Below the pieces are notes generated by a model. That model made no database searches and was not told the DNA's origin. It worked only from the letters and a program-made list of their open reading frames with translations. From assembly GCA_947476295.1 (NCBI GenBank), contig CANJQC010000026.1, positions 1 to 51,434 of the forward strand: a stretch of DNA of 51,434 bases. The letters are read 5' to 3'. Positions 1 to 51,434 of this stretch are shown piece after piece. Each line of letters starts with the position of its first letter. Position 1 is the first letter of the stretch. A program made the position numbers and the translations under genes. The stretch is from Planctomycetaceae bacterium (GTDB lineage Bacteria; Planctomycetota; Planctomycetia; Planctomycetales; Planctomycetaceae).

Positions 1-360
1 GCATGCCTGACGGTGACCGACGTGCCCCAGACGCCTCTGAGGCCACTGGCAGCCTCTGTTTATCCAACCGCCTCCCGCGCGCCATTGCTTCGCGCCCGTT
101 CGCTGCTGCGCGGTTCTCGGTTCGCACTCGTGCCAATACGACCATTGCGGCCGAATCATCGCACGCTTTGCAGTCGTCACTCCGGGCCACGGTCGAAATT
201 GCCAAGACAGGGTGCGATCTTTGGGTGATGGACTAAACTGTTACTTAAAAAGTCCTTATTGGCCGCGCGAAGTATAGATCCTCTGTGCTCGGAGAACTGA
301 CGCCCTGGGGAACTTCACCCTGCCGCTCGCCGAAAGACCGGCGCGTCGTGCGTCCAGTCA
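1..360. other. Left-edge stretch without a recognisable gene
   Basis: I see no convincing coding region here on either strand. The short open frames are arginine/alanine-rich and have no ribosome site. At 297-331 lies a short sequence, CTGACGCCC followed after a 15-base insert by TGCCGCTCGCC. It matches one end of the dispersed repeat seen at 13600-13704 and 37328-37437. It sits just past the stop codon of the large TPR gene, which ends at 361. Confidence 0.5.
297..331. repeat. Partial copy of dispersed GGCGAGCGG/CCGCTCGCC repeat
   Basis: CTGACGCCC and TGCCGCTCGCC flank a 15-base insert. The uninterrupted version occurs at 29588-29609 and in the longer copies near 13.6 kb and 37.4 kb. The position, right after a gene's stop codon, is the same as for the other members. 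Confidence 0.45.
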
Positions 361-3300
361 CTATTCCTGCAGCTTTAGCAGCCTTGTGCGGATTTCGTGG
401 CGGAGATCGATTGAGCCAGGCGCGCCCAAGGAAACGGCAGCGATCTGGTCGGCGATCACTCTGTCGCGTTCGATTTCAAGTGTGGCCGCGAGATCGGTGA
501 GCTTTGCTTGAGTTGCCGTGGCGAGGCATTCGTTCAGCACGGCGATTTGCACCAGACGATTGTTGATGGAATTTGCCTTCGCGGCTGCATGTTGCAGAAG
601 ACGTTGCACTGCGTCTGGATTTGCTTCCAGTGTTACCAGCATCTTCGCCGCGAATATGGCGGCAAAGTCCGGTGCCGACCGGAGTGCTTCCGGGATTCTG
701 GGTTTCGGTGATCGCTCGACGGCTTCTGAAACAGCGTCGGGTGCTGCTGATTCTTTCAACAGATTCAGCTTTTCAACAACCGCTGCCTTGATTTCCGCAT
801 CGTCCATTCGCAAAGCAAAGGCCAATGCCGCTGTGAGCAATGAAGCCGGTGGGCTGTCGTCTGCCAACAACGTTCGAATATCAGCCGTCAGCGCCGCACG
901 AAGTTTTTCATCGTCACAGGACTGCTTTTCGATCGCCTTCACGATGACGCTGTCCATTCGAACCGTCTTAAGTAGAACTGCATCGTGCGTTCGAGGATCT
1001 GTCGTTCCGGTGAGTTCCAATAGCATGTCGAAATGCTCCGGATTCAAATCCGGATCACCGATCGACAATTTGCCCCGAGTCTCCGACGCGGGACCCGCAT
1101 CGACATGGCCAGGGTCCAAATCCGAATCACCGATGTTCTGCGCCGTACTCTGAACTGCGATTTCGAACCAATTGACCAGCTTCTCAGCAGAGATCTGCTG
1201 CCGTGCCCAGCGTTGTGATGCGTTGAAACGTGACTTAAACGCGACGGCCTTGTCGTCGTCCAAGTCACTGGCGAATTTATCGATATCATGCGCTGTAACG
1301 TTCAGCAGCAGACGAGCGCCTTCGATTGGAAATCCCGAGTGCTGAATTTTTTCGCCGGCCTGAAGCAATTCACGGATCGAATCGGATGGATTTCCCCTTG
1401 CAGTAGCGGTGCTGTTCAGCATGCGCTGGACTCGTTGGTTCAGAATGTTGCGTGCCTTTTGCTGTTGACCGAGTGATTCGTAGACGGCGCCGAGTTCTTC
1501 CAGGCCGAGTTCTTCCAGGACCGAGTCGACGAGGGTTTCGACTTCCGTGGCGTGCGTAAACAGATGTTCAAGCAGTGTAAGGCGAACCGGATCCCAGTCA
1601 CGGCCGATCTCTTTCAGACGTCGGTTGAGGGCAAGGATCTCGTAAAGTCGATTCTCCTGCGAAATCAATGCTCTGTCCGGTAATAGGCTTTGCATCTCCG
1701 CAATTCGAGATTCCACGTCCGCTCGTCGTCCAAGTTGAGCATCGAGATATATGAGCATTGCGTCGGGGGATAGCTCGGAGGGCTGCCGCTCTGCCGCTCG
1801 CCGAATCAGAAACTCATGCAACGTCTTCAGGCTTGTTTCGTTCTTTACACTCTGCAGAATCAGATATGTTTCGTCAACGCGGCTGATGTCAGCGAAACTA
1901 ACTTTGGACAGGAGTTCGCTTTGAATTGCTGGAAGAAGTTTTTCTTCGGCGACAACATCGGGCCGTGCCAGAAATCCGCCGATCGCGAGTCGCCGAGTTC
2001 CCTCATTGGCGAGCAGTGTTTCGATCGACTGCTGCACGACGTCGTCATTCGTCTTTGCTTGCGACAGAGCAGCGATCACGTTGATGATCAGTCCCGCCTG
2101 TTCGCTCCAGTGTTCGGGCTTGAGGTTGAGTACGGCAGTCAGAAAATCTGCATGCCGTTTTGCTCGTTCAAAGGCCTGGACGTAGGTCTCCATTTCTTCG
2201 GAGAACGCTTCGGGATCGTCCTTCAGAATCGTCAGATAGATGTCACACGCGCCGCTGACATCGCCGCTGCGTTCAAGTTCCGTGGCTTTGGCTCGAAGGC
2301 TCGGCGGAGCCTTTTTTGAGAGCAACGCAATCCGATCTCGCTTCGCTGCCAACAAATCCCACTGTTCGGCCGCCTCATGAAATTCCACCAAAACCTCGAG
2401 TAAATCCACCGAGCTCGGCGACTCTGCCAACATGGCTTCATACCGATCGATCAATGGCTGAAGGCGATTCAATCGCCCTAAGGCTTTGATCGCCTGAAGC
2501 CGCTCGCCACCGTCATCGCGATCATCGTCAGGACGGTGACCGGAAAACAGCGAACCGCCCGATGCGAGCTTCAACAGTTCCCATGCGACTTCGCCGGCAA
2601 GCTCGTGCTTTCCCTCAGCAACATAGGTCTGCAACTGCCGTCCAAGCAGGGATTGACGATCCATGGTGCCTCGGCCGAATCTTGCTTGGATCGCGGCAAC
2701 TTTGTCAGCCATCCCGAGCTTATCCAGTACTGGAATCAAATCGCGCTGCTGGTCCATATTCAGAGGTAATCCAAACAGCCTCTCAGCTGCAATGGCGCAT
2801 CTTTCGGAATTTCCCACCGGGAGAAGGGTTCGCAGGACGAATTCTTCTCTTGCGATCTGACGCAAACCATTCGTGAGGTGCATCGAATCCAGCAACAACA
2901 CGGCTTCGTCGATCAGCCCCTGTTGAGCCACCTTTTCTGCAATCAGAAACTTGATGTGCTCATTCTGTGGATCACCCACTGCCGCATCGATCAGGCACGA
3001 GATCTCGGCAACTTCGTCACCAAGTTGACGGGCCAGTTCAGCGCGAATTACATGGAGACTTACCTGTTCCGAGGGCGATGCGGATGTCGCTTTGGTGTGA
3101 CACCATTGTACAACTCGATCCTCTGCATTGAGTGCCACAAGCAGTAGCAGACACTCGGAAACATTTGATCCTGCTGCGTTACCAAGTCTATCGATCAGGA
3201 TCTCCGTTAATGTCAGGAGTTCCTTTTCCGCCGACTGCTGTGCCGGTCGTACTGTGGCAGTCCCAACTGTTTCTACAAGGTCCAGCAGGGCTAATAAAGT

Positions 3301-6300
3301 GTCGGGGTCTTGCGCAAGCCACTCAGCGATCAAGTCACCGTTCTCCGATCCAGATTGGCCGTCAGACCATAATGCTTCAAGCAATTCCGCAAACTCAGGT
3401 TCCGCTGCAAGTCGTTTCTGCAAAGCTGCAATGACGCCCTTGATTCGTTCCGGCTTTTGAAACATGCCTACGATGCTCCATAAAGCTCTCAACTCGGAAA
3501 TCTCATTAGTAATTCCGAGTTGTCCTTCAACGAGCGTTGCGATTTCGTCATCGAACCTTCCATCAGGCATTATGCTCAGGATCGGAATTGAACTTTGGTT
3601 CAGCCATGTCGGAGCATCTTTGATCAGTGTCTTCAACAACTGCCGTGATCGTTCCTTCAATCGTTGCTGACCCTCGGCAGGAAGGTCGTTGGCCGAATAT
3701 CGCTGACAAGTCTCGAACAGTTGAAAGGCCGTCCGAGCGGGACTTGGTGGCCCGTTCAGGAAATCTTCCAATGCTGACCAGACTTCGTTGCTCGCTGGCG
3801 AACGAGCAGTCACTGTACGTATCAACGAGGCCGCGAGACGCAGCTGATCTCGCTCAGAAAGATGCGATGCAAAAGCACTGTCAATGTCCGCTTCCGGGGC
3901 AGACGCACCGACGCGAAAAACGAGCGACGCAGCGCATTCGCAATAGACGGCCCCAAAACAACCTGCCGGATTCTCGGTTGACTCAGTCAGCCAGGCTGAA
4001 AAAGATTCTGCCGTATCAATCGCGGTCGAAGGTAGTGCGACGGAATTCGCACTGACTCCGGCGATGGTTGCGGGTGCATCAAAATCGACATCCAGCTGCA
4101 CGATCTTGCGACTCACGTCCCGTGCCTCTGCCAATTGATGGTTGCGAAGCAGTACGCCGCGGTAGGCGTTCAACGCTTCCCAGTCATCTTTTGAGGTTTC
4201 CAGCAAGCGATGGCAAAGCATCTCCGCGATATCGTCGTATCCGCCCGAGACAAGGATTTCAATCTCCTTCAGAATTTCCACGCGATCGGTTCGACTTTCG
4301 GCCAGTCGCAATCTCTCCTTCGCTGCTGCATCATAGAGATTCTCCTGAGCCAGAATCTCAATCAGCCGCCGCCGTTCCTCATCGGATGCTGTCAACTCGA
4401 CGATTTGCCGCTGATACTGTTCCATCTGCGAGCTGTTGTGTTCCTGTTCGGCAAGCGTCCGAAGTTCTTTCAACAGAATGACATTCTGTGACTCATCGAT
4501 CATCAACCGTTCCAGCGTCTCTCGTGACTTACGAAAGTCGCCAGCTTCTCGATATGCCGTGGCGATGCAGCGAGTCATCTCGGTCGGCAGATTCAGCTCG
4601 CGGCTGCGAAGTTCCAGTCGCTCGATGATTTTTTCGAACTGATTGCTGCGAAGGTAGAGATTGCTGAGTGCGAGGACGATGTTGGTCTGGCCTTCCAGGT
4701 CGGGGGCTTTGTCGAAGGCGCGCCAGTAGAGTTCAATCGCTTCAGGGGTTTGAAATTCGTCCGCGAGGGTTTTTGCGAGGGCGCGGAGGGAGGCTTCGTC
4801 GCCAGGGTTGACTCGGACGGCTTGCCGTAATGCCTCAACAGCCGCCTGAGGCTGGCCGACTTCGAATGCAAGGTCGGCGAAAAATTGATACGCTTCGGGA
4901 TTGCCCGGCGTGGCTTTGATCACATCGCGGCCGGTTTTCAAGGCAGTGTCGAATTGGCCGAGGCGGATTTCGAACCGGGCAATTTTTCTGAGGTATTCCG
5001 AGATGCCTTGCCGATCCAGTGAGGCTAGTTTTTTCATCGCGTCGGCGGCATCGCCAAGACGTCCCGTGCGTTCGTACAAGTCAGCAAGGATTGTCCAGCC
5101 GGGGATCGATCGCGGTTCGAGGTCGACCACCTTGATCGCGGAATCCGTGGCGTCGTTCAGCCTATCGGCAGCGTTTTGATAGAGGGCCAGGGTTCGCCAG
5201 CGGTCGGCGGTGACATTGGTGCCAGCCTGAAGTTCCGCAGCAAGCAGTGTCGTTTGTTCTTCAAGCTGGCCTGCGGCGATGAGCGTTTTGACTCGATCAC
5301 GCAGAATCTGTTGCCGTTCATCCGGCGTTTCGGCAGACCGCTCGGCGAGATCAAGCTGCTGCAGTGCCTCCGCCAGCAAGCTCTGTCTGACCTGCGCGAA
5401 CGGCGAGGATACGTCAGCCTCGCCTCCGGCTCGGGTTATACGAGAATCCACGATTACATCATCAGCTGCATCCCTCAGCATCTCACTGAACAACATGCGT
5501 TCAGCAGGATCGGGATTCAGCGTACAGGCTTCACGCATGAATGCCAGGGCGGGCTCAGTATGCGCGAAACCGCGAAGGACTTCGGCCAGTCGAATGAGAT
5601 TGGCCTTTGTGCGGCGATCTCCGGCGGCGATCTGTCTCCAGGTGGCAAGTGCTTCGTCAGTTCGCTGAAGCCGATGCAGGTATTCACCGAGATACTCACG
5701 ATACTGTGGTTCGTTCGGAGCCTTGTCGATGGCCTTCCGATACAGCTCAATCGCGCGGTCGGTGAGTTCGGCTCGGCGCATCAACTCCGCCAGACGACTC
5801 AGCGCTGCCGAATCATCGGTTCGATCGATGATTAGCCGTTCCCAGATGGCGGCTGCTTTGGCTTGCCGTTCGGCAAGCGGCATATCTTTGCGAGACAAAT
5901 ACAACTGGCCCCGGTCTTCGATGTGATCCCGATTGCCCGCATCGAACTGAGCCATCTGTTCATACTGTGCAATCGCGTCGGCCAGCCGGTCGTCTCGAAC
6001 CAATTGTTCAATAAGAGACTCGCGAAGTGCGACATTCGAAGGAGCCAGCGCAATCGCCCTGCGATACAACTCCGCAGCGTCCGCCGTCCGATTCTGCAGT
6101 GACAGCGTGCGACCCAGTCGAGCCATCGCATCGACGTCTTCAGTATGATCTTTAATCCACGTTTCGTAATACGCGACAAGCCCCGGCAGATCATCCCGGC
6201 TGCGAAACATGGATTCGATAAGACGGCGGATTTCTTTATACAACCAACTGTCAACGTCGAGTGTTCCCAATTGCGATTCAAGCAGAGCAATCGCGTCCTG

Positions 6301-7194
6301 TGGCCGCCCCAGCTGAATCATCAGATCTGCAGCGGCGAGATTTGCCTGGATGCGTTGTTCCGGATTTCTCGATTCATGAGCCAGCGATTCGTAACGCATC
6401 AAAGCGTCCTGCCACCGTCCGTCCTGCGCGAGCGCTACGGCGATTTGCTCCTTGACACGCAAGTCGCCGGGAAACAAATCTTCTAATCGCTGCCATGCGT
6501 CCAGCGCTTTGGCGTCCTGTTGAGAACGTTGCAGCGTGCGCGCCAGTTCTTTGTAGATCTCAAGCAGATCGGTTTTGACAGGACGACACGCGATTGCCCG
6601 TTCGAATGATTCCGGAGCCAGATCTAACTGGTGATTCATGATTCTGGCTTTCCCCAGATACCAATGCGCGATGGCATCCTCCGACCGCAGTCGCGTGGCC
6701 TGTTCCAGCGCTGTGACTGCAGCCACTCCCTGAACATGCTGCAAGTCGAGTATCCCTAGAAGCACAGACGCCGGGCCGGGATCTGGCGTCGTTGCAAATT
6801 CGGGAATAACAGAGTCCGGAGTTTGCTCATCTGTTGTCTTCAGTTTCGTCAGTCCAGCAGCATCCGCCAATGCGTCGTGAAAAGCCTGAATCGTGCCGCG
6901 GTTTGAATGAAACTCATAGACACGATCCCACGCCGTTCCAAATCTCGGATTGCCAAACAAGACTTTCAGAAACTGCTGGTACGTCTGAACGGATGTCGCT
7001 TCATCTGCACGTTCGTCCGCTGCGGACCACTCTACCGCCGAAACGCACACGAAATGAACCATCAATGTCAACGCGATCAGCGACGGGCGATATCCAATTC
7101 TGGCTTCTCCACGGGGATCCGGGGAGAAAGTGACCGCAGGCCGGATGAGAGGGCTGGCGGCGGATGGATACTGTTTTGTGAGTGCTGCGGGCAT
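361..7194 (-). CDS. Giant exported TPR / helical-solenoid protein (about 2,277 aa)
   Basis: A very long protein built mostly of 34-residue tetratricopeptide-like helix pairs (repeating patterns such as A-x-x-x-Y/W...A..P) over roughly the first 1,000 residues. The rest is a looser helical solenoid. I place the start at the ATG at 7194, because a hydrophobic export segment (IALTLMVHFVCVSAVEWSA) follows about 37 residues later; a TTG at 7293 would add 33 residues. Neither start has a good ribosome site. TPR arrays mediate protein-protein contacts, so a scaffold role in the periplasm or at the inner membrane is the likeliest inference; no catalytic motif was seen. Near the C-terminus a short peptide (GDxDLxPxH) occurs twice, encoded by an imperfect 36-bp tandem copy (1027-1062 and 1099-1134). 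Very large TPR proteins are common in Planctomycetota. The partner and function are unknown. Confidence 0.85.
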   Translation of the reverse strand: MPAALTKQYPSAASPLIRPAVTFSPDPRGEARIGYRPSLIALTLMVHFVCVSAVEWSAADERADEATSVQTYQQFLKVLFGNPRFGTAWDRVYEFHSNRGTIQAFHDALADAAGLTKLKTTDEQTPDSVIPEFATTPDPGPASVLLGILDLQHVQGVAAVTALEQATRLRSEDAIAHWYLGKARIMNHQLDLAPESFERAIACRPVKTDLLEIYKELARTLQRSQQDAKALDAWQRLEDLFPGDLRVKEQIAVALAQDGRWQDALMRYESLAHESRNPEQRIQANLAAADLMIQLGRPQDAIALLESQLGTLDVDSWLYKEIRRLIESMFRSRDDLPGLVAYYETWIKDHTEDVDAMARLGRTLSLQNRTADAAELYRRAIALAPSNVALRESLIEQLVRDDRLADAIAQYEQMAQFDAGNRDHIEDRGQLYLSRKDMPLAERQAKAAAIWERLIIDRTDDSAALSRLAELMRRAELTDRAIELYRKAIDKAPNEPQYREYLGEYLHRLQRTDEALATWRQIAAGDRRTKANLIRLAEVLRGFAHTEPALAFMREACTLNPDPAERMLFSEMLRDAADDVIVDSRITRAGGEADVSSPFAQVRQSLLAEALQQLDLAERSAETPDERQQILRDRVKTLIAAGQLEEQTTLLAAELQAGTNVTADRWRTLALYQNAADRLNDATDSAIKVVDLEPRSIPGWTILADLYERTGRLGDAADAMKKLASLDRQGISEYLRKIARFEIRLGQFDTALKTGRDVIKATPGNPEAYQFFADLAFEVGQPQAAVEALRQAVRVNPGDEASLRALAKTLADEFQTPEAIELYWRAFDKAPDLEGQTNIVLALSNLYLRSNQFEKIIERLELRSRELNLPTEMTRCIATAYREAGDFRKSRETLERLMIDESQNVILLKELRTLAEQEHNSSQMEQYQRQIVELTASDEERRRLIEILAQENLYDAAAKERLRLAESRTDRVEILKEIEILVSGGYDDIAEMLCHRLLETSKDDWEALNAYRGVLLRNHQLAEARDVSRKIVQLDVDFDAPATIAGVSANSVALPSTAIDTAESFSAWLTESTENPAGCFGAVYCECAASLVFRVGASAPEADIDSAFASHLSERDQLRLAASLIRTVTARSPASNEVWSALEDFLNGPPSPARTAFQLFETCQRYSANDLPAEGQQRLKERSRQLLKTLIKDAPTWLNQSSIPILSIMPDGRFDDEIATLVEGQLGITNEISELRALWSIVGMFQKPERIKGVIAALQKRLAAEPEFAELLEALWSDGQSGSENGDLIAEWLAQDPDTLLALLDLVETVGTATVRPAQQSAEKELLTLTEILIDRLGNAAGSNVSECLLLLVALNAEDRVVQWCHTKATSASPSEQVSLHVIRAELARQLGDEVAEISCLIDAAVGDPQNEHIKFLIAEKVAQQGLIDEAVLLLDSMHLTNGLRQIAREEFVLRTLLPVGNSERCAIAAERLFGLPLNMDQQRDLIPVLDKLGMADKVAAIQARFGRGTMDRQSLLGRQLQTYVAEGKHELAGEVAWELLKLASGGSLFSGHRPDDDRDDGGERLQAIKALGRLNRLQPLIDRYEAMLAESPSSVDLLEVLVEFHEAAEQWDLLAAKRDRIALLSKKAPPSLRAKATELERSGDVSGACDIYLTILKDDPEAFSEEMETYVQAFERAKRHADFLTAVLNLKPEHWSEQAGLIINVIAALSQAKTNDDVVQQSIETLLANEGTRRLAIGGFLARPDVVAEEKLLPAIQSELLSKVSFADISRVDETYLILQSVKNETSLKTLHEFLIRRAAERQPSELSPDAMLIYLDAQLGRRADVESRIAEMQSLLPDRALISQENRLYEILALNRRLKEIGRDWDPVRLTLLEHLFTHATEVETLVDSVLEELGLEELGAVYESLGQQQKARNILNQRVQRMLNSTATARGNPSDSIRELLQAGEKIQHSGFPIEGARLLLNVTAHDIDKFASDLDDDKAVAFKSRFNASQRWARQQISAEKLVNWFEIAVQSTAQNIGDSDLDPGHVDAGPASETRGKLSIGDPDLNPEHFDMLLELTGTTDPRTHDAVLLKTVRMDSVIVKAIEKQSCDDEKLRAALTADIRTLLADDSPPASLLTAALAFALRMDDAEIKAAVVEKLNLLKESAAPDAVSEAVERSPKPRIPEALRSAPDFAAIFAAKMLVTLEANPDAVQRLLQHAAAKANSINNRLVQIAVLNECLATATQAKLTDLAATLEIERDRVIADQIAAVSLGAPGSIDLRHEIRTRLLKLQE

Positions 7195-7336
7195 GGCGGA
7201 AAGAAGACTGCTAAGAGGCGGGATCACACTAAATCGGTAAAACAGCAATATCGTACGCTCAGGGGTGCCTTCATGCGGAGTGTGAAGGTACAATTTCCGG
7301 CGGGTGGCCTTAATACCGGATCAAAGGAGGGACGTA

Positions 7337-7420
7337 ATGAATGACACGGTTGCCAGATTCTGTGACAACGTCCATGAAAAGCTGGAGACTCTTCAGCGTC
7401 GCATGGAGTCAATGAGGTGA
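7337..7420 (+). CDS. 27-aa small protein or leader peptide upstream of the GH13 gene
   Basis: An ATG at 7337 opens a 27-codon frame ending in TGA at 7418-7420. It is preceded by one of the best Shine-Dalgarno sites in the window (AAAGGAGGG, 7323-7331, spacing 5). The peptide (MNDTVARFCDNVHEKLETLQ and seven more residues) is charged and has the heptad pattern of a short amphipathic helix, with no hydrophobic segment. The next gene starts only 4 bases after this stop, and its own ribosome site (GAGG, 7414-7417) lies inside the last codons, so the two are probably translationally coupled. It could be a real microprotein or a leader that sets translation of the downstream enzyme. I do not recognise a family. 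Confidence 0.5.
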   Translation: MNDTVARFCDNVHEKLETLQRRMESMR

Positions 7421-7424
7421 GTGC

Positions 7425-9263
7425 TTGACAACAACGTCAATGGACAACGTTCGCATCGGAATGGGATCGATGCCCCACGTATGCGGCGTGGCATTTCGGG
7501 TGTGGGCTCCTCATGCCGATGCGGTGTATGTGATTGGTTCGTTCAATAAGTGGTCGCCCGACGCACATCCCATGGCAAAGGTGGACGAGGGCTATTGGTA
7601 CGCGGACATCTTCGGGGCTGCGATCGGCGACGAATATCGCTATCGCATTCTGAACGGCGACAAGCAACTGCTGCGAATTGATCCCTATGCACGCCACGTG
7701 AATAATTCGGTCGGGAACGCAGTGGTCTATGACCCGCAGTTTGACTGGCAGGGCGATGATTTTCAAATGCCCCCCGTCAATGAGATCGTGATCTATGAAA
7801 TGCATTTGGGGACATTTCACAACGACGAAGATCGCCAGACAGATAAGTTTGCTGAGGCCATCCAGAAACTTGATCATCTGAAGCGGTTAGGCGTCAACGT
7901 CATCGAGGTGATGCCGTTGGCGGAGTTCGCTGGTGAGCTGTCGTGGGGGTACAACCCTGCCTGCATTTTTGCTGTCGAAACCGACTATGGCGGTCCGGCT
8001 GGATTCAAGCGCTTCGTCAAAGCGGTGCATCAGGCAGGAATAGGGGTGATCCTGGATGTCGTCTACAACCATTTCGGCCCGAGCGACCTTGACCTATGGC
8101 AGTTTGACGGCTGGAGTGAGAACGGACTCGGCGGAATCTATTTCTACAACGACTGGCGTGCCGAAACTCCGTGGGGAGCGACGCGCCCCGATTACGGCCG
8201 CAGGGAAGTGTGCCAGTTCATTCGGGACAACGCTCTGATGTGGCTGGAAGAATATCACGTAGATGGACTGCGGCTCGACATGACGCTGTTTATGCACAGC
8301 GTGCGTGGAGACGGCGACTCGGGCGCTGACTTACCAGACGGATGGAGCCTTGTTCAGTGGATCAATCGGGAAGTGAGGCAACGGTTTCCGGGACGCATCA
8401 CCATTGCCGAGGACCTGCGTGACGATGACCGGATTACCAGGCCGTCAGATCAGGGTGGAGCGGGCTTTACGGCACAATGGGTGGCTGGCTTTGTTCATCC
8501 CGTGCGCGCGGCCGTGATCACCCCGAACGACGACCAAAGATCGCTGGAGAGCGTTCGACGGGCCATTGATGGCTGCTACAACGGGGATCCGTTCCAGCGC
8601 GTTCTCTACAGCGAGTCGCATGACGAAGTCGCGAATGGAAAGGCGCGTGTCGCGTCAGAAATTGATCCTCATAACCCAGAGAGCTGGTTCGCCCAGAAAC
8701 GCACAACTCTGGCGGCAGCCATCGTACTCACGTCGCCTGGCATCCCGATGCTGTTTCAGGGGCAGGAGTTTCTCGAAGACGGGTGGTTCCAAGATTCGGT
8801 TCCGCTCGACTGGAATAAGTCGGAACAGTTCAATGGCCTCGTCCTGATGTATCGGGACCTGATTCATCTTCGCCTCAATCGCTTGAATTGCACGAGAGGT
8901 TTGTCGGGATCCGGCCTGAACACCTTTCATCAGAATCAGGCAGATAACATGATTGCCTATCACCGCTGGCATCAGGGAGGTCCCGGTGATGACGTAGTCG
9001 TCGTTTTGAATCTCTCACATCTGGCTCGCGAGAACTACAAGCTGGGGTTTCCTGCGCCAGGAATCTGGCGATTACGTTTGAACAGTGACTGGAATGGCTA
9101 CAGCCGCGGATTTGGAAACCAGGCAAGCTCTGACATTATCGCGGGAACTGAACCATTGGGTGATCCGCAGGGAGTAAACGCTGTGCAGCGGGACGGCTTT
9201 CCTGCCGAGGCAACAATCTGCATCGGCGCATACAGTGTCTTGATTTTCTCACAGGACAAATGA
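7425..9263 (+). CDS. GH13 alpha-amylase-family enzyme (branching enzyme / trehalohydrolase-like)
   Basis: This 612-residue protein has an N-terminal CBM48-like beta-sandwich (about residues 20-105: FRVWAPHADAVYVIGSFNKW) and a GH13 TIM barrel. The four GH13 motifs are visible: DVVYNH (211-216), DGLRLD with nucleophile Asp285, AED with acid/base Glu329, and ESHDE with His399-Asp400. It therefore acts on alpha-1,4-glucans with a retaining mechanism. The domain order fits glycogen branching enzyme or malto-oligosyltrehalose trehalohydrolase, and I cannot separate these from sequence alone. No export signal is seen, so it is probably cytoplasmic. The TTG at 7425 is favoured as start because GAGG lies 7 bases upstream; an ATG at 7440 is the alternative. 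It follows a 27-codon small ORF by 4 bases. The gene downstream is convergent, and no other glycogen genes lie nearby. Confidence 0.85.
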   Translation: MTTTSMDNVRIGMGSMPHVCGVAFRVWAPHADAVYVIGSFNKWSPDAHPMAKVDEGYWYADIFGAAIGDEYRYRILNGDKQLLRIDPYARHVNNSVGNAVVYDPQFDWQGDDFQMPPVNEIVIYEMHLGTFHNDEDRQTDKFAEAIQKLDHLKRLGVNVIEVMPLAEFAGELSWGYNPACIFAVETDYGGPAGFKRFVKAVHQAGIGVILDVVYNHFGPSDLDLWQFDGWSENGLGGIYFYNDWRAETPWGATRPDYGRREVCQFIRDNALMWLEEYHVDGLRLDMTLFMHSVRGDGDSGADLPDGWSLVQWINREVRQRFPGRITIAEDLRDDDRITRPSDQGGAGFTAQWVAGFVHPVRAAVITPNDDQRSLESVRRAIDGCYNGDPFQRVLYSESHDEVANGKARVASEIDPHNPESWFAQKRTTLAAAIVLTSPGIPMLFQGQEFLEDGWFQDSVPLDWNKSEQFNGLVLMYRDLIHLRLNRLNCTRGLSGSGLNTFHQNQADNMIAYHRWHQGGPGDDVVVVLNLSHLARENYKLGFPAPGIWRLRLNSDWNGYSRGFGNQASSDIIAGTEPLGDPQGVNAVQRDGFPAEATICIGAYSVLIFSQDK

Positions 9264-9311
9264 GGCTGGTCTGGAGATCGTTCATGAAGTTGCGGCTGGC
9301 AAACCCGGGTC

Positions 9312-10307
9312 TCATCGCAGCTTAAGTGGCGGAGTCGAGTGCTTTATTTCTTGACCTGGAGAGTCAAACTGTTCGGCAATCCCATCCCGTAGGCGCAGCA
9401 GGTTTAGTTTTAGACGGTCGGGCAGCGAAACAGAATTGGGACTCGCGGATTCGCACAGGTCGATGCGAACAACAATGCCGCCTGATTCGCGGACTAAGGC
9501 TTCTGTTTCCGGCGATCGGCGGGAATCCATCAGAAAGATCGGATCTCTGTTACTGGTATGGGCCTTGAAGGCGTCGAGCAGTTCCGTTCGATTTTTTTCT
9601 GAAATCGTGTCAGCCGCATCCCAGTGCACATAACGCAGCGTCCAGCCCAGACGTTGAACGAGATACTGATAGTGCGGAGCATCGGAAAACACCACCAGTG
9701 GCTCGTCGTTGGCAGCAGCGATTATGGAGGCAATGGTGGAATTCAGCGTGTTGAGCTCCGCTGAAAATTTTGCTTCGGCTGATTCGATCGATTGTTTTCG
9801 ATCGGGCAGCAGCCGTTCGCAATTGATACTTACCTGATGCAGTTGAGCGGCACACAATTCCGGATCAAGCCACGTCGCCCAGACAGTGCCGGGATGACTG
9901 TGTGGACCATCCGGCCCGTGTTGATGCGTCACTGCGTCCGGGATTCGGATAAGTTCATCGTAGTAGCCTGCCGCGGTATCATGCACTCGTGAGCCCGGCA
10001 GTGAGACTCGATCCTTCCAAGGTTCGTATCCGGCACCGCTGATTAGAATCAATCCAGCCTGCTGCATGATTCTCGCATCGTCGGCTGTTGGTGACCAGTC
10101 CCGAGACGAAGTGTCGGTCGGCACGACGATTGTCACTTCGGCAGTGTCGCCAATGATGGCCTGAGTCATCTGCAACAACGGCTGACTGGTCACCACGATC
10201 CGTGGCGTGATCGGGCGTGTTTTCTCCGTATTCGACGCCGGTCGATCCGGCTGGCCGCATCCGAAGATGACGCTCAGTTGAATCAGAATGGACAGTCGAA
10301 ATCGCAT
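9312..10307 (-). CDS. ZnuA/TroA-family metal-binding lipoprotein with eroded metal site
   Basis: This 331-residue protein has a lipoprotein signal (LSVIFGC, Cys at residue 17) and the two-lobed fold of cluster 9 ABC substrate-binding proteins (start ..VVTSQPLLQMTQAIIGD, later FSDAPHYQYLVQRLGW). Family members bind Zn or Mn with three histidines and an acidic residue. Here the usual DPH is replaced by SRDWSP (residues 68-73), and the usual HxWLDP reads ATWLDP. Only the third histidine (DAPHYQYL) is clearly kept. A His-rich insert (HQHGPDGPHSHP) remains. No ATPase or permease gene is nearby. It may bind another ligand, act as a chaperone or sensor, or be losing function. It is convergent with the GH13 gene, 48 bases away. 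Confidence 0.8.
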   Translation of the reverse strand: MRFRLSILIQLSVIFGCGQPDRPASNTEKTRPITPRIVVTSQPLLQMTQAIIGDTAEVTIVVPTDTSSRDWSPTADDARIMQQAGLILISGAGYEPWKDRVSLPGSRVHDTAAGYYDELIRIPDAVTHQHGPDGPHSHPGTVWATWLDPELCAAQLHQVSINCERLLPDRKQSIESAEAKFSAELNTLNSTIASIIAAANDEPLVVFSDAPHYQYLVQRLGWTLRYVHWDAADTISEKNRTELLDAFKAHTSNRDPIFLMDSRRSPETEALVRESGGIVVRIDLCESASPNSVSLPDRLKLNLLRLRDGIAEQFDSPGQEIKHSTPPLKLR

Positions 10308-10406
10308 ATCACACAGTCATTCCACGCGGTCCAGCCCGAGATGGTCCGCCACCACGCTAAACGCCACATTCCACGTGGGAACTGTACAATCGCATGCCGA
10401 CGAACA

Positions 10407-12410
10407 TCAATACTGGCTTGCAAATCGCTTCGGATCTTTTGCAAACAGTGTCATTGTTTCGCGAGACTGGAACAGGTAGAGTCGATCGCGGTACCATAGT
10501 GAATAATCCAGCTGTCCGATCTGTTCCTCGCCGCTGTTGACAAGCACCACGACGTCGCTGCCGCCAGCAGCCGGTGCGTATCGCGAAGGATCGGTGTCGA
10601 AGGCGGCTTTGGATTCAGCAGAGGAAAACGAATAGGTCTGCAGGCCGAATGTTGAAGTAAACTGCTCGCTGGATTCCACAAGTTCACGTCGTTCACGCAG
10701 AGCCACTGGGCAAAATCCCTTGAACCCGATTTGTCCGGCGCGGACCTGAATCTGACGCTGCTGACGTTGACGTTGTTCCTGTTCGGCAGTCTGCCGCAGA
10801 CGCTCCGTCTCGTCCGCACTCATCGCTTCGGGAAGACCCGCAACAGGACGCAAGTCGCCTCGATCAGCACTGTCGGCGGGTGCGGTTGGTGCTTTATCTG
10901 CATCTGCGATGACGGGTTGAGTGACCTCAGTTGCCGGCGTCTGGTTTAACTCATCCACTTCCGTGGATTCTGCATCGCCAACTGGTGGCAGATCGATCGC
11001 CGGCAGATTGGAATTAAAGTCTTCGATCGGTGCCACGGGCACTCCGAATGCCCCGCTGTCACCATCAGTTGTCGGTACCTGGCGATCAAAGAATTCCGCA
11101 TCAGAAGTATTCAGATGCACGCCGGTGAAAGGGTTTTCTTCCCGGACGCTGGGGTTTTCAATTTCTGATTGTTGGTCAGTGAATGCTTTCCCTGCTTCGG
11201 TTCCTTCTGCGTTTGATGTTGTAGATTGCTTTCCAGCCTCTGCGGAATTCTTAGCGGACTGAGTTGTCGGCGAAGCTGCGGGTTCCCCTGAATCTGCCCT
11301 TTTTCTGACAGACTGAACAGGCTCCGGAGTGGCAGTGGGAATATCGATCAGCGAATCTAGGTCCAGAGGCTCCGATGCATCGACGGACTCAACAGAATCT
11401 AGGAAAGTGTTTTCAAATCCATCTGCCGCATCTTTTGCGGCGGAAGCTGCTGCCGGCGTGGTCTTCACTTTCTCCCGAGCCCTGCCAGCCGTTATGGAGC
11501 CGCCCCTGTTTTCCTGAATGAATTCATCCTGAAACTCATCCTTCGATGGCGGAGCTGCCGCCGGGTGTTTCTGAATCACCGTCGCTTTGCCAACCGTCGA
11601 CATGAATCCTGGTGCCGAACCGGGTTGCGTGTACTGGGTTCGTGCTCCGCCTGCAGTGGGAGTGGATGAAACAGAACTTGCTGTATTCCTTGACTGCACT
11701 GTCGAGCCGGATCTTGGCGGGATTGGACTCCTTGCCCCGTTGCGGACTGGAGACGAGTTCTGAGTTGAACTCTGCTCCGCCTGCGCTGTCGGTCGCTTGC
11801 TTCCATAGTAAGCCTGAGCCGTTTCTGATCGCGCACCGTTCTGCGGTGGCTGGTTCTGTGTGTTTTGAGTGAACTGGATCTGTGGCTGCTTTAGCATAGC
11901 CTCTTGTCCCTGCGGCTGCAGATTTTTATTGCCCGTCGCTGCAGTCGATGGTGCCACAGGTTTGTAATCGGGTGGCACTGGAGGCCGATAGTCTTGACTG
12001 TTGTTCCCAGCTCTGCCGTCCAAACTGCCTCGGAACTTACCAAAGAATCGTCCAAGGATGCCGGGATTGTTTGAACTAGCAGCCTGCTGTGACGGAGCTT
12101 GATTCTGTGACGTAGGATTCATTCGGGCCGGTGCCTGATTCTGCTGCAGCGGTCGAACAGTTCCCTGAGTCGGCACGTTGGCGTTTGGCAGCTCATGCGC
12201 ATTCATCGAAGGCATCTGCTGACCGCTCTCCTGAAACATGCGATTCAGTTCCTGCGTCACTTTTGTGTTGCCCTGAGAAATCTGCTGTCCGGGCTGGCCA
12301 GGTTGATATTGCCCCTGTTCAAAGCCGCGTGCGTTTCTTCCATCTGCAGCGGCGGAGATTGTCAACGCAGCCGCCAATAGAGCGCGGCGAGTGAGTTTTT
12401 TAGCCTTCAT
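10407..12410 (-). CDS. Exported low-complexity protein with C-terminal YHS-like modules
   Basis: I place the start at the ATG at 12410 because AGGGA lies about 9 bases upstream; the ATG at 12419 is the alternative. The signal peptide is clear (KKLTRRALLAAALTISAAADG). The next 500 or so residues are rich in Gln, Pro, Ser, Asn and Thr and look disordered. The last 110 residues hold two related modules: FKGFCPVALRERRELV..YSFSS..FDTDPSRYAP, then LDYSLWYRDRLYLFQSRETM..FAKDPKRFASQY. Both resemble the YHS domain, a small module linked to metal binding; only the first keeps the cysteine. The protein is probably periplasmic or surface-exposed. Its role is unknown. The downstream neighbour on the same strand is the ZnuA-like lipoprotein, about 100 bases away, so co-transcription is possible and would agree with a metal link. 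Confidence 0.75.
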   Translation of the reverse strand: MKAKKLTRRALLAAALTISAAADGRNARGFEQGQYQPGQPGQQISQGNTKVTQELNRMFQESGQQMPSMNAHELPNANVPTQGTVRPLQQNQAPARMNPTSQNQAPSQQAASSNNPGILGRFFGKFRGSLDGRAGNNSQDYRPPVPPDYKPVAPSTAATGNKNLQPQGQEAMLKQPQIQFTQNTQNQPPQNGARSETAQAYYGSKRPTAQAEQSSTQNSSPVRNGARSPIPPRSGSTVQSRNTASSVSSTPTAGGARTQYTQPGSAPGFMSTVGKATVIQKHPAAAPPSKDEFQDEFIQENRGGSITAGRAREKVKTTPAAASAAKDAADGFENTFLDSVESVDASEPLDLDSLIDIPTATPEPVQSVRKRADSGEPAASPTTQSAKNSAEAGKQSTTSNAEGTEAGKAFTDQQSEIENPSVREENPFTGVHLNTSDAEFFDRQVPTTDGDSGAFGVPVAPIEDFNSNLPAIDLPPVGDAESTEVDELNQTPATEVTQPVIADADKAPTAPADSADRGDLRPVAGLPEAMSADETERLRQTAEQEQRQRQQRQIQVRAGQIGFKGFCPVALRERRELVESSEQFTSTFGLQTYSFSSAESKAAFDTDPSRYAPAAGGSDVVVLVNSGEEQIGQLDYSLWYRDRLYLFQSRETMTLFAKDPKRFASQY

Positions 12411-12859
12411 AGTATTCATCCCTGAAACAGCAAGTTCCCATCCGAAAAACAACTGAAAATCCGGCTGTGCCATGTTCGCAAGAGCGAAGTCACTGGTTGG
12501 ATTCAAGTTTGGCCGACCAGCTGTTAAGTTCCGTGTCGTGAAGACGTGAACGGAAGACCGGACGGCATCAAGTCAGAATGTGACTCTGTCTGGTTTTATC
12601 GACTGTTCCGAAAACTCCGATTGTCGCGCATGACTCGGTTTTGCCGTTACCGCCACAGACAGTACACAGAGAATCCCGACAATCAGGACATTTGGAAATG
12701 TTTACGCAGATTACCCGCGTCCCCGAACCTGTGTGACTCGGACGCCATTCGTGGCCAGTCCTGCGGTTTAGCGGCCTTTTGCACAACTCATTATTTGTTC
12801 AACATTCCGTGTTCTGAATCCAAAGCAGCCAACTCCAAGAGTCAAGCTATAAAATCCCA
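12411..12859. other. Divergent intergenic region before rnpA
   Basis: About 450 bases lie between the divergent YHS-like gene and rnpA. In many bacteria rpmH (ribosomal protein L34) directly precedes rnpA, but no L34-like frame is visible here on either strand. Weak open frames exist but lack ribosome sites. The stretch presumably holds both promoters; I cannot name a specific box with confidence. Confidence 0.5.
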
Positions 12860-13264
12860 ATGAACCCACTTCGCTTTCAATGTCCGAAGTCAATGCATCT
12901 ACGCAGTTCGCGAGACTTTGTACGCATCTATGCCGATGGGCAGCGTGCCGGGGATGATCATCTACTAATCTTTGCAACAACCAATGATCTGAACGTGAAT
13001 CGGCTGGGCATGAGTGTCTCGCGTAAGCATGGGGCCGCCGTGCATCGCAATCAGAAACGCCGAAGAATTCGAGAAGCGTTCCGACGTCTACAGCACGATC
13101 TTCCTCAGAGTTACGATCTGATCGTGGTGCCACGTCAACGCGACGATTCGACGCTGCAGGAATATCGCAACTCTCTCTGCGCCTTGGTCAGGAGACTGGC
13201 GAAACGAATTACGGAAACTCCGCGTGATGCAAATACTGCCGATGATGCCGGAGCGAATTCGTGA
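12860..13264 (+). CDS. Ribonuclease P protein component
   Basis: This 134-residue protein is the RnpA subunit that helps the RNase P RNA cut 5' leaders from tRNA precursors. Family signatures are [17 protein letters not shown] near residue 22-37, [18 protein letters not shown] and [10 protein letters not shown] (the RNR motif: R-N-x-x-K/R-R). These give the basic RNA-binding face. The frame overlaps the next gene (yidD), whose GTG start lies within the end of rnpA (GTGA at 13261-13264), so the two are translationally coupled. This rnpA-yidD order is widely conserved. The usual rpmH is missing from the upstream side. Confidence 0.93.
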
Positions 13265-13587
13265 TTCATCCGGCGGACGACGAGACATCTAAGGCGGTTG
13301 ATTTGACATCAATAGAGTCAACATCATTAGAGTCAACGACAGCCAGCCCGAAGTCATTTCTAGCGAGAATTTTGTTTCTTCCCGCAGCGATAGCGATTCT
13401 ACTGGTTCGATGCTATCAACTAGTGCTCAGTCCCGTGCTTGGTCGTACATGTCGTTTTCACCCGTCATGCAGCCAGTATTACATCCTCGCGGTTCAAAAA
13501 CACGGGCTGTGCGTGGGATCGTGGCGCGGCATCTGCCGCATCGCACGCTGCCACCCGTGGAATCTCGGTGGCTACGATCCGCCGTAA
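13261..13587 (+). CDS. YidD membrane protein insertion efficiency factor
   Basis: This 108-residue protein starts with GTG overlapping the rnpA stop. After a Ser/Thr-rich N-terminal tail of about 30 residues comes an amphipathic or hydrophobic helix ([20 protein letters not shown]), then the family hallmark [10 protein letters not shown], further conserved cysteines ([11 protein letters not shown]) and GGYDPP. YidD is a small inner-membrane-associated factor that aids YidC-dependent insertion of membrane proteins. The family is usually about 70-90 residues, so the N-terminal extension is an addition. The dispersed repeat starts about 13 bases after the stop. Confidence 0.93.
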
Positions 13588-13599
13588 TGTTTTCCCGAT

Positions 13600-13704
13600 C
13601 AGTGAGAGAATTGGCGAGCGGCATGCGTCAGCTTGGCGGTACAAAATCGAATGGACCGGAGGGCTCACGCCGCTCCGCTCGCCGGACTCGTTTCCGGGCG
13701 CGTG
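13600..13704 (+). repeat. Dispersed ~105-bp intergenic repeat, copy A
   Basis: This copy matches the reverse complement of 37328-37437 over about 100 bases, with scattered substitutions and one indel. Shared blocks include GGCGAGCGGCATGCGTCAGC and GGAGGGCTCACGCC. It carries a perfect 9-bp inverted repeat: GGCGAGCGG (13613-13621) and CCGCTCGCC (13675-13683). It lies immediately after yidD, and copy B overlaps the 3' end of the pseudouridine synthase gene. No coding potential is evident. Confidence 0.85.
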
Positions 13705-13805
13705 GTTCATAGACGATGGAGTTTGATAACCTCGTCAAACCGGTCTTTAGCTTCGATTGCAATGCGAAAATCTGAAGAGGTAAAACAGGTGACAACAAAT
13801 CGCAC

Positions 13806-15584
13806 TTAGCACCTAGAGAACTGTATACGAAACTCACTCCCGCAGGCCAAAACGCTCTTAACAGAGACCGTCGCCCCCAACGCCTGGCATAAGTGCTTCA
13901 CAATCGCCAGGCCTAAGCCGCTGCCGCCGCGTTCGCGGGAACGGTCTCGATCAACACGGTAGAATCGTTCGAAAATCCGACCAAGCACTTCTTCAGGGAT
14001 ACCAGTCCCAGTATCTCGCACGACAATCGCGGGCGAGAATTCGCAAGCGATCAGTTCCACGGTGACAGAACCCCCGGCATTTGTGTGCTTCAAGGCGTTA
14101 TCGACCAAGTTACTGATAATCGTCTGCAATGACTGGGCATCTGTGACGACAATCATCTCGTCGGCTCCCGTGAGGAACATTTGCACGGATTTTGTGTCAG
14201 CGACAGTGCGAAATCCGCAGAGCACATCGTCAGTGATTGTTACGACATCCACCGATTCAATGTGCAACACTTGCTGCCCCGATTCGACGCGAGCCAGTTG
14301 CAGCATTCCAAGAATTAACTGTAACAGTCGCTCGGATTGTTCTTCAATCTGCTTCAGAAATCGTACAGCCGCCGTCGGATCTGACAGAGCTCCACCGAGC
14401 AACGTGTCCGTACAAGCCTGAATCACCGTCAGCGGAGTCTTCAATTCGTGGGACACGCCGCTCACGAAATCTCGCCGCATCGCTTCCAGCCGCCGCATTT
14501 CGGACACGTCTCGCACGACGGCAACAGCACCGGCATGGGGCCCCTTCAGGATTGGAATAACGACCAAGACCAGACTGGGATGCTCGCGGGACCCGCGATA
14601 TTCCAACGTCTCCATTTTCTTCGATTTCAGTGCGTCCTGAACCGTCTCCAGAACCGTCGGAACTCGGACGGCTTCGTACAGTCGATGGCCAATGCCGATC
14701 GCCTTACTAATCCCGAGCATTCGGCGAGCTCCGGTGTTCAGGAAGACGATTCGTTGCTCACGATCAACGGCGACTACGCCTTCTACCATCGAATCTAGGA
14801 CGGCGGATAACAGGTCCGACGACGAACGTGCTTCTCGCTCGGCCAGTTTCAGTTTCGCAATACGGTCCTCGCGTTCTTCTTCCAGTCGATGCAGAGACGA
14901 TGCAACCTGCCCCAGTTCATCGCGCCGATCCGAAATCGACAGCAGCATGTCTTCCCGCTGAGTTTTCTCAATCGACTGGTCCAGATTCAGCGACATTGCC
15001 CGCAGCGGTTCGACAATTCCAGCGGCGACAAATGCGACGCAGAGAATGCCAATGATCCATGTGAAAATCGCAGCACGCGTCGCTGCAGCTGTGATGGATG
15101 CATGATCTCCCTGCAACATTTCAGGGTCAATGACAGTGAGCAGCACGCGAACATGGTCTTTATCCGGTGAAGCATCAAGAGCGAACGCCAACACTTCCGG
15201 ATCATCGCCGTGAATGTGAATACTCCGCATGGATTGCCCGGAACGCACAGCTGACTGGACCACGGACTGCAGAGTAATCTCCGCCGGCGGTTCTTCTTCC
15301 ACAGTGGTGAGTGACCGGCAATCTTTATCGACCAGCCACAATCGCTGTCCATCACGGTGCAGCGTTTGTTCCCATGACGCCAACACAAGTTGTGGATCCT
15401 CGCCGGCTTCCAGCTGGGTACGAATACTGCGAAGTCGCTGTTGAACTTGCTGAGTCTGCTGAGCGACAGCCTGGGCCGATTGCCCGGCATTCAAAGCCAC
15501 TAAAAGTCCGGTCAGGGCAAGCAGCGACAGCAAGGCGTAAAGCCCCACAGTCTTCCAGAAAAGGTGGGATCTGATCCAATTCAC
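13806..15584 (-). CDS. PhoR-like membrane sensor histidine kinase
   Basis: I use the GTG at 15584 (protein VNWIRSHLFWKT...) because the first TM segment then begins near residue 10; a TTG at 15695 would add 37 residues of non-membrane sequence. Order: TM1 (about 10-32), periplasmic sensor region (about 33-170), TM2 (about 171-192), HAMP linker, PAS domain (about 258-365, AVLDSMVEGVVAVDREQRIV), and a HisKA domain with phospho-acceptor His379 (SGVSHELKTPLT). The HATPase domain follows, with its N-box (SNLVDNALKHTNAGG) and G-boxes (DTGTGIP, GGSGLGLAIV). The layout matches the PhoR/WalK class. No response regulator is adjacent, so it is an orphan within this window. The upstream gene is divergent. 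Confidence 0.9.
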   Translation of the reverse strand: MNWIRSHLFWKTVGLYALLSLLALTGLLVALNAGQSAQAVAQQTQQVQQRLRSIRTQLEAGEDPQLVLASWEQTLHRDGQRLWLVDKDCRSLTTVEEEPPAEITLQSVVQSAVRSGQSMRSIHIHGDDPEVLAFALDASPDKDHVRVLLTVIDPEMLQGDHASITAAATRAAIFTWIIGILCVAFVAAGIVEPLRAMSLNLDQSIEKTQREDMLLSISDRRDELGQVASSLHRLEEEREDRIAKLKLAEREARSSSDLLSAVLDSMVEGVVAVDREQRIVFLNTGARRMLGISKAIGIGHRLYEAVRVPTVLETVQDALKSKKMETLEYRGSREHPSLVLVVIPILKGPHAGAVAVVRDVSEMRRLEAMRRDFVSGVSHELKTPLTVIQACTDTLLGGALSDPTAAVRFLKQIEEQSERLLQLILGMLQLARVESGQQVLHIESVDVVTITDDVLCGFRTVADTKSVQMFLTGADEMIVVTDAQSLQTIISNLVDNALKHTNAGGSVTVELIACEFSPAIVVRDTGTGIPEEVLGRIFERFYRVDRDRSRERGGSGLGLAIVKHLCQALGATVSVKSVLACGSEFRIQFSRC

Positions 15585-16031
15585 AGAACACCATTCAGAA
15601 TCAAAACTGAAATGTAGTTGATATTTCACTCCGTCGCCAATGATGCGTTTATCCGCAATCCTGATCTTACCAGCGATTCCTCGACTTTCCGTCAAGTCGT
15701 CCCCGGACTTCCAGAAGTTAACAATCTTGCCGCCAAAGTTTCCTGCAATCGACCTTTTCGATCCCGACTGTTACGAATATGTAAGGACTGGAGTTTTCAC
15801 CCGAACTTGAAACAGGAAAAATTGGGTTTAATGCGGTAAAATACCGGACATTTGAGTCAATTTGGCCTGTATTGAATTATAGAGGCAGCCAAAAATCCGC
15901 TTCTTAAAACTCTCGATAAAGCTGTGTGGTACCTTGAAACCTTGGCGTATCGGGTAAGCACTCACAGCGACATGCGGTATAAACCATTTTTTTGACGGGC
16001 CCGTCACCACCATTTCTTTTTCCAGTCTCTC
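15585..16031. other. Divergent promoter region between histidine kinase and HAD gene
   Basis: About 450 bases have no convincing gene. A perfect 12-bp palindrome, GACGGGCCCGTC (15994-16005), lies about 26 bases before the HAD start and follows a run of seven T. It could be an operator, but there is no second copy to support that. Confidence 0.4.
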
Positions 16032-16988
16032 ATGCCGCAGTCTCTGGCCGAATACGCTGACCACCTGGAACAACGCCGACTCATCTGGCCGCAGGTTCCT
16101 GCGCCGAAGGTTGTTTCGGCAACGCCCTATGTCAAGCGTCTTCCGGAAATACGAGCTGTCCTGTGGGATGTGTACGGAACACTGCTGCGGGTTTCGGACG
16201 GACGATTCACACTGTTTCCTAGTGACGAAGTTCGGCTGCAGATTGCGCTCGACAAGACAATTCATGAATTCAACATGTGGCATCACATGTACCGCCAACC
16301 AGGCCCGCCGTGGAAATCCATGATTGGATTGTACAAAAGCATCATCGAACGCCAGTCAATGCAGGGGGCTTCTCGAGGCGACCTGACGGAAGTGAACCTT
16401 GTCGAAACCTGGCGCAATATTATTTTGCGGTTGTTTGAAAAGGAGTACCAGTTCGACGAGGGATATTACGGCAATCTGGATGAGTTCAGTGAAAAGGTGG
16501 CCTATTTTTTCCACTGTTGCCTGCAGGCCACTGAGGCTCGGGAGGGGGCCGTCCAGGCAATGACCGACATCGCAGGCAATCAACTGCTGCAGGGATTTCT
16601 GTCTGATGGCCAGTCATTTACTCTCGTGCAAACGCTGGGTGCTCTTGCACTTCAGGGACCGCTGCCTCCGTTGTATGAACTCTTCCGCCCCCAGACCATT
16701 ATTCTGTCCTGCGACATTGGCGTCAGGAAACCGTCACGGTCACTGTTCACGGTTGCTGTCGATCAATTGAGAACCCTCGGTGTCCAGGCTCAGGAAATTC
16801 TGCACATCAGTTGTCGCCTGACGACTGACTTGGTTCCGGCGCGAGCTGCGGGAATGAAGACAGCGCTGCTAGTCGCCGAAAGATCCGGATTGGAAGTCGA
16901 TGCCGCCGTCCTGAAAGACCCTGCAAAGAAGCCTGACTGCTTATTGACGGATCTTCGCCAATTGAGATTAATCCTGTTCGGCAATTGA
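16032..16988 (+). CDS. HAD-superfamily hydrolase
   Basis: This 318-residue protein has HAD motif I at AVLWDVYGTLL (nucleophile Asp46). The D-x-Y-G-T form is the one used by haloacid-dehalogenase and phosphatase subfamilies. Motif II/III-like sequence appears as LSCDIGVRKPSRSLF (Lys followed by Pro, as in the usual R/G-x-x-KP). A motif IV-like stretch, HISCRLTTDLVPARAAGMKT, resembles the usual GDxxxxDxxGAxxAG but lacks the canonical double Asp, having C/R and TTD instead. The cap region of about 130 residues is helical (FNMWHHMYRQPGPPW...). It is probably a cytoplasmic phosphatase-like enzyme of unknown substrate. The weak motif IV lowers confidence in activity. It stands alone, and no operon partner is evident. 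Confidence 0.75.
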   Translation: MPQSLAEYADHLEQRRLIWPQVPAPKVVSATPYVKRLPEIRAVLWDVYGTLLRVSDGRFTLFPSDEVRLQIALDKTIHEFNMWHHMYRQPGPPWKSMIGLYKSIIERQSMQGASRGDLTEVNLVETWRNIILRLFEKEYQFDEGYYGNLDEFSEKVAYFFHCCLQATEAREGAVQAMTDIAGNQLLQGFLSDGQSFTLVQTLGALALQGPLPPLYELFRPQTIILSCDIGVRKPSRSLFTVAVDQLRTLGVQAQEILHISCRLTTDLVPARAAGMKTALLVAERSGLEVDAAVLKDPAKKPDCLLTDLRQLRLILFGN

Positions 16989-17216
16989 GCAACACTGGCA
17001 CATTGGGTAGCAGGTGCAGTCCACGACTGGACTCAATGGCAATATTTGAACCGCCTGAGGTTAAACGATTCATTTTTCAAAACGACTTGAACCTAGGGCT
17101 GCGCACATCAATAATCAGGATGAATATCAGCGGCCGATGCCAAGATGTTTTTAAACCCGGATGTCGAGTTCTGAGTTGATTTTTGCCATAAACTTACCAA
17201 CGAAAGCTTGCATCAG

Positions 17217-18380
17217 ATGCTTCGATGTCGCATCGCGGTATTAGTCTGCCTTCTCCTGGATGCTGATTTCAACAGCGCGGACGATCTCCCCGGCATCGCA
17301 ACAGAAAAGCCAGCGGCTGGGTTTTCTGTTGAATCAGCACAAGGATGGCTGGTTCCGTACGACATCACAATTCCCGGAACGGAAATCATGTTTCGCATGA
17401 TGCCAATGCATGGCGGTGAATTCAAAATGGGCAGCAGCGATGCCGAAGCAGGCCGCAAAGACGACGAAGGGCCGCAGCGCAAGGTGATCATCGAACCGTA
17501 CTGGATGGCTGAATGCGAAGTGAAGTGGGAAGAGTATAAGTTGTTTATGCAGCTGTATCGGTCACTCAAGGAATTCGAGGAACGCCGGATTCGTATCGTG
17601 ACGGACGAAAACAGAATCGATGCGATCACGGCTCCGACGCCGCTGTACGAACCTGACTTTACGTTTGAATTCGGAGAAGATCCAAAACAGCCCGCCGTAT
17701 CGATGACTCAGTACGCAGCGAAACAATACACAAAGTGGCTAACGGCGATTACCGGACAACAGTTTCGATTACCGACCGAGGCGGAATGGGAACACGCATG
17801 CCGGGCCGGCAGCAGCACGGCATTTTCGTTCGGGGACGACGCCTCAAAGTTGGACGAGTACGGTTGGTTTAAGGACAACACCAATGGTGAAGGAACGAAG
17901 CCCGTTCGCCAGAAAAAGCCAAACACCTGGGGGCTTTACGATATCCACGGCAATGCCGCAGAATGGTGCATTGATGGGTACGTCCCCTACACAGCTTCAG
18001 ACAAGCCTGTAGACGCTGCAGCCGACTGGGTTCGCACGGATAAACCAGACCCGCGTGTTGTGCGCGGCGGATCATGGGAATTTCCTGCGGCCGAATGCCG
18101 TTCCGCTGCGAGACTGGGCTCGAACGATCTGGAATGGAAAGCATACGATCCCAATCGCCCTCGCAGCCCATGGTGGTACACGACCGATCCGGCGCGTGGC
18201 GTGGGGTTTCGTTTGGTTCGTGCGTTGAAACCATTGTCGCGTGAAAAGATCGAAGAATTCTGGAAGATCGACAGCGAAGATATTGAGTTCGACGTGGAAG
18301 ACCGAATAAGCGGCGGTCGGGGGGTGTTCGGACTGGTCGATAAGGATCTGCCTCAGGCGATTCTTGACCTGCAGAAATAA
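17217..18380 (+). CDS. Exported SUMF1/FGE-fold protein lacking the catalytic cysteine pair
   Basis: This protein of about 387 residues starts at ATG 17217 (a TTG at 17208 is possible) and begins with a hydrophobic export segment. It has the formylglycine-generating-enzyme fold: GGEFKMGSSD near residue 65, a conserved RLPTEAEWEHACRAG, and GNAAEWCIDGY. The region that carries the catalytic cysteines in true FGE reads RGGSWEFPAAECRSAAR, so the first cysteine is absent. It is more likely a binding or structural member of the family than a sulfatase-activating enzyme. The DUF1501 gene follows 54 bases downstream on the same strand, suggesting an operon. Such exported SUMF1-like proteins are abundant in Planctomycetota. 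Confidence 0.85.
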   Translation: MLRCRIAVLVCLLLDADFNSADDLPGIATEKPAAGFSVESAQGWLVPYDITIPGTEIMFRMMPMHGGEFKMGSSDAEAGRKDDEGPQRKVIIEPYWMAECEVKWEEYKLFMQLYRSLKEFEERRIRIVTDENRIDAITAPTPLYEPDFTFEFGEDPKQPAVSMTQYAAKQYTKWLTAITGQQFRLPTEAEWEHACRAGSSTAFSFGDDASKLDEYGWFKDNTNGEGTKPVRQKKPNTWGLYDIHGNAAEWCIDGYVPYTASDKPVDAAADWVRTDKPDPRVVRGGSWEFPAAECRSAARLGSNDLEWKAYDPNRPRSPWWYTTDPARGVGFRLVRALKPLSREKIEEFWKIDSEDIEFDVEDRISGGRGVFGLVDKDLPQAILDLQK

Positions 18381-18434
18381 AAGAACGGCGCTGCGCAAGG
18401 CTGTTTCGGGTGGAACGGAATCAGAGGTGACACA

Positions 18435-19862
18435 ATGAGTTCCGATACTTTCTGTTCGATGGCTCGTCGGCGTTTTCTACAGACGGGTGGAGCGGGTTTT
18501 GTGGCGACTGCGACCGCAGCGGTGCTCGCGGAATCCATCGAAGAGTCTGCGGCAAAGTCAGGTCTCAAGTTTGCATCGACAGTTGCGCAATTTCCAGCAA
18601 CGGCAAAGAGCGTCATCTTTCTGTTTATGGAGGGTGGCCCAAGTCACATCGATCTATTTGATCCAAAACCATTGCTCAATGAATTATCCGGCCAGCGATT
18701 GCCTGATAGTTTCGGCAATGTGATTACCCCGATGGGTGAATCGCGTTCTCCGCTGTTAGCGTCACAGCGACGATGGCAGCAGCACGGTGCAGCCGGCACA
18801 TGGGTTTCCGACTGGTTACCGCACACAGCACAGTGTGTCGATGACATCGCCGTGATTCGGAGCTGTTGGGCGGATGGCATTAACCATTCGTCCGGTGTCT
18901 CCCAAATGAATACCTGTTCGATCCTTGGCGGACGTCCGTGCCTGGGAAGCTGGGTTTCGTACGGTCTGGGCTCTGAAAACCAGAATCTGCCATCCTTCAT
19001 CGTAATACAGGACAATAAATCGACTGTCGTGAACGGCCCTCGCAACTGGAGTGCAGGGTTTATGCCGGCGATGTATCAGGGCGTGCGACTGAACGAAGGC
19101 TCTGAACCGATTCCAAATCTCAATCCGCCCGAAGGTTCCGGGCTTCGGCGGCAACGAGGTAAACTGGGACTACTGGATCGACTCAATCGCGACTTTGCAA
19201 ATCAGCATCCCGAACAGTCAGAACTCGACGCCCGCATCGCGGCTTATGAACTGGCGTTTCGGATGCAGGCCCAGGCACCGGAGGCGGTCGCGATTGATGA
19301 AGAAACAGCCGAAACGCAGGCCATGTACGGCATGGATCAGAAGCAAACCGCTACGTTTGGACGGATGTGCCTGCTGTCTCGTCGACTGGTCGAACGCGGC
19401 GTTCGCTTCGTGCAGCTGTATCATGGTGCGGGCAGCAAATGGGACGCGCATTCAGGGATTGAAGCGAATCACGCGGGACTCTGTCAGGCCAGCGACCAGC
19501 CAATTGCCGGACTCCTGAAGGACTTAAAGCAGCGAGGCTTGCTTGAGCAAACACTGGTCGTTTGGGGCGGTGAATTCGGACGCACGCCGATGTCAGAAAA
19601 AGGTAATGGTCGCGATCACAATCCAACAGGCTTCACGATGTGGATGGCTGGTGGCGGCGTGAGTGGCGGTCAAACGATTGGCACGACCGACGAACTCGGT
19701 TTGCGAGCTCTTGAAGATCGCCTGCATGTGCATGACCTGCATGCATCGATTCTGCATCTTCTGGGACTTGACAACCGACAACTGACATGGTTCTTTAAAG
19801 GCCGTCCCGAGCGTCCGACCGTGAATGAAGGTGACTTTTTCGAGCGACTGGTGACTGGGTGA
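18435..19862 (+). CDS. Tat-exported DUF1501 protein
   Basis: This 475-residue protein begins with a twin-arginine signal (MARRRFLQTGGAGFVATATAAVLA). The body matches DUF1501, a family with an alkaline-phosphatase/sulfatase-like fold: FLFMEGGPSHIDLFDPKP, RSCWADGINHSSG, LGSWVSYGLGSEN, WGGEFGRTPMSE and GRDHNPTGFTMWMAGGGV. It is probably periplasmic. In planctomycetes DUF1501 proteins are typically paired with DUF1549/DUF1553 cytochrome-like proteins; here the partner is instead a SUMF1-like protein 54 bases upstream. The catalytic activity and substrate of the family are not established. Confidence 0.9.
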   Translation: MSSDTFCSMARRRFLQTGGAGFVATATAAVLAESIEESAAKSGLKFASTVAQFPATAKSVIFLFMEGGPSHIDLFDPKPLLNELSGQRLPDSFGNVITPMGESRSPLLASQRRWQQHGAAGTWVSDWLPHTAQCVDDIAVIRSCWADGINHSSGVSQMNTCSILGGRPCLGSWVSYGLGSENQNLPSFIVIQDNKSTVVNGPRNWSAGFMPAMYQGVRLNEGSEPIPNLNPPEGSGLRRQRGKLGLLDRLNRDFANQHPEQSELDARIAAYELAFRMQAQAPEAVAIDEETAETQAMYGMDQKQTATFGRMCLLSRRLVERGVRFVQLYHGAGSKWDAHSGIEANHAGLCQASDQPIAGLLKDLKQRGLLEQTLVVWGGEFGRTPMSEKGNGRDHNPTGFTMWMAGGGVSGGQTIGTTDELGLRALEDRLHVHDLHASILHLLGLDNRQLTWFFKGRPERPTVNEGDFFERLVTG

Positions 19863-20212
19863 TTGGTCGCATTCAAGAGTTCTGGGCACGGTGTCAAACA
19901 TCGCGTTCAACGCCGCTTTCAATAAAGCTCAGTGATACCAGCCACACTTCGTGTCAAAACGGCAGGCCAAGACCAGTCAACAGAAGGTATCTCTCACTCG
20001 CCGCACAAGCAGATAATGCGTAAGTCATTATAAATAAACAACTTGCAGATTGAGTGTGTCTCATGGCACGTTATTCGCTTTCTGCCGCTGCCAATGGTTT
20101 GTTCACTGCAAATCTGGCCGCTTGGGGTCCGGCATGTCGAAATGGCTGTGATCATAAGGGCTGAATTAAGTTTCCATTCATCGAAGTGCGATTGACAGGT
20201 CAGGAGAAAGTC
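19863..20212. other. Upstream region of groES-groEL
   Basis: About 350 bases. No CIRCE operator (TTAGCACTC-N9-GAGTGCTAA) is present. A weak match to a heat-shock sigma promoter is seen: CTTGCAG (20042-20048), 11 bases, CTCATGG (20060-20066). This is only suggestive. An AT-rich block (CATTATAAATAAAC) lies just upstream of it. Confidence 0.35.
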
Positions 20213-20524
20213 ATGGCGAAAAAGGCTTCCGCAGGCGGCACACGCATTGTGCCTCTGGGAGATCGCGTAGTACTAAAGCGAGCCGAGGCTGAAGCAAAAA
20301 CAGCCGGGGGAATTTTGCTTCCGGATTCAGCACAAGGAAAGCCACAGCGTGGCGAAGTTGTCTCTATCGGAGACGGCTATGTCAACGATAAAGGTGAGAA
20401 GGTTGCTTTGACCGTCAAAGAAGGCGATCGCGTGATCTTCAGTTCCTATGCGGGCGACGAAATCACAGTGGGGGATCAGACCTATCTGTTGATGCGTGAA
20501 AGTGACATTCTGGCAACTGTGTGA
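20213..20524 (+). CDS. Co-chaperonin GroES
   Basis: This 103-residue protein starts at ATG 20213, chosen because AGGAG lies 6 bases upstream (20202-20206) and the sequence then begins MAKKASAGG. Family features are IVPLGDRVVLKRAEAE, the mobile-loop region TAGGILLPDSAQGKPQRGEV, and the C-terminal strand DQTYLLMRESDILATV. It forms the heptameric lid of the GroEL folding chamber. groEL follows 107 bases downstream on the same strand, and a terminator lies after groEL, so they form one transcription unit. No CIRCE element is seen upstream. Confidence 0.95.
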   Translation: MAKKASAGGTRIVPLGDRVVLKRAEAEAKTAGGILLPDSAQGKPQRGEVVSIGDGYVNDKGEKVALTVKEGDRVIFSSYAGDEITVGDQTYLLMRESDILATV

Positions 20525-20631
20525 CTGAAATGTCTGGGCGTTTCCATGAAGAAATGCCCAATGGCAACTCGTCGCGAGTTTGCGCGTTCAAAATTCCAAA
20601 GTTTTAAAAAGAATCAACGGAGAAGTACGAC

Positions 20632-22251
20632 ATGGCAAAGATGATTGCCTTTGATCAGGAAGCTCAGGAAGCCATGCGTCGTGGAGTCACGAAGCTGGCC
20701 CGAGCTGTGAAAGTGACTCTGGGGCCACGCGGTCGCAATGTTATCATTGAAAAGAGTTTTGGTTCACCGACCGTCACAAAGGACGGCGTGACTGTCGCTC
20801 GTGAAATCGAATTGCCAAACAAGTTCGAAGACATGGGCGCTCGTATGGTTCGGGAAGTGGCCAGCAAGACCAGCGACGTTGCTGGCGATGGCACCACGAC
20901 CGCCACTGTCATGGCTGAAGCGATTTATAACGAAGGCTTGAAAGCCGTCGTTGCCGGCGTCAGCCCGCTTGACATGAAGCGAGGTATGGACAAGGCCGTG
21001 ACCGACATCATCGCACAGCTTCACAGTATGGCTCAGGATTGCCGATCAAAGAAATCGATCGCTCAGGTGGGCACCGTGGCCGCTAACGGCGACGCAGAAA
21101 TTGGACAGATCCTCGCTGACGCTATGGAGCAGGTCGGCAAAGATGGTGTTATTACCGTCGAAGAGGGCAAGAGCCTTGTGACCAGTTTTGAAGTTGTCGA
21201 GGGTCTGCAGTTCGACCGTGGTTACCTGTCTCCATACTTTGTGACCGATTCAGAAAGTATGGAATGCGTTCTTGAAGACGCTTATGTGCTCATCCACGAA
21301 AAGAAGATCTCCAGCATCAAAGACTTGGTGCCTGTGCTGGAGAAGGTCGTGAATTCCGGCAAGCCGCTGGTGATCATCGCGGAAGATCTCGAAGGTGAAG
21401 CACTCGCTACGCTGGTGATCAACAAGCTGCGTGGCACCTTCAAGATTGCGGCGGTGAAAGCTCCTGGCTACGGTGATCGCCGAAAAGCCATGTTGCAGGA
21501 CATTGCTATCATGGTCGGTGGCACTGCGATCTTCGACGATTTGGGCATCAAGCTGGACAGTATCGAACTGGCTGACCTCGGAACGGCTCGCAAGATCGTC
21601 ATCGACAAGGACAACACGACGATTGTCGAAGGTGGCGGCAAGAAGGCTGACATTCAGGCACGCATCGAACAGATTCGACGCGAACTGGCGAACAGTACCA
21701 GTGATTACGACAGCGAAAAGCTGGAAGAGCGAATCGCGAAGCTAGCTGGCGGTGTGGCTCAGATTAACGTCGGTGCTGCTACTGAAAGCGAAATGAAGGA
21801 AAAGAAGGCTCGCGTTGAAGACGCACTTCATGCAACTCGTGCAGCTGTCGAAGAAGGCATTTTGCCTGGCGGTGGCGTAGCGATGTTGCGGGCCTCCCGA
21901 TCCGTGAAGCCTGGCAAACTGACTCACGATGAAAAGGTCGGCTACGACATTATCGTCCGAGCCTGCCGTGCTCCGCTGACTCAGATTGCCGACAACGCTG
22001 GCGTTGACGGCGGCGTTGTTTGCGAGAAGGTTTCAATGGGGGAAGGTAACTACGGCTACAACGCCGCCACCGACAAGTACGAGGACATGGTTAAGGCCGG
22101 TGTAATCGACCCAACCAAGGTCACTCGTTATGCTCTGCAGAACGCTGCCAGCGTTTCAACTTTGTTGCTCACCAGCGACGCTCTGATTGCGGAGAAGCCG
22201 AAGGACGACAAAAAGGGTCACGCTGGACATGGCGATGAAGACCTGTACTAA
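20632..22251 (+). CDS. Chaperonin GroEL
   Basis: This 539-residue chaperonin has [11 protein letters not shown], the ATP-binding [26 protein letters not shown] and the equatorial GGGVAMLRA, all typical of group I chaperonins. The start is ATG 20632 with GGAG 9 bases upstream. The usual GGM-rich tail is missing: the C-terminus reads [16 protein letters not shown], a charged, His-containing tail. That tail normally lines the folding chamber, so substrate handling may differ. Many bacteria carry several groEL copies; this one sits with groES and so is a candidate main copy, although the odd tail could also mark a paralogue. Confidence 0.95.
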
Positions 22252-22283
22252 GCGATCATCGATCGCCAGTATTTGAAGCACGA

Positions 22284-22320
22284 ACCTCGGCATCCAGCGG
22301 ATGCCGGGGTTCTTTTTTTT
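22284..22320 (+). terminator. Rho-independent terminator after groEL
   Basis: A 12-bp stem (22284-22295 with 22299-22310, one G-T wobble) encloses a 3-base loop and is followed by a T-rich tract (TCTTTTTTTT, 22311-22320). It ends the groES-groEL unit 33 bases past the groEL stop. Confidence 0.92.
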
Positions 22321-22534
22321 CTGCAACTGTTCATGTGGATTGGATATTTGTTGCCGACATGCAGGCCTTACTTGAAGTTGCGGTCGGAGGTCGGGAGACT
22401 TCCGGTTCGGGGTCTCGACAGGCAGATTGCTATGTTAGATCTCGTGTTTTGGCTCGTCCTTACTAGCGGCAAGGCGGAAAAATGCCAGCAAATTGCACTG
22501 ATATGGACTCAGGCTGTGTCGGCAGGGTTTCTGC

Positions 22535-23080
22535 ATGACAAGCACGAGTTCTGGACAAGGCGGCAATTCTGAGCCCGATCGGGATCAGGTCATTGAACAG
22601 TTCTACCGTACACATTCCCGCGAATTGTGGGCTTTGTTTTACGCGATGTGTGGTGACCCGGAACGTGCGTACGACGCAGTGCAGGAGTGCTTTTTACGTT
22701 ACTACGATTACAGAGGCGAGATTGTGCGCGATTTGCGCGCGTGGTTGTTGCGAGTCGGGCAAAACTGGTTGCGGGATGTGGCTCGAAGAAAGAGCAATTC
22801 CTGTCGCCTGCTTCCGGGTTTGGACGATTTTTCCGGGCATCGAGATTCGGCAGAGGATTTGTTTTCGTTGTCCGAGAGACAGAAACAGGTCCGCGGCGCA
22901 TTGAGTGAACTGAATGAAGACGACCGGAAAGTTCTGGTCATGAAGTATTCGATGGACTGGTCAGCCGCACAGATAGCGAAAGTGATGGATTGCAGCGCCG
23001 CTGCAATTGATATGAGATTGTCGAGGGCAAGACGCCGTCTCGCTGAAATTCTTGTGGAACGAGGAATTGACAATGAATGA
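22535..23080 (+). CDS. ECF-type RNA polymerase sigma factor
   Basis: This 181-residue protein has a region 2 of sigma-70 type (ELWALFYAMCGDPERAYDAVQECFLRYY, then the region 2.4-like LRAWLLRVGQNWLRDVARR). Its region 4 helix-turn-helix is LNEDDRKVLVMKYSMDWSAAQIAKVMDCSAAAIDMRLSRARRRL. Regions 1 and 3 are absent, as in ECF factors. The following gene overlaps its last codons (ATG at 23073, this stop at 23078-23080) and encodes a single-TM protein, the usual arrangement for a sigma factor with its anti-sigma factor. The ATG start at 22535 lacks a strong ribosome site. The regulon is unknown. Confidence 0.88.
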   Translation: MTSTSSGQGGNSEPDRDQVIEQFYRTHSRELWALFYAMCGDPERAYDAVQECFLRYYDYRGEIVRDLRAWLLRVGQNWLRDVARRKSNSCRLLPGLDDFSGHRDSAEDLFSLSERQKQVRGALSELNEDDRKVLVMKYSMDWSAAQIAKVMDCSAAAIDMRLSRARRRLAEILVERGIDNE

Positions 23081-23537
23081 CAATTCGTCCGCCAACTGGG
23101 CTCAAAACGGGATGCCGTCTGATGATCAGATGGATTCCCTGCTGCGCGACTTCTTCCGGCTGGAGGTCCCGACGCAGTTGAGTCATCCCCTGCAACTTAA
23201 CCCGATACCTACTGCAACAATAGCAACATTGACGGTGGCCCCGGAGAGTCGTCTGGAACATTCGCGGACTCGATCTGCTCGCTTTATCGCAGTAACAACA
23301 TCCGTTGCTGCAATGGCATTGGCAGTTCTGGTTGTGATCTCCGGCAATGATTCACCTCCCGCGAATGGCAGCCATGTTGCCAACGGGGTAATCGAAGCCC
23401 CCGCTGCGACGCCGAACGTCGATGAACCAATGCTCGTTTCACCAGAAGGTGATTCGCAGGCACCGACCACGGCTGTTGGCCCTGATGGCATTACGCTGGA
23501 AGAAACCGACAGCATTGAACTGCCTCCGCAAGACTAA
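23073..23537 (+). CDS. Putative membrane-anchored anti-sigma factor
   Basis: This 154-residue protein starts at ATG 23073 with GAGGA 7 bases upstream, overlapping the sigma gene by 8 bases. The cytoplasmic N-terminal part (about 1-68) has DDQMDSLLRDFFRLEVP, a short acidic helix. One TM segment follows (FIAVTTSVAAMALAVLVVIS), then a Pro/Ala/Glu-rich extracytoplasmic tail. No zinc-binding HxxxCxxC motif is present, so this is not the common ZAS class. The anti-sigma role is inferred from the overlap and topology, not from sequence similarity. Confidence 0.6.
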   Translation: MNDNSSANWAQNGMPSDDQMDSLLRDFFRLEVPTQLSHPLQLNPIPTATIATLTVAPESRLEHSRTRSARFIAVTTSVAAMALAVLVVISGNDSPPANGSHVANGVIEAPAATPNVDEPMLVSPEGDSQAPTTAVGPDGITLEETDSIELPPQD

Positions 23538-23740
23538 CTTTCGGTCTGGCATTTCAAACTTCAACCTACGGTGGTAAAATTGCGTCGGTTCAGGTGTGAC
23601 TATCCTGTCGGCCCGGTTTCATGCGTTGCCAATCTCACAAAGTCCCGTCGGACAAAATAGGCTCGCCACCGAAAAAGCATACGCAATGCTCGGACTTCTA
23701 TCAAAGCCTTTGCCGATCTCCGCAAAACGGGAAGCGATTT

Positions 23741-25324
23741 ATGGCAAGCGACGAACCAGCAGGCAACTCAATTCCATCTTCCGGCGATCTCAGCAATGTG
23801 CGGATCGGGGAATTCCTGCTGCTGCGGCGTCTGGGCAGCGGCGGCATGGCGGATGTTTATCTGGCAGAACAAACGTCGCTCCATCGCAATGTCGCGATCA
23901 AAGTGCTGAAGAATGACGTGATCACTGGTGACAGCCGAGTTTTGCTGAAGCGATTCGAACAGGAAGCTCGTACGGCGGGCGGTTTAAATCATTCCAATCT
24001 CGTGCAGATCATCACCACAGGTCGTGAAGGCAACATCAGCTACATCGTGCAGGAATACGTTGCGGGGCTGAATCTTAGTCAATGGATTAAGAAGCATGGC
24101 ACGCCCGACTACGGCACCGGATTGAAGTGGATGCAGCAGATCGCTGCCGCGTTACACGCAGCGTCAGATGCAGGCATCGTGCACCGCGATGTGAAGCCTG
24201 AAAATGTGATGGTGACTCGTGGTGGCGTCGCAAAGGTCACGGACTTCGGATTGGCTCAGTTGAATCAGCCTTCCAGTCCGAAAATGAATCTGACGCAGAT
24301 CGGGACTACGATGGGTACGCCATGGTATATGAGTCCCGAACAGATTCAGGGTGAGAAGCTGGATCATCGCAGTGATCAGTATTCTTTTGGTGTCACATGC
24401 TACCACATGTTCGCTGGACAGCCGCCGTTTCCCGGCAAGAACGCTGTGACAGTCGCCGTTCAGCATCTGAAAGAAGAACCGTTGCCGCTGAGTACGTTTC
24501 GCGGCGACCTGCCGAAAGATCTGTGCGCTGTCATTCATCGCATGCTTCAAAAAAAAACTGCCGATCGTTTTCAGGATCCTGCGGACCTTGAGGCTGAACT
24601 CAAGCGTCTGGATTCTGTCCCGATCAATACCAAACCAGGGGCCACCAACAGTTTGTATGGACAATGGATGCCCAGGCTGCCGGATGCAAAGAAATTTTCA
24701 CTGGGCTTTGCTGGTGTGCTGATCGCCTCATTCGTGGCCGGGCGGCGAATGGAGCAGCCCGTGCGAATTCCGGAACCAGAACCAGCGCAGATTGAAAAGC
24801 AGACATCGGCGGAAGCACAGTTTGCCATGGCGATGCTGGCCCCGATGCGTGCCATGGCATGGCGTGCCGTTATTTCAAACTACAATGACAGTCCACTGGC
24901 CGATCTTGCCAGGCTCCGACTGGGCGTCGCTCTGATGTCCGGTGCGGTGCCGAATACAGAACAGGCACTCAAAGAATTTCGTGAGGCCGCAAACGCCAGT
25001 GGGCTGGGGCCGGAAAAGACACACCTCAAACTACTCGGACTGGTCGGACAACTCTGGGTCCTGCAACAACGTCCACGAAACGATGACACCGATCGCATTG
25101 TGAGTGAAATCCAGTCCGCTGTGGACGAATATGAAGACGCCGATGCACTGGAGAGTGCCCTGAACAAGGGCCCGGAGGAATTGAAACAGTTCTTCGAGCG
25201 ATCGCAACATGGATTTACTTCGACGTCAGGCTTCACGTTTGGAATGTCTGGCTCAGGAACACAGGAACCGAGTGGATCTCGCCCGGAACCTCGATCGAAT
25301 GGGGTGCGATCTGTTCAGTCCTGA
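23741..25324 (+). CDS. PknB-type Ser/Thr protein kinase with C-terminal TM and helical domain
   Basis: This protein of about 527 residues starts at ATG 23741; an upstream start at 23621 would add 40 residues lacking the kinase fold. The kinase domain has the glycine loop GSGGMADVY (32-40), Lys54 (AIKVLK), HRDVKPENVM with Asp150, DFGLAQ with Asp168, and GTPWYMSPEQ in the activation segment, so it should be active. A hydrophobic segment (FSLGFAGVLIASFVAG, about 320-335) follows, then a tail of about 190 residues rich in helices (QFAMAMLAPMRAMAWRAVISNY..) that resembles TPR-type repeats. The likely orientation is kinase inside, helical tail outside. It lies 203 bases downstream of the sigma/anti-sigma pair and may act on that pathway; that link is inference. 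Confidence 0.9.
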   Translation: MASDEPAGNSIPSSGDLSNVRIGEFLLLRRLGSGGMADVYLAEQTSLHRNVAIKVLKNDVITGDSRVLLKRFEQEARTAGGLNHSNLVQIITTGREGNISYIVQEYVAGLNLSQWIKKHGTPDYGTGLKWMQQIAAALHAASDAGIVHRDVKPENVMVTRGGVAKVTDFGLAQLNQPSSPKMNLTQIGTTMGTPWYMSPEQIQGEKLDHRSDQYSFGVTCYHMFAGQPPFPGKNAVTVAVQHLKEEPLPLSTFRGDLPKDLCAVIHRMLQKKTADRFQDPADLEAELKRLDSVPINTKPGATNSLYGQWMPRLPDAKKFSLGFAGVLIASFVAGRRMEQPVRIPEPEPAQIEKQTSAEAQFAMAMLAPMRAMAWRAVISNYNDSPLADLARLRLGVALMSGAVPNTEQALKEFREAANASGLGPEKTHLKLLGLVGQLWVLQQRPRNDDTDRIVSEIQSAVDEYEDADALESALNKGPEELKQFFERSQHGFTSTSGFTFGMSGSGTQEPSGSRPEPRSNGVRSVQS

Positions 25325-25454
25325 GTTTTAGCGGCGTTTTGGTTGCGAGCACGAAGCGTTTGTCGTGGAGTTGAAGGAATGGCCGCACTTTAAGAGTTGA
25401 ACATGGCGTTGCGGGCGTCTGACCAGAGACCGCTCAGGGCGATGACGGGGAGAC

Positions 25455-25619
25455 TTAGAATGGATGCGCCGGATTCGCAAAGAGCACACCCGCAGTGCCA
25501 AGTCCGATGCCGCGAAATTTCACGCTCCCCAACACCATGCCCAATACGCAGACGAAGGCGAGAAGGCCGATTGCTTGCGGAACGGGTTGTGTCCGGTGGA
25601 GTTCAAAGAGCCAGCTCAT
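25455..25619 (-). pseudogene. N-terminal stub of a YidE/YbjL/AspT-type transporter
   Basis: A 54-codon frame starts at ATG 25619, just 3 bases past the pckA stop, and ends at TAA (25455-25457). It reads MSWLFELHRTQPVPQAIGLL, then FVCVLGMVLGSVKFRGIGLG and TAGVLFA. This is the typical start of the AspT/YidE/YbjL family (TQPVAQ, LG..KFRGIGLG.AGVLFA). The family normally has about 500-560 residues with 10 or more TM segments, so all but the first TM segments are gone; the frame ends with the unrelated NPAHPF. The close spacing to pckA suggests an old operon in which the transporter (some members move C4 dicarboxylates) was lost by deletion. Confidence 0.7.
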
Positions 25620-25622
25620 TCA

Positions 25623-27206
25623 TCAGACTTTCGGTGCTGCGGCCTTCACTTCAGCACTCGCACCAGCAGCATATGTCTCGAAGTTTCTGTTGAACAGACC
25701 GGCCAGCTTCTTCGCCGTGGCCTCGTAATCCGACTTGTCAGCCCATGCGTTGCGAGGAACGAGAATCTCCGCGGGCACGTTTGGACATTCGGTAACGACT
25801 TCAAAGCCAAAGACAGGATCTCGCTCGGTGTTTGCGTTCGCCAGCGAGCCGTCGTGGATCGCATCGATGATGGCACGTGTATTTTTGAGGCTGATGCGTT
25901 TGCCGACCCCGTAGCCGCCACCGCCCCAACCTGTGTTCACGAGCCAGACGCGGGCGTTGTGCGTCAGCATTTTCTCAGCAAGCAGTTCGGCGTATTTGGT
26001 CGGATGCCAGACGAGAAACGGCCCGCCGAAGCACGGGGAAAACGTGGCCTGCGGCTCGGTGATGCCCATCTCTGTTCCAGCGACTTTCGCGGTGTACCCA
26101 CTGATGAAGTGATACATCGCGTGCGACGGCGAGAGGGAACTGACTGGCGGCAGAATGCCGAACGCATCACACGTGAGAAAAATCACATCGCTTGGATGGC
26201 TGGCGACACATGGGATCTTTGCATTCTGGATAAACTCGATCGGATACGCTCCTCGCGTATTCTGCGTGATGCTCGTGTCCGTGTAATCGACGTCATGATC
26301 CTCATCGAGCACAACGTTTTCCAGTACGGCGCCGAAACGCAGCGCCCGGAAAATGTCCGGCTCGTTCTCGGGTGTAAGGTTGATCGCCTTGGCGTAGCAA
26401 CCACCCTCAATATTGAAGATCCCGTCGCCGCTCCAGCAGTGCTCGTCGTCGCCGATGAGATGACGTTTCGGGTCAGCTGAAAGCGTTGTCTTGCCCGTTC
26501 CGCTGAGACCGAAGAGAAGCGACGACACACCAGTCTCTTTGTCTGCAGTCGCGGAGCAATGCATCGAGAGAATGCCACGCTTCGGCCCGAAGTAGTTGGC
26601 CACCGTGAAAACGCCTTTTTTCATCTCGCCGGCGTATTCGGTGCCCAGGATGACCATTTCTTTGTCCTCAAAGCTGAGGTCGATGCTGGTGGTTGAACCC
26701 ATGCCGGTGGTGAGCCGATTCGCGGGAAATGCCCCTGCATTGAAAATCACAAAATCGGGCGTCCCGAAATTCTTCAGGTCCTCCTTTGTCGGGCGGATCA
26801 ACATCGTGTGCATGAAGAGCGCATGATACGGACGAGAGCAAATGACGCGGACCTTAATCCGATAGCGAGGATCCCAGCCCGCGAAGCCATCAAAGCAGTA
26901 GAGCCGCTCGCGCGTGTTCAGATAGTCCAGCGCGCGCTGACGATTGATGGCAAATGTTTTGTCGTCGCAGGGGATGTTCACTGGTCCCCACCATATATCA
27001 TTTTCCGACGCTGGATGCCTGACGACACGTTTGTCCTTCGGCGACCGGCCGGTTTTTTCCCCTGAGTAGGCGACCAACGCACCGTTTTCTGCAATGGTCG
27101 CATTCTTCTCGTAACGGATGGAGTGTTCGTAAAGCGCACTTGGCGGAAGGTTGTAATGAACCTCGGAAACACTGATGCCGTGTTGAGTCAGATCGATTTT
27201 ATGCAT
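25623..27206 (-). CDS. ATP-dependent phosphoenolpyruvate carboxykinase
   Basis: This 527-residue enzyme interconverts oxaloacetate and PEP plus CO2 using ATP/ADP. The family motifs are intact: YSGEKTGRSPKDKRVV near residue 48, the PEPCK signature LIGDDEHCWSGDGIFNIEGG, the P-loop LFGLSGTGKTTLSADPKR, the kinase-2-type VLDEDHDVDYTD, and NTGWGGGGYGVGKRI. The start is ATG 27206 with AAGG about 11 bases upstream. Its flanks are both damaged: a transporter stub directly after its stop and a broken PPK2 gene 26 bases before its start. This intact gene within remnants suggests an acquired or shrinking operon in which only pckA was kept. Confidence 0.95.
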   Translation of the reverse strand: MHKIDLTQHGISVSEVHYNLPPSALYEHSIRYEKNATIAENGALVAYSGEKTGRSPKDKRVVRHPASENDIWWGPVNIPCDDKTFAINRQRALDYLNTRERLYCFDGFAGWDPRYRIKVRVICSRPYHALFMHTMLIRPTKEDLKNFGTPDFVIFNAGAFPANRLTTGMGSTTSIDLSFEDKEMVILGTEYAGEMKKGVFTVANYFGPKRGILSMHCSATADKETGVSSLLFGLSGTGKTTLSADPKRHLIGDDEHCWSGDGIFNIEGGCYAKAINLTPENEPDIFRALRFGAVLENVVLDEDHDVDYTDTSITQNTRGAYPIEFIQNAKIPCVASHPSDVIFLTCDAFGILPPVSSLSPSHAMYHFISGYTAKVAGTEMGITEPQATFSPCFGGPFLVWHPTKYAELLAEKMLTHNARVWLVNTGWGGGGYGVGKRISLKNTRAIIDAIHDGSLANANTERDPVFGFEVVTECPNVPAEILVPRNAWADKSDYEATAKKLAGLFNRNFETYAAGASAEVKAAAPKV

Positions 27207-27232
27207 GATTGGGGACCTTGTAAATTCGTTGT

Positions 27233-27690
27233 CTAATAAAACATAGAGGGTGCAGTCAGGCTCAGCAAATGAGCGATGCAGTTCAGGCGAGCCCGCCGCT
27301 TGTCATCCGACCGCAGGAAGGCCCATGGTGCATGTTCCGTATCCGTGGCCAACACATTTGATCCCGAGCGTTCGAGTACTGATCCCACTTACTTCGCGAG
27401 GGAAGGTCCATCGGGCTGAGCTTCAATTGCCGCAGAGGGGCATCTATCCGAGCTTCAAAACGGCGTCCGTGTTTTTCATCACCCACTTCGAGCCAGATCT
27501 TGATGAACTGAATGCCTGCGTCGGTGATGTACTTTTCCAATTGTGGACAGACAGTCAGGAAAGTCTCGTGCTGCTCGGGCGTGCAGAACCCCATCACATG
27601 TTCCACGCCGGCCCGGTTGTACCAACTGCGGTCAAAGATGACAACTTCGCAGGCAGCAGCAAAGTGCGCCATATAGTACTTGACGCATCA
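27233..27690 (-). pseudogene. Polyphosphate kinase 2 (PPK2) pseudogene
   Basis: The conserved middle and end of PPK2 are visible: EVVIFDRSWYNRAGVEHVMG, then FCTPEQHETFLTVCPQLEKY, WLEVGDE, LSPMDLPSRSKWDQYS and ARDQM. The frame then shifts within 27351-27357. In the shifted frame the family's ending continues: LATDTEHAPWAFLRSDDKRR, then ARLNCIAHLLSL, to a stop at 27233-27235. The N-terminal half with the Walker A motif is missing, and an in-frame stop lies upstream of the conserved part. PPK2 makes or uses polyphosphate with nucleotides; this copy cannot be functional. It sits 26 bases before pckA on the same strand. Confidence 0.9.
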
Positions 27691-27887
27691 ATCATCGCGA
27701 ACATGACCATCCATAAAAACAATTTTCCGGCATTCAGTTGTTTTCTCGTGTTGTCGCAGCAGCCAGCCGATCGTGTCTCACGACGGCCGCTTCGGCCGGA
27801 TGGATTTCAGACGGGAGCGATTTCCACCGTGATCCGTCATTGTTCATCGCGGAATGACTGGGGCAGCGACAGGAAGGGGAACTTTGC

Positions 27888-28292
27888 ATGAGCAGACCTG
27901 GTGAAACCGATACGGCCGAAATGGTGGCAGCGCCAATCGTCGGCGGCGATCAGTCGCCGCCGCGGTCTTCCGTGGCTGCGGTGGACATGGCTGGTCTGAC
28001 AGATCTCGCTCTCGCAACGCCCGATTGGATTCTCCGTCTGGACGATGAACTGTTCATGCAGGAGGTCATGCGCAGGGCGAAGGAACGGTGGGGGAAGATT
28101 AACACGGCGCTGACCGACCATGCTCAGGCCGACCCGAGCGTGAAAGGACTGGGCACGACCCTGACCGTCGCCTGGAGCTTGGGAAAAAACATGGTGGTGG
28201 CTCACATTGGGGATTCCCGCGCCTACCGCAGCGGGTTAAACTTATTTGCGGGTGGCCGCGCAAAGTCTATTATTCCGCTGTACCAGCAATGA
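27888..28292 (+). pseudogene. Internally deleted PP2C-type protein phosphatase
   Basis: A 134-codon frame opens at ATG 27888 with AAGGGG upstream. It reads like a PP2C N-terminus (SRPGETDTAEM...VDMAGLTD). It then jumps straight to the middle of the domain: LALATPDWILRLDDELFMQE, KGLGTTLTVAWSLGKNM and VVAHIGDSRAYR. The segment that should carry the DGMGG metal-binding motif, roughly 90-100 residues, is missing, and the protein stops soon after GDSRAYR. A full PP2C domain is about 240 residues. Two ends joined across the missing metal site indicate an internal deletion, and the C-terminal half is lost too. It diverges from the PPK2 remnant. Confidence 0.8.
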
Positions 28293-28412
28293 AGCGGGCT
28301 TCTGTGGCGTTTGTTAGTGTGTGAATCATCGAAAGAAGATGAATTGATCAATGAAACTCCAGCGCGAACAGCCACTTTTTCCGTCGATAAACGATTGAAA
28401 CAATCAGCCGCC

Positions 28413-29543
28413 ATGGCGCGGGCGGTCTATATTCATGTGCCGTTTTGTCTTCATCATTGCGGATACTGTGATTTTGCTTTGGTTGCGAATCGGGATCATT
28501 TGATTCCGCAGTACCTGCAGGCGCTAAACAATGAATTGCAGGCGCATCGCCGGATCGTGGGTGATGTCGTTGAAGTGGATACGATTTTTGTCGGTGGTGG
28601 TACGCCAACGCACTTGTCGCCCGAAACATTGCGGAGCCTGTTCACGCTGATTCATCAGCATTTTCGTCCCACGATGAATGCTGAGATTTCTGTCGAAGCG
28701 AATCCGGATGGACTCTGCACTGAACGCCTAGACGTGCTCCGCGAGCATGGCGTGAATCGGTTGAGTCTCGGCGTTCAGTCCTTCGACGATGCTGTGCTTA
28801 GGACACTGGAACGCACTCACACTGGTGCTCAGGCCGTTGAAACGGTGCGACGCTGTGAGCAATGGATTCCCAACGTCAGTCTCGATCTGATTTTCGGCGT
28901 TCCCGAGCAAACGGCTGCATCATGGCGGCGGACACTTGAAGTCGCGTTAACATTGCCGGTCAGGCACATTTCCACGTATGGCCTGACCTTTGAAAAAGAC
29001 ACACCGTTTTTTCGTCGCGAACAGCATGGACAGTTGAAGCGGACACCCGACAAACTTGAGCGGCAGATGTATCTTGAAGCAATCTCGAAACTCACAGACG
29101 CTGGGCTGCGGCATTATGAAGTGTCGAATTTTGCTCATCCGAATTCTGAATGCCGCCACAACATGGTCTACTGGAACGCTGATGAATACTTTGCGTTCGG
29201 CCCCGGTGCTGCCAGCTATCTTGGCGGAGTGCGGCGTACAAACGTCCGCAGCGTTGTGCGCTGGCTGAAGGCATGGCAGCAGAGTGAGACGGCAGTAGAA
29301 GAATCCGAAGAACTGTCGAACGAAGAAAAAGCCCGCGAAGCCATCATGCTGGCGCTACGCATGCGTCAGGGCGTAAATGTACCTGCATTTGAACGACGCT
29401 TCGGCCTGCGTTTCGCTGAACTGGCCGGTGCAGCACTTCAGCAACACGTCGATGACGGGTTTCTGATGCAACAATCCGATTTCGTTTCGCTGACAACCGA
29501 AGGATTACTGATCGCGGATACGATTATTGTCGATTTTCTGTAG
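28413..29543 (+). CDS. HemW-type radical SAM protein (haem chaperone / coproporphyrinogen-oxidase-like)
   Basis: This protein of about 376 residues starts at ATG 28413 (MARAVYIHVPFC). An upstream start at 28311 would add 34 unconserved residues. The radical SAM cluster motif is CLHHCGYC (Cys12, Cys16, Cys19), followed by VGGGTPTHLSPE, SVEANPD, GVNRLSLGVQSFDD and the C-terminal HemN-like region (AREAIMLALRMRQGVNV). HemW proteins carry the 4Fe-4S cluster and bind haem; true HemN oxidases have an additional N-terminal cysteine that is absent here. It is monocistronic in this window. The annotation as oxygen-independent coproporphyrinogen oxidase is often applied to this family but is probably wrong. 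Confidence 0.9.
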   Translation: MARAVYIHVPFCLHHCGYCDFALVANRDHLIPQYLQALNNELQAHRRIVGDVVEVDTIFVGGGTPTHLSPETLRSLFTLIHQHFRPTMNAEISVEANPDGLCTERLDVLREHGVNRLSLGVQSFDDAVLRTLERTHTGAQAVETVRRCEQWIPNVSLDLIFGVPEQTAASWRRTLEVALTLPVRHISTYGLTFEKDTPFFRREQHGQLKRTPDKLERQMYLEAISKLTDAGLRHYEVSNFAHPNSECRHNMVYWNADEYFAFGPGAASYLGGVRRTNVRSVVRWLKAWQQSETAVEESEELSNEEKAREAIMLALRMRQGVNVPAFERRFGLRFAELAGAALQQHVDDGFLMQQSDFVSLTTEGLLIADTIIVDFL

Positions 29544-29587
29544 ATGGATTTCAGTGTGTGCAGATCTCTTGACCAATCACTCGGAAG

Positions 29588-29609
29588 GCTGACGCCCTGC
29601 CGCTCGCCA
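29588..29609. repeat. Solo end of the dispersed GGCGAGCGG/CCGCTCGCC repeat
   Basis: CTGACGCCC directly followed by TGCCGCTCGCCAG matches the right end of copy B at 37403-37423 with few changes. It lies between the convergent hemW and prfB genes, at gene ends like the other members. Confidence 0.5.
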
Positions 29610-29617
29610 GCTGCAGA

Positions 29618-30749
29618 TTACAGACTTTCCTCTGCCGTCGAAGCCCCTGCCAGCGTCCAGCGCAGATACGATTCCAGAAACAGATCCAGATCACCATCGA
29701 GCACAGGCTGAGGATTGCCGACTTTGGTGCCGGTACGCGCATCCTTCACAAACTGATCCGGATGCAGCACATAGTTGCGCACGGTCTGGCCACCGAAGCC
29801 GATTTTTGTTTTTTCGCCGTGCCGCGCGGAGACTTCGGCTTCGCGTTTTTCGATTTCGATCTGGTACAGCTTGGCCGTAAGCATCTTGCGAGCTGTCGCG
29901 CGGTTCTTGTGCTGACTGCGTTCGTTCTGACACGCCGCGACAACGCCAGTCGGAAGGTGCGTCAAACGCACTGCCGACTCCGTCTTATTGATGTGCTGAC
30001 CGCCCGCTCCACTCGATCGGTACGTATCTTCCTTAATGTCCTTGTCCCATCTGATGTCGATTTCTATTTCGTCGTCGATGTCAGGCACGACATCCACTGC
30101 AGCAAATGCTGTGTGGCGGCGACCGGCGGAGTCAAACGGGCTGATGCGAATGAGTCGATGATTTCCTATTTCACCGCGCAGGTATCCGTAGACAAATTCC
30201 CCGGTGATCAGAATCGTGGCGTTGCGAATGCCAGCTTCTTCAGCGGGAGAAAGATCAATTTCTTCAACCTTGAAGCCGCTGCGTTCTCCCCAACGGATGT
30301 ACATTCGGAGGAGCATTTGAGCCCAGTCGGCGGAATCGGTCCCACCTTCGCCCGCCTGTACCGTGAGATACGCCGCGCAAGAGTCTGCAGGATTTGACAT
30401 CGTGACCTGAAGTTCAACACGGTCAATTTCTGTGGTGAGACGTTCAACCGTCGTCCTGAGTTCAGCTTCGCTTTCGCCGCTGTTGTCTTCTTCGGCGAAT
30501 TCCATCAGCACTTGCAGGTCTTCAGCGCCATTCACGAGTTTCTGTAGCGGGCCTACGGTCGTCTTGAGTTTTCTAAGCTCGTCGGTTTGCTGCCGGGCAC
30601 GTTCCGGGTTGCTCCAGAATTCGTTGCCGGCCATTTTATCGTTGATTTCGGCGATGCGAGCAGTCTTGGCTGGCAAGTCAAAGACAGTCTCGAAGATGGA
30701 CGATACGCTTCAGCAACTCTTTGCACTCAATTCGAAATTCCGGGTCCAT
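29618..30749 (-). CDS. Peptide chain release factor 2 with programmed +1 frameshift
   Basis: The gene has two frames. From ATG 30749, 23 codons (MDPEFRIECKELLKRIVHLR, then DCL) run into an in-frame TGA at 30678-30680 within CTTTGAC (30677-30683), the classic prfB slippery site. After a +1 shift the protein continues DLPAKTARIAEINDK to 29618, about 376 residues in total. RF2 features are the SPF codon-recognition tripeptide (about 203-205), AGEGGTDSADWAQ, and the GGQ motif (about 249-251, SSGAGGQHINKTESAVRLTH). It terminates translation at UAA and UGA, and low RF2 favours frameshifting, giving autoregulation. The stimulatory AGGGGG usually found just upstream of the slip is replaced by CGAGAC, so efficiency may be lower. 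The start lacks a strong ribosome site. Confidence 0.93.
30677..30683 (-). promoter_or_regulatory. prfB programmed +1 frameshift site
   Basis: The sequence CTTTGAC on the minus strand has CTT as codon 23 and TGA as codon 24; slipping by one base reads GAC (Asp). This is the conserved recoding signal that lets RF2 control its own level. Just 3 bases upstream of CTT, where many bacteria have a Shine-Dalgarno-like AGGGGG, the sequence is CGAGAC, a poor match. Confidence 0.93.
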
Positions 30750-30779
30750 GATTCACGCGACTCTCTTGGGATTTTAAAA

Positions 30780-30842
30780 TAGGTCCAGCCTGCCGGGCTG
30801 AACTTTGATGTAGGTCCTCCCTGCCGGGGAGGAATTTTGCCG
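30780..30842. repeat. Two tandem REP-like hairpins with a shared TGCCG loop
   Basis: Two units of about 31 bases each begin TAGGTCC. The first has the stem CAGCC (30786-30790)/GGCTG (30796-30800). The second has CCTCCC (30816-30821)/GGGAGG (30827-30832). Both close the same 5-base loop, TGCCG. Because the stems differ but both still pair, the structure rather than the sequence is conserved. GTAGG or TAGG at the foot of a hairpin is typical of REP elements moved by RAYT transposases. They lie 31 bases upstream of prfB in the divergent prfB-aspS gap. Confidence 0.65.
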
Positions 30843-31223
30843 TGAGGCGAACCGCATCTGGAGCGGATGTCCGCTCGACGGCGACTGGTTGCTGATTCTT
30901 CATCCGCTTTTGGTCGCAGGTCGCGGCAAGCCGCGAAGTCCTTTCCGGCAGAAAGAACCTACAGGCTAAAGCCATTCCGCTCACTGGCTCATTGGCGGGC
31001 GGCATTTCATCAAAGCTCCGCTGCAGATGCAATGGGCAATCCGCCGAGAACTCCGTTCCCAACGGGATTTGGGGCTCGGCGACAGTCTCAACGCAGGGAA
31101 ACCACCGCGAATTCGGAATTGAACCGGGTTTGCAGGATCCTTTCTTTCAGACCGAATGCCGGGCTTCTATACTCCCGACGCTGTTGATCTCAACTTTCGG
31201 CCCTGTTTTCGGACCCCATCGCT
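30843..31223. other. Remainder of divergent prfB-aspS intergenic region
   Basis: About 380 bases. No gene is convincing on either strand. It contains short inverted segments (for example around 30910-30960, TCGCGGCAAGCCGCGA) and presumably the aspS promoter. I cannot name a specific regulator site. Confidence 0.35.
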
Positions 31224-33002
31224 GTGCATAGAACTCATACCTGCGGAGAACTTCGTCGTGAACACGCTGGCCAGACGGTCACATTGTGCGGCTGGGTCAA
31301 TAGTTATCGTGAACAGGGCAAGGAACTGGTCTTCGTCGATATGCGCGACCGATACGGCAAAACGCAGGTCGTATTCTACACCGATGACGATACAAAGATC
31401 GACGGCGTGGCCCGAAAGCTGCGTCGCGAAGACGTGGTCAAGGTTGTCGGCGAAGTGTGTTATCGAGGCGACGGTTTGGTGAATTCCAAACTCGCCACTG
31501 GCGATATCGAGATCCGCGCACAGCAACTCACAGTGCTGTCAAAAAGCAAAACGCCGCCGTTTGAAATCGAAGGTACTGAACTTCCAAACGAAGAGCTCCG
31601 TTTGAAGTATCGCTTCGTCGATTTACGACGTCCTGAGCTGCAGAAGAGCATTATTCTGCGTCACAACCTGGTGCAGGCGGTGCGTGAATACTTCAACACT
31701 CGCGATTTTCTGGAAATCGAAACACCGATGCTGGGGCGCAGCACTCCGGAAGGTGCCCGCGATTATCTTGTGCCCAGTCGCGTTCATCCCGGCAGTTTTT
31801 ATGCGCTGCCCCAGTCACCGCAAATTTACAAGCAGATTCTAATGGTCGCCGGATTCGACCGCTATTATCAGATTGCACGCTGCTTCCGTGATGAAGATCT
31901 GCGGGCCGATCGGCAGCCTGAGTTCACTCAGATCGACGTCGAAATGGCTTTTGTGGAACGCGACGATATCCTGAACACCATCGACGGATTGATCGCGTTT
32001 GTGATGAAGAAAATTCGCAACGTTGATATTCAGGTTCCGTTGCCGCGCTACACATATCGTGACGTGATGGAACGATACGGCAGTGACAAACCCGATCTCC
32101 GCTTCGGCCTAGAAATTGTTGATATCGGCCCAGTGGCCGCCGTATGCGATTTTGGCGTCTTCAAAGGTGTGATGAGTTCCGGTGGCCGAGTTCGTGGAAT
32201 CAATGCCAAAGGAGCAGCTGAAAAGTACAGTCGACGACTTTTGGACGTGGATCTGAAGAACTTTGTCGGCGACTTCGGTGCCAAAGGCCTGGCGTACATG
32301 AAAGTCGTCGGTGACAAACTGGAATCCACAATTGTTAAGTTCTTCACTGAAGAGCAACAGCGTGAGATCCTGACTCGCATGGATGGCAAGGACGGCGATT
32401 TGCTGCTGTTTGTCGCAGATACTCCGAAAGTCACAAACGCTGCGTTGGCGGCATTGCGGAGTCGGCTTGGGAAGGAACTCAACCTTTACGATCCTTCACA
32501 GTTCCAGTGCCAATGGGTACTCGACTTTCCACTCGTGACATGGAACGCCGCCGAAGATCGATTCGACGCAGAACATCATCCGTTCTGTCAGCCCAATCCG
32601 GAAGATGCTGAGTTCATGAGGACGGATCCCAGTAAGGTTCGCGCCGATAGTTATGACCTTGTCGTCAACGGCTACGAAGCCGCCAGTGGAAGCGTGCGTA
32701 TTCATGATTCCGAAATGCAGCAGGTGGTATTTGATCTTCTGAAGATCAATCCAGAAGAGGCGGAAATGCGTTTCGGTTTCCTGTTGGAAGCCCTTCGTTA
32801 CGGTGCGCCGCCCCATGCCGGGATCGCACTCGGACTGGATCGCTGGGTCATGCTGCTGGCTGGCGACGACAACATCCGTGATGTCATCGCTTTTCCGAAG
32901 ACTCAGAAGGCTGCCGACATGCTCACCGGTGCCCCAGCACCCGTGGACGCTCGTCAGTTGAAAGATCTGAGTATCGAAGTCGCAAAACTGCCTGAAAAGT
33001 GA
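31224..33002 (+). CDS. Aspartyl-tRNA synthetase
   Basis: This 592-residue class II synthetase starts with GTG at 31224 ([16 protein letters not shown]). Order: OB-fold anticodon-binding domain (about 1-105, [20 protein letters not shown]), the class II core with motif 1 and motif 2 ([18 protein letters not shown]), the GAD insertion domain typical of the bacterial form (about 290-430), and motif 3 ([15 protein letters not shown]). Length and the GAD domain mark it as bacterial type. It attaches Asp to tRNA-Asp, and possibly to tRNA-Asn if the organism uses the indirect route. It is transcribed divergently from prfB. Confidence 0.95.
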
Positions 33003-33061
33003 CAGCGTCCGGTGGCGTGCATCCAATGGCAACCGTTATTAAGCTGTCGATTTGCGGACGG

Positions 33062-33105
33062 GACGTGCGCGCTCTTGGGAGCGCGGGCGTCTCACCCTTT
33101 TTTTT
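33062..33105 (+). repeat. GC-rich palindrome with T-run after aspS (AGVSP/GETPALP-type repeat)
   Basis: A 13-position stem (33062-33074 with 33079-33091; one mismatch, one wobble) has a TTGG loop and is followed 6 bases later by eight T (33098-33105). It could end aspS transcripts. Translated in its open frames it reads RDVRALGSAGVSP on one strand and GETPALPRARTSRP on the other. That peptide signature recurs in spurious ORFs from planctomycetes and relatives and marks a widespread intergenic palindrome. Confidence 0.6.
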
Positions 33106-33199
33106 GCATCTTTGCCTACTGAATGTTTCTAAAACGAGTGCCATTGGGCAAACGCCACCGGCAGAGGATGTGCCTGCCCTGCGGGGCTAACTCAATGAC

Positions 33200-33862
33200 T
33201 CATTTGGGTTGCGACGACACGATCTTCGTCTTCACCTCTGATACTGGACCCCGACCCGACGTTTCCGCATCAGGGCAGTTCCAGCCCGTGGCGTGGCTAA
33301 TATTTCACGCACATGGAAGGCTCGTCCCGGACGCCGTTCATCATCCGCTGGCCGGGGAAGATTCCCGCCGGCCGTGTGAGCAATGAAATCGTTCACGAAA
33401 TGGACACTTTCACGACGTTCGCGAAGCTCGCTGGCGCTCCCGTGCCACAAGACCGCCTGATTGACGGCGTGGATCAGACCGATTTCTTGGTGGGCAAGAA
33501 TTCCCTGTGTGCAGCACCCACCAAAGGTGTTTCTGTACGGAACTGTCTCCCTGAAATAAATGGCCGGTTTCACGCGGTTGCGGCAAATGTTCTTATTCTG
33601 CAGGTTCCTGACGGGCACGGAATAACGAATGTCGAACAAGGAGCTCCGAATCATGAAGTGAGGTCAGAGATACTTCGAATTTCGACATTCCCTGCGTGAG
33701 AATCAGCGAAATTTGCACCCATTCCTTCCAAGAGATGCCGGACACAGGTAAAAATCACTTCGTGGCAGGAGTGGCATCGCATCGACGGAGGTCCGACAGG
33801 GGTTCCGAATGCGGCCGCCGATCTTACGCGACTTTTCGAGTGAGTCATCCTGAGAATCAATA
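33200..33862 (+). pseudogene. Arylsulfatase C-terminal remnant
   Basis: The sulfatase sequence DDTIFVFTSDTGPRPDVSAS (33211-33270) continues, after a frameshift near 33275, as SSSPWRG, then an in-frame TAA, then YFTHMEGSSRTPFIIRWPGK, IPAGRVSNEIVHEMDTFTTF and AKLAGAPVPQDRLIDGVDQT, as far as about 33500. Beyond this the similarity is lost. The N-terminal domain with the formylglycine-forming Cys/Ser is absent. The frameshift and stop show the gene is dead. A short trailing frame ends ...GVPNAAADLTRLFE (stop near 33841); it could be the old C-terminus, but that is uncertain. The intact FGE gene begins at 33870. Confidence 0.75.
33627..33690. repeat. Perfect 10-bp inverted repeat inside the sulfatase remnant
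   Basis: GAATGTCGAA (33627-33636) and TTCGACATTC (33681-33690) are exact reverse complements separated by 44 bases. The block resembles the AT-rich palindromic intergenic repeats seen in many environmental genomes and may be an insertion into the dead sulfatase gene. Confidence 0.5.
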
Positions 33863-33869
33863 CGGCACT

Positions 33870-35108
33870 ATGAACGTAAAAAAAACTTACGTCGAGAAGC
33901 AGGTGGCTGGATTTCCGTTGAGGCTTGGCATTGGCCTGATGGCACTGAGCGCGGCTTTCGTCTTTTTGATAGCTGCCTACTCAGGGTCTTCAGAGTCATT
34001 GCCATCATCGCCAACCGGAAAACCCGCTGCCATCAAGCAGGAAAACGCGAACGATTCGTCTGCTGCACCGTTGACGTCAGCAGTTAGCGGTTTCGTTGCG
34101 ACGGTTGCTGGCACAGTTCCTGCGCCATCCTCCGGGCCAGAGGGCATGGTGTGGATCCCTAGCGGCGAGTTTTCCATGGGAAGTGATTCCAAAGGTGAGT
34201 CCATCTGCAGTCTGCCAGGAGTGACCCGCGACGCAGGCCCCATTCATCGAGTCTACGTGGATGGTTTCTGGATGGATGCCACAGAGGTGACCAACAAGCA
34301 GTTTGCGGCGTTTGTTGAAGCGACCGGCTATATCACGGTCGCAGAGCAGAAACCAACGCAGGAAGAGTTTCCAACTGCACCGCTGGAAAACCTTGTCGCT
34401 GGATCGACGGTGTTCACAGAAACTCAAGAGCCGGTTCCGCTGAACAACTATTTTCAGTGGTGGAATTATGTGGTCGGCGCGGACTGGCGTCATCCGACAG
34501 GTCTTGGCAGTGATCTCACGGGGCGTGAGAACTATCCGGTTGTACAGATCGCTTTCGAAGATGCAGAAGCGTATGTCAAATGGGCCGGCAATCGACTGCC
34601 CACCGAAGCCGAATGGGAATTCGCGGCACGTGGTGGAAAAGCAGGTGAACTCTATGCCTGGGGCAATAAACTCCAGCTGGATGGAAAGTTTCAGGCCAAC
34701 ATCTACCAGGGTGAATTCCCTATTCACGGTGGCGATACTGGCGTCGATGGATTCAAGGGCATTGCTCCTGTAAAGCAATACGCGCCAAACCCATTTGGGC
34801 TCTACGATGTCGCCGGCAATGTCTGGGAATGGACTAGCGACTGGTATCGCCACGACTACTATGAAACTCTGGCAGCCACAGGCGGAGTGGCTCGCAATCC
34901 ACAGGGCCCGGATTCACCATTTGATCCAGCTGAACCGACTGAGAAAAAGCGAGTCCATCGGGGCGGTTCATTCCTGTGTACCGATCTGTACTGTACGCGA
35001 TACATGGTCGGCACACGCGGCAAAGGCGAAGTTCGCACTGCCAGCAATCATGTTGGGTTTCGCAGCGTTCGAACAGGACTTGTTCCGGCCCACCATCAGG
35101 GCTTGTAG
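33870..35108 (+). CDS. Exported formylglycine-generating enzyme (SUMF1 family) with intact cysteine pair
   Basis: This protein of about 412 residues starts at ATG 33870. An N-terminal anchor or signal (LRLGIGLMALSAAFVFLIAAYS) precedes a linker of about 60 residues and the FGE domain (MVWIPSGEFSMGSDSKGE, VDGFWMDATEVTNKQFAAFV, RLPTEAEWEFAARGG, GLYDVAGNVWEWTSDWY). The active-site segment is RGGSFLCTDLYCTRYMVGTR: Cys370 and Cys375 match the two catalytic cysteines of true FGEs. It should therefore convert the sulfatase active-site Cys to formylglycine, or modify another substrate, outside the cytoplasm. A dead sulfatase lies immediately upstream, the natural partner in such pairs. By contrast, the SUMF1-like protein at 17217 lacks the cysteine pair. 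Confidence 0.88.
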   Translation: MNVKKTYVEKQVAGFPLRLGIGLMALSAAFVFLIAAYSGSSESLPSSPTGKPAAIKQENANDSSAAPLTSAVSGFVATVAGTVPAPSSGPEGMVWIPSGEFSMGSDSKGESICSLPGVTRDAGPIHRVYVDGFWMDATEVTNKQFAAFVEATGYITVAEQKPTQEEFPTAPLENLVAGSTVFTETQEPVPLNNYFQWWNYVVGADWRHPTGLGSDLTGRENYPVVQIAFEDAEAYVKWAGNRLPTEAEWEFAARGGKAGELYAWGNKLQLDGKFQANIYQGEFPIHGGDTGVDGFKGIAPVKQYAPNPFGLYDVAGNVWEWTSDWYRHDYYETLAATGGVARNPQGPDSPFDPAEPTEKKRVHRGGSFLCTDLYCTRYMVGTRGKGEVRTASNHVGFRSVRTGLVPAHHQGL

Positions 35109-35266
35109 ATTCGCAGCAACAACTACCGCAGATGCAATGAAACTCTGTATGCGGTGGTGAGAAGCTTGAAGTGAACTGTTCACGATTCGCAGGATTCGCC
35201 AGACTGCGGAGGTTTGGGTGCCGCTAACAATGAGGGGTGAGGTTTCATTCTTGTCAGGGATTCGAC

Positions 35267-36265
35267 ATGCGACGTTTAACGCAGATTCCGATGCTGATCG
35301 CAGCTATGCTGCTGATCGGCACGATCGGCCTGCATTTGCTCACAGGACAGCCGCTGCTGGACTGCTTTTACCAGTCCATTATTCTGCTCACGACAGTCGG
35401 CTGTCACGAGCCTGAACCGCTGACAACGGGCACCAAACTTTTTATTGTGGGATATCTGACCTGCGGAATCGGCGTCGTGACGTACGGCGCGGTTCAGTTC
35501 GGTCAGATTCTAATGAATACGGATTTGCAGGCATTGCTGGAGCGACGACGCATGGAAAAAGACATCAGCCGTTTAACAAAACATTTCATCGTCTGTGGTT
35601 TTGGACGAATGGGGGAGACGCTTTGCGAATACCTGGAATCACGACGTCAGCCGTTTGTCGTGATCGATGACAATCCGGATGTGTTTGATGATGAATTTCG
35701 TGCGAGGCACTGGAAGTATTTGTGCGGCGATGCGTCGCAGGACGCCGTGCTGCATGCGGCTGGTGTCCAGAGTGCGCGCGGCCTCACAACCGTGCTGCCG
35801 ACTGATGCCGACAATCTTTACGTCGTACTGTCTGCGCGCCTGCTGTGTCCGAAGCTTCAGATCGTGGCGCGAGCCAGCGACGACCGGGCGTCCCAGAAAA
35901 TGACTCAGGCCGGTGCCACGCGCGTGATGAATCCGTTGTCATCCGGCGCCATCCGCATGGCGCGATTCATGCTGTCACCGAGCATCGAAAATTTTGTCGA
36001 GGTTGCCGAATCAGAAGGTGTGGACTGGGAAATTGCGGACGTGCAGGTTCCTGAAAAATCCGCATTGGTGGGGTTGCGGCTGAGTGAAACCGGGCTGCGC
36101 GATTCGGGTATTATGTTGCTCGGTGTTCGCAAGGTTTCCGGTCAGAAAATTTTTCCACCGCCAGGGAATCTGGTAATTGAAGGCGGCGACAATCTGTTTG
36201 CGTTTGGCAATTCAGAAGGCGTGGCTAAACTCACCGCGATGCTTGAACAATCTGCCTCAGAGTAG
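35267..36265 (+). CDS. Two-TM potassium-channel protein with TrkA-N/RCK domain
   Basis: This protein of about 332 residues starts at ATG 35267 (AGGGA 6 bases upstream). Order: TM1 (about 8-26), pore loop, TM2 (LFIVGYLTCGIGVVTYGAVQF, about 58-78), then a RCK/TrkA-N Rossmann domain (FIVCGFGRMGETLCEYLESR, GxGxxG) that binds NAD or a similar regulator, and a TrkA-C-like end (about 255-325, LVGLRLSETGLRDSGIMLLGVRK). The selectivity filter reads TVGCHE (residues 43-48) where K+ channels usually have TVGYGD, so selectivity may be altered. The assembly would be a tetramer in the inner membrane with the RCK ring in the cytoplasm. No operon partner is seen. Confidence 0.85.
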   Translation: MRRLTQIPMLIAAMLLIGTIGLHLLTGQPLLDCFYQSIILLTTVGCHEPEPLTTGTKLFIVGYLTCGIGVVTYGAVQFGQILMNTDLQALLERRRMEKDISRLTKHFIVCGFGRMGETLCEYLESRRQPFVVIDDNPDVFDDEFRARHWKYLCGDASQDAVLHAAGVQSARGLTTVLPTDADNLYVVLSARLLCPKLQIVARASDDRASQKMTQAGATRVMNPLSSGAIRMARFMLSPSIENFVEVAESEGVDWEIADVQVPEKSALVGLRLSETGLRDSGIMLLGVRKVSGQKIFPPPGNLVIEGGDNLFAFGNSEGVAKLTAMLEQSASE

Positions 36266-36523
36266 CTCTCGTTCGATTGCGAGACGGCCATGATCATAAT
36301 CACTGGACGTTCGAACCGTGAAATGCTGGTGATTGACATTCTTTGATTCTCGGCAGAATACTACGGACGCCGGAAGCGTTTTCACGTTTAGTTCACCTTA
36401 TCGATGATGGTTCCAGTGCGCACTGTCGGACGAGCGGCAGATAAGCCGCGCCGCACCACTGATGGAATTGCTTACAATAACGAGCCATTCAGCATTCGGC
36501 AGTCGGGCATAGGAGATCTTGCG

Positions 36524-37279
36524 ATGATCGAGGCCGAAAATCCGTACGCGAGTCAGGACCAGCTTGACGAAAAGCAACAGCAGACCAAACACTGGAGATC
36601 CGTCTCCTTCGGGCTGTTTACAGTTGCGGGTATCATTGTGGTAATACTGGTACTGATTCTGCCAGCCATGCGCAACCCGCGGCCTAGACGTCGCCCGGAA
36701 TGCATGAACAACCTCAAGAACATTGCCGTGGCGTTGCACAATTATGCGACAAAGAATTACGGTGATTTGCCACCGGCTTACACGGTTGATTCGGCCGGCA
36801 AGCCGCTGCATAGTTGGCGAACCTTGATCCTGCCGTACATTGATCGCCGAGACCTCTACGAAAAGGTTGACCTTTCAAAGCCATGGAATGATGCAGCGAA
36901 TGCAGAAGTGTTCAAAGCGTATATTAAAGTCTATCATTGTCCTTCCGGCGAAACCCCTGAGAACTACACAACCTACCTGGCCATCGTGGCGCCAAACGGC
37001 TGTTTCCGTCCGACTGAACCACGGAATTTAGCTGAGATCACAGACGATCATGGCGAAACACTGATGGTTGTGGACATGGGTTCGGAGCATGCAGTTCCCT
37101 GGATGTCGCCACACGACGCAGACCAGCAAAGCGTTCTTGATTTAGGATCGAGAACTAAAATGGCACATCCGAACGGAACAAACGTTGCCTTCGTCGATGG
37201 GAGTGTGGGATTTCTCGACGCCAATGGGTCAGATGAAGAACGTCGCGCACTGATTTCCATCGCGGAGAATGATAATTGA
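36524..37279 (+). CDS. DUF1559 protein with single membrane anchor
   Basis: This protein of about 251 residues starts at ATG 36524 (AGGAG 8 bases upstream). After about 25 cytoplasmic residues comes one TM segment (SFGLFTVAGIIVVILVLILPAM). The DUF1559 domain follows: NNLKNIAVALHNYATKNYGDLPPAYT, SWRTLILPYIDRRDLYEKVDLSKPW, YHCPSGE and a C-terminal NVAFVDGSVGF. DUF1559 is a planctomycete-expanded family; many members begin with a type IV prepilin-like N-methylation site. Here that site is replaced by a longer cytoplasmic N-terminus, so it is probably not processed as a pilin. The function of the family is not established. Confidence 0.88.
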   Translation: MIEAENPYASQDQLDEKQQQTKHWRSVSFGLFTVAGIIVVILVLILPAMRNPRPRRRPECMNNLKNIAVALHNYATKNYGDLPPAYTVDSAGKPLHSWRTLILPYIDRRDLYEKVDLSKPWNDAANAEVFKAYIKVYHCPSGETPENYTTYLAIVAPNGCFRPTEPRNLAEITDDHGETLMVVDMGSEHAVPWMSPHDADQQSVLDLGSRTKMAHPNGTNVAFVDGSVGFLDANGSDEERRALISIAENDN

Positions 37280-37327
37280 GTAATGTCACGCCTGAAGAGC
37301 TGCAAGCAGGAGGCGGACGGGCTGGAG

Positions 37328-37437
37328 AACTGCGTGGCCAGAAATGAGTCCGGCGAGCAGAGTGGCGTGAGCCCTCCGTTACCTCGTTTTTGTACCGACA
37401 AGCTGACGCATGCCGCTCGCCAGTTCTCTCACCCATG
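37328..37437 (-). repeat. Dispersed ~105-bp intergenic repeat, copy B
   Basis: Its reverse complement matches copy A (13600-13704) over about 100 bases. The arms are GGCGAGCGG and CTGCTCGCC, one mismatch from a perfect 9-bp inverted repeat. It starts about 50 bases after the DUF1559 stop and overlaps the last codons of the pseudouridine synthase gene (stop at 37429), so its insertion may have altered that C-terminus. Confidence 0.85.
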
Positions 37438-38463
37438 ACCGCGTGGAGTATCAACGGTCATAAGCGTCGCCTTGGTGATCCCCGCAACCTCCCAGAAATC
37501 TCTCGGCGGCTGGGTGCGAAACTGCATCCATTCTCGCAGAATCGGATGAAAGAAGCCCAGGGATGCAGCGTGCAGCGCATGCCGGTCTTCCGTTGGCTCA
37601 TCGCCGTCAAAGCGTGGCGATTTACGAATCGTTCCGCGAGGGCCGTAATATTCGTCACCGGCGATCGGGTAGCCCAGATCCGATAAATGTACGCGGATCT
37701 GGTGATTGCGTCCGGTGAACAACACGCATTCCATAAGTGAATGACTCGCGAATCGATCGATGACAGTGACTTTTGTTTTTGCTGGTCGCGCATTCCTTGC
37801 GTCGGCGCGAGCAGACATCAAAACGGTATTAGTTCCCGGACGCTGCCCGATCGGCAGTTCAATGAGTCGTTGCTCGAAATCAGGCGAGCCGTCCACTAGT
37901 GCGACATACGATTTTGAAAGTTTCCCCTGCTGAAAATCGATCGAAAGCAGGCGATGGGCCAGATGATCTTTTGCGGTCACGATGAGGCCACTTGTCATAC
38001 GATCCAGTCGATGCACAACTCCCGGTCGCAGCATGCCTTTGAGGGCCGTTTGCAGATCGAGATAGTACTGCAGGGCATTCGACAACGTTCCATTCTGAAA
38101 ATCGCCGACCGGATGCGCGACCAGGCCTGCTGGCTTGTCGATGACAATCAGCCATGGATCTTCGTAGACAATCGTCAGGGGCAGGTCGATCGGTTCAAGC
38201 AGCTTATCGGGCGGTTCGATGAGCTTGAGCGACACATGTTGGTTGCGAAACACGCGCTGATCCGTAGCTGCCGGAATATCATCAACGCATGCCATGCCCG
38301 CGGTCACCATCCGATGCAGTCGCCATGTCGTATAATTTCGAAGCTGCTTCGCGAGGAACGAATCAATCCGCACGCCCGAAAGATATGGCTCAACAACGAA
38401 TTCAACGCTCGCCGGGAATTCTGGGTTTCGAGAGCAATTCTTGGTGTCGGATGATCTGGCCAA
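37429..38463 (-). CDS. RluA-family 23S rRNA pseudouridine synthase (RluD-like)
   Basis: This 344-residue protein has an N-terminal S4 RNA-binding domain (LSGVRIDSFLAKQLRNYTTWRLH, about 29-85) and a RluA catalytic domain with HRLDRMTSGL, where Asp154 is the catalytic aspartate. Further signatures are YEDPWLIVIDKPAGLVAHP and FTGRNHQIRVHLSDLGYPIAGDEYYG. It converts uridines to pseudouridine in rRNA, probably in the RluD/RluA group, but the exact positions cannot be read from sequence. The start is a TTG at 38463 without a clear ribosome site, so the first 15-20 residues are uncertain. The last few codons overlap the dispersed repeat. Confidence 0.88.
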   Translation of the reverse strand: MARSSDTKNCSRNPEFPASVEFVVEPYLSGVRIDSFLAKQLRNYTTWRLHRMVTAGMACVDDIPAATDQRVFRNQHVSLKLIEPPDKLLEPIDLPLTIVYEDPWLIVIDKPAGLVAHPVGDFQNGTLSNALQYYLDLQTALKGMLRPGVVHRLDRMTSGLIVTAKDHLAHRLLSIDFQQGKLSKSYVALVDGSPDFEQRLIELPIGQRPGTNTVLMSARADARNARPAKTKVTVIDRFASHSLMECVLFTGRNHQIRVHLSDLGYPIAGDEYYGPRGTIRKSPRFDGDEPTEDRHALHAASLGFFHPILREWMQFRTQPPRDFWEVAGITKATLMTVDTPRGHG

Positions 38464-38761
38464 AGTTCGCTCTTTGCTCTTTTTCTTCTCACGCCACTGT
38501 GGCCAACTCGGGAGTCCAACGGCCTCTGTGCATTTATATCAAATTCACGGCTAATCATCGCTCTGACTGTTGCACACAACAGAAATGGAGGCGCTGTTTT
38601 GCGAAGTCGGCATGATGTGGGGGCTATGGCCAAAAATCGCGTGGGCTGGTGCCAACATGTCGCTGCGATGGCCGCGCGAGGTATTCTGCTTACTGGCGCA
38701 GGGAAAAAGGCCGACGATTGCTCGTCGGCCTTTGGGATTCTTCAGACAGCAAAGTCGCCGA
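38464..38761. other. Intergenic region between pseudouridine synthase and rpsD
   Basis: About 300 bases between two minus-strand genes. It contains the rpsD terminator at 38704-38733. Otherwise no gene or known site was recognised. Confidence 0.5.
38704..38733 (-). terminator. Rho-independent terminator after rpsD
   Basis: A perfect 12-bp stem (38706-38717 with 38722-38733) with a 4-base loop ends, on the minus strand, in a run of T (38704-38708). It lies 29 bases past the rpsD stop. Confidence 0.92.
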
Positions 38762-39370
38762 TCAGCGTGACATGAACACGACGACCTGACCGACTTCGAC
38801 CTTGAGCATCACGTCGTCGATGGTCGGCAGCGTGGTGACGATGGCTTTCATGGACGCCTTGTCAAAGTTGATCCATTCGGCAGATGTGCCGGACGAGGAT
38901 TCACCGACGGCGTTATACATCGCCCGAATGTTCGGGCGGTTTCGCAAGGTGACCACGTCGCCCGGCTTAACCATAATGCCAGGCTTGTTGACCGTCCTGC
39001 CGTTGAGCTGGAAGTGGCGATGTACGATGCCCTGACGTGCCTGGGGACGTGTCAGTGTGAATCCGGCGCGTCGAACAACGTTGTCGAGGCGGCGTTCACA
39101 CAGGATCAACAAAGTCGAACCGGTGTTGCCGGTGGTTCGCTTGGCAATATCAAAGTAGCGGAACAACTGACGATCGCGCAGTCCGTAATAGAACTTGATC
39201 TTCTGCTTTTCTGTCAGAGCGGCACCATAGGTGGTCGGCTTCTTCCGGCGCTTGTGCATGCCAGGAGGAAACTCTTTCTTTTCCGAAGCCTTGATAGCTC
39301 CCGAACTCTCGTAAACATTCATTCCCAGACGGCGATTGATGCGGCCCTTTGGACCTGTGTAACGACCCAT
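38762..39370 (-). CDS. 30S ribosomal protein S4
   Basis: This 202-residue protein starts at ATG 39370 (AGGGA just upstream) with the canonical MGRYTGPKGRINRRLGM. S4 signatures are KKPTTYGAALTEKQKIKFYYGL, RRLDNVVRRAGFTLTRPQARQ and an S4 RNA-binding domain (about 95-160, HFQLNGRTVNKPGIMVKPGDVV). It nucleates 16S rRNA folding. In many bacteria it lies in the alpha operon beside rpsK and rpoA; here it is alone, with its own terminator at 38704-38733. Confidence 0.95.
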   Translation of the reverse strand: MGRYTGPKGRINRRLGMNVYESSGAIKASEKKEFPPGMHKRRKKPTTYGAALTEKQKIKFYYGLRDRQLFRYFDIAKRTTGNTGSTLLILCERRLDNVVRRAGFTLTRPQARQGIVHRHFQLNGRTVNKPGIMVKPGDVVTLRNRPNIRAMYNAVGESSSGTSAEWINFDKASMKAIVTTLPTIDDVMLKVEVGQVVVFMSR

Positions 39371-39636
39371 TGTCCCTGAAAACTCCAAAAGAAAACTCTG
39401 TGCTCTACACCATCACTTCGACACGCGCGAAGCGACCGTCACCTTTTTCCAGACAACAAACGCCATTTCAGACGCAAAATGCTGGATCTGACAGGCAAGA
39501 CTCGCTGCGAAGCGGCTGCGTGCAGAGAAAACCCCCCGCGCGGCAGAACGCCGTTTTACGGGGAGCGAGAAAGCGTATCGACAACGGATTCGCCGATCAA
39601 TGTCGGGAATGACTCCATACCGGGAAATGCCGGGAT

Positions 39637-39882
39637 TCAGCCGGTTTTCTCAGCACTAGCATCGGATGTTTTACGAAAACTCGCAGTGATTCTCGTTGGA
39701 GTTATGCCAATTCCCAGAGGCACCAACTGCACAGCGTCCTTGTTTTGTGCTGAATCTCCGCATCCAGCACAAGACCCACAACTGCCGACTTTACCGGAAC
39801 GTAAGAACGCTCCCACCCGCCTCAGCAGGATGCCAGCGGCGACTGCAAGAATCAACAGAGTTGCAGAAGTCTGCCAGTCCAT
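39637..39882 (-). CDS. Small Cys-rich single-TM protein (FeoB-associated-like)
   Basis: This 81-residue protein has one N-terminal TM helix (ATLLILAVAAGILLRRVGAFL), then GSCGSCAGCG, a compact cysteine cluster, and a variable tail. This architecture matches the FeoB-associated Cys-rich membrane protein group, small proteins often next to ferrous-iron transporters. No feoA or feoB is nearby in this window. A metal-handling role is inferred only from the cysteine cluster. The start at ATG 39882 is supported by the immediate TM segment. Confidence 0.6.
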   Translation of the reverse strand: MDWQTSATLLILAVAAGILLRRVGAFLRSGKVGSCGSCAGCGDSAQNKDAVQLVPLGIGITPTRITASFRKTSDASAEKTG

Positions 39883-40134
39883 AAGTTACACCGTCCGCAG
39901 AAAACATGCGTTCGCCGAAGCTTGTATTGCCGTGATGCTCAGTTTACCGAGGATAATCTGCTGAAACGGGGTGAAAAGCAACGGAGTTTCGCGGAACATT
40001 GAATACAGTCGTCTCTAGGAATCTATTCTTCCCGGCATTTTGCAACTTCACGCTTTTTCGGACACTGGTCATCGTTCAACATATACGTCCGAATTTACTC
40101 TGTCACTGACCTGAAAACACTGGAATCGAAATCC

Positions 40135-41484
40135 ATGTCCGATGCGACAACTGAAATACTGGCTTCTCAACTCGCCGGGAAGATCGCCGACAAGACGGCA
40201 AAAATTGGAATCATCGGCCTGGGCTACGTCGGCCTGCCACTCATTAGCGCGTTTACGAATGCCGGATTCCACTGCCTGGGATTTGATGTCGATGCGGAAA
40301 AAGTTCGCATGCTCAAGCAGGGACGCAGTTACATCAAGCACTTGGCGTCGGAGAAAATCGCCGACTGGATTCAACGTGGTGTTCTGGATCCGACGAATGA
40401 CATGAGCCGCCTTGCAGAAGCCGACGCGCTGATGATCTGTGTGCCCACGCCGCTTAGCGCCAGCCGTGACCCGGACTTGCAGTACATCGAATCGACCGCG
40501 GAGGCCATCGCGGCCGTGCTGCGACCCGGTCAGTTGGTGATTCTGGAAAGCACTACCTATCCAACCACCACGCGCGACGTTATGGTGCCGATCCTGAATC
40601 GCAATCCTTCCGGCCTTGTTTGCAGTCGTGATGTGTTCGTCGCATTCAGCCCTGAACGCGAAGACCCTGGCAACCCGGATTATACGGCCGCAGGCATTCC
40701 AAAAGTTGTTGGCGGGATCGATGAGCAAAGCAGCGAACTCGCCTGTGCGCTCTACGCTCATGCGATTGTGAGAGTCGTTCGTGTCGCCAACGCCGAAATC
40801 GCAGAAGCCTGTAAAATCCTCGAAAACACTTACCGTGCCGTCAACATTGCGCTCGTGAATGAGCTTAAGACGCTGTTTGACCGTATGGGGATCGATATCT
40901 GGCAAGTCGTTGATGCGGCGAAAACCAAGCCGTTTGGTTTTCAGGCTTTCTATCCCGGACCAGGGCTTGGCGGACACTGCATCCCAATCGACCCGTTCTA
41001 TTTGAGCTGGCTGGCTCGGATGCAGGGCATGAACACACGCTTCATCGAACTGGCAGGCGAAGTGAATGCAGGAATGCCGCGTTACGTGATCAGCCGACTG
41101 TCCGAATTTCTAAATGACCAGGGCAAGCCGATCAAAGGCAGCAAGATTTGTCTTTTGGGCATGGCCTACAAGAAAGACGTCGATGATCCTCGTGAAAGCC
41201 CGTCATTTGAACTCATGGAATTGCTGATGGAACGCGGTGCGGTTCTGTCATACAGCGATCCTCATGTGCCAAAGCTGCCAAAGATGCGGCACTATCATCT
41301 TCCACCAATGAGCAGTACGGAACTAACGGCCGAATTCCTTGCATCGCAGGACTGTACGCTGATTTCCACGGATCACACTGCGTTCGACTACGAACACATT
41401 GTAAACCATTCTTCAATGGTGCTCGACACACGCAATGCGACAAAGAACGTAACGTCGGGGCGTGAAAAGATCTTCAAGGCGTAG
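40135..41484 (+). CDS. UDP-sugar 6-dehydrogenase (WbpA/UDP-N-acetylhexosamine dehydrogenase type)
   Basis: This 449-residue NAD-dependent enzyme oxidises the C6 hydroxyl of a UDP-sugar to a carboxylate in two steps. The N-terminal NAD-binding Rossmann site is KIGIIGLGYVGLPL (about 23-36), and the catalytic Cys282 lies in PGPGLGGHCIPIDPFYLSW. This is the extended form typical of UDP-N-acetylglucosamine/galactosamine dehydrogenases such as WbpA rather than UDP-glucose dehydrogenase. The C-terminal domain has GMAYKKDVDDPRESPSFEL. The product would feed cell-envelope or exopolysaccharide synthesis. No glycosyltransferases flank it; it is convergent with the next gene, 2 bases away. Confidence 0.88.
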   Translation: MSDATTEILASQLAGKIADKTAKIGIIGLGYVGLPLISAFTNAGFHCLGFDVDAEKVRMLKQGRSYIKHLASEKIADWIQRGVLDPTNDMSRLAEADALMICVPTPLSASRDPDLQYIESTAEAIAAVLRPGQLVILESTTYPTTTRDVMVPILNRNPSGLVCSRDVFVAFSPEREDPGNPDYTAAGIPKVVGGIDEQSSELACALYAHAIVRVVRVANAEIAEACKILENTYRAVNIALVNELKTLFDRMGIDIWQVVDAAKTKPFGFQAFYPGPGLGGHCIPIDPFYLSWLARMQGMNTRFIELAGEVNAGMPRYVISRLSEFLNDQGKPIKGSKICLLGMAYKKDVDDPRESPSFELMELLMERGAVLSYSDPHVPKLPKMRHYHLPPMSSTELTAEFLASQDCTLISTDHTAFDYEHIVNHSSMVLDTRNATKNVTSGREKIFKA

Positions 41485-41486
41485 TC

Positions 41487-42650
41487 TTATGGGCGAGTCA
41501 TGTGGGCTGGTTTCCAGCCGGTGTCCATGCGGAAGCTTTCATCCAGCGAACTTGTTGTTGAATGTGATCGAGCGGAGGCGGACGACGCTGCAGGCTTTTG
41601 TGATGTGCCTGCACTGGCCGTTGAACCGCTGTCGTGGGATTCTTCAAACGAATCGGAGAACGGATTTTCGTCTGCCGTTAAATGACTCGCAGCCGGTGCT
41701 TTTGCTTTTGACAAAACCGTGGCAGCGGAATCTGGATCGGAGCTCGGTCGCTTGATCAAGGACGTTGCTGCTTCGCTGCCGGCATCATCAAATTCAGGTG
41801 CCAGAATCGAATCGGCCATTTCCTGACTTGCCTGACGGGCCTGCTCGAAGACAGAAGTGGCTTTCGCCTTTGTCTGCGCCGGAGCATTGGAGACTGTCGA
41901 TCGCGCGGTGTTTGCTGAGTTGGACCATTCGGCTTTTTGCTGTTCTGCCCAGGACGCGAAGTTGTTGACGTCACCACTGGTCCCCTGAACTTGCTGAGTA
42001 GCTTTTTGAGTTGTGTTCGCAACGCTCTTTGATTTGTTGGTTAGGAAGTTGCTGAAGCTCTCAGCTTCCGGGCTGATTGTTGGCAGAGCCGCGCGAGTCG
42101 CTGCAGGGTTTGGGGATTTCTGTGCTGCGGCGCTGGCAGACGACACAGTCCGTGCTGGAAGCTCGTCCACTTGAGTCGCAGCCTCGAGAGCCGCAGTTTT
42201 TCTCTTCTGTAGAAAGTCTGACAGCGCCGGGCCGGAATACGACTTCACGCCAGCCGTTTTTTGCGTTCTCGCGCCATCCGCCCCCGGTGTCCCTTCAGCG
42301 TCGTCTTCAGGATAGGTGGCAGGCGAAACACGTCGGCCGTTTTTCGTTATGTCATTCGACGCTCCTGCCTGCCGAATCGGCTTTGGGCCCGCCATTCCGT
42401 CAGAAGTCATTGCACGCTCCGGCACGCGGGCGCGACCATCGGCCAGTGCCGGAGCGGAACTGTCCAAACTGGCCCGTCCCGCAGATTTCGATGTCCGTTC
42501 ACTCGACTTCGCAGCGGCGCTGTCCGGTTCCATAAATGGATCCTGCATTTCCGAATAATCATTACGCGACAGCCAGCCGCGATTCTTCGAACAGCCCACT
42601 CCGAAGAGCAGCGATGCCGTGACAGTAAGTACGATGAACTTGCAGGCCAT
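41487..42650 (-). CDS. Low-complexity lipoprotein of unknown function
   Basis: This 387-residue protein has a lipoprotein signal (MACKFIVLTVTASLLFGVGC, lipidated Cys20) and a ribosome site AGGAA close to its ATG. The mature part is rich in Ala, Ser, Thr and Gln, mostly disordered, with short helical stretches (SFSNFLTNKSKSVANTTQKA) and a distinctive C-terminal DTGWKPAHMTRP. It lies 52 bases downstream of the haem-site protein on the same strand, so the two are probably co-transcribed. No family is recognised. It may be a cell-envelope anchor. Confidence 0.75.
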   Translation of the reverse strand: MACKFIVLTVTASLLFGVGCSKNRGWLSRNDYSEMQDPFMEPDSAAAKSSERTSKSAGRASLDSSAPALADGRARVPERAMTSDGMAGPKPIRQAGASNDITKNGRRVSPATYPEDDAEGTPGADGARTQKTAGVKSYSGPALSDFLQKRKTAALEAATQVDELPARTVSSASAAAQKSPNPAATRAALPTISPEAESFSNFLTNKSKSVANTTQKATQQVQGTSGDVNNFASWAEQQKAEWSNSANTARSTVSNAPAQTKAKATSVFEQARQASQEMADSILAPEFDDAGSEAATSLIKRPSSDPDSAATVLSKAKAPAASHLTADENPFSDSFEESHDSGSTASAGTSQKPAASSASARSHSTTSSLDESFRMDTGWKPAHMTRP

Positions 42651-42702
42651 TTCCTGGTTCCTTTCGAAACGCTTTGGAAAAGCGTCGATCCTTCAAATCC
42701 GC

Positions 42703-43920
42703 TCAGGGAAACTGAGCGTCACTATTTTCGTTGTCTGTCACCTGAGTCTGCCGCGATAACACTGTTGACGGATTCGCCGAGTCGCTTTTAGCGCTGCCGT
42801 GATAGCGGCGGTTGAATTCATCCGGTGAAAACGCATCCCGGCGATTGGCGTAGTTTGCGTCCTGAAGAAATCGCTCGTCCGTGTCGTCAGTTGTCAGTTG
42901 TCGAGCGTGTGGATTTTCGGGACCGCGCTCCGGCGATCGCAGCATTTCCGCACTGCCCTGTGATTCATCCGTGGCAGAAACCTGCTGAATGCTGGAATGA
43001 GCGGACTCAGATTCCGGCTTGCCCTGCTCTACTTTCTCTGCAATCGCATCCGGGGCAATATCATGCGCGGCCTGCCGCACCCAGTTTTGCAACACGCTGA
43101 TCTGGATCGCCCCTGATCGTCCCTGAAAGGCGCTGGAGGCCATGTTGCCATGCGCCTGTTGACCGATTTCCAGAAGTGGACTTGTCAGCGGACGTGAAAA
43201 ATCAATCTGCTTCAACACGGCTGCGAGGTTGCGTTCGGCAATGGCTGGCGTTGAACCGCGATGTGTTGAGACGACGTGAAACTGCGACTTGGCTCCCGTC
43301 CCATGACAGCCCGAGGTAGCGCATTTGTTCATCAACAGCGGCTGGACGTCACGTACAAATGAATGAGCGACTGGACGGCTGAGTCCGGCCAATGATCGCG
43401 TATCGATCTCTGGTCGCTGAATCTCTGTCTGCGATGGATATTCCGTAAGTCCCGTGCCTGTGTTGGCAGCCTTCGACTGTTCACCGACCTGTTCAAGCGC
43501 CCGAAGCATGCGCTTTGCGTCATCGCGATTGGGATCCAAGTGCAGGGCGTCCAGAACTTCGCGGCGCGCCTGAGTATATAGTTTGTTGCCAATACACCAG
43601 CCTGCAAGTTCTAGGTGATTGGTCGGGGTGAATTCCGGGATCGAGTCGCGCATGCGGTCGTAGGCATCGGACAGGCTGGAGGCTGCGAAACGTATGCGAT
43701 CCGAATTGATAAACATCCGCCCGGCGGGAACTTGAATGTCGTAACCGTCGGGGCGAGGTGTGATGTGGCCCGAAACGATCTGGCCGTCAATAAGCACAAG
43801 CAGCTTGGCCGTTGCCTGAGCTCCGCCTGCAGACTCATTCAATACCGAACTGCTCTGCGCAACGACTACCTGACAGCTTGCAGCAAGCAGAATCAGTAAT
43901 GTGGCACGACGAACATCCAT
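42703..43920 (-). CDS. Exported protein with a single CxxxCH haem-type site
   Basis: This protein of about 405 residues starts at ATG 43920 (signal MDVRRATLLILLAASCQVVVAQ). A frame extending to 44187 overlaps metW and lacks a signal, so it is not used. The first half (about 30-180) resembles a beta-rich then TPR-like region (GWCIGNKLYTQARREVLDAL HLDP). The centre holds VRDVQPLLMNKCATSGCHGT, a C-x3-C-H site like the haem-attachment motif in many planctomycete exported cytochromes (CxxCH is canonical). The C-terminus is disordered. If haem binds, it would be a periplasmic redox or structural protein; the noncanonical spacing leaves this unproven. It is likely in an operon with the lipoprotein downstream. 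Confidence 0.75.
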   Translation of the reverse strand: MDVRRATLLILLAASCQVVVAQSSSVLNESAGGAQATAKLLVLIDGQIVSGHITPRPDGYDIQVPAGRMFINSDRIRFAASSLSDAYDRMRDSIPEFTPTNHLELAGWCIGNKLYTQARREVLDALHLDPNRDDAKRMLRALEQVGEQSKAANTGTGLTEYPSQTEIQRPEIDTRSLAGLSRPVAHSFVRDVQPLLMNKCATSGCHGTGAKSQFHVVSTHRGSTPAIAERNLAAVLKQIDFSRPLTSPLLEIGQQAHGNMASSAFQGRSGAIQISVLQNWVRQAAHDIAPDAIAEKVEQGKPESESAHSSIQQVSATDESQGSAEMLRSPERGPENPHARQLTTDDTDERFLQDANYANRRDAFSPDEFNRRYHGSAKSDSANPSTVLSRQTQVTDNENSDAQFP

Positions 43921-44110
43921 GCAGTGAGCCCGCCCGGTTGAGGCGTTCCATTCCGAAGTCGCAAACCATCCATGGCGCACGAAATCTCCGGTAATATTTG
44001 GTGAACCGTATCGCCGGCGCGGCGTAAGGGTCAAGACGAGCTGCTCTTGACATGTCTGAATCCGGAACGCTGCCGCTGCCAAAAGCTGAAAAATCCTGCG
44101 AATGACGCTT

Positions 44111-44785
44111 TCAGGACGGGCGAACGGCAGTTCCTGCCGGTTTTTCGATCGATTTCCCTGGATCGCGTTCCAGCAAATAGAACGCACTGTCAGCCCGCAG
44201 GTTCGCCCCTAGGAGGCGATCGACCGCACGCCCGCGAATGATGGGACTTTCCTTCACAATTCGCAGACCGATCCCGTCCATCAGATCGCGAAAATCCTTC
44301 ATGGACATAAAGTGGACATTGGGCGTTTCATACCATTCGTATGGCAGTGCATGAGTGACGGGCGTTCTGCCACGCCGCAGCACTTCCAGTCGCACGCGCC
44401 AGTGTCCAAAATTTGGCACCACAATCAGGGCACGATGCGCGACGCGGAGCATTTCCAGCAGCAGCTTCTTGGGATGACGAACCTGCTGCAGTGTCTGACT
44501 GAGCACTGCGTAGTCGAAACTGTCACTGGGGACATCGACCAGACCTTCGTTAAGGTCCGCTTCGATCGCCGGAAGTCCGCGTTCGATGACCGACACGATG
44601 TTAGCGTGTTCGACTTCGACACCCATTGCCGTGCAGCCCAGCTCATCCTGCAGACGCAGCATGAGCCGACCGTCGCCGCAGCCAAGATCGATCACCCGAC
44701 TGCCACGCTGGATATGCTGCATGATGAGTTCATCGGTGAGCTGGACCGAAAGGTCGGGCATCTGATATCGATTGGTGGTCGGCAT
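44111..44785 (-). CDS. MetW methyltransferase-fold protein
   Basis: This protein of about 224 residues starts at ATG 44785 or a few codons later (an ATG at 44854 is possible). It has a class I SAM-binding fold: SRVIDLGCGDGRLMLRLQDE (motif I), GVEVEHANIVSVIERG, SFDYAVLSQTLQQVRHPKKLLLEMLRV and PNFGHWRVRLEVL. These are typical MetW features. MetW normally works with MetX (homoserine O-acetyl- or succinyltransferase) in methionine synthesis, and the two genes are usually adjacent; metX is not next to it here. An upstream TTAATC repeat region lies just before the start. Confidence 0.85.
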   Translation of the reverse strand: MPTTNRYQMPDLSVQLTDELIMQHIQRGSRVIDLGCGDGRLMLRLQDELGCTAMGVEVEHANIVSVIERGLPAIEADLNEGLVDVPSDSFDYAVLSQTLQQVRHPKKLLLEMLRVAHRALIVVPNFGHWRVRLEVLRRGRTPVTHALPYEWYETPNVHFMSMKDFRDLMDGIGLRIVKESPIIRGRAVDRLLGANLRADSAFYLLERDPGKSIEKPAGTAVRPS

Positions 44786-45230
44786 GGATGATGAGATTTC
44801 TGTGGCTGGACTCTTTGCATCGAGTGCGATTCCTGCAGCCTCGAAATGTTGCATTCAACTCTTAATCTTAATCCTGCTCTTAATCTTAATCTCTGTGTGC
44901 AACGTGTGTGTCATCCACAGTCGCGGAGCAACCGAGGCTGCGAATCGATTTAAGAGTAAGATTATGATTAAGTAAGATTAAGAGAGCATTTTTACGAGCG
45001 TGGGGTAGTGAACGGACGGTGGAGATTCTAGCTCTGACGGTGTTGTCTCGCCATGCGACGGACAGGAATGTCCAACTTGCGTGAAGCGACGCAGGCTGAG
45101 GCCTAGAGTTCCATAAAAACCGTGAGAAGCCGAGGTTCGTTTGTTGTTTGAGCAGTCAAATCGATCGAAGTTGAGTAAAATGCGTGTGGCTGGGGTAGAA
45201 ATCTGGAACCTTAAATTCAGGACATTCGCC
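44786..45230. other. Divergent region between metW and exported protein, with TTAATC repeats
   Basis: About 445 bases. Two direct 15-bp copies, CTCTTAATCTTAATC (44859-44873 and 44877-44891), are mirrored by TAAGATTAAGAG (44973-44984) and related sequence at 44951-44972. The arrangement can fold into a long hairpin with a loop of about 60 bases. The rest has no recognised gene. Such AT-rich TTAATC repeats are familiar from planctomycete intergenic DNA. Confidence 0.5.
44859..44984. repeat. TTAATC direct and inverted repeats upstream of metW
   Basis: The direct copies (CTCTTAATCTTAATC at 44859-44873 and 44877-44891) and the inverted copy (TAAGATTAAGAG at 44973-44984) share at least a 12-base perfect pairing. 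They lie in the control region between two divergent genes. Confidence 0.8.
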
Positions 45231-46457
45231 ATGAAAACACGATTACTTCTCACATGTCTCGTCGCCACCGTTTTTGCGATCGTGCGTTCAGGCAGTAGCG
45301 CGAACGCCGGGTGTGCATGTCCGTTCTGTGATGCTCCATCGTTGATGCTGTCCGAGCAAATTGGACAATGCGATCATCTGCTGCGAGGAAAGTGGCTGGG
45401 GGGTGAGAAGCCAGCGAGTTTGCGCGGTGGTTCGTCAAAGTTTGAAATTCTGGACGTCGCTTTTTCTAAAGGTGACCGTTACAAAAAGGGACAGGTTGTC
45501 GTGATGCCTCAATACATTGCCGGCAGTGACGCCAGTTCGTATTCGCTGATGGGGCCGGATGACCGACTGGAAGACTGGCATCTACCGTCGGAAGTGACGG
45601 AGGCATCGTGGACATATTTGTTGAAAATGCCGCCTTCGGTGAAAGATGCCACGGCGCAGGCCGAACGTTTGTTGTACTTTCTGGACTATTTTGAGCATCC
45701 CGATCTGCTGGTTTCAAATGATGCTTTTGCCGAATTTGCGGCCGCGCCGTATGAAGTCATAGCGCCTCTCAAGGATCAGCTGCCTCGGGAGAAAATTCTG
45801 AGCTGGTTACAAAGCCCAAAAACACCCGTGACACGCACAGGCTTCTATGGCATGTTGGCTGGAATCTGCGGTCATGCTGAAGATGCTGCAATTCTGGAAA
45901 AGAAGATCGTGACACTTGATGCTGACTTTCGGCTGGGCATCGAAGGCGTCATGGCCGGTTACATGATGATCTGTGGCGAAGAGGGATTGAAGAAACTGGA
46001 AGAAGTTAAAATCCTGAGTAAGACAGCGATCGATAAAGACGGCAAAGAAATCATGCTGCCGTTCAGCGAAACCTACGCCCTCATGCAGGCGCTGCGGTTT
46101 ATGTGGACGTATGAACCAGATCGGATGCCAAAGGATCGCCTTAAACAATCCATGCACTTGCTGCTGGAACGAAAAGAAATGGCCGACCTAGTGATCACAG
46201 ACCTTGCACGCTGGAAGGACTGGTCCATTCAGGATCGCCTAATGACCATGTACAGTGATGAAAACTACGACATCCCTGCCATCCGTCGAGCCATCGTTCG
46301 GTATCTCTATTATTGCAGCCAAGAAAAGCTCGAACCCGGTGCTGATGGCACACGCGCCCCAACGGACGACGCTGTCAAAGCCGAAGCAAACATGAAATTG
46401 CTTGAAGAACGCGATCCGAAGACCGTAAATGATGCTAAGCGGTATTTGATACGATAA
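45231..46457 (+). CDS. Exported protein of unknown function
   Basis: This protein of about 408 residues starts at ATG 45231 with a clear signal peptide (MKTRLLLTCLVATVFAIVRS, mature end near SGSSANA|GCACPFC). The mature N-terminus has a CxCxxC cluster (CACPFC), followed by a beta-rich region (KFEILDVAFSKGDRYKKGQVVV) and a long helical part (about 150-400) with HEAT- or TPR-like spacing (ILSWLQSPKTPVTRTGFYGM, EAMLAG-like repeats). I do not recognise a named family. It appears to be a planctomycete-type periplasmic protein; the cysteine cluster could hold a metal. It is divergent from metW. Confidence 0.75.
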   Translation: MKTRLLLTCLVATVFAIVRSGSSANAGCACPFCDAPSLMLSEQIGQCDHLLRGKWLGGEKPASLRGGSSKFEILDVAFSKGDRYKKGQVVVMPQYIAGSDASSYSLMGPDDRLEDWHLPSEVTEASWTYLLKMPPSVKDATAQAERLLYFLDYFEHPDLLVSNDAFAEFAAAPYEVIAPLKDQLPREKILSWLQSPKTPVTRTGFYGMLAGICGHAEDAAILEKKIVTLDADFRLGIEGVMAGYMMICGEEGLKKLEEVKILSKTAIDKDGKEIMLPFSETYALMQALRFMWTYEPDRMPKDRLKQSMHLLLERKEMADLVITDLARWKDWSIQDRLMTMYSDENYDIPAIRRAIVRYLYYCSQEKLEPGADGTRAPTDDAVKAEANMKLLEERDPKTVNDAKRYLIR

Positions 46458-46723
46458 TGGACCTTTTCAATGCCACGCTTATTCAATGGGAAACAGGGTC
46501 GTTTTTCAGTTTCGCCCATGCCGCAACTTCAAAAGCAGTAGGCGAGGCTGCTTTCATTCGACTCGTCACATCCCGCAGGTTCCGGGAGTGCTCGGAGCTT
46601 GCCTCCCGGCGCTGCACGTTCTGGCGTCCTTTCGAGTTGGCTGATCTGAACATCACTTTCACAAGCGCCGACGTTGCGGCTTGTATCAATTGTAGCTAAT
46701 GCTACAATTGATACATTGCGAGC
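46458..46723. other. Intergenic region with palindrome upstream of metal-binding lipoprotein
   Basis: About 265 bases. It contains a possible hairpin (CCGGGAG...CTCCCGG, about 46584-46612) that may end the upstream gene, though no T-run follows. The perfect palindrome described separately lies at 46682-46715. The open frame at 46457-46699 lacks a ribosome site and is not believed. Confidence 0.45.
46682..46715. promoter_or_regulatory. Perfect 15-bp inverted repeat, putative operator
   Basis: TGTATCAATTGTAGC (46682-46696) and GCTACAATTGATACA (46701-46715) are exact reverse complements around TAAT. The palindrome ends 8 bases before ATG 46724 and probably overlaps the promoter or leader of the metal-binding lipoprotein. 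Its size and position fit a dimeric, perhaps metal-responsive repressor (DtxR/MntR or Fur/Zur class), although it matches no consensus I can name. Confidence 0.65.
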
Positions 46724-47773
46724 ATGGCTATCGCTGCACTTTCGATCTCAAGGATGTTGTTTGTGAGACAACTTGTCACGACGCTTTTGGTTTTGTCGCT
46801 CTGCGTCGGATGCGGCAGTTCAGGTTCGGCACCGCAGGCTGCTCGGACGTCATCATCAAGCGGATACAATGGCAAGTCCCCCATCAAAGTGATCGCGACG
46901 GTGGGGATGGTCGGTGACATTGTTAGGAATGTCGGTGGCGAACACGTTGAGGTCACTCAGGTCATGGGGGCGGGCGTTGATCCTCATCTTTACAAGGCGA
47001 CCCGGGATGACGTGCAGACGATTATGGGGGGCGACGCCGCCTTTTATTCGGGATTAATGCTCGAGGGCAAGATGGCTGACACACTGGTCAAAGTTGCCCG
47101 CAGTAAGCCTGTGTTTGCTGTGACAGAACTGATCGATGAGTCTCAATTGCTCGAACCAGAAGGTTCTGCGGGGCACTACGACCCTCATGTGTGGATGGAT
47201 GTGGCAGCGTGGTCCAGATGTGTTGAAGTGGTTGGCAGCGCGCTCGTGGACCTGGATCCAAAACACGCCGAGGACTACCACAAGAATGCGGAGTCGTATC
47301 GCCAACAGCTTACGCAACTTCATGAGTACGGCCTGAAGTCCATTGCGTCAATCCCAGAGCAGAGCCGCGTGCTTATCACTTCGCACGATGCGTTCAACTA
47401 CTTTGGTCGCGCCTATGGGCTGAATGTGCAGGGGGTGCAGGGAATTTCCACAGAATCCGAGGCCGGTCTGCAGCGCGTCAACGACCTAGTGGACTTAATC
47501 GTCGGCCGGAATGTGCAGGCGGTCTTCGTTGAGAGCAGCGTTCCCCGGAAGAACATTGACGCATTGGTTGAGGGGGCTCGTTCCAGAAATCACGATGTCC
47601 AGGTTGGCGGCGAGTTATTTTCTGACGCGATGGGGGATGCTGGAACGTATGAGGGTACCTATATCGGAATGCTCGATCATAATTTGACGCTGGTGACGAG
47701 GGCCCTCGGGGGCACTGCCCCCGAAAAAGGGCTGAACGGAAAGTTGTCACATGCAGGCGGGCCAGCGAAATGA
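46724..47773 (+). CDS. Zn/Mn-type ABC substrate-binding lipoprotein (TroA/PsaA/ZnuA family)
   Basis: This 349-residue protein has a lipoprotein signal (LVTTLLVLSLCVGC). The first ATG is at 46724; ATG 46754 or GTG 46763 (AAGG at 46750-46753) would give a shorter signal and might be the true start given the palindrome just upstream. The cluster 9 metal ligands are all present: DPHLYK, HVWMD, SHDAFNYF, and an acidic residue near the C-terminal lobe. It should bind Mn2+, Zn2+ or Fe2+ at the outer face of the inner membrane. No ATPase or permease gene follows, so its transport partner must be elsewhere. A perfect palindrome at 46682-46715 probably controls it. Confidence 0.88.
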   Translation: MAIAALSISRMLFVRQLVTTLLVLSLCVGCGSSGSAPQAARTSSSSGYNGKSPIKVIATVGMVGDIVRNVGGEHVEVTQVMGAGVDPHLYKATRDDVQTIMGGDAAFYSGLMLEGKMADTLVKVARSKPVFAVTELIDESQLLEPEGSAGHYDPHVWMDVAAWSRCVEVVGSALVDLDPKHAEDYHKNAESYRQQLTQLHEYGLKSIASIPEQSRVLITSHDAFNYFGRAYGLNVQGVQGISTESEAGLQRVNDLVDLIVGRNVQAVFVESSVPRKNIDALVEGARSRNHDVQVGGELFSDAMGDAGTYEGTYIGMLDHNLTLVTRALGGTAPEKGLNGKLSHAGGPAK

Positions 47774-47863
47774 GCCAAAGGATCAGGTACTGACTCTTTC
47801 CAAATTGCGGCCCTAAGCTATCAGTCATAAATCCAGTCACCACTGGCATCGGAATCTGAACGG

Positions 47864-48652
47864 TCAGCGGAGACGCACCAGCCATTCGGTGACGTTCAGC
47901 CAGAAACGATTGTAGTGTTCCCAGAAAACGAAGTTGCATCCCCAGTGCGGTGCAGGGTCCGACGTGTAGGCGACGGACCTTCCTTTTCCGATGGTTGACA
48001 CAGCGAGCAGAGGGTCGTTGGTGCCCTTCCACCGCGCGATGACCTCCCCTTCAGGGCGCGATTTCACCTGATTATAACCTAGGATGGGCGGCAGTGTGGT
48101 GAAGTCAAAATCGCGAAGGATCGGGTGTTGCGGGTTCACAATCTCCGCCTCATATCCTTCGGTGCTCTCGATCAGGTCTTCGTATTCTAGGCAGGTCACG
48201 GGCAGGAGTTCGCGGAGGCGGCATCGCCCCCAGCCGCCCATCCCGTGATCTCCGCTGAAGCTCTGCCAGCCTCCCAGAAACATAATCCCCAATCCACCCT
48301 GTACGGCTTCAATTGTCAGGCGAATACGATCCGGGAATGTTAGATACTGCTTTCCAAACTGTTCCCGCTTAAAGAATGCCGGAGCCAGCTGAAAATTGCG
48401 AGCTTCTAGGTCTGAAAAAATAACGGCATCGTAAGTGGCCAGAATGTTCTCGTATTCGCCGGGTTTCAACATGTAGAAATCCCAACTGGGCACACTGGTA
48501 ACCTGATGCTCGCCCGTGGATTCCAGGGCTTCTTTCAACCATTTGCCGTAGTTGAAGATCTCCGTTCCTTTGACAGAATGATGAAACGCCGACTCGGCAT
48601 AGACCGGGCCAAGTTGGACTGCCCAGTCCCCTGCATAATAGATTTTGGCCAT
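47864..48652 (-). CDS. GATase-like protein (PF07090-type putative glutamine amidotransferase)
   Basis: This 262-residue cytoplasmic-looking protein resembles the PF07090 family, a flavodoxin/GATase-like fold: YYAGDWAVQLGPVYAESAFH, GTEIFNYGKWLKEALES, YDAVIFSDLEARNF, GGLGIMFLGGWQSFSGDHGM. The usual class I GATase nucleophile elbow G-x-C-x-G is not visible (GLGIMFLGGW instead), so glutaminase activity is doubtful. It is the last gene of a tight operon (6 bases from the small TM gene). It may process or sense the substrate imported by the symporter; this is inference. Confidence 0.75.
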   Translation of the reverse strand: MAKIYYAGDWAVQLGPVYAESAFHHSVKGTEIFNYGKWLKEALESTGEHQVTSVPSWDFYMLKPGEYENILATYDAVIFSDLEARNFQLAPAFFKREQFGKQYLTFPDRIRLTIEAVQGGLGIMFLGGWQSFSGDHGMGGWGRCRLRELLPVTCLEYEDLIESTEGYEAEIVNPQHPILRDFDFTTLPPILGYNQVKSRPEGEVIARWKGTNDPLLAVSTIGKGRSVAYTSDPAPHWGCNFVFWEHYNRFWLNVTEWLVRLR

Positions 48653-48658
48653 GTATAT

Positions 48659-48850
48659 TCACTTTTTCCGTGCGGCGTTTTCGGAATCCGGTTGAGTTGG
48701 ATCAAATGTTCCTAAGCTGAGCTTTTCGAGCATCTGGCGGATATCAGTCACTCCTTTGAAGGCGACATACACGGTGATCGTGCTGTACCAACCCAGAGTG
48801 GCAAAGGTCAGGATTCCCCAGAACCAGCGGTATGTTTCCATATCAGTCAT
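48659..48850 (-). CDS. Small single-TM protein of a symporter operon
   Basis: This 63-residue protein has one TM helix (WFWGILTFATLGWYSTITVYVAF) and a charged cytoplasmic tail (VTDIRQMLEKLSLGTFDPTQ). It lies between the SSS symporter (27 bases upstream) and the GATase-like gene (6 bases downstream). Small TM partners are known for other SSS transporters (YjcH with ActP, YhdT with PanF), so a subunit role is plausible. I do not recognise this exact family. Confidence 0.7.
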   Translation of the reverse strand: MTDMETYRWFWGILTFATLGWYSTITVYVAFKGVTDIRQMLEKLSLGTFDPTQPDSENAARKK

Positions 48851-48877
48851 TCCTGATTGTCTTTGAAAATGTGAACT

Positions 48878-50374
48878 TTAGACTGGCAACTCAGAGTTTT
48901 TCTGAGGCTTAAGCAATGAGAACACAACCATTGCAACGCCCGCAAGGACAAATGCAGCGATCTTTGCCCGGTCCTGTGTGAAGTGGTAATCCCTGTTTAG
49001 CGCCTCGGCACCCCCAGCCATGGTTTTCTCAAGCACCAGATAGCCGATGGGAAATGCTGCTCCGATCAGAATCGCAGCCGTAGCACCCCAACTATTGGCG
49101 TGCTTCCAATAACAACAGGCAATCAGCAGAACGGACATGCTGGAAAGATAGACCGTCCCGGTTGTGGTCAGGTAATCCCAAAGTCCACCCTCCAGTTTGT
49201 AGAACAGTCCGTAGAAGAACAAGAAAACTCCGATGAGAGCGACAATCATCCGGTTGATTAGAATGCCTTTTTTTTCGGATGTTTTCCCTTTGCGGAATGG
49301 TCCTAGAATGTCGTTATAGATAACCGCCGCCCAAGTAATCATATACGACGAATCGGTGGACATATCTGCCGCCAGCATGGCAGCGACCAGAAGTCCCATC
49401 AATCCAATGGGAACAACGGTTCCCAGATAAATGGGCATCGCTTCGAGCGTCGTATGGGCCGTTCCAATCTGCCCTGGGGACAACATGGCCAGAGCTGCGA
49501 TGCCCCAGATCCCGGGGATCAGGAAACGACAGACGAAGAAAAAACTGGTGCCTATATAGATCTTCCGCCCGGTCCATGTATCTTTGGCTGAAAGCAGGCG
49601 CGCGATAGTCGTTTGCCATGTCAGTGTCGCAGCGATCTGGACAAAGGCTTGTGCCAGCACGTATTCCCATCCCAGCTTCGGATTGAGAAATGGATTGAAC
49701 CCTCCAACACCATGCTGCTTTTCTACAGTATCGACAATCGTGGTCCAGCCGACTTTGCCCAGAATCAAATAGGTGACTACCAGCAACCCTAAGCTCATGA
49801 CAATGAATTGCAGAAAGTCGGTCACCAGAACCGACAGCATTCCGCCCATGATGGTATACACAGCAACCATAATCAGCAGCAAGGTCATGGTGATTACCAG
49901 GTAGTCCGGATTCATACCGGTCACCAGCACCAAAAATTCGCCGCCGATTCTCAGGAAGACTCCCATGTTCAGTAGTCCGCCCAGAACGATCACGACACCC
50001 GCAAGCCACCGCACAAACGTCCCAAAACGCTGTTCGAATAATTCGGGAATTGTCATCACTCCGGAATCCCGCAACGGCTTCACACAGAAACCTGTGACGC
50101 CAATGATCAGCATTGCCAAGGCCTGCAGAATTCCTGGCGTTGCACCGGAGAAGCCATGCTCGTAACCAGCCTGAGCCGTGTACATGCAGGTCACGATGCC
50201 GAATTCTGTGGCCGCCAAAGACGCGATTCCCAGGAACACGTTCATCTCGCGTCCGGCCACCAGAAAGTCGTCAACTTTGCCAACGTATTTCCGCACCATC
50301 AGCCCGGCTGCCATCGTCACGACGAGATAGAGCCCGACAATACTGCCGTCAACCAGCCAAGAAAAATGCGACAT
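48878..50374 (-). CDS. Sodium:solute symporter (SSS family)
   Basis: This 498-residue protein has about 13 predicted TM helices in the LeuT-type fold of the SSS family. Signatures are LVAGREMNVFLGIASLAATEFG near residue 38 (the unwound TM1 that binds Na+ and substrate), TIMGGMLSVLVTDFLQFIVM, and AAMLAADMSTDSSYM in the TM8 region where a second Na+ site is usually formed by Ser/Thr residues. Substrates in the family include sugars, amino acids, sialic acid and carboxylates; the sequence alone does not fix it here. It is first in a three-gene operon with a small TM protein and a GATase-like protein. The ATG at 50374 has GAGAG a few bases upstream. Confidence 0.92.
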   Translation of the reverse strand: MSHFSWLVDGSIVGLYLVVTMAAGLMVRKYVGKVDDFLVAGREMNVFLGIASLAATEFGIVTCMYTAQAGYEHGFSGATPGILQALAMLIIGVTGFCVKPLRDSGVMTIPELFEQRFGTFVRWLAGVVIVLGGLLNMGVFLRIGGEFLVLVTGMNPDYLVITMTLLLIMVAVYTIMGGMLSVLVTDFLQFIVMSLGLLVVTYLILGKVGWTTIVDTVEKQHGVGGFNPFLNPKLGWEYVLAQAFVQIAATLTWQTTIARLLSAKDTWTGRKIYIGTSFFFVCRFLIPGIWGIAALAMLSPGQIGTAHTTLEAMPIYLGTVVPIGLMGLLVAAMLAADMSTDSSYMITWAAVIYNDILGPFRKGKTSEKKGILINRMIVALIGVFLFFYGLFYKLEGGLWDYLTTTGTVYLSSMSVLLIACCYWKHANSWGATAAILIGAAFPIGYLVLEKTMAGGAEALNRDYHFTQDRAKIAAFVLAGVAMVVFSLLKPQKNSELPV

Positions 50375-50740
50375 TGCTAGGGTCTCTCAGGGTCCGGAAT
50401 CAGGTAAATGTCAGTATAGACAGAGGCATGCTTCACTAACTCGCCGAGCGCAAACGAGGGCGAAGGTTCTTATAACGAGCTGTAAAAAATTTCGCCACTT
50501 CGCCGGTGCGTGAAAGCCGAGGACGCCCGGAAGTCTCGCCGACCGCCGCCGCCCCGGTTTGACCGGAAAACAATGCAACCTGTCATTTGCGATCAGCCGC
50601 ATAAACTCATCCTGAAGTGCATGTGGCCTCGTTGAAGGCTCGAATCGACTGAGCGAGACGGCTAGAGTTCATCAGACGGCCTTCGCGGCGATACGCTTCG
50701 CTCCTTAATGGATGCTCAACACTGACACGGAGAACCCCCA
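50375..50740. other. Upstream region of the SSS operon, no gene recognised
   Basis: About 365 bases between the divergent symporter gene and the small exported frame at 50741. No convincing gene is visible. It presumably contains the operon promoter. No clear operator was found. Confidence 0.4.
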
Positions 50741-50980
50741 ATGCAAATGAATTTCCTTTGTCGATGGCTGGCGGGTCCGTTTCACTTGGTGGCCTTCTGC
50801 TTTTGGATTCTGAGTTGCGCTGCGGCGAACGCTGGTCCTGTCGGGATCGGCTGGACTCCGCATGGTACATTGACGACTGCCGGATATATCGCTCCCGATG
50901 GACATTTGAACCTGTTCGATGGCGGAGTGGCCGGTTGGACTTGTAAACGGCGGCGAGAGCATCGGTGTTTTCCTGAATGA
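50741..50980 (+). pseudogene. N-terminal fragment of an exported protein
   Basis: ATG 50741 has a good ribosome site (GGAGA, 7 bases upstream) and encodes a strong signal peptide (FHLVAFCFWILSCAAANA). A mature start follows: GPVGIGWTPHGTLTTAGYIA, then PDGHLNLFDGG. Around 50940 the sequence switches to DNA that, on the opposite strand, encodes a piece of an RND pump; the frame then ends at 50978-50980 with an unrelated KRRREHRCFPE. It looks like an exported gene cut short by a rearrangement. The family is not recognised. Confidence 0.55.
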
Positions 50981-51224
50981 CGCCGACAGTAATCCCTTTG
51001 TTGCTAAATGTAATTTGCTGAACGTTGGGTTCTTCCGCCAGATCGGGAAAGCTTGGAATCCGGTCAATCTGCGACTGCACTTCGTTCAGGACTTTCTGAA
51101 CGCGTGGAACGTCGCTGCGAACTTCGATAACAACGTTTGCCGCAACTTCAGCGGCGACGGACGTCACTTTCTTGATACCGTCAACCGACCGAACGGCCTC
51201 TTCGATCTTCTGGAAAATTCCACT
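50941..51224 (-). pseudogene. Fragment of an RND-type efflux transporter
   Basis: The minus-strand frame encodes SGIFQKIEEAVRSVDGIKKV, TSVAAEVAANVVIEVRSDVP, VQKVLNEVQSQIDRIPSFPD and LAEEPNVQQI. This is the pore-domain pattern of RND (AcrB/HAE1-like) pumps: a helix ending in DGIKKVTS, then VLNEVQSQIDRIP.FP..AEEP. Full proteins have about 1,000 residues, and only about 80 remain. The frame starts after an in-frame stop at 51225-51227 and loses similarity near 50940, where the exported-protein fragment begins on the other strand. Confidence 0.7.
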
Positions 51225-51434
51225 CTAACACGAACTTGAACGGCTCCAAAATGAGCTTTGAGCTGTAGAAGACTGGGAGTTTGGAAAAGAACGGCAACTA
51301 TAAAATTACATATGTAGCCAGAAAATATTAAGATTTTCCTGGACTTTGTTTTTCCTGCCGGCACAAATCCGTCATGAGCAAGCCAGACAAACGCCCCGTG
51401 CATGTTGCGGAAATCAAAAAAAACGTACAAAGGC
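51225..51434. other. Right-edge stretch without a recognisable gene
   Basis: About 210 bases. An open minus-strand frame here lacks a start signal and recognisable domain. It may be part of the rearranged material that joins the RND fragment to whatever lies beyond the window. Confidence 0.4.

Follow-up and report, generated by a model that had tools for sequence, protein, structure and literature searches.

An intact pckA gene of foreign origin among decayed neighbours in a Planctomycetaceae bacterium: probable xenologous displacement with loss of the operon partner

The window analysed here, a stretch of 51,434 nucleotides, is the whole of contig C26 in the assembly of a Planctomycetaceae bacterium (5.99 Mb in 252 contigs, 98.97% complete). 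From left to right, the locus consists of a Ser/Thr protein kinase gene (Pfam Pkinase; 23741..25324, plus strand), the last codons of which lie on a truncated insertion-sequence (IS) end bearing a 20-bp terminal inverted repeat (25302..25477); a stub of a YidE/AspT-type (AAEx) transporter gene (25476..25619, minus strand); an intact pckA gene for ATP-dependent PEP carboxykinase (ATP-PEPCK; 25623..27206, minus strand); a PPK2 pseudogene (27233..27681, minus strand); about 200 bp of unassigned sequence (27682..27887); a PP2C pseudogene (27888..28226, plus strand); a dispersed repeat of about 90 bp (28211..28300); and a native hemW-like radical SAM gene (28311..29543, plus strand), with homology from about 28387-28416. 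A blastn search of 27686-27895 against the collected loci returned only self copies and one 23-base match (E 0.034), and the window as a whole gave no Rfam match at gathering thresholds. An initial annotation of this DNA had described a complete pckA among three broken genes, and that description proved accurate, with a full-length PEPCK profile and motifs for the enzyme and a ruin at each of the three other positions; it had passed over the 176-bp IS end beside the stub and the repeat of about 90 bp at the PP2C remnant.

The pckA product comprises 527 aa, matches PF01293 at profile positions 2-465 of 465 (1.6e-216) and scores above the NCBIfam TIGR00224 cut-off. All six motifs looked for, which hold catalytic residues of ATP-PEPCK (P-loop, substrate and metal sites), are present: TGRSPKDK, GEMKKGVF, SMHCSA, GLSGTGKTT, IGDDEH and NTRGAYP. 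When compared with the solved ATP-PEPCK structures (PDB 1j3b, 1ii2 and 1aq2/1ayl), the alignment is nearly full-length with the motifs kept, and residues 15-526 of the 527 align with 1j3b. The values of dN (0.085-0.106 in five comparisons) and dS (1.39-1.99 in three, saturated in two), including a dN of 0.085 and a dS of 1.39 against locus L172, fit a gene under constraint. Codon usage and GC, which had been proposed as a test of transfer, did not discriminate: the codon-usage distance of pckA is 0.084 within a range of 0.050-0.135 for 25 window ORFs, and its GC3 of 0.670 is the highest among those compared; neither value was informative, and both were dropped as evidence of transfer. An unremarkable codon usage implies either a transfer that was not recent or a similar donor. 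Among the 25 long ORFs, groEL (20632-22251; distance 0.135) deviates most in codon usage, as expected for a highly expressed gene.

A pckA match was found in 30 of the 40 genomes searched, the window's own included, and in 15 of the 17 genomes of the same genus, where identity to the window copy is 66-73% and three matches are fragments. Relative to genome G001, hemW is 84% and the kinase 83% identical, in contrast to 67% for pckA. In a tree of 126 PEPCK proteins, the window sequence falls in a clade of 26 rows (SH-aLRT 99) drawn from four phyla, namely Verrucomicrobiota, Acidobacteriota, some Planctomycetota and one Sumerlaeota row, and a clade of 15 rows with support 100 contains the 12 full-length same-genus rows together with the second copy of G222 and two Fuerstiella rows. 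Forcing the window and genus pckA together (56 rows) cost 231 log-likelihood units and was rejected (p-AU 1.1e-5). Judged from its protein sequence, the window pckA is foreign and lies outside the clade of its own genus. The tree was built by a quick method and the branching within the 26-row clade is only partly resolved, so no donor is named; the closest pckA products are 83-86% identical to that of the window (L172 and L173, 86%; L171 and L177, 84%; L174, 83%). Before the tree was built, 12 input loci were dropped as shorter than 470 residues or identical to a kept row, including three fragments from the same genus, L026 (G013), L032 (G008) and L033 (G010); the G013 fragment, with 333 residues matched at 73%, therefore stands outside the tree, and L034 (G033, 29%) stood outside the tree input. 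In the class, 143 genomes had a pckA match and loci were taken only for the best of these. The locus comparison covers the best 80 of 324 pckA loci, which is no random sample, with 23 in the window's clade and 57 others.

The same tree could arise from ancient paralogy, with an ancestor that had both pckA types and a window species that kept the other one. This reading draws on G222, a member of the same family with two pckA (84% and 69% identical to that of the window), one in each clade, and on the 7 of 297 class genomes with two matches at E <= 1e-200 (G222, G130, G165, G173, G238, G242 and G253). Because G222 has both copies, the two kinds of pckA can evidently coexist, and this genome possibly represents an intermediate state. 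We nevertheless regard paralogy as unlikely, since a second pckA occurs in 0 of the 15 matching same-genus genomes (17 searched) and the four-phylum clade would require many losses.

The genome itself gave a single pckA match and no second copy, and the native ATP-PEPCK ortholog is absent, with a small doubt that comes from an assembly 98.97% complete in 252 contigs. Genes that flank pckA on one side in G012 and G001 are collinear on contig C24 at 80-86% DNA identity, and this synteny stops at 32846 against G001 and at 32815 against G012, before the next gene and pckA. The gene that lies in G001 and G012 between the end of this synteny and pckA was not found in the genome, a neighbouring gene being found by the same method, and C24 runs on for almost 19 kb past the break. 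The break at the native site, which took this intervening gene too, may be a larger deletion or a rearrangement. As a separate observation, the window has two copies, in opposite orientation, of an intergenic repeat (13597-13705 and 37333-37451); a G012 stretch (L102:6409-6530) situated between the native pckA and a gene that by eye resembles leuD shares about 90% identity with it.

Directly beyond pckA, the stub ORF (25455-25619, minus strand) starts 3 bp past the pckA stop, as had been stated, and of its 54 codons 48 match transporters; the remainder, down to 25455, runs across IS sequence. Identity over the 48 codons is 87.5% to the transporter of L172, and the stub is 64.6% identical to the intact copy in G130. 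The stub covers 29 residues of one Asp-Al_Ex domain (19.5 bits, below the 27-bit cut-off), and the intact G130 transporter has two Asp-Al_Ex stretches. Two complete transporters that were tested score above the cut-off of the NCBIfam model PRK03818 'putative transporter', the YidE model, and below those of the aspartate-alanine antiporter models. The intact relatives of the stub carry Asp-Al_Ex and YidE/YbjL duplication domains; they thus share domains with the AAEx family (AspT, SucE1; TC 2.A.81), although the antiporter cut-offs are failed, and no substrate is assigned. According to PMC9527358, the AAEx family includes the succinate exporter SucE1 as well as AspT.

A search of relatives for an intact order of transporter, pckA and PPK2 had been suggested, and the pckA-transporter part of it was found. 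A complete 556-aa transporter begins 3 bp after the pckA stop at L172 (JAATET010000071.1, a Chthoniobacterales MAG), the two reading frames overlap by 4 bp at L175 (JALHJL010000056.1, Phycisphaerales), they are 32 bp apart at L195 (JAKEET010000191.1, Gemmataceae), and the G130 pair is likewise adjacent on one strand. The window shares order and strand with the pairs of L172, L175 and L195, and its gap equals the 3 bp of L172; in those three loci the transporter is complete, whereas the window keeps only 48 codons. The stub is, on this comparison, taken to be the remains of the operon partner of pckA. Among the best 80 of 324 loci, a transporter match anywhere on the locus is seen in 7 of the 23 clade loci (L172, L175 and L195; L173, where it follows pckA by 1.1 kb; L177, where the distance is about 4.3 kb; and L181 and L184, where it points in the direction opposite to pckA) and in 5 of the 57 loci outside the clade, where those of L205, L217 and L236 are partial; the Fisher value of 0.032 disregards kinship and the unequal length of the loci, on which a match at any place counts, and is descriptive only. 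Our literature search, which reached its sources in part, found no report that pairs pckA with a transporter of the YidE type. Some of the pckA-transporter loci also carry phosphofructokinase, lactate/malate dehydrogenase, SulP or PPK2 genes, and from these companions we infer a C4/PEP module that would consist of PEPCK and a YidE-type exchanger, with these further genes added at some loci. Two loci are of interest for their surroundings, several gene names at both having been read by eye from translations: at L182:4747-13272 a pckA of the clade stands amid sugar metabolism genes with PPK2, a predicted glycoside hydrolase and SulP, and at L195:6117-19413 pckA is accompanied by transketolase-like, lactate/malate dehydrogenase, transporter, phosphoketolase-like and PPK2 genes.

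On the other side of pckA, the PPK2 gene is without its Walker A half and frameshifted, again as had been described. Its homology (27260-27681) covers positions 79-188 of the 229-position profile in one frame and 188-219 in another, with the frameshift at about 27349-27355 and the N-terminal half gone; in the second frame the ORF extends to 27233, which leaves 26 bases to the start of pckA. Set against the intact L182 protein, the window sequence has neither a complete domain nor Walker A. The best match is at L195 (61%), followed by G027 of the class (56%), G312 of the same family (55%) and L182 (54%), and a match in G313, also of the same family, reaches 59% over 39 residues only. PPK2 matches within the genus (E <= 1e-10, 4 of 17 genomes) are 44-47% identical and the intact paralog of the own genome 45%, and the pseudogene is likelier to come from outside the genus; it may have arrived separately from pckA. 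PPK2-like matches anywhere on the locus occur in 4 of the 23 clade loci (L172, L182, L185 and L195), two of them only 29-31% identical, and in 1 of the 57 others (L192), again among the best 80 of 324; the Fisher value here is 0.022, subject to the same limits as that for the transporter and likewise descriptive only. At L182 the PPK2 gene lies upstream of pckA on the same strand with one gene between, and at L192, outside the clade, a PPK2-like gene lies directly upstream of pckA on the same strand.

Compared with the 275-aa gene of G001, the PP2C gene lacks 69 codons (207 bp, in frame, at about 28003) between GLTD and LALATP, including LLVADGMGG; DGMGG is the PP2C metal site, and the junction across its deletion had been noted before. 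The DNA homology stops after DSRAY, so that the C-terminal part is missing as well, and the end of the remnant runs into the dispersed repeat. The G001 gene, complete or nearly so and situated near a contig start, is 88% identical in DNA over 224 bp, and the three bases ATC stand at both edges of the gap in G001. One more partial PP2C match in G001 is 63% identical over 35 residues, and none above 39% was found in the other 16 same-genus genomes. The PP2C pseudogene is evidently of native type, and its membership in a transferred block, as first proposed, is rejected on the match to G001. The repeat at 28211-28300 has seven further whole or part copies in the own genome (79-85% identical, E < 1e-5), and its predicted fold is not clearly better than that of shuffled sequences (z -1.36).

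The IS end offers a view of how the left side of the locus was formed. The 176 bp at 25302-25477 recur in the own genome in copies of 97%, 97% and 93% identity and in a partial copy (82 bp, 100%), and none of the 39 other genomes searched has a match; terminal inverted repeats and several copies per genome identify the element as an IS. Copies on contigs C8, C143 and C182 lie near contig ends, and when a transposase gene was sought, the IS stretches read held no complete copy, the fuller ones running to contig ends. The partial copy, on contig C69, is a deletion derivative of 134 bp, with inverted ends of 20 bp and the first 82 bp of the IS at 100%; it looks like a form of the window's IS that has lost its interior, and it directly precedes mtnA. 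This MITE-like element (L166:6146-6279 of G000) folds far better than shuffled sequences (z -6.95). The kinase gene is followed directly by mtnA in G001, G012 and G013, with kinase orthologs of 83%, 78% and 77% aa identity, respectively, but not in the window, where DNA similarity to G001 stops at 25293. Since the C69 element adjoins the gene that follows the kinase in these relatives, the probable site of IS insertion was between the kinase gene and mtnA; these two genes were separated afterwards, through recombination of IS copies with one another or through an assembly swap within the 82 identical bases. The IS flanks, tcgaatg on the kinase side and tcgaaatg on the mtnA side, differ by one base and are only suggestive of a target-site duplication. 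In the window the IS stops 176 bp inside the element, where transporter codon 48 adjoins it; a deletion has removed the remainder of both. Whether the part of C69 before mtnA once stood beside the block was also considered: its orthologous region in G012, G015 and G004 has no match to the window at 25-30 kb, G015 and G004 show a 122-bp match (70%) to 19494-19615, and the comparison was uninformative. On contig C69, the cysteine-rich protein gene at C69:3896-5497 has an 85% ortholog in G012 (C50:10508-12109, L294) with three in-frame stops, and its matches in G015 and G004 have none.

Assembly collapse had been offered as another explanation, under which the contig would be misjoined at the IS or at repeats and the broken genes would be false. 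The 82 bases identical to the C69 copy before mtnA, the direct succession of kinase and mtnA in the three relatives and the position of the IS copies near contig ends would accommodate such an error, but a swap would alter only the neighbour of the kinase. The junction of stub and IS lies 176 bp inside the element and is spanned by no other match in the own genome, the window IS differs by at least 3% from the three fuller copies, copies of the downstream repeat are only 79-85% alike, and the PPK2 frameshift and the PP2C in-frame deletion of 69 codons would be left in place. We hold an artefact to be unlikely; collapse is not supported for the ruins, which consist of a frameshift, an in-frame deletion and a diverged IS copy, and a misjoin may lie between the kinase and the block. 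That the fragments still function, the stub as a small peptide in the membrane, the PPK2 remnant as a shortened enzyme and the PP2C remnant as a PP2C-like regulator, is very improbable, because although their ORFs of 54, 129 and 134 codons are still open, catalytic and metal sites are gone, PPK2 is frameshifted and the end of the stub is encoded by IS sequence.

About half of the initial reading, a transferred C4/PEP-polyphosphate block in the course of pruning, is thereby retained: acquisition is borne out by the tree and the AU test and pruning by the intact pairs, while the polyphosphate link is weak and PP2C falls away. In its place we consider it probable that pckA was displaced by a xenolog, that the enzyme was kept by selection and that the remainder decayed through IS-associated rearrangement. 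A pckA-transporter operon, from a lineage circulating in Verrucomicrobiota, Acidobacteriota and Planctomycetota, would have entered the genome. The genus's own pckA would then have been lost, leaving the newcomer, the only ATP-PEPCK found, to be held by selection; loss of the native gene would make the newcomer indispensable and the transporter and PPK2 expendable, and the YidE/AspT-type exchanger and the adjacent PPK2 gene would have decayed as dispensable. A lineage-specific IS would have inserted between the kinase gene and mtnA, a rearrangement via IS copies would have set the block next to the kinase, and the stub would be the product of a deletion that begins 176 bp into the IS and reaches transporter codon 48. 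An alternative order, in which the native pckA was lost last, fits equally. Xenologous (orthologous) gene displacement is a known concept in bacteria, and the event is of this known kind, with operon decay: as in other cases, a foreign ortholog is present and the native gene is missing from its usual site, but unlike in the usual displacement, the window pckA still has remnants of its transferred operon next to it.

The physiological role of the enzyme may have changed with the loss of its partner. The intact module probably makes and exports C4 acids from PEP, and the window PEPCK alone would serve gluconeogenesis or anaplerosis. We put forward, as a tentative idea, that a C4/PEP module circulates in PVC bacteria and Acidobacteriota, and that here, after the native gene had been lost, its PEPCK was domesticated and is now the only one; the exchanger would have been given up, and a fermentative enzyme that yields ATP would have taken on a gluconeogenic or anaplerotic task. 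The locus shows the replacement of a central-metabolism gene with its scaffolding, namely the kept gene, the discarded partner and the mobile element at the break, and the repeated occurrence of pckA together with a transporter of the YidE type across several phyla provides a lead to the substrate of this transporter subfamily.
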